Made by a program: the position numbers and the translations under genes. From NCBI GenBank assembly GCA_014879535.1, contig JACSRX010000002.1, positions 1-32,360 of the forward strand: a DNA stretch of 32,360 bases. The letters run 5' to 3'. Source of the stretch: Chthoniobacterales bacterium. GTDB taxonomy: Bacteria > Verrucomicrobiota > Verrucomicrobiia > Chthoniobacterales > JACTMZ01. Positions 1 through 32,360 of this stretch are shown here, piece after piece (positions within the stretch are counted from its first letter, which is position 1; each line of letters opens with the position of its first letter). The notes beneath the pieces were generated by a model, which searched no databases, was not told where the DNA came from, and worked only from the letters and a program-made list of their open reading frames with translations.

Positions 1-1
1 C

Positions 2-847
2 GACCCGCGTCTCGGCGAGGAACCGGTCGCGCCCGAGGCTCCCAAGACGCCGACCCCCGAAGACGAAGACGGCGAACCCGCCACCGGCGGGGGCAAGCGT
101 TTTCGTGTCCAGGCCGCCGACCAAGTCGAGGCCCGGGCCTTGGAGCTGCGCAAGCGCAACCGCGACCTCTCGCTGGAGGAATGCCTCACCCGGGCGAAAG
201 CCGAGTTGGGCGTGACCGACCCGCCGAGCGATCCCAATGCGCCCGCGATGCCCAAGACCCTCGAGGAAGCCCGCACGGCACTTTCCACCCTCCGCCAAGA
301 GCGCAAAAAGGCCTTCGGCGAGGACATGGATTTTGCCAAGGCCGCCGAGTTGGACGACCAGATCGAGGCCCTGCGCGACCACATGGACGTGCTGCGCGAC
401 CGCGAGACCTCCGAGGCCGAGCGGCAGCGCACGGAATTCCTCGAGAATGTCGAGGCATCCAAGTCCAAGGCCGTCGAGCTTTACGCCGATGTCGCCGTGG
501 CCGAGTCCGCGCTCTGCAAACGCATGGCCGAGATCGACCAGACCCTGCAGGACAACGACGACCCGCTCTTCTTCTCTCCCGACAAGCCTTTGAAGCTGGC
601 GCAGATGGCGGCTGCCGAACTTGGGATCGCTCCCAAGTCCCGCAAGCCTGCCGCCTCCCAGCCTCAAGCCCCGGCCCCCAAGCCGGAGGCCATTCGCCAC
701 GCAGCGCCCAAGCCGGCGCCGGTTGTGCCCGCGAGCGGAAACGCCCGCACCACCTCAACAACTCAACCCAAAACCGGGCAGTTGGAGGCGGAAATCGACC
801 GCGTGGAAGATGTCGGCGACTACAAAAAGCTCGTCAAAGGCCTGTAA
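2..847 (+). CDS. Scaffold-like phage protein, 5' end outside window
   Basis: The reading frame is open from the left edge of the window, so the start is missing and about 281 residues are seen. The visible N-terminal part is Pro/Glu-rich, followed by a helical stretch (FRVQAADQVEARALELRKR). A long charged helical region comes next and then an Ala/Pro/Lys-rich linker. The protein ends in a short charged helix (IDRVEDVGDYKKLVKGL). Its position just before the major capsid gene, its charge and its predicted helical, partly disordered nature fit a capsid scaffolding or assembly protein. This is inference from context, since no family is recognised with certainty. The segment around DMDFAKAAELDDQIEAL resembles the UvrB/UvrC (UVR) interaction motif, which may be chance in a coiled coil. 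Confidence 0.7.
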   Translation, partial: DPRLGEEPVAPEAPKTPTPEDEDGEPATGGGKRFRVQAADQVEARALELRKRNRDLSLEECLTRAKAELGVTDPPSDPNAPAMPKTLEEARTALSTLRQERKKAFGEDMDFAKAAELDDQIEALRDHMDVLRDRETSEAERQRTEFLENVEASKSKAVELYADVAVAESALCKRMAEIDQTLQDNDDPLFFSPDKPLKLAQMAAAELGIAPKSRKPAASQPQAPAPKPEAIRHAAPKPAPVVPASGNARTTSTTQPKTGQLEAEIDRVEDVGDYKKLVKGL

Positions 848-849
848 AG

Positions 850-875
850 GCCGCCTCGGCCACACGGCCGACGGC
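850..875 (+). other. GC-rich RNA hairpin between scaffold and capsid genes
   Basis: A 10-bp stem with a 2-nt bulge can form: 850-853 pairs with 872-875, 856-861 pairs with 866-871, and the loop is ACAC. No T-run follows, so it does not look like a standard intrinsic terminator. It may tune read-through or protect the strongly expressed capsid message. The rest of the 848-945 gap holds only a GGAG at 932-935, ten bases before the capsid start. Confidence 0.4.
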
Positions 876-945
876 TGATCACCGCGTGTGCGGTGCCTGA
901 TGCCCCGTCCCGATTGCTGCCCGGACCAACCGGAGCAATCACACA

Positions 946-2412
946 ATGGCATTTGAAATCCAGTCGCCCAACACGGGCGACACACTGAAAACCCTTTCAC
1001 CCGCCGCACAGGCGAAACTGTGGAAGCGTGGCGTCGATATCTTCGAGCAAAGCTCGGACTACTTCGCCGACATGGAAGGCGGCGCCGACGCCGTCATCCA
1101 CACCGAGACCGATACCAGCAAGGGCATCGGCCAAACCATCACCTTCCGCACCATGGCGGGCTTCTACGACGAGCCGCACATGGGCGAGGAGCTCTTCGAG
1201 GAAGGCGACGACTTCCAGGAACTCCTCATCGGAAGCCACGACCTCACCGTGGATTTCCTGCGGCACTCGGTGCGCCTCACCCAGCGCATGGAGGAGTTCA
1301 TGGGCATGCGCGGGGAGATCAAGGGCGAGCTGCCCGAGCAGCTCGGCCGCTGGCTCGGCCGCACCAAGTCGGAACGCATGTTCATGATGTTCCTGCACAA
1401 GCTCAACCCGGAGAACCTCATCTACGCCAACGGCGCGAGCCAGGACACCCTGCTCTCCACCGACACGCTCGACTGGGACAACATCGTCGCCGGCGGCACG
1501 CAGCTCGGCCGCATGGGCGGCGAGAAAGCCAACGTCGGCAAGAACCAGCCGCTCTTCCGCAATGTCGTGGCGGCCACCACCGACGCCCTCTTCTCGCTGA
1601 AGATGGACAACAACTACAAGCAGCTCCTGCGCGAGGCCGGCGACCGCGGCGGCTCCAACGTCATGTTCAAGGGTGGCTTCACCGATGTGGACGGCCACAT
1701 CATCAAGCCCTACAACCCGATCGACCATGACGGGCGCGGCGCCATCGGCAGCCCGCTCAACGCCAAGGCGTGGCTGGGAGAGGCCATCACGGCCGGCACG
1801 GGCACCTTCGCCATCAAGGGCGGGGGCAGCGCGGCCGCCGCAGCGAAGACGAAGATCAAATACTTCAAGCACTTCGCCGGCTACGCCTTCCCGTTCCTGC
1901 CCGGCGACGTGCTCAGCCCGGGGAGCACGACCCGTTACCTGCTCATCATCAACCCGCCCAACGCGCCGACCGATCCCAACAAGGTGGGCATGTATGCCTA
2001 CACCACGGGCAACAACGGCAACACCATCACCATCACCCAGCGCTTGGGATCGGCCGCCTCCGGCGACCGCGTCACCACGCTCGGCGCGGTGTCGTGGAAC
2101 ACCGGCGTGTGGTCGGGCAGGCACACGGAGGTGCACCCCATCGGGGCGACCATCCTGCCGTGCAACGCCAAGGGCGTGGTCTTCGGCGACACGCTCATGC
2201 TGGTCAAGCAGGCCGCCTACCGCGGCTACGGCCAGTTCCGCAACCAGCGCACCGAGGACATGCACAACGGCGGGTTCGTCAAGGACCTGTTCGTGACCAG
2301 CGTCTTCGGCCAGGCGCCGCGCAAGAACGTCGATGGGCGCTGCCCGGGCGTGCTGCGCATCCGCCATGCGCTGCAATACGCGGGGCTGCCGCTGCCGGCC
2401 GTCACGGCATAA
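946..2412 (+). CDS. Major capsid protein, N4-gp56/DUF4043 type
   Basis: This 488-residue protein would form the phage head shell. Residues 1 to about 160 show features of the N4-gp56/DUF4043 capsid families: a segment on tight control of the fold (GQTITFRTMAGFYDEP), the charged E-loop-like stretch with MGEELFEEGDD, and DFLRHSVRLTQRMEEFMG. The C-terminal part (FGDTLMLVKQAAYRGYGQ) also fits. It is somewhat longer than many members. The stretch around residues 300-420 looks like a separate beta-rich insertion and could be a surface domain, but that is inference. The start is ATG with GGAG ten bases upstream. Scaffold-like and small virion genes flank it, as expected in a head module. Family membership is judged by eye. 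Confidence 0.85.
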   Translation: MAFEIQSPNTGDTLKTLSPAAQAKLWKRGVDIFEQSSDYFADMEGGADAVIHTETDTSKGIGQTITFRTMAGFYDEPHMGEELFEEGDDFQELLIGSHDLTVDFLRHSVRLTQRMEEFMGMRGEIKGELPEQLGRWLGRTKSERMFMMFLHKLNPENLIYANGASQDTLLSTDTLDWDNIVAGGTQLGRMGGEKANVGKNQPLFRNVVAATTDALFSLKMDNNYKQLLREAGDRGGSNVMFKGGFTDVDGHIIKPYNPIDHDGRGAIGSPLNAKAWLGEAITAGTGTFAIKGGGSAAAAAKTKIKYFKHFAGYAFPFLPGDVLSPGSTTRYLLIINPPNAPTDPNKVGMYAYTTGNNGNTITITQRLGSAASGDRVTTLGAVSWNTGVWSGRHTEVHPIGATILPCNAKGVVFGDTLMLVKQAAYRGYGQFRNQRTEDMHNGGFVKDLFVTSVFGQAPRKNVDGRCPGVLRIRHALQYAGLPLPAVTA

Positions 2413-2427
2413 CCACAGCCACGGAAG

Positions 2428-2526
2428 ATGATTTGGGACATCAACGCGTTGACCACCGCGGTCCCTACGGGGGGAGGGAGTGGCCCTTGCCCGAACCCCG
2501 CATCTTCCGAACCACGACAATCATGA
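2428..2526 (+). CDS. Small ORF between capsid and next gene
   Basis: A 32-codon frame opens with ATG directly behind a GGAAG and ends in an ATGA overlap with the gene at 2523. The peptide starts MIWDINALTTAVPTGGGSG and is Gly/Pro/Ser-rich. The overlap is the same kind of junction used throughout this phage and argues that it is translated. The peptide has no recognisable domain. It may be a real small protein or a leader that couples translation of the next gene. Confidence 0.4.
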   Translation: MIWDINALTTAVPTGGGSGPCPNPASSEPRQS

Positions 2527-2960
2527 AACTCATCATCTGTTTCAACCACACCTCGCGCTACGCGCCGGCCAAGCAGGCGGGATTTGTCTGGAGCGACAAG
2601 CACCGCTGCCACGTCTGGCAGGGGCGCGAGTTGACGCCCGAGGAATTCAACACCGAGGCCGACAAGGTCCTGCAGGCTTCCGACGCCAACTACTGGGTGC
2701 GCCCCACCGTGCGCGTGCTCACCGGCGAGGCTGCCGAGGCCGCCCCCGAGGATCCGCCCGCTTCTCCCGAAAATCCTCCCGCACCGGAAGAACCCGCCGG
2801 CGAGGGGATCACCGAAGGGGAGGCCGAGGAACTCCAAGAAGAACTCCAAGAAGAACTTCAGGAAGGCGCCTCCAACGACCCGGCGGCCGACACGGTAACC
2901 GAGTCGCCCGAGACGACCACCGAAGCCCCCGAAACCATCACCGAACCCGAAACCCACTAA
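2523..2960 (+). CDS. Hypothetical protein with acidic, proline-rich tail
   Basis: This is a 145-residue protein. Residues 1 to about 65 look like a small folded domain (MKLIICFNHTSRYAPAKQAG followed by a Trp-rich segment with WSDKHRCHVWQGRELTPEEF). The remainder is an acidic Pro/Glu/Thr tail with three copies of EELQ in tandem near residue 105, encoded by a short direct repeat at about 2828-2862. The gene lies directly after the capsid gene, where head decoration or head-completion proteins are common, but no family is recognised. The ATG overlaps the stop of the small ORF upstream. Confidence 0.75.
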   Translation: MKLIICFNHTSRYAPAKQAGFVWSDKHRCHVWQGRELTPEEFNTEADKVLQASDANYWVRPTVRVLTGEAAEAAPEDPPASPENPPAPEEPAGEGITEGEAEELQEELQEELQEGASNDPAADTVTESPETTTEAPETITEPETH

Positions 2961-2981
2961 CCAAAAGGAACCACCCATCCC

Positions 2982-3392
2982 ATGAGCGCACTCAGCTCCC
3001 ACCTCGAAAACGCGATTGCAAACCTCATCCTCGGCAGCGCTGCCTACAGCGTGCCGGGAACGCTGCACTTCGCGCTTTTCACCACCACACCCAACGAAGC
3101 CGGCACCGGCGGCACCGAAGTTTCCACCTCGGGAACTGCCTACGCCCGCGTTGCGGTGACCAACAACACCACCAACTTCCCGACCACCAGCAACGGGACC
3201 AAGAGCAACGGCACCGCCTTTACCTTCCCCACCGCCACGGCATCGTGGGGCACGGTGGTGGGCTGGGGCATTTACGATGCCTCGAGCTCGGGCAACCTGC
3301 TCTTCTTCGGCAACCTCACCACCTCCCGCAGCATCGCCTCGGGCGACACGGCGCGGTTTGCTACCGGGGACATCTCGATCACGTTCGACTAA
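2982..3392 (+). CDS. Gp80-like phage virion protein
   Basis: This 136-residue protein has the layout of the Gp80/tail-fibre-like family found in many phages. After an N-terminal helix comes a strand block (GTLHFALFTTTPNEAGTGG), then a short TAYARVAVT strand, then a WGTVVGWGIYDASSSGNLLF segment, and last a paired strand close to the C-terminus (ARFATGDISITFD). These proteins usually occur among virion structural genes. The exact role is not settled, and proposals include minor tail or decoration protein. It sits between the capsid block and the large repeat protein. The start is ATG, with an AAGGAA about 13 bases upstream. Confidence 0.75.
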   Translation: MSALSSHLENAIANLILGSAAYSVPGTLHFALFTTTPNEAGTGGTEVSTSGTAYARVAVTNNTTNFPTTSNGTKSNGTAFTFPTATASWGTVVGWGIYDASSSGNLLFFGNLTTSRSIASGDTARFATGDISITFD

Positions 3393-3394
3393 GA

Positions 3395-3444
3395 GCCCGG
3401 CACCCCGGGCGCCGTGCGGGGCCTTGATTCTCCCCGCGCGGCGC
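3395..3444 (+). other. Two consecutive strong hairpins before the large virion gene
   Basis: A 6-bp perfect stem (3395-3400 with 3405-3410, loop CACC) is followed, sharing two bases, by a 13-bp stem (3409-3421 with 3432-3444, one G-T pair, 10-nt loop). The second ends 16 bases before the ATG at 3461. There is no T-run, so it is more likely a folded leader, processing site or attenuator than an intrinsic terminator. The two stems partly exclude each other through bases 3409-3410. Confidence 0.5.
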
Positions 3445-3460
3445 ATCCGGGCCGCGAAGC

Positions 3461-6400
3461 ATGCTCCTTACCGGCGACATTTCAGGCACGATCGTCTATC
3501 TCGGCACAACGCCCGGGTGGGTCCAGATCGGCATGTCGCTGGAGCACGAGGCGTGGCCGGGCGGCCGCACGACCATCGTCGATGCCGACGGTGATCAAAT
3601 CTACACCGCCGACGAGGCCAGCGGCAGTTTCCCCGGGGCGGAGATGTTCGCTTACTGGGGGCTGGAGGCAACAGTCGATGCCACCGCCGAGGCTGCCGCC
3701 GAAGCCCGCAAAGACATCGCTTACCGTGCCTTGAACCTCACCGCCGGGAGCTTTTCGGCCGAGGTGGTCGGGGGGACCGAGGGCCTTGCCTTGGGCATGC
3801 TGGTAGGCATGCGCGAATACCCAGACACGCTCTATCTCAAGGATCCGACCGAGATCACCGGCATTACCGAAACCCACATCACACTTTCCAAGACCGCGAA
3901 TTACACGATTGCGGGGGCACAGGTCGTCTTTGCCCGGCGCGTGAAAACCCAATCCCCGCCAGTCTTCATCGCCAAGGCCACGGTGGATTGGGCTTGGCTG
4001 TTCACCGACAAGGATGTGCGCACGCGCACAGCCATCGCCACGGCGGGACAAAACTATCTGGCCGTCATCCGCGGCGGCACTGCCGGTATTTCACCCGGTG
4101 ACCACGTCCTGCGCAACGAGGGGAACTTTTCCGGAAACGGACTGCAGGTTTCGGCGGTTTACGACCCGGTCGTCTATCTTTACGGATCAAGCGACTTCTC
4201 CGGAACGCGGGAATTCCTGTTTGCCCGTCCGTTCTATGCGACCGCCAGCGCTTCGGCCACCGCCACGGCCAACCTGCAGACGGGCAATCCCTACATTCTC
4301 GCCAATTACCACAACGGCGAACTCGAACTGGTGACCGGCAATCCCGCCGACTACCGCTACGGCATGGAGGTGGAGGGCCCAGGCTACGATGCGCCCTCGA
4401 GGGTGCTTTCGGTCAACCTCCTGAACCGGAAAATCGCCACATGGCCTCAACCGACCGGATCGGGCCAGGGGGGCTATCAATTCTGGTGGCCGATTGCCGC
4501 GCAGGCCGAGACCACGATTGTTGCCTCCGCGGCCCTGAGCGTTTCGAGGACCGCCGAACTGGCGACCAACGTCACGGCCTTGGGCACGGCCACGGCCAAT
4601 CTCACGCACCAATACAAGGGCGTCATGGCCCAAGGCGCGTCCTCGGCACAGGCGATCATCACGCTCACCGCGCGCGTGCAGGAACGCGTCTTGCACCAGA
4701 TCACCACGGGCGACCAATGGATCACCGTGGCTGGTGGCGTGGCGGGAATCGTCCCCGGCAAGCACAAGGTTCAGCCCATCGCCCACGCCACCTACGGCAG
4801 CACGCCTTGGGGGTATCCTGCCGTGAGCGGGTATCTGGATGCGGTGGATATCGTGGCTGTGGATGCCGTTGGCGGCCGTGTCCGCGTGGCCAAGGCTCCC
4901 ATCGTCGCGGACAACAATTTCCCATATCCCTTCACCGGCCACTTTTTCTGTGTGATCCATGTCCCGGTCGGCGCGACCGGGACCGGCGATGCAAGACAGA
5001 TCTCCCGCCTCACGCGCAACAATGTCTATCGCCAATGGGTGATGGTCGAAAAAGGCCACCCGAGGGTGGATCTCCTGCCTGCGGCCCGGCAAATCCAAGG
5101 CTGGCAGTCGGGCTATGCCGTGGCGGAGGGCGAGCTTGTCGAGCAGGACATCCTCAATGGCACGCAGACGCGCAGCGCGGTTTTCTCCGGCACCGTCATC
5201 CCGCAGGACAGCTACATCTTGGATGACAGCTTCAATGTCGTTGGGTTCTACCTGCCTGTCTCTTGGCCCTACAACCGGCCGATTCCGGGCCGATACACCA
5301 CCGATCTGCTCATCTACTCGCCCCTGAAGCTTGCGGCCGCATCGACCGCCGGCGCCACAGCCACCCAAGCCACCGTGATCCGCGGATTGCGCGCGGTGGC
5401 CACCGCCGCCACCTACAGTTCCGCCGAAGTGGCACTTGACCGCGCCGTGTATCTGCGGGCCAATGCCCAGGCAGCCGCCACGGCCGCCGCCATGCTCAAC
5501 TTGCCGGAGCGGCAATGGACGCTGGCCTTCAACGGGATCACCGCCAAGGTGATCACCGGCGAGATTGCCAATGCGGTGCCGGGTATGCGCGTGCATGTGG
5601 TTGCGCCCTCCGGCTCCGGCCCCATGACGATGGCCGAGCATGTGCTCGAGATTTTCTCGGTCAACACAGCCACGCAGACATTGACCTTCGCCGCGTCCAG
5701 CGGCCTCACTCTCACCGCGGCGGCTTGGGTGTATTGGCCTCTGGGGGGAATCGCCACAGCCCCGGCCGTCGCGGTGCCCCCCACGCTCTCGCGCGACATC
5801 CGGCTCAAGCCAGCGGCCGCCCATGCCGCGTGCACCGCCTCGGCCACGTTCGATTCCATCGTCTCCATGCCTCTGAAAACCGCGGCAGCGGCCGGCGCGA
5901 CGGGATCCGCCGTCCTGAGCTTCGACGTGCTCGCCCTGCGCATGGCGGCGACATGCCAGAGCCTGGGCAGCGCCCGCATCACGCGCTGGATCGACGTGAA
6001 GGCCCAAGGCCTGTGCTACGCCACGGCCAGCGCCTACCTCGAATACACCGACGAGGGGCTCACGGTGAAAGATGCCATTGATGATGTGCTCAACACCCTG
6101 GGCATTACCCAGCCGCAGCTTGCGCAACAGTTCATGAAGCGCCGGGCGCTCCATGACCTCAATGCCGCCGCCCAGATGGTTTGGACGGCTTGCGTGGACC
6201 TCGGCTTCATCGGCAAGACCACGCACGAGATTTCCTATTCCCAAGGGCAGGCGAGCGCCACCCTCTCGCGCACCGTGCAGACCGTGCTGGGCAATGTGCG
6301 GGTGGGCGACGGGCCCCCGCTCATGAAGCTCGCCACCCGCTCGCAGTGGCAGAACTTCGCCGTGAGCTTCGGCATCTCATCCGGCCCGCCGCTGGCGTGG

Positions 6401-6763
6401 TTTGCCGACTCCCACGGGCAGCCCAAGAGCGACAGCATCGCCGTGAAACTCCACCTTGCCCCGGCCCCGCCCGAGGCGGTCACGGTGAAGCTCGACGTGA
6501 TCGAGGACTGCCCGCGCTACCTGTGGCAGGATTACATCGAGCGCACGGCCCTGCAGATCCCGCACCAATACGCCGAGAGCTGCCTGTTGCCCATCTGCCG
6601 TTACCTCGCCTCGGGATCCGGGCTTTTCAACAAGCCCGACCTCAAGGCCCAGATCGACGCTGATTACAAGACGGCCCTGGGCATCCTGCGCATCACCGAT
6701 CCCGAACAGGAAGAGCAGGACCGCACCAACGCCAAGCCGAAGGAGGCGGCCGCTGCACGATGA
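3461..6763 (+). CDS. Large repeat-built virion protein with adaptor-like C-terminus
   Basis: This is an 1100-residue protein of unknown name. Residues about 90-765 contain roughly six beta-rich modules (near 90-162, 198-262, 269-347, 417-500, 522-622 and 684-765). Several carry a Gly-Gly-x-x-Gly-Ile-x-Pro-Gly type turn (GGTAGISPGDH, GGVAGIVPGKH, ITGEIANAVPGM). Ala/Thr-rich segments such as TASASATATANLQTG separate the modules. Residues about 890-1080 match the neighbouring 282-residue protein in order: a helix bundle, beta strands, LHLAPAPPEAVTVKLDV, and a C-terminal helix with LLP. The protein may be a neck, tail or fibre component anchored by an adaptor-like domain. The gene follows two strong hairpins and has no clear ribosome binding site. 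Its stop overlaps the next start as ATGA. Confidence 0.75.
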   Translation: MLLTGDISGTIVYLGTTPGWVQIGMSLEHEAWPGGRTTIVDADGDQIYTADEASGSFPGAEMFAYWGLEATVDATAEAAAEARKDIAYRALNLTAGSFSAEVVGGTEGLALGMLVGMREYPDTLYLKDPTEITGITETHITLSKTANYTIAGAQVVFARRVKTQSPPVFIAKATVDWAWLFTDKDVRTRTAIATAGQNYLAVIRGGTAGISPGDHVLRNEGNFSGNGLQVSAVYDPVVYLYGSSDFSGTREFLFARPFYATASASATATANLQTGNPYILANYHNGELELVTGNPADYRYGMEVEGPGYDAPSRVLSVNLLNRKIATWPQPTGSGQGGYQFWWPIAAQAETTIVASAALSVSRTAELATNVTALGTATANLTHQYKGVMAQGASSAQAIITLTARVQERVLHQITTGDQWITVAGGVAGIVPGKHKVQPIAHATYGSTPWGYPAVSGYLDAVDIVAVDAVGGRVRVAKAPIVADNNFPYPFTGHFFCVIHVPVGATGTGDARQISRLTRNNVYRQWVMVEKGHPRVDLLPAARQIQGWQSGYAVAEGELVEQDILNGTQTRSAVFSGTVIPQDSYILDDSFNVVGFYLPVSWPYNRPIPGRYTTDLLIYSPLKLAAASTAGATATQATVIRGLRAVATAATYSSAEVALDRAVYLRANAQAAATAAAMLNLPERQWTLAFNGITAKVITGEIANAVPGMRVHVVAPSGSGPMTMAEHVLEIFSVNTATQTLTFAASSGLTLTAAAWVYWPLGGIATAPAVAVPPTLSRDIRLKPAAAHAACTASATFDSIVSMPLKTAAAAGATGSAVLSFDVLALRMAATCQSLGSARITRWIDVKAQGLCYATASAYLEYTDEGLTVKDAIDDVLNTLGITQPQLAQQFMKRRALHDLNAAAQMVWTACVDLGFIGKTTHEISYSQGQASATLSRTVQTVLGNVRVGDGPPLMKLATRSQWQNFAVSFGISSGPPLAWFADSHGQPKSDSIAVKLHLAPAPPEAVTVKLDVIEDCPRYLWQDYIERTALQIPHQYAESCLLPICRYLASGSGLFNKPDLKAQIDADYKTALGILRITDPEQEEQDRTNAKPKEAAAAR

Positions 6764-7608
6764 ACACGGCATGGCTGGCCCAGCAGGTCCTGCCCCGGTG
6801 GGGCCTGGGCGATGTCGCCGCCCTCGGGGCGAGCGATGCTCTCATCCTGCTTCGCGCCATCAACGGCGGCCTGCAGGAAGCGGCGACTTTGCTGCCCTCG
6901 GTCTATTCGCAAGTGCCGGTGACGGTCGCCCTGCCCGCGCCCATGGCCGTTTCGGTGACGGTCACCCAAGGCAGTGCCGACATTTCCGAGCAGGCCGGTT
7001 TCGCCGGCCGCGGCATCACCATCGCGGGCGATGCGCAATTCAACCGCCTCGCGGAAGACACCAAGCTGCGATTCCCCTACAACGGGCCCACCGGCACCCA
7101 TGCCGCCGTGATCTACAGCGATGCATGGCGCATGGAATCGCCCGTGGCGCGCATGGTGGCGCCGCCCACGATCAGCAGTCCCTTTCCCCTGCCGCCGCTC
7201 ATGCCCGCCCCGCCGGATGCCATGGCCTCCTTGGAGGTCGGCACGCCGGTCCACTACTGGATTGAGCCGGCCGGGGCCACCCAAGGCGCCGAGCCACCAT
7301 TCTGGATGCGCATCGCCCCCGCACCCGCCACGCCCGTGCGCCTCAGCTTCACGGCCGACGTGCGCCCGCCGCGCCTCACGCTCCAATCGTTGGTGATGGC
7401 CGGGCAGATCGCCTTCCACAGCCACTTCATCGAGAAAGGGCTCCTGCCCTTGATCGAGGAGGAAATGGCCGCGCACACCCTCTGGGCCGACCCCAAGACC
7501 AAGGCCGACGCCGCCGAACGCGCCAAGGCCGCGCGCGAATTCCTGCGCAACCAACCCGCCAGCCTCGACACCAACTTCAACCGCGTGTTCACGCCGCCCG
7601 GATACTGA
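6760..7608 (+). CDS. Adaptor-like phage structural protein
   Basis: This 282-residue protein begins with a helical region (residues 1-45, DALILLRAINGGLQEAATLL). It continues with strands of the form VPVTVALPAPMAVSVTVTQG and a GPTGTHAAVIYSDAW segment. A later strand block has RIAPAPATPVRLSFTADV (about 184-201), and the C-terminus is helical. The N-terminal pattern resembles head-tail connector/adaptor proteins in phages with N4-gp56-type capsids. The assignment is by pattern only. The C-terminal third is similar to the end of the upstream 1100-residue protein, so the two are probably tandem paralogues. The start overlaps the upstream stop (ATGA), and only one base separates its own stop from the next start. 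Confidence 0.75.
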   Translation: MNTAWLAQQVLPRWGLGDVAALGASDALILLRAINGGLQEAATLLPSVYSQVPVTVALPAPMAVSVTVTQGSADISEQAGFAGRGITIAGDAQFNRLAEDTKLRFPYNGPTGTHAAVIYSDAWRMESPVARMVAPPTISSPFPLPPLMPAPPDAMASLEVGTPVHYWIEPAGATQGAEPPFWMRIAPAPATPVRLSFTADVRPPRLTLQSLVMAGQIAFHSHFIEKGLLPLIEEEMAAHTLWADPKTKADAAERAKAAREFLRNQPASLDTNFNRVFTPPGY

Positions 7609-7609
7609 C

Positions 7610-8395
7610 ATGGAAACCGTGATCCACATCGACCAGCTCAAGGATTTCGTCTCCCGCGTGGTGCGCGAGGTCAATGCCGGGCTCTTGGTCAACAGCATGG
7701 AGGGCATCGTTGTCAACAACCCCAAGGAAATCACCTTCGAACTGACGGTGGTTACGGACCTTACCCAGCAGATACCCCGGCAGATGACCGAGTCCATCGA
7801 GCAGACCACCGAACACGGCGGATCAACCCAGACCTCCCGCCAGACATCCACCGAGATCGGCAAGGAGACCAGCGAGGAAGCTGGGCGCCGGGACGGTGTG
7901 CAGACCTCCCTGCAGGAAGAAACCGGCCGCGACGACGAGGATGCCCAGAGCACCGAGCAGAGCCGCCAAAGCTCCAACCAAGAGGAGACGGGCGACAGCA
8001 CCGGCACGGCCCGCGAGAACAGCGAGACCGCCGAGGAAAGCCGCCAGGACGAAACCGGGACATCCCGTGAAACCACGACAGAGGAAGGCATCCAAGAAAG
8101 CACGTCCGATGACCGTGGGCAGGAAATTGGAACAACCGTTTCCGGTGACATTGAGGATGGCTCCGGCAGCGAATCGGGAACCACGACGGACACCTCAAAT
8201 GAGGAATCTTCCACGGACGAAGATTCAGAGAGCAAAAACAAGGAGGAGTCCGAGGAGGAAAACGAATCAGAAGAAGAGCAATCCGGCACTGAAAAAAACC
8301 AGCAGGAAACCCGCGACGAGAGTTCCGCCGAATCGAACCGTGAAAGCCAAGAAGCCGATACCAGCGAATCCACCAGCGACTACGAGGAGATTTAG
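7610..8395 (+). CDS. Acidic low-complexity protein with short ordered N-terminus
   Basis: Residues 1-55 look folded: a helix (IDQLKDFVSRVVREVNAG) followed by a strand pair ending in EITFELTVVTDL. Residues 56-261 are almost entirely Glu, Asp, Ser, Thr, Gln, Arg and Gly, and are expected to be disordered. A hand count gives about 71 Asp+Glu against about 20 Lys+Arg. Loose repeats of the type SRQ-x-S...EETG recur. The next gene has the mirror design, with a basic disordered body and an ordered C-terminus. The start lies one base after the upstream stop, and the stop is two bases before the next start, so the frame is well supported. I know of no family for it. A virion or assembly role is inferred from position. 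Confidence 0.75.
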   Translation: METVIHIDQLKDFVSRVVREVNAGLLVNSMEGIVVNNPKEITFELTVVTDLTQQIPRQMTESIEQTTEHGGSTQTSRQTSTEIGKETSEEAGRRDGVQTSLQEETGRDDEDAQSTEQSRQSSNQEETGDSTGTARENSETAEESRQDETGTSRETTTEEGIQESTSDDRGQEIGTTVSGDIEDGSGSESGTTTDTSNEESSTDEDSESKNKEESEEENESEEEQSGTEKNQQETRDESSAESNRESQEADTSESTSDYEEI

Positions 8396-8397
8396 CC

Positions 8398-9108
8398 ATG
8401 CCTGATTGGGTCTTAAAAAAACAGCGCACCGAACGTGAGGCGTCCAGCTCTGACGCGCAGACCTCCAAGAGCGAGTCAACCCGGACAAGCACCACGGAGG
8501 GGGAGCGCGAGTCGAAGCGCAAGGTTTCCGGGAAGGGTTCGAAAACATCCGCAGGCGAGGCCACCTCGAAACGGAAATCAAAGGGCGAAGGGAAAAAGAA
8601 TTCCTTGAGAATTCAGCATTCCGAAAGCCACTCCCATCGCAACCGCCAATCCACGACCCAACAGGAGAGTAACCGCACCGGTCACAAGACCGACAAAGGC
8701 ACCAGCCGTTCGAACCGCGCCACCAAGGGGAGCCGCAACGGCACGACCAAGGGCACCAAGAAGGTCACGGGCCGCGCCGAGAAGACATCCTCCGAGCAGA
8801 CGGCCCGCAAGAGCCGCTCACAATCCTCGACCAAGGGGACCACGGCGCGCACCAGCCAGCGCACCAGCACGCGCAACACGCAGAGCCAAGGCGCCAACAC
8901 CGAAACCTCCCGCAGCGACCGCAATGGCCAATCCGAGCGCCGTGGCAACACCCGCCGGGTGGAGGAGGGGGGCAACAACAGCCTGCGCGCCTCGACCTCC
9001 ACACAACGTGTGGTGGATCTCGCCAACATCGGAGGCCGCATCACCTTTTCCGTCATCGTCCGCAGCGAAGTCCCCGTTCCAACCACCACCAACCCGCAAA
9101 CACCATGA
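8398..9108 (+). CDS. Basic low-complexity protein with short ordered C-terminus
   Basis: This is a 236-residue protein. Residues 1 to about 205 are dominated by Ser, Thr, Arg, Lys, Gln, Gly and Asn, and are expected to be disordered. A hand count gives about 50 Lys+Arg against about 22 Asp+Glu. The last 30 residues look ordered (RVVDLANIGGRITFSVIV). The core RITFSVIV resembles EITFELTV at the end of the ordered N-terminus of the acidic partner upstream. The charge is opposite to that of the partner, so pairing of the two chains is a natural guess. Binding of the basic chain to packaged DNA is an alternative. A run of seven A lies at codons 6-8. The stop overlaps the next start as ATGA. Confidence 0.75.
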   Translation: MPDWVLKKQRTEREASSSDAQTSKSESTRTSTTEGERESKRKVSGKGSKTSAGEATSKRKSKGEGKKNSLRIQHSESHSHRNRQSTTQQESNRTGHKTDKGTSRSNRATKGSRNGTTKGTKKVTGRAEKTSSEQTARKSRSQSSTKGTTARTSQRTSTRNTQSQGANTETSRSDRNGQSERRGNTRRVEEGGNNSLRASTSTQRVVDLANIGGRITFSVIVRSEVPVPTTTNPQTP

Positions 9109-9371
9109 GTCTCTTCACCCAACAGCCAAGCGCCCCCGGGAAAACCCCGGCGGCGACATCCGCAACCATCCTGCGCTCGCAGCTCTACGCGGCCCATCGC
9201 GTGATCGCCAACACGATCGAGGGGCTCGAAACCGCCCTGAGCGACAAGAACGCCCTCTACACCCAGGCGGAACTGGCCACCGCCTTGGGCGCCGACCACG
9301 CCCGCGTGGTCAAGAGTCTGGTCAAGCTCAAGGAGTTCAAAACCCAACTGGAGGAAATCGACCATGAATAA
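9105..9371 (+). CDS. Small helical phage protein
   Basis: This is an 88-residue protein. After a Pro/Ala-rich first 20 residues it is predicted to be nearly all helical. It contains a stretch that reads like a helix-turn-helix (YTQAELATALGADHARVVKSLVK), although such patterns are common in short helical proteins. It is unlikely to be a transcription factor, given its place in the virion block. The ATG overlaps the stop of the basic protein, and its own end overlaps the next gene by 8 bases. No family is recognised. Confidence 0.65.
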   Translation: MSLFTQQPSAPGKTPAATSATILRSQLYAAHRVIANTIEGLETALSDKNALYTQAELATALGADHARVVKSLVKLKEFKTQLEEIDHE

Positions 9372-9723
9372 ACCGCTGATCAAACAAATTGCCCTGATGC
9401 TGGCCGTGCTGGCCGCATCGTTCGCCGCCGCACTGGCCCAGACCGCCGCCATCACAAGCAGCGAAAGCGAGGTCGTGCCGCAGGATGCCAACCGCCGGTG
9501 GATCATCATCGCCAACCCCGCGGGCAACCCGGCCATGGTCCTGAAACTCGACCAATCCTCCGCCGCCCTGACCATGAGCAACGGCATCCCCCTGGCGGCC
9601 GGGGAAAAGCTCGCCATTTTCGACACCGAGCGCGTGCAGATCGCCGGTTACCGCATCACTGCGCTGCACGGCAACGGCACCAACGTGCATTACCTGCACA
9701 TCCAATTCGGCCGGGGGCGATAA
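9364..9723 (+). CDS. Small protein with N-terminal signal peptide
   Basis: This 119-residue protein starts with a clear signal sequence: MNKPLIKQ is the charged end, a hydrophobic core runs to about residue 24, and a plausible cleavage site follows Ala25 (ALA|QT). The mature part is beta-rich (RRWIIIANPAGNPAMVLKLD and later YRITALHGNGTNVHYLHIQF). A secretory signal is unusual inside a virion gene block, because virions assemble in the cytoplasm. It may instead be a protein displayed in the envelope of the lysogen, or an N-terminal anchor used in the virion. It lies directly before the fibre gene. Confidence 0.7.
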   Translation: MNKPLIKQIALMLAVLAASFAAALAQTAAITSSESEVVPQDANRRWIIIANPAGNPAMVLKLDQSSAALTMSNGIPLAAGEKLAIFDTERVQIAGYRITALHGNGTNVHYLHIQFGRGR

Positions 9724-9725
9724 CC

Positions 9726-11264
9726 ATGGGCATTCAATTTTCCCCGCCCCCGGCGGATGATTCGAAATACAGCATCATGGCCGGAAGTTTCCTTGCGACC
9801 CCCGGCGGAAAGTATGCCGCCGATACCAGCGCAACCGAGACGGTGACGGTGTTGCCGACCTTCGAGGCCGGCGGCCTCAAGTTCACCGGCAAGACATGGG
9901 ACCACAGCGGGGAGTTTTACATCGCGCCCTTTGACGACGAACCGCCCACCAACCTCGACGGCAATACCCTCTCGATCAACATCAACTCGCCGGGGACGCT
10001 TGCCGAGATCATCGCCTTGTTCGGTCCCGAACTGCCCTACACGGTGGAATTGGCCGAGGGATCGTCGCCCTCCGACCTTTTCCCGACCGATTTGGATGAC
10101 TCCTTTGTTTTTGAAGGGGGCTCCGAAACCGAGACATTCATTCCCTTCATGGTGACAATTCCCGAGTTTCTGCAGCCGGGTGACATCATCCTCTTCAAGG
10201 ACGCCATGGGAACATGGGACGACAACCCCATCGTCATTCTTTGCGGCGGTCACCTCATCGAGGGCCAAAACACAGATTTTGTGAACAATGCAGCTGGGAC
10301 ATCCTTTGATCTACTTTTCGTGGGGGGGGCGAAAGGATTCCGTGTATTCACTGCCGGAACCAAGCCACTCAACCTCACCCCGCCCGAGGTCAGCGGAACC
10401 TACCTGCGTTCCGCCACCGCCGGCACGTGGACCGGGAGCCCCACAGCCTTTGCCTACCAGTGGCAGCGCAGCGATGACGGGGAAGGAGGCTGGAGCAACA
10501 TCGAAGGAGCCACCAGCAGCACTTACCTGCCGACGACCGAAGACGACGAAGGAAAATATCTCCGGGTCGCTGTGGTAGCCACCAATGCCAACGGCCCAAG
10601 CGCGGCGGCTTATTCACAGGCATCCGGGCCGGTTGTGATTCCCGAGTTTCCTGCGGATGGACTCATTGCGTTTTGGCGACTGGATGATCTTACCGACGCC
10701 AGCGGCGCCGGCAACACCCTCACCAACACCGGGTCGGTCACGTTCGATACGGGCCATCTCGGCGACGCCGCTGTTTTTAGCACCGGGAAATACCTCGGCG
10801 CGCCGGTGGGCATAGGCGGCGATGTGCAGGAGTTTTCAATTTCTGCGTGGTTCAAGACTTCACAAACGGGGAATACCAACCGCTTCATTGTTGGAAACGA
10901 AGCCGAGGACACTGACTACCTGATGATCATGGAGCATGGTGGGGGTGTTTACGCCAACCTGCGCGGTGCGTCACAGATTGGTGGCGGAGGCGGAACCTAC
11001 AACGACAACGAGTGGCACCATGCGGTGCTGACTTACGACGGTTCGACGTTGAAACTGTTCATTGACGGCACACTTTTCGACTCAGCGGCGAATGTCGGCG
11101 TGATCGCCCCGACGCCGCTTTACATCGGCGCAAACCAGACGGGTTCTCACGGGTTCGGTGGCAGCGGCACAGCGCACATCGACGCGGTGGGGCTGTGGGA
11201 CCGCGCGCTCATCAACGAGGAAATTGCCCTCCTGTATGCGGAAGGGGAAGGAAAGGAGCCCTGA
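9726..11264 (+). CDS. Tail fibre-like protein with Ig-like and LamG domains
   Basis: This is a 512-residue protein, read from the ATG at 9726 (two bases after the upstream stop). Residues 1 to about 205 form a virion-attachment-like region with no recognised family. Residues about 215-300 look like an Ig-like domain: FAYQWQRSDDGEGGWSNIEG followed by the YLRVAVVATNANG strand. Residues about 310-505 form a LamG/concanavalin-A-like jellyroll, with LIAFWRLDD at the start, FSISAWFKTS, WHHAVLTYDGSTLKLFIDG, and IDAVGLWDRALINEEI at the end. Such jellyrolls bind glycans, so host surface recognition is the likely role. The real host ligand cannot be read from the sequence. Confidence 0.8.
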   Translation: MGIQFSPPPADDSKYSIMAGSFLATPGGKYAADTSATETVTVLPTFEAGGLKFTGKTWDHSGEFYIAPFDDEPPTNLDGNTLSININSPGTLAEIIALFGPELPYTVELAEGSSPSDLFPTDLDDSFVFEGGSETETFIPFMVTIPEFLQPGDIILFKDAMGTWDDNPIVILCGGHLIEGQNTDFVNNAAGTSFDLLFVGGAKGFRVFTAGTKPLNLTPPEVSGTYLRSATAGTWTGSPTAFAYQWQRSDDGEGGWSNIEGATSSTYLPTTEDDEGKYLRVAVVATNANGPSAAAYSQASGPVVIPEFPADGLIAFWRLDDLTDASGAGNTLTNTGSVTFDTGHLGDAAVFSTGKYLGAPVGIGGDVQEFSISAWFKTSQTGNTNRFIVGNEAEDTDYLMIMEHGGGVYANLRGASQIGGGGGTYNDNEWHHAVLTYDGSTLKLFIDGTLFDSAANVGVIAPTPLYIGANQTGSHGFGGSGTAHIDAVGLWDRALINEEIALLYAEGEGKEP

Positions 11265-11266
11265 TC

Positions 11267-11773
11267 ATGGACATGACTTCTATCAACGCTGCCATTGACG
11301 CAGCCTACGCAGCGGCCTTGGTTTCGCCGGGGAATGCCTCGGAGTTGGTGTCGGAGGGGGTTTCGATCCGCACCGAGACGTATGTTTCGCCTGCGGGCAC
11401 CGGCTTCCGGGTGGTTTGCTCCGTTGCGGTTCCGGCAGCAAATTTTGTCGCCGTGAAGGTGCGCAATCACGGCCCCGACACGGCGAGCGAGCGGGATTGG
11501 CCAGCGGAGGGTGTCGAAGCTGCTGCTCAAGCACACGTCTTGCGCTGCGTTGACGCGGGCAAAGCTCACGTTCGACGCGCAGGGTTCGATGGTTTGGAGA
11601 TGGCATCGCTCCTTCGCCGCTTCATGGAAGCGCAGCAGGCCAATGAGCTTGCCAACAAACCCAAGCTGGTCGCGCTCTACGGGTGGACGGCCACGGTTGA
11701 GCAGCAGGCGCTCGCGGGGCACAGCATTTTCCCGCCTGCGCCGCACACGTTCGAGGAGGTCATGGCGGAATAA
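11267..11773 (+). CDS. Hypothetical protein downstream of fibre
   Basis: This is a 168-residue protein. The N-terminal 90 residues are a mixed helix-strand region (INAAIDAAYAAALVSP, then TYVSPAGTGFRVVCSVAVP). The C-terminal half is mostly helical and contains LLRRFMEAQQANELANKPKLV. No family is recognised. Its position right behind the fibre gene, separated by only two bases, fits a fibre chaperone or an accessory fibre part, but that is context only. Confidence 0.65.
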   Translation: MDMTSINAAIDAAYAAALVSPGNASELVSEGVSIRTETYVSPAGTGFRVVCSVAVPAANFVAVKVRNHGPDTASERDWPAEGVEAAAQAHVLRCVDAGKAHVRRAGFDGLEMASLLRRFMEAQQANELANKPKLVALYGWTATVEQQALAGHSIFPPAPHTFEEVMAE

Positions 11774-11798
11774 TCGGCGACCAAACAAAGATAAAACC

Positions 11799-12083
11799 AT
11801 GAGCAAAGACGACATTCACCAAGTGGCGCAAAGGGACACCCCGCCCGAAATCGTTGTTCCGAACACTTGGCCCGCGCTCGCAGTGTGGGCAACCGGCAAA
11901 TTCGGCGTCGGCTTCTTGATGGCCATCGCCTTTGGATTCGCCGCCAATCAGGTCTATGGGGACATGAAGGCCCGCGACGACAAAGTTCTCGCGGCGTTTG
12001 AAAACTCGGCCCGTTCGCAGGCGGAAACCGCCGGGGCCATCCGGGAGATGACCAAGGCGATCGAAACCATCGCCCGTAGATAA
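11799..12083 (+). CDS. Single-span membrane protein, lysis cassette
   Basis: This is a 94-residue protein. Residues 1 to about 30 are hydrophilic, a single transmembrane segment follows (GVGFLMAIAFGFAANQV), and the last 40 residues form a charged helix (AAFENSARSQAETAGAIREM) that could be a coiled coil. The next gene is a small lipoprotein, then a holin-like gene and an amidase. A single-span protein with a soluble helix next to a small lipoprotein is the usual arrangement of an i-spanin/o-spanin pair, which fuses inner and outer membranes at lysis. That role is inferred. It is shorter than lambda Rz. Confidence 0.65.
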   Translation: MSKDDIHQVAQRDTPPEIVVPNTWPALAVWATGKFGVGFLMAIAFGFAANQVYGDMKARDDKVLAAFENSARSQAETAGAIREMTKAIETIARR

Positions 12084-12090
12084 ATTTCCT

Positions 12091-12258
12091 ATGAAAACAC
12101 CAACCCTGATCAAGGCGCTCTGCGCCCTCATCGCATGCGCGGGCCTCACGGCCTGCCCAACGTTGTCCGGCTTGTCCGGGTCACTGTCCTACGATCCGGC
12201 CACGGGTCTCAACCTCGGCGGCAGCCTTCCGCCGGCCAAAACTGGACTGGCAAAATGA
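12091..12258 (+). CDS. Small lipoprotein, o-spanin candidate
   Basis: This is a 55-codon gene. A lysine-bearing N-terminus and hydrophobic core (MKTPTLIKALCALIACAG) end in a lipobox LTAC, so Cys22 would be lipidated. The mature part is about 34 residues, rich in Gly, Ser, Leu and Pro (SLSYDPATGLNLGGSLPP). It lies between a single-span membrane protein and a holin-like gene, and its stop overlaps the next start as ATGA. Both size and place fit an Rz1-like outer-membrane spanin subunit. Any small phage lipoprotein, for instance a superinfection-exclusion factor, would also fit. Confidence 0.65.
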   Translation: MKTPTLIKALCALIACAGLTACPTLSGLSGSLSYDPATGLNLGGSLPPAKTGLAK

Positions 12259-12593
12259 ACAAGCAAGCTGTGGGAACACTCGTGCGCGGGCTCCTCGTGG
12301 CCCTCGGGGGGTTCTTGGTGGGGCGTGGTATCCTCACCGAGCACGAAACCAACCTGCTCTTGCAGGCGGCCGCGGACATCGCGCCGGCTTTGCTCATCAT
12401 CGGCCCGGTCCTATGGGATCTCATCCGGCGCGTGCGCGAAGGCCGCTACAAGGAGGCGCTTCAGGAAATTCTGGGAGTGCTTCCGGACCGGAACATCGGC
12501 CCCAAGACGGTGGGGGCGGCAGAAGACCTCCGAATCGAAGTTAAACGTCTCTCCGGCACTTCCGGTGTTTCCGCCGATCCACCCAGCACATGA
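12255..12593 (+). CDS. Holin-like protein
   Basis: This is a 112-residue protein. Two hydrophobic segments are visible: residues about 8-26 (TLVRGLLVALGGFLVGRG) and about 38-56 (AADIAPALLIIGPVLWDLI). A charged helix and a Gly/Ser/Pro tail follow. The order of short start, hairpin of two transmembrane helices and charged C-terminus, plus position between a spanin-like pair and the amidase, fits a small holin that opens the inner membrane at a set time. The pattern resembles the Pam3-gp28-type holin group, which is judged by eye. Translation is coupled to the lipoprotein gene through ATGA. Confidence 0.7.
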   Translation: MNKQAVGTLVRGLLVALGGFLVGRGILTEHETNLLLQAAADIAPALLIIGPVLWDLIRRVREGRYKEALQEILGVLPDRNIGPKTVGAAEDLRIEVKRLSGTSGVSADPPST

Positions 12594-12612
12594 GCCAGCG
12601 CAAGACACGGCC

Positions 12613-12882
12613 ATGCCGCAACAAACCCTCGAAGCGCCGCGTGCGGGAGCTTCGCCGCCGCAAGGAGGCGAGGCGCCACCACGGGTGGTGACCAGTTTCG
12701 AGGAGTTTGCCCATGCCGTTCCCGAGGCCGAACGCGACACGGCCCGGGCGGCATGGAATGCGGCGACAATCTTGGCCATCGCCGCGGTGAACGAAGAGGC
12801 GCACATGCATCCCATCGGGCTGCGCACACTTTTCCGCCGCGTGGTGCGGCGAATTACCCAAGCAATCATCACATCCCCATGA
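12613..12882 (+). CDS. Hypothetical protein between holin and endolysin
   Basis: This is an 89-residue protein. Residues 1 to about 25 are Pro/Gly/Ala-rich. The remainder is helical (EFAHAVPEAERDTARAAWN, later RTLFRRVVRRITQAIITSP with an amphipathic basic end). No transmembrane segment is clear. No family is recognised. The stop overlaps the start of the amidase gene as ATGA, which supports the frame and suggests co-expression with the lysis genes. Confidence 0.55.
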   Translation: MPQQTLEAPRAGASPPQGGEAPPRVVTSFEEFAHAVPEAERDTARAAWNAATILAIAAVNEEAHMHPIGLRTLFRRVVRRITQAIITSP

Positions 12883-13640
12883 AGACACTCAAACACGGCG
12901 ACCGTGGCAGCGCGGTCCAAGACTACCAGACGCAACTGCAGTGCGCTGGATACAACATCGGCGATGCCGGGGCGGATGGATGGTTCTGGCATGCCACGCT
13001 GGCCGCCACGCTCAAATTCCAGGCCGATCACAAGCTTCTGACCGATGGTGTGGTCGGCCCCCGCACGCTGGCGGCCCTCGCTTCCTCCCTCCCGCCTGTC
13101 GCCCCCCCTGTGGCCACCGGGGATTTTGCCGAAATCCATCTCCTCACGCCTAACCGAGGGGTCAAGGGCAACCGCGATGCCGTGGTGAAATGCGACTATC
13201 TCGTGCTGCACCACACCGACGGCTGGAGCCGATACGGCGGGGAGAAGGATGGCGACGTCGCCCATTGCATGAACCCGGCAACTGCCGTCTCCTACCACAC
13301 CCTTGTGGCATGGAACGGCACGCGCACCGTGCTCGTGCCCGACGGCCGGCGCGCATGGCATGCGGGCGCCTCAAGCTGGGCGGGGCGGAACTCCTGCAAC
13401 GAATTCACCATGGGGCTTGCCTTCGGAGGCTCGACCATCACCGGGATGATGCGCCCGGGGGGCTCGAAACTCCTCACGCCGCCGGAACTGGCCAGCGCCT
13501 TGGAATGGATCCGCCCCCGCGCCCGGAAATACGGTTGGAGGGCGGAACACATCATCACCCATGCGATGATCGCCCCGGGCCGCAAGGCCGATACCAGCGC
13601 GGCCGTGTGTGATCAGGTGCGCCGTGTCCTTGTGGGCTGA
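12879..13640 (+). CDS. Endolysin: peptidoglycan-binding domain plus amidase
   Basis: This is a 253-residue endolysin, an N-acetylmuramoyl-L-alanine amidase that would cut the peptidoglycan stem peptide at lysis. Residues 1 to about 70 are a PG_binding_1 domain (LKHGDRGSAVQDYQTQLQ, DGVVGPRTLAAL). A Pro linker follows, and then an Amidase_2/AmpD-type domain from about residue 85. Candidate zinc ligands are the His of YLVLHHTDG, the His of ITHAMIAPGRKAD and the Asp of that segment, with the Lys spaced as in AmpD. Where AmpD has its catalytic Glu (IGIE), this protein has Ala (CNEFTMGLAFGG). T7 lysozyme also lacks the Glu there. There is no signal peptide, so the enzyme needs the holin. The 3' end overlaps the convergent repressor gene by 28 bases. 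Confidence 0.9.
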   Translation: MKTLKHGDRGSAVQDYQTQLQCAGYNIGDAGADGWFWHATLAATLKFQADHKLLTDGVVGPRTLAALASSLPPVAPPVATGDFAEIHLLTPNRGVKGNRDAVVKCDYLVLHHTDGWSRYGGEKDGDVAHCMNPATAVSYHTLVAWNGTRTVLVPDGRRAWHAGASSWAGRNSCNEFTMGLAFGGSTITGMMRPGGSKLLTPPELASALEWIRPRARKYGWRAEHIITHAMIAPGRKADTSAAVCDQVRRVLVG

Positions 13641-14056
13641 GGCTCCCCACGCAGCGCCCACGCCTGGGCGATCAACCGCACCATGCGGTCATCGGCAAGG
13701 ATGGCCGGCATGTCCTTGCGCAGCCCGTCGGGCAGGCCTTGGAGGGTGGGGGAGAGCCCGAGCAGGTAATCCTGCCACTTGCGCGAAAGCTCCCGGCGCC
13801 CCTCGAGGACGCCTTCGCCCACACCGAAGGTGTCGATGCTGTAAAGCCGCTGGAACTCGCGGAGCTTTTCCCCCCTTATCCCCAACGCCGAAAGAATCTT
13901 AAGAAGCGACGCATAACGGATCGCAATCCCATGCTCCGCCTTCCAGAGGATCGAATGCGAGATTTTCGCCTTGCGACAGGCTTCGCGCATCGAGAGGCCC
14001 GCCTCACGCCGCGCCGCCGCCAGCGCCGCGCCGATTTGCTTTTTCGCCACACCCAT
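13613..14056 (-). CDS. XRE-family repressor-like regulator
   Basis: This is a 147-residue protein, read from the ATG at 14056. Residues about 8-62 form a helix-turn-helix of the XRE/Cro-CI type (IGAALAAARREAGLSMREAC, then ISHSILWKAEHG). The C-terminal part is helical and does not look like a LexA/CI S24 protease domain. If it is the lysogeny repressor, induction would not be by the usual RecA-stimulated self-cleavage. The upstream ribbon-helix-helix gene on the same strand ends four bases before its start, so the two form one operon. The 3' end overlaps the amidase gene on the other strand by 28 bases. Confidence 0.8.
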   Translation of the reverse strand: MGVAKKQIGAALAAARREAGLSMREACRKAKISHSILWKAEHGIAIRYASLLKILSALGIRGEKLREFQRLYSIDTFGVGEGVLEGRRELSRKWQDYLLGLSPTLQGLPDGLRKDMPAILADDRMVRLIAQAWALRGEPQPTRTRRT

Positions 14057-14060
14057 AGCC

Positions 14061-14282
14061 TCAACGGCGCCGTCTTGCGCCGGAATGTGCAGTTGAGCCA
14101 ATAGGCCGGACGGACAACGGGGCAGGTGGGGCAAAGCCCCCCTTTTTTTGGCCGTGCGCGGCGATGGCCTCCTCCATGAGCAGTTCGAGTTCCGCGCCGC
14201 CCGTGCGCTTGTGCGCCTTGGCGACTTTCTTGAATTCTTCCCACACCTCGGGGTCCACATTGATGCTGGTTTTTTGCCTCAT
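14061..14282 (-). CDS. Ribbon-helix-helix regulator
   Basis: This 73-residue protein is read from the ATG at 14282. Residues 1 to about 45 fit a ribbon-helix-helix (Arc/CopG-like) fold: a short strand (KTSINVDPEVW) and two helices (EEFKKVAKAHKRTGGAELEL). The C-terminal 25 residues are Pro/Arg-rich. It is the first gene of the leftward operon with the XRE regulator and diverges from another ribbon-helix-helix gene at 14397. The TACCGC half-site array lies directly upstream, so autoregulation or cross-regulation is likely but not shown. Confidence 0.7.
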   Translation of the reverse strand: MRQKTSINVDPEVWEEFKKVAKAHKRTGGAELELLMEEAIAAHGQKKGGFAPPAPLSVRPIGSTAHSGARRRR

Positions 14283-14319
14283 GTCGCGCGGTGTGTGCCT
14301 ACTGCAATAAGAAGTAAAC

Positions 14320-14388
14320 ATACCGCACTTTTACCGCAAGCAATTATTTTTCTGGCGGCATACCGCAACGGCGGTATAAAGGCGGTAT
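14320..14388. promoter_or_regulatory. Operator array: five TACCGC-type half-sites, mostly 11 bp apart
   Basis: The divergent gap holds ATACCGC at 14320, TTACCGC at 14331 and ATACCGC at 14360, with the inverted form GCGGTAT at 14371 and 14382. Start-to-start distances are 11, 29, 11 and 11 bp, close to one helical turn. Sites 14360-14366 and 14371-14377 form a perfect 7-bp inverted repeat with a 4-bp spacer. A weaker copy (GCGGCAT) lies at 14355. Two TATA-like -10 candidates, TATAAA at 14375 and TATATT at 14386, sit within the right-hand sites. The array lies between two ribbon-helix-helix genes, a family that binds tandem short sites as dimers. Confidence 0.65.
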
Positions 14389-14396
14389 ATTGAATT

Positions 14397-14597
14397 ATGG
14401 CACTGTTCAAGACCTCCCTCCAACTCGACAAGAAAGTGACCGCGGCCTTCAAGCGCATCGCGTTCTCCCAAGACAAATCCTTCAACAAGCTTGTGCGCGA
14501 GCTCATGGCCGAGCACGTGCGCAAGCACCAGCGCGCCGAACGTGTCCGCACCCGCCGCGCCGCCATCAAGGCAGCCCCAAGGAATCCCCGGCCGTGA
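14397..14597 (+). CDS. Ribbon-helix-helix regulator, first rightward gene
   Basis: This is a 66-residue protein. Residues 1 to about 45 fit the ribbon-helix-helix fold: the strand KTSLQLDKKVT, helix AAFKRIAFSQD, then FNKLVRELMAEHVRKH. The tail is very basic (Arg/Lys/Ala) and may add non-specific DNA contact. It heads the rightward early block and faces the TACCGC half-site array, which suggests it controls the switch between the leftward repressor operon and the early genes. If the TATATT at 14386 is the -10 box, the transcript would begin near the ATG and be almost leaderless. Confidence 0.75.
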   Translation: MALFKTSLQLDKKVTAAFKRIAFSQDKSFNKLVRELMAEHVRKHQRAERVRTRRAAIKAAPRNPRP

Positions 14598-14710
14598 GCC
14601 CCGCCACCCGCCTCCGCTGGGAACTGGCCGACCTCATCGAGGCGGTCTCAATCGTTTTGGAGTCCCTCGCAACCCGCATCCGCCCCCGGAAATCGTGCAA
14701 ATCGAACTGA
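14594..14710 (+). CDS. Small ORF with GTG start
   Basis: This is a 38-codon frame starting at a GTG that overlaps the upstream stop (GTGA). The peptide (VSPATRLRWELADLIEAV and a basic end) is short and helical. It overlaps the next small frame by 16 bases. The coupled start is the main support. It could be non-coding. Confidence 0.35.
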   Translation: MSPATRLRWELADLIEAVSIVLESLATRIRPRKSCKSN

Positions 14711-14883
14711 ACATCTACTGGGCCGCCGCCTACTTCCTGCTCGTGCTCCTCGGGGGCTTCAAAATCGGCTGGGCGGCCAATGAATGCCGCTGGCGCAAGC
14801 GGCAGCGACGACCGGCCGACCCGAGCGACGCCTTGCGGCAGATGATTGCCAAAAGCCAGCAAGAGCAAGGAAGGCGTCCATGA
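14695..14883 (+). CDS. Small membrane protein
   Basis: This is a 62-residue protein with one transmembrane segment near residues 8-28 (YWAAAYFLLVLLGGFKIGW). A basic, then polar, helical end follows (RWRKRQRRPADPSDALRQM), so the C-terminus probably faces the cytoplasm. The start is GTG at 14695. Its stop overlaps the next ATG as ATGA. Small single-span proteins in this place are often superinfection-exclusion or membrane-modifying factors, but no family is recognised. Confidence 0.5.
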   Translation: MQIELNIYWAAAYFLLVLLGGFKIGWAANECRWRKRQRRPADPSDALRQMIAKSQQEQGRRP

Positions 14884-14975
14884 GCGGCCAAACCATTTTG
14901 CGGGCGGGGGGCGACTCCGCATCCCGGGGGGACATGCACCACGCGCACCCCGCCTGCATCAGCTTCCAAGAATAA
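14880..14975 (+). CDS. Very small ORF before nuclease gene
   Basis: This is a 31-codon frame whose ATG overlaps the upstream stop (ATGA) and which ends eight bases before the nuclease start. It is Gly/Ser/His-rich with no recognised domain. Support comes only from the coupled start and the tight packing. Confidence 0.3.
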   Translation: MSGQTILRAGGDSASRGDMHHAHPACISFQE

Positions 14976-14983
14976 CCCGACCA

Positions 14984-16036
14984 ATGACCGCACCCACCCA
15001 AATCGCAGAAGCCTTCCGCGAAGGCAAAACCTACGACCACGTCTTCGCCAAGAGCGAGGCACTCTTCCTTGGCTGGACTGAGGCTTTTGCTCCGGTGTTG
15101 GCCGATCACGAGGTGATCGAGGTCGAAAGCGAATTCACTTACCCGCTTCTCAACCCCGAGACCGAGGCGGCGAGCCGCACATTTGTGGAGGCCGGCAAGA
15201 TTGACGGGCTGTTGCGCCACAAGGCCAGCGGGCGCCTCCGCTTGCTGGAGCACAAGACGACCGGCGACGGGCTGGAGCCCGACAGCGACTACTGGCCCAA
15301 GCTAGCCATGGACAGCCAGATCAGCGGCTACATCCTGGGGCTGCACCACCGGGGGTTCGAGGTCAACGACGTGCTCTACGACGTGGTGCGCAAACCGGCC
15401 CACCGGCCCAGCAACATCCCGCTTCTCGACGACACCGGCACCAAGATCGTGCTCGACGCCTCGGGCCAGCGCGTGCGCACCAAGGATGGCAAGAAGTGGC
15501 GCGAATCTGCCGACAGCGCCCTTGGCTACGTGCTCCAGACCCGCGAGGAAACCCCGGTGGAATACCACAGGCGTGTGCTGGGCGAGATGCGCGAAAACCC
15601 CGCGAAATACTTCGTGCAGAAGGAAATCCCCCGTCTCGACAGCGACCTGCTCGAATACATGCAGGACGCCTGGGCCATCTCCCAACAGGTGCTCTATTTC
15701 CGCAAGGCCGGGCTCTGGCCGCGCAACCCCTCGGCCTGCACGGCCTTCGGGACCTGCGAGTTCTTCGCCCTGTGTTCCGGCCGCGCCTCCGTGGATGGCG
15801 TGCGCTTCCGTCCCAAGCAAAAAGCGCATTCGGAATTGGAGACTGTGCCCGGGGAACTGGAGTTTTTGACCAACTCGCGCAAGAGCGCCCTGCGCAAGTG
15901 CTCCCGCTACCACTTCCTGCGCTACGAAGAGCCCACCGAGCCGGTGAGCGAGCAGGAGGAAGCCCTCCGCATCGGCACCATCTTCCACGCGCTGGCCGAC
16001 CTGTGGCTGCGCACTTTCATCAAACCACAATCATGA
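14984..16036 (+). CDS. RecB/Cas4-like PD-(D/E)XK nuclease, apparently circularly permuted
   Basis: This is a 350-residue protein. The nuclease core is seen as Asp74 (GKIDGLL), Glu89 and Lys91 (LEHKTT), with Gln112 in SQISGY. Cysteines 252, 258 and 264 (CTAFGTCEFFALC) and Cys306 (LRKCSRYHFLRY) look like the four ligands of the iron-sulphur cluster of AddB/Cas4-type nucleases. In the usual order, the LTNSR...C...Y block and the G-x3-H motif (Gly331, His335: GTIFHALADLWL) come before the catalytic core. Here they come last, and the N-terminus begins where the sequence would continue after that block. It would process DNA ends next to the Sak4-like ATPase and SSB-like genes. The stop overlaps the next start (ATGA). 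Confidence 0.85.
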   Translation: MTAPTQIAEAFREGKTYDHVFAKSEALFLGWTEAFAPVLADHEVIEVESEFTYPLLNPETEAASRTFVEAGKIDGLLRHKASGRLRLLEHKTTGDGLEPDSDYWPKLAMDSQISGYILGLHHRGFEVNDVLYDVVRKPAHRPSNIPLLDDTGTKIVLDASGQRVRTKDGKKWRESADSALGYVLQTREETPVEYHRRVLGEMRENPAKYFVQKEIPRLDSDLLEYMQDAWAISQQVLYFRKAGLWPRNPSACTAFGTCEFFALCSGRASVDGVRFRPKQKAHSELETVPGELEFLTNSRKSALRKCSRYHFLRYEEPTEPVSEQEEALRIGTIFHALADLWLRTFIKPQS

Positions 16037-16293
16037 GCACCGAAACCAACCACCAACCCACCACACCGAGCCCCCTGACGGCGCAACAAGTCGCCGATCT
16101 GGAGAACCGGTTCACCTATCACCCGCCCAAGCCCGGGCAACCGCAGCGCTATGAAGCACTGCGTCAACGGGCCAAGGAACTCGCCACGCTCATCATGGAG
16201 ACAACTCCAGCGAGCCGCGAGCAATCCTCGGCACTCACCAACCTCGAACAGGCCATCTTCTGGGCCAACGCCGCCATTGCGCGGAACGAATAA
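16033..16293 (+). CDS. Acb2/Tad1-like cyclic-nucleotide sponge (anti-CBASS)
   Basis: This is an 86-residue protein. From about residue 22 it follows the Acb2/Tad1 hairpin family pattern: ENRFTYHPPKPGQPQRYEA, then helix LRQRAKELATLIMETTPASR, then SALTNLEQAIFWANAAIARNE. Acb2 proteins form hexamers that bind cyclic oligonucleotide signals and so block CBASS defence, and some also bind Thoeris-type signals. The first 20 residues are a polar extension. The gene is packed between the nuclease (ATGA overlap) and the Sak4-like ATPase (TAATG overlap), so it is expressed with the recombination module early in infection. Recognition is by sequence pattern, and ligand choice cannot be read from the sequence. 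Confidence 0.85.
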   Translation: MSTETNHQPTTPSPLTAQQVADLENRFTYHPPKPGQPQRYEALRQRAKELATLIMETTPASREQSSALTNLEQAIFWANAAIARNE

Positions 16294-17186
16294 TGAGCGT
16301 CCTTGCCAAAATCAAACGCGGGGGCGAGGGGCTCCCGCCCCGCACGATCCTTGCGGGCCCCGAGGGCATCGGCAAATCGACCTTCGCGGCCAACGCCCCG
16401 GCTCCGCTCTTTGTGAGCCAGGAAGACGGGCTCACCGGTCTTGACCACGTCGCCCGGGTGTATCCCGAATCCTTCGGCGAAATCCTCGCCCTGTGCGACG
16501 AGCTGGCCAAGGCACCCAAGAGCGACTTTGAAACGCTCGTCATCGACACAGTCGATTGGCTGGAACGCGCGATCCATGCCTACATCTGCAAGCGCGACAA
16601 CAAGCAGGGCATCGAGGACTACGGCTACGGCAAGGGCTACAAGGTTGCCGAACAGGAGCTGGTCTCCCTGCTCACCAAGCTGGACGCCCTCCGCCACGGC
16701 AAAAGGATGGGCATCATCCTGCTTTCGCATGTCCACATCCGCACGTTTTCGGATCCCGCTGGCGAGACATGGGACCGCTACGAGATGAAGGGCCACAAGG
16801 GCTTCACCGGCATCCTGCGCGAGTGGCCCGACGCCTGTCTCTTTGCCACCTACGAGGTCTTCAAGACCAAGGAGCGCGGCGAGACGCGCGAACGCACCAT
16901 CGGCGGCGAGCGCATCATCCACACGACATGGTCGCCGGGATGGGACGCCAAGAACCGACTGGCCCTCCCTGAGACGCTGCCGTTGGAATACGACGCCTAC
17001 GCCCTTGCCGTGCGCGAAAACAGTCCATCGCAGTTGCGAGACCGTTTCCTCGCGCTGCTCAAATCGGCCGAGATGCCCGAGGCCGATAAGAAGAAATGGG
17101 CAGCAAACGATCCCGCCACCGTGCCCGCCGACCGCCTCAAGGCAGGCATCGCCAAACTCGAGGCCATGCAACCCAAAACCAAATAA
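16293..17186 (+). CDS. Sak4-like RecA-fold ATPase
   Basis: This is a 297-residue protein of the phage nucleotide-binding AAA_24/Sak4 type. The Walker A motif is at residues 22-30 (GPEGIGKST), and the Walker B-like strand is near 81-86 (LVIDTVDWLER). Later come the conserved helix with YGYGKGYKVAEQEL and the strand MGIILLSHVH. The C-terminus is charged and helical. Sak4 proteins load on or anneal single-stranded DNA during phage recombination and usually work with the SSB-like protein encoded next to them, as here. The start shares one base with the stop of the sponge gene (TAATG). Confidence 0.85.
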   Translation: MSVLAKIKRGGEGLPPRTILAGPEGIGKSTFAANAPAPLFVSQEDGLTGLDHVARVYPESFGEILALCDELAKAPKSDFETLVIDTVDWLERAIHAYICKRDNKQGIEDYGYGKGYKVAEQELVSLLTKLDALRHGKRMGIILLSHVHIRTFSDPAGETWDRYEMKGHKGFTGILREWPDACLFATYEVFKTKERGETRERTIGGERIIHTTWSPGWDAKNRLALPETLPLEYDAYALAVRENSPSQLRDRFLALLKSAEMPEADKKKWAANDPATVPADRLKAGIAKLEAMQPKTK

Positions 17187-17192
17187 ATCACC

Positions 17193-17732
17193 ATGAGCGA
17201 AAATACCAACACACGATATGTGGACCGCGCCGGCGTCTATCGCTGCCGCGTCAAGGCCCCCAGCAATGGCTGGTATGGCGAAGCCGGGGAAAACAAAACC
17301 CCCTACATCCGCATCCCCTGCATCGTCCTCGACGCGGGCGACCAGCAGGGCAAGGAAATCGTCTGGCAGGGCTGGCTTACTGACGCGGCCTTCGACCGCA
17401 CGGTTGAAACCCTGTGCAAGGTTTTCGGGTGGGATGGCGACATGTTCGCACTCACCGACGGGCAATACACCTTCGACGGGCTCGAATGCGAGATCGTCGC
17501 CGAGAGCGAGACCTATCAAGGCAAGCCCCGCATCAAGGTCGCATGGCTCAACCAACTCGGCGGCGGGGGCGGCAAGGCGATGGAGGGCGACAAGCTCAAG
17601 GGCTTGCTCGACCGGCTGGGCCGCAAGTCCATGGCCATCGCCAAGCGGGTGCGCACGGAACCCGGCGCGAAACCCGCCGGCGCACGCTCCGAGCGGTCCG
17701 CCCCGGCGAAAGGCGACGACATTCCCTACTAA
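17193..17732 (+). CDS. SSB-like single-strand DNA-binding protein
   Basis: This 179-residue protein has a beta-rich body (about 10-120) of the DUF669-like type seen next to Sak4 genes: YRCRVKAPSNGWYGEAGENK, later PYIRIPCIVL and LECEIVAESETYQGKPRIKV. A basic linker follows. It ends in DDIPY, close to the DDDIPF tip with which bacterial SSB recruits repair proteins, so the tip may bind host SSB partners. The order nuclease, sponge, ATPase, SSB-like protein points to a single-strand annealing or strand-exchange module. Confidence 0.75.
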   Translation: MSENTNTRYVDRAGVYRCRVKAPSNGWYGEAGENKTPYIRIPCIVLDAGDQQGKEIVWQGWLTDAAFDRTVETLCKVFGWDGDMFALTDGQYTFDGLECEIVAESETYQGKPRIKVAWLNQLGGGGGKAMEGDKLKGLLDRLGRKSMAIAKRVRTEPGAKPAGARSERSAPAKGDDIPY

Positions 17733-17761
17733 CCCACACCAACCAATCCACACACACCATC

Positions 17762-18178
17762 ATGAGCAAAAAGAAAGCCATCACCGGCGAGGCCACCACC
17801 GAGGTCCGCAAGGAAAACCTCAACCTGCAATACAAGTTCAGCGACGACGAGCTGCGCATCCTCGGCAAGGAACTCGCCGAGGCACAGATCCAATCCCGCC
17901 AGCTTGAGGACGACAGGAAGCGGGTTGCCGACGAGTGGAAAGCCAAGATTTCCACCAAGGAAGCGGAAATCGCCTCCCTCTCCAACAAGGTCAACAGTGG
18001 CTACGAATACCGCGACATCCCCTGCGAGATCACGCTCAACGAGCCGGTGGGCAAGAAGACCGCCCGCCGCACCGACACGGGAGAAACCGTCTGGGTGCGC
18101 GACCTCACCGACAGCGAGCGCCAGCGCACGCTGGACTTCAGCGACGGCGACGCACAGCAGGAGGCTGGTGCCGAATGA
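17762..18178 (+). CDS. Conserved phage protein with coiled coil
   Basis: This is a 138-residue protein. Residues about 25-75 form a charged coiled coil (ELAEAQIQSRQLEDDRKR, KISTKEAEIASLSNKV). A small strand region follows (EYRDIPCEITLNEPVGKK, then DTGETVWVRDLT). This layout occurs as an unnamed conserved protein in many phage early regions. No function is known to me. It follows the SSB-like gene after 29 bases and overlaps the next start as ATGA. Confidence 0.7.
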   Translation: MSKKKAITGEATTEVRKENLNLQYKFSDDELRILGKELAEAQIQSRQLEDDRKRVADEWKAKISTKEAEIASLSNKVNSGYEYRDIPCEITLNEPVGKKTARRTDTGETVWVRDLTDSERQRTLDFSDGDAQQEAGAE

Positions 18179-18471
18179 GGCGCGGCCCATACAACATCGA
18201 CGACGAGATCGACGAGACGCGGCAACTCTACCGGGAGTTTCCCGACCTCACCTTCCGCCGGGCCAACCGCGTGCGCGAAGACTTCGGCTTCATGCGGTGC
18301 CAGGCGGGGCGGTTTGTCGCCGAATCCGTGGAGTCGCCGGCCATCCCCGGCGTGTGCCGCAGTGGCAGCGCCACGGTGACGGTGTTTCACCTCGTCGCCG
18401 TGGCGGCCAGTTGGTCCCGGCTCCGGGACTTGCTGCGCGAGAAAAAAACCATGGAGGCGGCCGCATCATGA
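18175..18471 (+). CDS. Hypothetical early phage protein
   Basis: This is a 98-residue protein. The N-terminal half has a YNIDDEIDETRQLYREF segment and a helix with FRRANRVREDFGF. The C-terminal half has a short hydrophobic stretch (VTVFHLVAVAASWSRLRDLL) that reads more like a buried helix than a membrane span. It carries two cysteines at residues 42 and 61. No family is recognised. Both ends overlap neighbours as ATGA. Confidence 0.6.
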   Translation: MRRGPYNIDDEIDETRQLYREFPDLTFRRANRVREDFGFMRCQAGRFVAESVESPAIPGVCRSGSATVTVFHLVAVAASWSRLRDLLREKKTMEAAAS

Positions 18472-18794
18472 AACCTTCTGTTGCACGCAAACGCCATGCC
18501 CTGCGGGAATTGGCCCTTTCGCGCGGGTGGGGGGATTTCACTGTCCACAGCGGCAAACGCCTGCGCTTCGGCACACCGGGTGCCTTTGGCAAATCGCGGA
18601 CGAACCGCTTCTTCTCCCGCCACAAGGTGACCCTCGCCATGCAATGCGCCTTGGCCGAGGCGCAGCTCATCAATCTGGCGAGGGCCAAAGCGGGTATGCC
18701 ATGGCTCACCAAGGACGAGCGCATGGCCATCTACGAGAGAATGCGCGCCATCCATGGCGACAAGCTTGTCACGACCACAATCCCCAAAAAGTAA
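18468..18794 (+). CDS. Hypothetical basic early phage protein
   Basis: This is a 108-residue basic protein. It opens with a helical, Arg/Lys-rich part (MKPSVARKRHALRELALSRG). A region follows with TPGAFGKSRTNRFFSRHK and then a helix (QCALAEAQLINLARAKAG). The high basic charge would allow DNA or RNA binding, but there is no recognised fold. The start overlaps the upstream stop (ATGA). Confidence 0.6.
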   Translation: MKPSVARKRHALRELALSRGWGDFTVHSGKRLRFGTPGAFGKSRTNRFFSRHKVTLAMQCALAEAQLINLARAKAGMPWLTKDERMAIYERMRAIHGDKLVTTTIPKK

Positions 18795-18801
18795 CACACT
18801 C

Positions 18802-19074
18802 ATGCAAATCGAAATCAGCAAAGCGGAAGTCGAAATGCTCCAAGAGGCCCTGAAGTGCTGGCAGAAAGAGCCAGTCAGTTCATCGGCCTTTGGTGGCATG
18901 CTTACCATGATCGCCTTCGGCAAGGAGAACAAGGCGGAGGCGGACAAACACATCGAGGCCGAGGGACAGAAAGCCAAACGGGAAGCCGCGAACCGTGAGA
19001 TAAAATCCACCATGTTCATGGCCAAGGTCTATCAATCCCTCAACCGGGAATCGGAATTTCTGGTCGATGGCTGA
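18802..19074 (+). CDS. Hypothetical helical early phage protein
   Basis: This is a 90-residue protein, predicted almost wholly helical (MQIEISKAEVEMLQEAL and further charged helices). No domain is recognised. It overlaps the start of the DUF5131 gene by 8 bases, so the two are likely co-translated. Confidence 0.6.
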   Translation: MQIEISKAEVEMLQEALKCWQKEPVSSSAFGGMLTMIAFGKENKAEADKHIEAEGQKAKREAANREIKSTMFMAKVYQSLNRESEFLVDG

Positions 19075-20128
19075 GAATACCGCAATCGAGTGGTGTGACG
19101 CTTCGCTGTCACCGTGGTGGGGATGCACGAAGGTGTCGCCGGCGTGCGCGCATTGCTATGCGGAGGCGATCGACGCGCGGTTCGCGGGTGGTGGCCACTG
19201 GGGGAAGGGGGCACCGCGGCTGCCGAAGCCGAATTTCGAGCGGGATGCGATGCGGCTGGACCGGAAGGCGGCGAAGCTTGGCCGAAAGCTCACGGTGTTC
19301 CCGAGCATGTGCGATCCGTTCGACGAGGAGGTTTCCATTGAGATGTTTGCCGATTTCCTCAGTGTGATCCATCGGACGAAAAACCTCGTCTGGCTCTTGC
19401 TGACCAAGCGGCCGGAGAGTTGGCGCGCCAGGGTTTGTGCCGCGGGCGACTGGATGCTCACGCACGGCAAGATCGCAGAATACTCGGCGTTCATCAATCC
19501 GTGGGTCCACGTCGTTCCGACCCCGCCCGCGAACATCTGGATCGGCGCGACGGTAGAGGACCAGCAGCGGGCCGAGGAGCGCATCCCGCACCTGTTGAGC
19601 ATTCCGGCCAAGGTGCGGTTCCTGTCCTGCGAGCCGCTGCTTGAGGCGGTGGACTTACTTCTTTATGGGGAGCACTCATCTTGGACATGCCCGGACTGTG
19701 GATCGAAGAACGTCAGGGCGGACAATCACGATCCCGACGAGGGCAAATGGTGGCAGTGCCATGATTGCAATGCGTCAGAATACGGAGAGGCGGAATGGAA
19801 GTCCGACATCCATTGGGTCATCTGCGGCGGTGAGAGCGGCCCGAATGCCCGACCGATGCACCCGGATTGGGCGCGGTCGTTGCGGGACCAGTGCGCGGCC
19901 GCAGGGGTGCCCTACTTTTTCAAGCAGTGGGGGGAGTGGATGCCGCTCGACCAAGTTATTTACCGTCTTGGCGAGGAGTGGTCCGAAACAGGATCGGCGA
20001 TGATCGACCGCGGCATCTTTGTCCATGACTGGCCGGACAACACCAAAAGTGGACGCTTTGGCAAAAAGATCGCCGGTCGCCTCCTCGACGGCAGGGAGCA
20101 CAACGCATTTCCGGAAATTTACCCATGA
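19067..20128 (+). CDS. DUF5131 (phage Gp37/Gp68) protein with inserted zinc ribbon
   Basis: This is a 353-residue protein. The family's three-cysteine motif is seen near the N-terminus as Cys20, Cys27 and Cys30 (WWGCTKVSPACAHCYAE). It is followed by MCDPFDEEV, LLLTKRPESW, IWIGATVEDQQRAEERI and the C-terminal VICGGESGPNARPMH and VPYFFKQWGEW. The family has a radical-SAM-like cysteine arrangement, and its reaction is not known to me. An insertion at about residues 203-245 contains two CxxC pairs (Cys208/211 and Cys231/234) and looks like a zinc ribbon not present in the shorter family members. It overlaps the upstream gene by 8 bases and the next start as ATGA. Confidence 0.85.
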   Translation: MAENTAIEWCDASLSPWWGCTKVSPACAHCYAEAIDARFAGGGHWGKGAPRLPKPNFERDAMRLDRKAAKLGRKLTVFPSMCDPFDEEVSIEMFADFLSVIHRTKNLVWLLLTKRPESWRARVCAAGDWMLTHGKIAEYSAFINPWVHVVPTPPANIWIGATVEDQQRAEERIPHLLSIPAKVRFLSCEPLLEAVDLLLYGEHSSWTCPDCGSKNVRADNHDPDEGKWWQCHDCNASEYGEAEWKSDIHWVICGGESGPNARPMHPDWARSLRDQCAAAGVPYFFKQWGEWMPLDQVIYRLGEEWSETGSAMIDRGIFVHDWPDNTKSGRFGKKIAGRLLDGREHNAFPEIYP

Positions 20129-20472
20129 GCAACGACCGACTCCAAATCCACGCCACCCGCGACTTCTGGTATCCGGGGAAAGAAATTTCCCTGCACGCAG
20201 CCACCTTCAGACCAGACGGCAAACTTTCGGCAAGAGTATCGAGCATCCAACTGGAAAGGATTGACGAAGATTCCCTTATTCCCGTCTGCGAGAACGATGC
20301 CGCCCTTCGCATCGACGAGACAGCCGCGCAACGGCTGATGGATGACCTTTGGAACTGCGGCATCCGCCCCACCAACGTGCGGCACCAATCCGATGCCCTC
20401 GCCGCGACTCAGGCGCATTTGACGGACATGCGCCGGATCGTTTTCCACACCAACCAAATCCCGCAACCATGA
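20125..20472 (+). CDS. Conserved small phage protein
   Basis: This is a 115-residue protein. The C-terminal half has the pattern AAQRLMDDLWNCGIRPTNV and AHLTDMRRIVF, which recurs in uncharacterised small proteins of many temperate phages. The first half is mixed strand (HAATFRPDGKLSARVSSIQL). No reaction or partner is known to me. Both junctions are ATGA overlaps. Confidence 0.65.
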   Translation: MSNDRLQIHATRDFWYPGKEISLHAATFRPDGKLSARVSSIQLERIDEDSLIPVCENDAALRIDETAAQRLMDDLWNCGIRPTNVRHQSDALAATQAHLTDMRRIVFHTNQIPQP

Positions 20473-20771
20473 AAACAGCAATCGAACTCATCCAAACAGA
20501 GCGCGAGCGGCAGGTCTCCGCAGAAGGATACACGACGGCGCACGACGACACCCACGCGAAAGGGGAGTTGGCTTTTTGCGCTGCCGCCTACAGCTATCGG
20601 GCGGGAGAGCAAAGCCGATATCCCGGCCTGAATCACGATTCGCCGATCGCTGGCTGGCCGTTTCCGGACGGCTGGAAGCCATCCGGTCGGATCAGGAACC
20701 TCGTCAAAGCCGCCGCCCTGATCGTCGCCGAGATCGAGCGCCTTCAACGCGCCGGGGCACAAGCATCATGA
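20469..20771 (+). CDS. Conserved small phage protein (ERERQ...HDD type)
   Basis: This is a 100-residue protein. It starts IELIQTERERQVSAEGY, followed by HDDTHAKGELAFCAAAY, and later has WPFPDGWKPSGRIRNLVK and AALIVAEIERLQRAG. This pattern occurs in a widespread unnamed phage family. The helical layout with acidic pairs resembles all-alpha nucleotide pyrophosphohydrolases (MazG-like). This is a guess based on pattern. The start overlaps the upstream stop and the end overlaps the next start as ATGA. Confidence 0.6.
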   Translation: MKTAIELIQTERERQVSAEGYTTAHDDTHAKGELAFCAAAYSYRAGEQSRYPGLNHDSPIAGWPFPDGWKPSGRIRNLVKAAALIVAEIERLQRAGAQAS

Positions 20772-21037
20772 CCACTGCCTTCCAAACAGGTCCCGGCTTC
20801 TATGCCGCCGAGACATCGAAGAAGTGCCGTTCGTTGGTCCCTGGCACCATGCGCGTGTATTGCGCCCGCATGGAGGCCTACGACGTGCCCGAAAACGACG
20901 TAGATGGCCTCTCCACAGAATTCCATCTCCTCTTTGCCAAAGCAGAAGGAAATCCGGAGATCGCCCGGGCCATTTTGCTTCTTGGCAAGTGCATCGAGAA
21001 GAACAGCAAGCGATTGGAGGACATCGCCCGTGAGTGA
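20768..21037 (+). CDS. Hypothetical early phage protein
   Basis: This is an 89-residue protein. The first 25 residues are polar with an aromatic patch (FQTGPGFYAAETSKKCRS). The rest is helical (HLLFAKAEGNPEIARAILLL, then GKCIEKNSKRLEDIA). No family is recognised. The start is an ATGA overlap, and the end overlaps the next gene by 8 bases. Confidence 0.55.
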   Translation: MTTAFQTGPGFYAAETSKKCRSLVPGTMRVYCARMEAYDVPENDVDGLSTEFHLLFAKAEGNPEIARAILLLGKCIEKNSKRLEDIARE

Positions 21038-21278
21038 GGAGCACGATCCAGACAACAACGCCGTGATGCGGGCCGTCGATTTCGCGGACAAGGAAAGCTT
21101 GGTCAATCTGCTTTTCTTGGTTCAGAGCGGCTTCATCTCGTGCCGCAAGGCCGCCACGGTCCTGCAGGCGGTTCACAATGAGGAATTTCTCTGCAAGGGC
21201 TGTTGCGAGCCAGCCACCTGCGCGGACCGCGAAGGCACTCCTCTTTGTAGCGACTGCGCAAAAGCAAAACTGGAATGA
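21030..21278 (+). CDS. Small zinc-finger-like protein
   Basis: This is an 82-residue protein with a GTG start at 21030 (an internal ATG lies 12 codons in). The N-terminal part is helical (SLVNLLFLVQSGFISCRKAA). The C-terminus has two cysteine pairs, Cys55/58 (LCKGCCE) and Cys73/76 (LCSDCAK), fitting a small zinc ribbon. The stop overlaps the start of the HerA-like ATPase gene (ATGA), so it may be a partner of that protein, although this is context only. Confidence 0.6.
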   Translation: MSEEHDPDNNAVMRAVDFADKESLVNLLFLVQSGFISCRKAATVLQAVHNEEFLCKGCCEPATCADREGTPLCSDCAKAKLE

Positions 21279-22942
21279 ACATCAAACTCTCCAAAAACAT
21301 CAGCATCCCCGCGCAAGAATTCGCCACCCAGGGAAATGCCATCCTCGGAATCCGGGACTCCGGCAAGTCGTATTCGGCCACCTACATGGCCGAGCAACTG
21401 CTGTTGGCGAACATCCCCTTTGTCGCCTTCGACCCCATCGGCGTCTGGAGGTTTTTGAAGTCCCCCGGCCGCGGAGATGGATTCCCTGTCGTCGTGGCCG
21501 GAGGGGAGAGCGGAGACCTTCCGCTTTCACCTCAGACGGCCCCGGAAATCGTCCGTGCAGCCATGCGCGAGAACGTCCCGCTGGTGATCGACCTTTTCGA
21601 CATGCGGCTTTCCAAGGCCGACTGGCGCAAGATCGTCGAGGAGAGCATCCGCGTGCTCCTTTACGAGAACAAGGCATGCGGCCCCAGGCATATCTTCATC
21701 GAAGAAGCCGCCGAGTTTGTCCCGCAACAGATCCGCGACGAGGGCCGCGTCTATGCCGAGATCGAGAAGCTCGCGCGCATGGGGGGCAATGTCTCTCTTG
21801 GCTACACCCTGATCAACCAGCGCGCCGAACAAGTCAACAAAGCCGTGCTGGAGCTTTGCGACTGCATTTTCCTTCACCGCCAGAAAGGGAAAAACTCGCT
21901 GACCAGCCTTGGGAAATGGCTCGATTTTGCAGACCGCAAGAAATCCTCCGAGATCATCCAGTCTCTCCCCGGATTGAACCAAGGGGAATGCTGGGTCTGG
22001 CTTGCGGGAAGCGATGCACCCGAATTCGTCAAGATGCCGGCGAAACGATCGCTGCACCCCGATCGTCGCAACCCCCACACCACGGCAGTAAAAGCCAGCG
22101 CTGATGTGGGGGGCTTTGTGGAGGCGATCAAGACCGCCCTCCCCCGCCTCGAGGAGGAACGCGCCGCCAATGACCCCGTGGCATTGAAACGGCGGATCAA
22201 GGAACTCGAGGCGGAACTCAAAAAGCCCGGGAAAATCACCATGCAGCAACTTCGGGAGATCGAGGGCAAGGCCTTCCGCATGTTGCTTAATCACACCAAG
22301 GCACAGATGGCCGGCATCGTGCCACTCCTGCAGGCGTGGGTTGATGAGCACGCCACCAAGACCACCGAGACAGCCCCGGCGCAGCCCGTTGTTCCGCGGC
22401 AGCATAATTCCATCATCCGCAAGGAGGTCACGCTCGACTTTTCGCAGCAAGACACCAAGCGCCCGGTCGTGACAGCCTCCAATTCTCCAGTCGCCGGTGG
22501 AATGCGCCGGATGCTGGTGGCGCTCGCGCAGCGACCCGGGCTCAATGCCCGCCAACTCGGCGTGAGGGCGGGGCTCTCCTCATCCTCGGGGACGTTCGGC
22601 ACCTACCTCGCCAAGCTGCGCAGCAATGGCTGGATCTACGGCGGCCGTGACTGCATGGCGCTGACCACTGCCGGTGTCGAAGCCTTGGGCGACTACGAGC
22701 CCCTCCCGACAGGCCGCGACCTTCTCGACTATTGGCTGCGCGAACTCGGCAGCGGGGGAGCCTCCCGGATGCTCACTGCCCTGGCCGATGCCTACCCCCG
22801 CGCCCTTACCAAGCAGGACCTGGGTGCCGAGGCAGGCATCTCCCCCGGCAGCGGCACCTTCGGCACCTACCTTTCCAAACTCCGAACCCTCGAACTCATC
22901 GAGGGCCGCGGGGAAATCAAACTCAATCCCGAACTCGCATGA
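21275..22942 (+). CDS. HerA/FtsK-like ATPase with two C-terminal winged helices
   Basis: This is a 555-residue protein. The ATPase core (residues 1 to about 270) has a Walker A motif at 25-32 (GIRDSGKS) and a Walker B-like strand at 139-148 (HIFIEEAAEF) with acidic residues, as in HerA/DUF87 translocases. A coiled coil follows (about 290-320). Two similar segments end the protein, at about 408-458 and 494-545. Each begins GG-x-x-RML-x-AL and ends SGTFGTYL-x-KLR with a wing, and they look like tandem winged-helix DNA-binding domains. HerA-type motors move along duplex DNA, so a role in phage DNA movement or genome segregation is plausible. The ATGA overlaps at both ends link it to a small zinc-ribbon protein and to a hypothetical protein. 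Confidence 0.8.
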   Translation: MNIKLSKNISIPAQEFATQGNAILGIRDSGKSYSATYMAEQLLLANIPFVAFDPIGVWRFLKSPGRGDGFPVVVAGGESGDLPLSPQTAPEIVRAAMRENVPLVIDLFDMRLSKADWRKIVEESIRVLLYENKACGPRHIFIEEAAEFVPQQIRDEGRVYAEIEKLARMGGNVSLGYTLINQRAEQVNKAVLELCDCIFLHRQKGKNSLTSLGKWLDFADRKKSSEIIQSLPGLNQGECWVWLAGSDAPEFVKMPAKRSLHPDRRNPHTTAVKASADVGGFVEAIKTALPRLEEERAANDPVALKRRIKELEAELKKPGKITMQQLREIEGKAFRMLLNHTKAQMAGIVPLLQAWVDEHATKTTETAPAQPVVPRQHNSIIRKEVTLDFSQQDTKRPVVTASNSPVAGGMRRMLVALAQRPGLNARQLGVRAGLSSSSGTFGTYLAKLRSNGWIYGGRDCMALTTAGVEALGDYEPLPTGRDLLDYWLRELGSGGASRMLTALADAYPRALTKQDLGAEAGISPGSGTFGTYLSKLRTLELIEGRGEIKLNPELA

Positions 22943-23232
22943 ACCCGATCAAATACATCATCACCATCACCAAACTCGAAACCCGCACCACCAAAGAGCC
23001 CGGCAATTACACCGTCATCGACAAGCGGCCGTGGACACAAAAGGAGCTCAGCGAAGAAGGCGCCGCCCTCTATGGCGGTCTGAAGAAATTTTTGGATGAC
23101 CAGCCTCTCAAAGAAGTGCGTGGTTACGCCCCCGATGTCTCGATCACAAGAGATGTCGAAACCCAAGTCCTGAGGCAGACGGTGGAGTCTCTCGACCTCT
23201 CGGCCGTCATCAAGGCCATCAACGGGCTCTGA
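22939..23232 (+). CDS. Hypothetical early phage protein
   Basis: This is a 97-residue protein. It has strands near the start (KYIITITKLETRTTKEPG), a middle helix, and a C-terminal helix (RQTVESLDLSAVIKAINGL). No family is recognised. The start overlaps the stop of the HerA-like gene (ATGA), so co-expression with it is expected. Confidence 0.6.
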   Translation: MNPIKYIITITKLETRTTKEPGNYTVIDKRPWTQKELSEEGAALYGGLKKFLDDQPLKEVRGYAPDVSITRDVETQVLRQTVESLDLSAVIKAINGL

Positions 23233-23233
23233 C

Positions 23234-23458
23234 ATGAGCGACCGCGACTACGCCAGCATACCGTGCCGGATCATCGAGGAACGCGACTTGTCACTCCGCA
23301 TTGATCAGGCGGGTTCCGAGGTATGGATCCCCCGCAGCGTGTGCAAGTGCATCTCCAAACACGAGGACCACCCCAAGGGCGGCCGTCGCGCCACCATCGA
23401 AATGCCGTGGTGGCTGGCCGAAGAAAAGGGCCTCGAAGAAAGGGTGAGGAATCCATGA
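23234..23458 (+). CDS. Small phage protein of the WIPKS-like type
   Basis: This is a 74-residue protein. The first half is strands (CRIIEERDLSLRIDQ, then VWIPRSVCKC), a pattern shared with small uncharacterised phage proteins that have a short SH3-like barrel ending in a W-I-P-x-S motif. The last part is a basic-acidic helix. Function unknown. One base separates it from the upstream stop, and the end is an ATGA overlap. Confidence 0.6.
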   Translation: MSDRDYASIPCRIIEERDLSLRIDQAGSEVWIPRSVCKCISKHEDHPKGGRRATIEMPWWLAEEKGLEERVRNP

Positions 23459-23601
23459 ACAGGCATCGCGTCCTTGCATTCCTCGCCGTTGCAGTTCTGG
23501 CGGCATGCGTCGTGATTTTCACCCTTCCCGGGAAAAAGCACGGGGCACCGGAACCCAACCTGAACCTGTGCCCCCTCTGTGGGCAGGAGATCGAACAATG
23601 A
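23455..23601 (+). CDS. Tiny membrane-anchored protein with CxxC
   Basis: This is a 48-residue protein. It has one hydrophobic segment at about residues 6-24 (VLAFLAVAVLAACVVIF), a short linker, and a C-terminal CPLCG (Cys39 and Cys42). The AAC at residues 16-18 could be a lipobox, so it is either an anchored or a lipidated peptide. The ATGA overlaps on both sides support it as a real gene. Function unknown. Confidence 0.55.
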   Translation: MNRHRVLAFLAVAVLAACVVIFTLPGKKHGAPEPNLNLCPLCGQEIEQ

Positions 23602-23804
23602 CAGATAATGAGAAACTGGCAGCCAAAATGAAATTGGTCACCGCCTACATTGAAAAATTCGGGGGCACTCCAAGTAAGGCAACCGAAATGGTGATCAACC
23701 TCCAGAGCACATTGGCCAGAGTCCATGCGGGGAAACCATTTCGATGGGAGTCCCGCGCAGGCATGATCATATTGCAGTGGGGCGGAGGGGGGAGGGAACG
23801 ATGA
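23598..23804 (+). CDS. Hypothetical small phage protein
   Basis: This is a 68-residue protein. It is helical at first (MTDNEKLAAKMKLVTAYIEK) and strand-like at the end (RAGMIILQWGGGG). No family is recognised. The ATGA overlaps at both ends make it part of the same translation-coupled chain as its neighbours. Confidence 0.55.
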   Translation: MTDNEKLAAKMKLVTAYIEKFGGTPSKATEMVINLQSTLARVHAGKPFRWESRAGMIILQWGGGGRER

Positions 23805-24049
23805 GCGGCCCAATCAACGACGGGGGACCGGCATTCCCGGTCACCGAAGGAGCTTTGCTCAAACACCCTGGCATGTCCTTGCGGGACTACTTCGCGGGAC
23901 AGGCGTTGGCGGGGATCAAAGCAAATTATGAGTTAGGTATTATTTGCTCCAAGGTTCCGAAAATGACGCAACCCGAGGCCATCGCCATAATGGCTTACAA
24001 AGACGCCGACGCCATGCTCGCCGAGCGGAAGAAGAGGGCCGGGCAATGA
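23801..24049 (+). CDS. Conserved phage protein (INDGGPAFP type)
   Basis: This 82-residue protein starts with INDGGPAFPVTEGALL and continues with GMSLRDYFAGQALAG. It ends in a helix (EAIAIMAYKDADAMLAERKK). This start and core recur in small uncharacterised proteins of many phages. Function unknown. Both junctions are ATGA overlaps. Confidence 0.65.
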   Translation: MSGPINDGGPAFPVTEGALLKHPGMSLRDYFAGQALAGIKANYELGIICSKVPKMTQPEAIAIMAYKDADAMLAERKKRAGQ

Positions 24050-24447
24050 ACCTCCTCAAGGAAAAGCGCCCATGCCGGAGCTGCAAGGAGCCCAACGAAT
24101 ACTTGGTGCCCCTCAGTGGGTGCCGGTGTTCGGATTGCGTTTACGCCGCACGAAAGAGTCTGGAGCGGGGTCGGGATTCTAACACCTCCGCTCAAGCGAC
24201 AGCACAGCCGGGCGCGCCCGAGCGTCCGGCTGAAATTCCAGAATCCACACCCTTCAGCCTGTCCGAAACATTCCTCGAATGCCGCCCGGATGGAGTGGTT
24301 CAGGTGAAGGACGGCCGCTCCCTTGAGGAATACATCAACGATCCGCGGTTTGTCGCGCGACGGAAGAAACAGATCAAATCGACCAAACCGATGGTTCTTT
24401 GCGATGCGGAGGTTTTTGGAATGGCCGCAATTCCACACTGCGCATGA
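24046..24447 (+). CDS. Zinc-ribbon-like hypothetical protein
   Basis: This is a 133-residue protein. The N-terminus has two cysteine pairs (Cys10/13 in CRSC and Cys28/31 in CSDC), with Cys26 nearby, that fit a small zinc ribbon. A Pro/Ser/Thr linker (about 40-70) follows and then a mixed region. Function unknown. It is coupled to both neighbours by ATGA overlaps. Confidence 0.55.
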   Translation: MNLLKEKRPCRSCKEPNEYLVPLSGCRCSDCVYAARKSLERGRDSNTSAQATAQPGAPERPAEIPESTPFSLSETFLECRPDGVVQVKDGRSLEEYINDPRFVARRKKQIKSTKPMVLCDAEVFGMAAIPHCA

Positions 24448-25166
24448 AAACGCCCATCATCTACAAAGGCGAAGCCATCGCCGGGCCGCTGCCGCTGTTC
24501 CAGCCGGAGATGCGGCGCGCCAACCGAGATGGCCGGAAGAGGCAGACGCGGCGGATTGTGAGGCTGCCGAAAGCGCCTGGGCTGGAGTTTCGTTTTGATG
24601 GCGCATGGAAGGACGGCGGCCCTGGATCACCGTTCGAGGCCGGGGAGTATCTGCACATGCAATTCCGGTGCCTCGCCGATGGGCCGGATGGCTGGGGCAT
24701 GGAGACGTTCGACCGCGTGTTTTGCCCGCTCGCCCTCCCGGGTGACCTGCGCTACATGCGCGAGCCCCTCATCAGGATTGGAGGTTTTGCATGGTATGCC
24801 GACGACGAAACGCCGGCATTCTCGCTGACCACTGGCCAGCATATCAAATGGCGCTGGCGCCGGGATTATCTGCCTCACATGTTCATGCCTGCGGAGGCGG
24901 CGCGGTGGTTTGCGCGGATCGGGAACATCCGGGTTGAGCGGTTGCAGGACATCAATGGTCAGGACGCCATTGCGGAAGGCATCGAGTCGTTCCGCCGCGA
25001 CGTTTCGACTCATGCAACCGTTACAACCTTTCGTGACTACCTGACAGGAGCAACGGACCGCGCGGCGATTCAAAGTTTCCAAACTCTCTGGCAATCCATC
25101 AACGGCCCGGACTCGTGGCAGGAGAATCGGTGGGTGTGGGTGATCGGGTATTCCGAGGTCACATGA
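24444..25166 (+). CDS. ASCH-like phage protein
   Basis: This is a 240-residue protein. The N-terminus (PLPLFQPEMRRANRDGRKRQ, then TRRIV) fits the common phage protein that begins with a mutation-prone FNPE-like start and a K-x-x-TRR helix. The middle has LPGDLRYMREP. The end has ARIGNIRVERLQDINGQD, AIAEGIE and then LWQSINGPDSW, matching the ASCH-like RNA/nucleotide-binding family in layout. Its role is not known. Both junctions are ATGA overlaps. Confidence 0.75.
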   Translation: MKTPIIYKGEAIAGPLPLFQPEMRRANRDGRKRQTRRIVRLPKAPGLEFRFDGAWKDGGPGSPFEAGEYLHMQFRCLADGPDGWGMETFDRVFCPLALPGDLRYMREPLIRIGGFAWYADDETPAFSLTTGQHIKWRWRRDYLPHMFMPAEAARWFARIGNIRVERLQDINGQDAIAEGIESFRRDVSTHATVTTFRDYLTGATDRAAIQSFQTLWQSINGPDSWQENRWVWVIGYSEVT

Positions 25167-25396
25167 AAACTTCGCCTCCGCGCATCATGAAATCGAACGA
25201 GGCAAGGGCCTACGTCGGGGGACGCCTCAATCTCGAGCGGCTGCAGGCCGCGGGGTGGGTGACGCCCCTGGGCGGCAAACAGCGCGCCATGGATTACGAC
25301 CGCAACCAGATCGATGCGGCGCTCGACCGGGTCCGGTTGACCGGGTGGCCTCAGATGGAAGCAATGTCCGAATCGGAGGGCGACAAATGCGCGTAG
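25163..25396 (+). CDS. Excisionase-like winged-helix protein
   Basis: This is a 77-residue protein. The segment MKSNEARAYVGGRLNLERL, followed by AAGWVTPLGGKQRAMDYD and NQIDAALDR, resembles the small winged helix of Xis/AlpA excisionases, which bend DNA at the attachment site to direct excision. The place, directly beside the convergent integrase gene, fits. The 3' end overlaps the integrase gene by 46 bases, so transcription of one strand would interfere with the other. Confidence 0.7.
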   Translation: MKTSPPRIMKSNEARAYVGGRLNLERLQAAGWVTPLGGKQRAMDYDRNQIDAALDRVRLTGWPQMEAMSESEGDKCA

Positions 25397-26370
25397 TGCT
25401 CGACCGTCACGCGGTAATCATCGCCAAGCCAGAGGGAAACCTTAGTGAGGCTCACCCCGGCTTGCACGAGCAGGGAGGCGAACGTCCGGCGCATGACATG
25501 GGCGGAGAAGTTTTCAATCTTCAGATCCGCGCAGAGGGCGGCCATGGGCACGCGGAAGTCGTAGCGGTAGTCGCTCTTCCCATGCTTCACCTTCGGGCAG
25601 ACGAGGAAATCAAGGGGGCCGAGCCCCTTGCACGCCTTCCGCAAATGGCGCAAAAGGACGGGGTGCAGAGGGATGATCCGCTCCGACCTGTCTTTGATCC
25701 GGAAGGGACGTTCCCCAGGCCGGAGACGCGGAGGATTGACCGCCGGCCGCACGCGCAGGCACCCCGCCTTGAAGTCCACCCAGTCGCGCCTGGCCTCGGC
25801 AATCTCCAGGCGCCGAAGGCCGGCGTAGAACCCGAGCAGAAGGCAGGTAAGAAGCGGTTCCGAGGCGGCTTTGATCATCTTGTCGCGCACGGTGGCCGCG
25901 ACAAAGTCCGCCCCGCGCGTGCGCGCCGACTTCGTGCGCGCAATGCCGTCCCACGGGTTGAGCACGCAATAGCCACGGGCGGCAAATTGCTTCCACACGG
26001 ACGACGCGGTGCGAAGGTAGCTCTGCGCGGATGCCTCGCTGGTCTCCTTCTGCCATGCACGGTAGATGGCTGTCGCCTTTTCCGGGGAAACGGCCGACAC
26101 GTCGAGATTGCCGATCCGGGTGATGATGTTCTTGATCACCCACTGGCAACCGCGGCGGGTCTTCTGGTTCTGCCAGTGATCGGCCACGGCCGCGATCGCC
26201 GCTTTGAGGCTGCCGCGCTGGAGGGCGCTTCCCTGCCGGATCTCGACAATGCGGGATATTGCCTCAGCTTGGGCCGTGGTATGCAGATTGTGCCACGTCC
26301 GGACCCCGTCAATTTGCTGGCTGAACCACAAGGCGCCGCCTCGCCGGACCGTCAGACCCCGAATCTTCAC
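25351..26370 (-). CDS. int: Tyrosine-family phage integrase
   Basis: This is a 339-residue integrase that would recombine the phage with the tRNA-Arg site. Catalytic residues visible in order are Arg (GLRRLEIAEA), Lys (RIKDRSERIIPL), His-x-x-Arg (HVMRRTFASLL) and Tyr (VEHYAHL). At the second His position, the usual LGH reads LGD (WLGDDYRVTV). An N-terminal arm-binding and a core-binding domain precede the catalytic part. The start is GTG at 26370, with an in-frame stop just upstream. Gene direction, from the tRNA end inward, is as expected for a tRNA-targeted prophage. Its 3' end overlaps the excisionase-like gene by 46 bases. Confidence 0.92.
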   Translation of the reverse strand: MKIRGLTVRRGGALWFSQQIDGVRTWHNLHTTAQAEAISRIVEIRQGSALQRGSLKAAIAAVADHWQNQKTRRGCQWVIKNIITRIGNLDVSAVSPEKATAIYRAWQKETSEASAQSYLRTASSVWKQFAARGYCVLNPWDGIARTKSARTRGADFVAATVRDKMIKAASEPLLTCLLLGFYAGLRRLEIAEARRDWVDFKAGCLRVRPAVNPPRLRPGERPFRIKDRSERIIPLHPVLLRHLRKACKGLGPLDFLVCPKVKHGKSDYRYDFRVPMAALCADLKIENFSAHVMRRTFASLLVQAGVSLTKVSLWLGDDYRVTVEHYAHLSPSDSDIASI

Positions 26371-26483
26371 GCCAGACGTTCACATTTTCCGTTCACACTT
26401 GCAACGCGCAAAGAGTGGAAATTAGCGGAAACTAACAAATCAACTCCAACCTTAACCTTCGTGCAAACCGTTGCTGGAGAGGG
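26371..26483. other. Attachment-site arm region (attR) with short direct repeats
   Basis: The gap between integrase start and tRNA 3' end holds no gene. It contains three sets of direct repeats: GTTCACA at 26378 and 26391, GGAAATTAGC/GGAAACTAAC at 26417 and 26427 (8 of 10 match), and AACCTT at 26448 and 26454. Short repeats near the core are typical arm-type integrase or Xis sites. Their role here is inferred. The stretch is less GC-rich than the rest. Confidence 0.55.
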
Positions 26484-26557
26484 CGCAGCCATGAGGACTC
26501 GAACCTCAAACCTTCTGATCCGTAGTCAGATGCTCTATCCAATTGAGCTATGGCTGC
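26484..26557 (-). tRNA. tRNA-Arg, anticodon ACG
   Basis: This is a 74-nt cloverleaf. The acceptor stem (GCAGCCA with TGGCTGC) is perfect, the D stem is GCTC/GAGC, the anticodon stem is TCTGA/TCAGA with loop CTACGGA, and the T stem is TGAGG/CCTCA with TTCGAGT. The anticodon ACG lies at 26521-26523 and reads arginine CGN codons once A34 becomes inosine. The discriminator is G, and CCA is not encoded. The intact tRNA has its 3' end facing the prophage, so the phage att sequence must restore the tRNA 3' part. The 5' end lies four bases from the start of the divergent gene. Confidence 0.95.
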
Positions 26558-26561
26558 CGGG

Positions 26562-27515
26562 ATGAGCGGGAAAACTAAATGCGCGCCCCTCGCGGGTCAA
26601 ACCGTTTCAGCGGACTTCGAGGACATTCTCGAGAGGTGGCTGGAGTCCCGCTCCCATGGTGAAGCCAGGGAAGCTTTCGCCGCCTTGGTGCGGGAACGCA
26701 GTCTGACGGGGTTCCCGCTGCCTTCCGGGGATTGCGGGCGATGGGCGGAAGCATTCGCCGCGTCTTTGCCGGTCTCTCCGGAGCACCCCCACGTGCGTCG
26801 CCACGGCAATCTGGCGTTGAAATTGTGTGACAGCGGGGAGGCGGCTTCCAAGGAGGCCGGGGCGCAGGATTGCGCCTCCACGCTTTTGCCAGCGGGTCTC
26901 CGACCGCTGCGCCCTGTGGAGATCGCGGGTGCGTTTCTGGTGAGTCGTTTTGTCGAGGGAGACTCATTCGACGGCCGCAACCGGGAACACGTCCGGGCGG
27001 CGGCAGCGCACCTCGCGCGCATCCATCAGACGGAGATTTCCCCGGCGATGGCTTCGTGGCTGCGGCGTCGCGGGCAATGTCACTACGAGGGATGTGCCCT
27101 GCGCAATCGCCTGCAGGAAGAAGTGGGGAATGTCCGGCTGGCGTTCGGTGAGCCGTCGGCTGCCCTGTTGGCGGAAGCCCTCCCGGATGTGCAGGCGGAA
27201 GTGGTCCTCGGACACGGGGATTATCAGGGACCGAACATGGTCTTCGGGACCGACCGGATCTTCCTCACGGATTGGGGGGACTTCGGTCTCTGCCACCCTT
27301 GGTATGAAGTGGCGCATTTCCTGTGGTTTGTCGAAGAAGACATGGAGGACATCGCGCTGGAGTCCTACTTGGACGTGCGAAGGCATCCCGGCAACGCGGA
27401 AAAGGGGCTCGAAAAGGGACGCTTGATCGACGGCATCATCCGCGCGGGGTCGGTGGCGCGGATGATGCTCCGGCGGGAGACGGAACCTGTCAGTGCCCTC
27501 CCGCCCCCATGGTGA
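26562..27515 (+). CDS. APH-like phosphotransferase, host gene
   Basis: This is a 317-residue protein read from the ATG at 26562 (an upstream in-frame ATG at 26550 lies inside the tRNA). The aminoglycoside-phosphotransferase/choline-kinase fold is shown by the catalytic loop VVLGHGDYQGPNMVF (HGDYxxxN) and the metal-binding DWGDFGLCHPWYEVAH. A FLVSRFVEGDSF segment fits the N-lobe/C-lobe hinge. Its substrate cannot be told, and resistance is not implied. The tRNA promoter must lie within its first codons, so the true start could be further in. Its 3' end overlaps the convergent transporter gene by 26 bases. Confidence 0.8.
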   Translation: MSGKTKCAPLAGQTVSADFEDILERWLESRSHGEAREAFAALVRERSLTGFPLPSGDCGRWAEAFAASLPVSPEHPHVRRHGNLALKLCDSGEAASKEAGAQDCASTLLPAGLRPLRPVEIAGAFLVSRFVEGDSFDGRNREHVRAAAAHLARIHQTEISPAMASWLRRRGQCHYEGCALRNRLQEEVGNVRLAFGEPSAALLAEALPDVQAEVVLGHGDYQGPNMVFGTDRIFLTDWGDFGLCHPWYEVAHFLWFVEEDMEDIALESYLDVRRHPGNAEKGLEKGRLIDGIIRAGSVARMMLRRETEPVSALPPPW

Positions 27516-28782
27516 TCTCACCGGGTTCGGCCTTGTCCTCGCGCAGGAGGGCCCAGAGCACGGCGGAGATCGCCAGCGAGACGGCGCAAACGACGAAGGT
27601 GATGGATTTGTCGGCAGCCGCCCCGATCATCTTGCCGATGAAGAGGCTCACGATGATCTGGGGGATGACGACCGAGAGGTTGAAGATGCCCATGAAAAGG
27701 CCCATGCGGGCCTTGTCCACGCTGTCGCTCATGATGGCGAACGGCAGGCTCACGACCGCGGCCCAACCGATGCCGACCACGGCCATGAGCGTGTAGAGGG
27801 TGGTGGCCGTGGTCCCGAAGAAGATGATGCCGGCGTAGCCGAGGGCCATCAGGAAGATGCAGATCGTGTGGGTGCGGACGAGGCCGAGCTTCTTCGCGGC
27901 GGGCTGGAGGACGGCCACGGGGAGCACGAAACCGATGACGTTCATGATGAGGAACGAAATGGAAATGACCTGTCCGAGGGACATCTTCTGGGCCTCGTCG
28001 AGCTCCGCAGTCCCGGGGAAAAGCGCGTGCTGCGCATAGGCGAACATGAAGACGAACATGGTCTGCACTCCGAGCCATGTGAAGGCGTGGGCAAGATAGA
28101 TGTGCAGGAGGCGGGGGATGTTGGTGCGCCCGCTTTTCACGGCAGGCCCGGAAGAAACTTCGGAGGCGGCACCGAGTTCGCGCGGTTCCTTGAGAAGGAA
28201 GGCCGGGACGACGTTGAAGAGGAGAACGAGCCCCACGCCGAAGTAGATGAGGGCGTAATTCCCGAAGACGGCGCCGATGATGTAGGCCAGCACCCCGAAC
28301 ATCCCCGAGATGGTCTGCATCCACGTGAAGCCCTTGGTGCGTGCCTCGCCCTCGGGGGTGAGGTCGGCGATGATCGAGCGCGTCGGGTTGAAGCCGACAT
28401 TGATGGCAAGATCGAGCGTCAGGGCGACGGCCACGGCGGTCCAGAGGATCTCGACGCCTGTCCAGCTGCTGATTTCCCCGAGGAAGGGCAACGCAAGCAG
28501 CATGAGCGACGCCGTCACGCCGCCGATGAGGATGAACGGACGGCGACGTCCGCCCCAGAACCAGACCTTGTCGCTGATGAGCCCGACGATGGGTTGGGCG
28601 AGGAGACCCGCCAGCGGTCCGGCCAGCCAGACATAGCCGACATGTTCGATGGAGAGGCTGTATTTCGTGCTGAGGATCCAGCTCAGGGCGGAAATCTGGA
28701 CGCACAGGGCGAATCCCATGGCGGTCGAGGGGAGGCTGAGAAGGATGTAGAAGGGATTGGCGAGTTTTTGTTGATTCGGCAT
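27490..28782 (-). CDS. MFS sugar transporter, SLC45/GPH-like
   Basis: This is a 430-residue inner-membrane carrier with about 12 hydrophobic segments. The SLC45/sucrose-symporter group is suggested by the GRRRPFILIGG loop after helix 2 and LAGPLAGLLAQPIVG before it, along with SIIADLTPEG after helix 4. This group moves sucrose, maltose or related sugars with protons. The substrate is not visible in the sequence. The gene ends a leftward row of five closely spaced host genes (gaps of 46, 52, 19 and 39 bases). This suggests one transcript from trpA on, although a common function is not evident. Confidence 0.85.
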   Translation of the reverse strand: MPNQQKLANPFYILLSLPSTAMGFALCVQISALSWILSTKYSLSIEHVGYVWLAGPLAGLLAQPIVGLISDKVWFWGGRRRPFILIGGVTASLMLLALPFLGEISSWTGVEILWTAVAVALTLDLAINVGFNPTRSIIADLTPEGEARTKGFTWMQTISGMFGVLAYIIGAVFGNYALIYFGVGLVLLFNVVPAFLLKEPRELGAASEVSSGPAVKSGRTNIPRLLHIYLAHAFTWLGVQTMFVFMFAYAQHALFPGTAELDEAQKMSLGQVISISFLIMNVIGFVLPVAVLQPAAKKLGLVRTHTICIFLMALGYAGIIFFGTTATTLYTLMAVVGIGWAAVVSLPFAIMSDSVDKARMGLFMGIFNLSVVIPQIIVSLFIGKMIGAAADKSITFVVCAVSLAISAVLWALLREDKAEPGEITMGAGGH

Positions 28783-28821
28783 GGGGATGGATTGTTGGGG
28801 GGAGACCGTGGAAAAGCCCGC

Positions 28822-29178
28822 TCAGGCCTTTTTGTCCGCTTGGTCGATGAGTTCCCAGAATGCGTGGTTGCCGGCGAGCTGGTCGTCCTCGGCCATCGGA
28901 AGGCTGGTGCGGAAGAGGAAGTCTCGGATGGTGTTCTTGCTGAGCACGCGCCGGATGAGGAGACCCTGCTCATGCGGCTCGAAGTAGATGCGGTAGTCGC
29001 CGGCGCGGTAGCGGTAAAGGGTGTGGCCTTCGCGGGTGACTTTGCCGAAGCGTTTGGGGTCGAGGTTTCCAAGGTCGTCGGGGAGCACGCGGAACTCGCC
29101 GAGAATTTCCAATTGCAGCAGCTTGGGCAGGTTGGCCATCTCGGCCGCGCTCAGGTCGTTGAAGATGATCTGGAACAT
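28822..29178 (-). CDS. RelE/ParE-like protein
   Basis: This 118-residue protein is read from the ATG at 29178. The RelE-fold pattern is seen in FQIIFNDLSAAEMANLPK (helices), then RVLPDDLGNLDPKRFGKV, LYRYRAGDYRIYFEPHEQG and LLIRRVLSKNTIRDFLF. RelE toxins cut mRNA on the ribosome, and ParE relatives act on gyrase. No antitoxin gene with a typical DNA-binding fold is adjacent, so this may be a solitary or housekeeping member. The longer C-terminus (about 25 residues after the core) is unusual. Confidence 0.7.
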   Translation of the reverse strand: MFQIIFNDLSAAEMANLPKLLQLEILGEFRVLPDDLGNLDPKRFGKVTREGHTLYRYRAGDYRIYFEPHEQGLLIRRVLSKNTIRDFLFRTSLPMAEDDQLAGNHAFWELIDQADKKA

Positions 29179-29197
29179 CGCGGGAATTCTGGGCGGG

Positions 29198-29755
29198 TCA
29201 GGGCGCGAAGAAAAGCAGCGAGACGCAGACCAGCGCGGCGCCGTAGGCGACGCCCGACCACGCCGCCAACTGGAAGCGCAGGGGTCTGGAAACGATCCAT
29301 GCGATGCCGTCGCGCAGGAGGTAGGGGGCGCCGACAAGGAGGAGGCCGCCCACCGCCCAACCGTAGGCGAGCACCACGAGGAGAAGACGAGTCTGCTCCG
29401 GGCGGAGGAATGCGGCCCCGAGGAGGGGCTCGGCGGCAAGCAGTGCCAGGATCCCGAGGGATCGCACGGCCAGGAATTCCTCGGCGAAGAGTGGCACCAT
29501 CACCGCCCCGGCGATGATGACGCCGCAGATGAGCGTGCGGTTCGGCGAGAATTCCCCCAAGTCCATGGTTGCGGCCAGCCAGAACGCCCAGATTGCCGAC
29601 AGCGTGCAGAGCAGGATTCCGAGGGGACGCGAGCGCGGGAGGCGCTTCAGCCACTCCTTGGTCCAATCCGGGCGCATCAGGGCCGCACCATGGGTTGCGA
29701 GGAGGGCGATCCCGACCGTCAAGCCGACCGCGCGAAGGGGAAAATCGTAAATCAT
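29198..29755 (-). CDS. Multi-pass membrane protein
   Basis: This 185-residue protein is read from the ATG at 29755. About five or six transmembrane helices can be drawn (AVGLTVGIALLATHGAAL, LGILLCTLSAIWAFWLAA, ICGVIIAGAVMVPLF, LGILALLAAEPLLGAAF, LVVLAYGWAVGGLLLVGA and GVAYGAALVCVSLLFF). No catalytic motif is seen and no family is recognised. It is placed 19 bases before the RelE-like gene. Confidence 0.75.
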   Translation of the reverse strand: MIYDFPLRAVGLTVGIALLATHGAALMRPDWTKEWLKRLPRSRPLGILLCTLSAIWAFWLAATMDLGEFSPNRTLICGVIIAGAVMVPLFAEEFLAVRSLGILALLAAEPLLGAAFLRPEQTRLLLVVLAYGWAVGGLLLVGAPYLLRDGIAWIVSRPLRFQLAAWSGVAYGAALVCVSLLFFAP

Positions 29756-29807
29756 GTCCGGAGCCGGGATGTTCAACACGTTCCGGGGGCGGATGACAAG
29801 CCGGTGC

Positions 29808-31469
29808 TCACGACTTCCGCATTTGCCGGGCGGATTGTGCCGCCTGCCAGGTGAGAATCCCCCCCGGCACGTTGCGGGCGTCGTAGCCATGCTGGCGCAG
29901 GAAGCGCACGGCATAGTAGCCACGTTGCCCGACCTTGCAGTAGGCGAGGATCGGGCGGTCCTTCGGCAGGGCGGATGTGCCGAGCCTCAGGGCGGGAAGC
30001 GGGATGTTCACCGAGTCGGGCACATGCCCTTCGGCGAACTCGTCCTGGTCCCTCACGTCGAGAAGGAATGCATTTTCGGGCACGGAGTCCCAGTTGACCA
30101 CCGGCATGTCGCCGTCGATTGCATTCGAGGCGACCATGCCGGCGAAGTTCACCGGATCCTTGGCGGCGCCGAATTGCGGTGCGTAGCAAAGCTCGGCTTC
30201 GGCAAGGTCTCCGACTGTCGAGTCTTTCTGCAGCATGGCGGAAAGGACATCCATCCGCCGCGCGATGTCCGACTCCCCGACGGCCTGCGCCCCGAGCAGG
30301 CGGCCGTCGGACGGTCGGAACAGGATCTTCAGATGCATCGGTTTTGCACCGGGGTAGTAGCCGACATGGTTCATCGGATGGATGTAGATTTTTTCATAGT
30401 CCGTGATCCCGGCCCGCCTCAGGGCGGTCTCGCTGCATCCGGTGGCAGCGGCAGCCAGGCCGAACACGCCGATGATCGATGTTCCCTGGACACCGCGGAA
30501 GACGGACGGGCGTCCGGCGATGTTGTCCGCGGCGATGCGGCCTTGGCGGTTGGCGGGACCAGCCAGGGCAAGCAGCTGAGGCATGCCTGTCACCACGTTG
30601 CGCACCTGCACGGCGTCCCCGACAGCCCAGATGTTCGGATCGCTCGTGCGCATGTGGCTGTCCACCTCGATGCCGCCCGTGGAGCCGATGGCAAGCCCCG
30701 CCTCGCGGGCCAACGAGGTCTCCGGACGGACGCCGAGCGCGAGGATCACGAGATCGCCGCGGTGCCGGGAGCCGTCATTGGTGAGGACATCCAACGAGCC
30801 GCCAGCCGCCTCGAATCCGGCGACGGGATCCCCCAAGGCGAAGAGGCAGCCGTGATCCTCAAGATGCTTTTGCATGGGCCACGCGATTTCCGGGTCCAAG
30901 TTGGGCATGATCTGCGGGAGCATCTCGACGAGGCTGACGTCGAGCCCCCGGTGGAGGAGGTTCTCGGCCATCTCGACCCCGATGAATCCGCCCCCGACAA
31001 CCACGGCGGTTTTGGCACTGTGGCGGGCAATCCATGACCGGATGCGTTCGGAGTCCGGGATCGTGCGCACGCTGAAAATTCCGGGAAGGTCGATGCCGGG
31101 CAAAGGCGGCCGGATTGGTGCGGCCCCCGGCGCGAGCACCAGCGCATCGTAGGCCAAATTATCCTCCTTCCCGGTCTCCGCATGGCGGAGGGCGACGGAA
31201 CGGGCGGCGGGATCGACCCGCACCGCCTCATGGTGCAGGCGGACATCGATGTCGAAGCGGGTCTTGAACAGTGCGGGGCCGGCCAGCACGAGCTTGTCCT
31301 GACTCGTGATCACGTCACCCACATAGTAGGGGAGTCCGCAGTTGGCGAAGGACACATGCGGTCCGCGCTCGACGATGGTGATGCGGCATTCCTCGTCCAG
31401 CCTTCGCAGGCGGGCCGCACATGAGGCTCCGCCGGCGACGCCTCCGATGATGACAACATGCCTTCTCAC
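29808..31469 (-). CDS. CoA-disulfide reductase-like flavoenzyme with rhodanese tail
   Basis: This 553-residue protein is read from the GTG at 31469 (VRRHVVIIGG). The FAD-binding start is GGVAGGASCAARLRR, and the redox Cys44 sits in SFANCGLPYYVG, as in CoA-disulfide reductases. The NAD(P)H-binding part is near 157-168 (VVVGGGFIGVEMAE). A C-terminal rhodanese domain (about 460-553) has LDVRDQDEFAEGHVPDSVN and the active-site Cys511 (AYCKVGQRG). Fused enzymes of this kind (CoADR-Rhd) reduce CoA disulfides or persulfides and handle sulphane sulphur. The start is 46 bases behind trpA. Confidence 0.88.
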   Translation of the reverse strand: MRRHVVIIGGVAGGASCAARLRRLDEECRITIVERGPHVSFANCGLPYYVGDVITSQDKLVLAGPALFKTRFDIDVRLHHEAVRVDPAARSVALRHAETGKEDNLAYDALVLAPGAAPIRPPLPGIDLPGIFSVRTIPDSERIRSWIARHSAKTAVVVGGGFIGVEMAENLLHRGLDVSLVEMLPQIMPNLDPEIAWPMQKHLEDHGCLFALGDPVAGFEAAGGSLDVLTNDGSRHRGDLVILALGVRPETSLAREAGLAIGSTGGIEVDSHMRTSDPNIWAVGDAVQVRNVVTGMPQLLALAGPANRQGRIAADNIAGRPSVFRGVQGTSIIGVFGLAAAATGCSETALRRAGITDYEKIYIHPMNHVGYYPGAKPMHLKILFRPSDGRLLGAQAVGESDIARRMDVLSAMLQKDSTVGDLAEAELCYAPQFGAAKDPVNFAGMVASNAIDGDMPVVNWDSVPENAFLLDVRDQDEFAEGHVPDSVNIPLPALRLGTSALPKDRPILAYCKVGQRGYYAVRFLRQHGYDARNVPGGILTWQAAQSARQMRKS

Positions 31470-31515
31470 GCCGGGCAGTTTCGCCGGGCGCGGGAGCGCA
31501 GGCAAGGCCGTGTGC

Positions 31516-32325
31516 TCAGGCTCCGGCGCGGTGCGTCGCGTCGGCAAGGGGGCGGACGAAGTCCGCGATCTTCGCAGCCAGGTCGGGCGCATGGACGTTC
31601 TCGGCGATCCGGCGCACGATGGCGCTTCCGACAACCACCGCTTCGGCCTGCACGGCGACGGCGGCCGCCTGTCCCGGCGTGGAGATGCCGAAGCCGACTG
31701 CGACGGGGAGGTCGGTGTGCCTCTTGATTTCCGCAACCTGTGCGGAGATCGAGGAGGAAAGGTCCGCCTGCTCCCCGGTGACCCCCTCGCGCGAGACGTA
31801 GTAAATGAATCCCCCGGCTGCACGCGCGATGCTTTCCATGCGGGCGGGGGGGGTCGTCGGGGCGACGAGGCGGATCGATTTGAGGCGGTGGCGGTCGGCG
31901 AGCTCACGGTTGGCCGCCACTTCCTCCGGAGGGAGGTCGAGGATGAGGATGCCATCGGCGCCGGCCGCCGCGGCCTCCTCGTGGAAACGGTCGAAGCCGT
32001 GGACGTAGAGGGGGTTGAGGTAGGTGAAAAGAACCAGGGGGATCTGCGTCCTGGCCCGGATGCGGCGGATGCTCTCGAAAAGACTGCCGATGGTCGCGCC
32101 GGCATCGAGTGCGCGCTGTGCGGCCATCTGGTTCACCACGCCGTCGGCGAGGGGGTCGGAAAACGGGACGCCGAGTTCGACGATGTCCACGCCGGCCTCC
32201 TCGAGGGCGTGCACGAGTTCCACGGTCGCTTCGAGCGTGGGGTCGCCGGCGGTGATGTAGGCGACGAATCCCGTGCGTCCCGCGGCACGCAGGGCGGCGA
32301 ACTTTTCATCGATGCGGTTCGGCAT
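31516..32325 (-). CDS. trpA: Tryptophan synthase alpha chain
   Basis: This is a full-length 269-residue TrpA. It cleaves indole-3-glycerol phosphate to indole and glyceraldehyde phosphate and passes indole to TrpB. The catalytic Glu and Asp are in VDIVELGVPFSDPLADG (Glu in VELG, Asp in DPLADG). Further family signs are FVAYITAGDP at the start, GADGILILDLPPEE, APTTPPARM, YVSREGVTG and PVAVGFGIST with a phosphate-binding GSAIVRR. No trpB is in the window. It would lie upstream, right of the window, or elsewhere. The following gene starts 46 bases downstream. Confidence 0.97.
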   Translation of the reverse strand: MPNRIDEKFAALRAAGRTGFVAYITAGDPTLEATVELVHALEEAGVDIVELGVPFSDPLADGVVNQMAAQRALDAGATIGSLFESIRRIRARTQIPLVLFTYLNPLYVHGFDRFHEEAAAAGADGILILDLPPEEVAANRELADRHRLKSIRLVAPTTPPARMESIARAAGGFIYYVSREGVTGEQADLSSSISAQVAEIKRHTDLPVAVGFGISTPGQAAAVAVQAEAVVVGSAIVRRIAENVHAPDLAAKIADFVRPLADATHRAGA

Positions 32326-32360
32326 GAAGGTGGCAGTTTAGGCGGCGGGGCGGGGGGGGC

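Follow-up and report, generated by a model that had tools for sequence, protein, structure and literature searches.

Length-matched acidic and basic low-complexity proteins encoded side by side in a prophage may form a two-chain shaft of a short-tailed phage virion

The window analysed here, that is the whole 32,360-nucleotide stretch of DNA, is the 5' end of contig JACSRX010000002.1 of a Chthoniobacterales bacterium (GCA_014879535.1). It contains a prophage in which capsid, tail and lysis genes are followed by DNA metabolism genes, an integrase and then chromosomal genes such as trpA. The features on which the analysis draws are:

946-2412, forward strand: major capsid protein (PHROG 334, E 6e-9; 42-66% identity to capsid proteins of relatives)
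2982-3392: homologue of the GP4 virion-associated fibre protein (PF23140, Gp80, E 1e-38; PDB 8jou, E 3e-11)
3461-6763, forward strand: adaptor1-like gene of 1100 aa, in which a long repetitive N-terminal part precedes adaptor1 (the last ~240 aa)
6760-7608, forward strand: adaptor2, the second tail adaptor, 282 aa, homologous in relatives and paralogous to adaptor1
7610-8395, forward strand: protein A, 261 aa, with 71 Asp+Glu and 20 Lys+Arg
8398-9108, forward strand: protein B, 236 aa, with 22 Asp+Glu and 50 Lys+Arg
9726-11264, forward strand: candidate receptor-binding or fibre protein downstream of the pair (Pfam Laminin_G_3, laminin-G-type, E 2e-22)
25351-26331: integrase, near tRNA-Arg

The capsid protein has remote similarity to solved phage capsids. 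The adaptor1 part of the 1100-aa protein was recognised against the adaptor1 genes of relatives, which are 234-260 aa long. In most relatives adaptor2 is the gene immediately 5' of the A-B pair; it matched no solved structure, and its gene order and size suggest the name adaptor. The tandem tail adaptors are also paralogous in L006, L010, L020, L028 and others, where the adaptor2 profile matches adaptor1.

One base precedes A and two bases separate A from B. These gaps, both open reading frames and their compositions had been reported from the DNA alone, and our recomputation agrees with them. Protein A consists of an N-terminal domain (residues ~1-55, a helix and a strand), an acidic low-complexity shaft (~61-253) and a C-terminal aromatic and acidic tail, SDYEEI. 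Protein B begins with the motif MPDWVLKKQR, continues with a basic low-complexity shaft (~13-201) and ends in a beta-strand region, ANIGGRITFSVIVRSEVPVP, whose strand is kept in all homologues. Both shafts are almost without hydrophobic residues. Codon-position GC agrees with the frames, the third position being the highest in each (GC3 0.74 in A and 0.78 in B). The signal is weak across ~8020-8560, and the resulting doubt about the frame is removed by homologous pairs that are arranged alike at 29 further loci. A helical period of 11 or 22 residues in the window's A was not significant.

Relatives were gathered via the capsid protein, since searching viral contigs directly with the A of the window gave no match, its conserved stretches being too short. 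With A's N-terminal region tblastn returned chance matches only, and searches with the A, adaptor2 and capsid of a relative gave no matches. Open reading frames were selected by minimum length, polarity and adjacency, and no length ratio was imposed. The pair is present in 29 related loci, giving 30 pairs with the window, always in the order A then B. In the first distant relative, L006 (capsid ~59% identical), an acidic and a basic protein are again encoded as a pair of mirrored architecture, which is located upstream of the capsid gene and on the opposite strand. In most other relatives the pair lies directly 3' of adaptor2, and in L017, L018, L048 and L057 it lies ahead of the adaptors. Three genomic positions are represented (3' of adaptor2, 5' of adaptor1, and the opposite strand), and the pair moves between them as one unit. 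Searches with profiles of the N-terminal domain of A and the C-terminal region of B yielded no confirmed orphan A or B in these loci. The sequence-only reading had proposed a working pair within a virion module, with an ordered N-terminus in A mirrored by an ordered C-terminus in B. The mirrored architecture recurs in relatives, the pair is located among prophage capsid and tail genes, and each real A is adjoined by B, except in L011, where the contig end falls inside B. Weak matches to the A domain in G692, G610 and G558 were unrelated genes and not orphans.

Four related phages (L010, L016, L025 and L028) have no detectable pair, in a comparison whose second search also missed the known L006 pair and which divergent pairs could escape. 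On this result the pair does not seem essential to such virions. The distant capsid relatives examined had no detectable A domain. Two of these (L065 and L067) encode, at the adaptor or close to it, a protein of ~620 aa whose position and length suggest a possible nozzle. No sequence relative of it was found in the pair-bearing records searched, and a replacement of the nozzle by the pair is unsupported, since none was found in pair-less records either.

The opposite charge of the two proteins had been taken as their defining principle, whereby oppositely charged, disordered A and B could condense into a complex coacervate, act as a glue or neutralise virion DNA. The window shafts (net charge -45 in A and +26 in B) and the low AlphaFold2 (AF2) confidence in the shafts agree with this, and so does the A shaft, which is net-negative in 22 of 22 lineages. 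The B shaft, however, is net-positive in only 16 of the 22 and neutral or negative in the other six, and the net charges do not balance, not even in the window, which is the most strongly charged among the pairs listed. Charge as the defining principle is thus not supported; opposite charge is a common ornament and not an invariant of the pair. Moreover, a condensate would require neither the 1:1 relation of lengths nor the matched repeat units and the period-2 alternation described below, and we regard this explanation as improbable.

The shafts had also been described as disordered. They are of low complexity but not featureless: identical residues recur at even over odd spacings in the window (z 4.1 in A and 6.2 in B). 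Combined over the shafts, this alternation reaches a Stouffer z of 10.9 for A and 17.5 for B, but z exceeds 2 in just 10 of 23 A shafts and 10 of 23 B shafts. Extreme cases are L057 and L018, with Ser or Asn at almost every second position. Other low-complexity protein regions of the same phages gave z values of -1.6 to 2.0. Outside the pair, the repetitive N-terminal extension of the 1100-aa window protein also alternates (z 5.4), and the L009 gene at 12558-14033 has an N-terminal extension too. The alternating Ser, Thr and Asn residues of the window are mostly encoded by different codons, which indicates that the pattern is maintained in the protein. Extended beta strands are expected to show a period of two.

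The lengths of A and B are tightly coupled. Over the 30 pairs, in which A ranges from 107 to 319 aa, A exceeds B by 30.7 +/- 5.0 aa (r 0.995), and over 16 sequence clusters B length equals 0.999 times A length minus 29.9 (r 0.997). Seven pairs that were added after this rule had been set conform to it, with differences of 22-32 residues. Control comparisons gave 0.15 for A against capsid length and a raw r of 0.055 for A against adaptor2 length. The repeats match as well, with tandem units in A and B, respectively, of 18 and 18 aa in L006, 18 and 18 in L008, 21 and 21 in L022, and 33 and 32 in L030. Both genes are adjacent and repetitive, and the correlation could in principle arise from common descent or from slippage in neighbouring repetitive DNA. 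Independent contrasts on the capsid tree nevertheless retain r 0.997 with a slope of 0.985 (r 0.992 without the three largest contrasts), and close relatives shift both genes by similar amounts (A/B: L030 versus L035 +57/+63, L030 versus L031 +67/+63, L018 versus L048 -52/-56, L048 versus L057 -9/-8). In addition, the repeat sequences of A and B differ and the alternation lies mostly in different codons. We therefore consider such an origin very improbable.

Parity of length, agreement of the repeat units and ordered ends are the conserved features of the pair, and they point to chains lying side by side and not to a condensate. The length relation alone is no proof of contact. A and B might instead span the same virion distance without touching along their shafts, like two tape-measure or tether chains set by a third dimension, and the conserved anchor-like segments at both ends of each chain would suit such independent spacers. 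Such spacers would not, however, be expected to have identical repeat periods in one phage or to show local complementarity of charge, and the lengths of capsid and adaptor2, the two other genes compared, do not correlate. This makes independent spacers an unlikely explanation, and we prefer chains in contact.

For chains in contact, the direction in which they run has to be considered. Smoothed charges are complementary in most lineages if the chains are antiparallel, with the C-terminus of A at the N-terminus of B, and mostly not if they are parallel; at residue level the signal is small, the antiparallel register showing a modest rise close to zero offset. The positions of the near-perfect repeats of L006 and L022 also match under this register. 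The conserved ends of both proteins fit it too: A terminates in motifs such as DYEEI, YYEEPPL, DYNYEERG and TYGEV, and the motifs that open B include MPDWVLKKQR, MADYRLYQRR and MGDFLIKK. In a parallel arrangement, the N-terminal domain of A and the N-terminal motif of B would share one end, and the C-terminal motif of A and the C-terminal strands of B the other. The coupling of lengths fits this equally, the repeat positions of L008 and L030 do not discriminate, and in a few lineages (L050, L030 and L032) charge complementarity is better in parallel. Given the charge profiles of most lineages and the repeats of L006 and L022, we think that parallel chains have a small chance of being correct. 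AF2 was applied to in-frame read-through fusions of A and B from L042 and L023, in which the short read-through linker biases the model toward a hairpin. It was confident only for A's helix and the following strand and, less so, for B's C-terminal strands, and gave the shafts a pLDDT below 50. The result is compatible with a joint A/B base. A profile of the A domain had no convincing match to a solved chain, and fold searches with the low-confidence fusion model against solved or viral structures had no match at E<=0.001.

We propose, with a probability of roughly 0.6, that A and B are obligate chains of one virion element of a short-tailed phage, with side-by-side, beta-like and probably antiparallel shafts and with its base on the tail adaptor. 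From end to end the low-complexity shafts would lie next to each other as extended, beta-like chains, and this packing would hold both genes to the same shaft length and to repeat units that match. With the chains probably antiparallel, the N-terminal helix-strand domain of A would form the base together with the C-terminal strands of B, and at the tip the C-terminal Tyr/Glu tail of A would meet the N-terminal aromatic and Lys/Arg motif of B. The arrangement would resemble one long hairpin whose turn has become the boundary between two genes. Gene order makes the tail adaptor the most likely seat of the base, and the shaft could serve as a tail stalk or spacer adjoining the receptor-binding fibre. 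The computation establishes that A and B occur and are transferred together, that their lengths and repeats match, that their residues alternate and in which gene context they lie. We infer the physical contact from the covariation of the two proteins; the beta structure, the antiparallel register, the location in the virion, the attachment to the adaptor and the stalk-like role are inferred as well. Going further, the pair may act as a split-gene molecular ruler: the two chains would fold together, each residue facing its partner, into a long polar beta shaft (or into a beta-stranded tube, if copies form a ring on the adaptor), and matched repeats that have to expand and contract together in the two genes would set its length. 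We hold this extension tentatively, as possible rather than probable.

Known repetitive shafts of phage fibres, such as triple beta-spirals and beta-helical shafts, are homo-oligomers of one gene and have hydrophobic positions. A and B resemble them in that repetitive polar shafts with period-2 alternation lie between ordered ends and are encoded in a tail gene cluster with adjacent fibre genes. They differ in being encoded by two genes, in their near lack of hydrophobic residues and in their equal shaft lengths. A length rule coded by repeat number recalls the tape measure protein, which is one long helical protein of long-tailed phages, whereas A and B are two polar proteins of phages with short-tail adaptors. 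We rejected a tape measure identity, since the shafts are nearly without hydrophobic residues and a GP4-type fibre homologue and tandem adaptors are typical of short tails. The fibre homologue in the window (PDB 8jou) links the prophage to the short GP4-type tail; A and B differ from that system in that neither matches a PHROG or Pfam family, and the A domain profile matches no solved chain convincingly. The searches run also gave no match among 50,697 phage records, and no PDB or cultured-phage relative was found. A literature search for a precedent found none, in line with the earlier remark that such a phage pair is not known to be described. We know of no pair, in phages or elsewhere, of two separate low-complexity proteins that keep equal length and repeat period across a threefold size range. 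The pair turns what appeared to be unreadable disorder into a testable structural rule, offers a natural experiment on how repeat numbers co-evolve between two genes and hints at a two-chain polar shaft of a new kind.

A glycosylated, mucin-like stalk was considered and is mentioned only in passing, since glycosyl- or sulfotransferase genes were seen only near the pair in some relatives and not in the window. Glycosyltransferase, sulfotransferase or methyltransferase domains occur near the pair or the fibre genes at 4375-5556 in L006, 17477-18277 in L009, 16828-18807 in L013 and 16215-17258 in L015, and such transferases could modify Ser/Thr-rich shafts. Elsewhere in the window, 19295-20128 encodes a DUF5131 protein, an internal part of which weakly matches the restriction alleviation protein Lar. 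Lastly, a putative fibre gene of L009 (15837-17480) encodes BspA-type leucine-rich repeats (Pfam LRR_5, E 2e-55).
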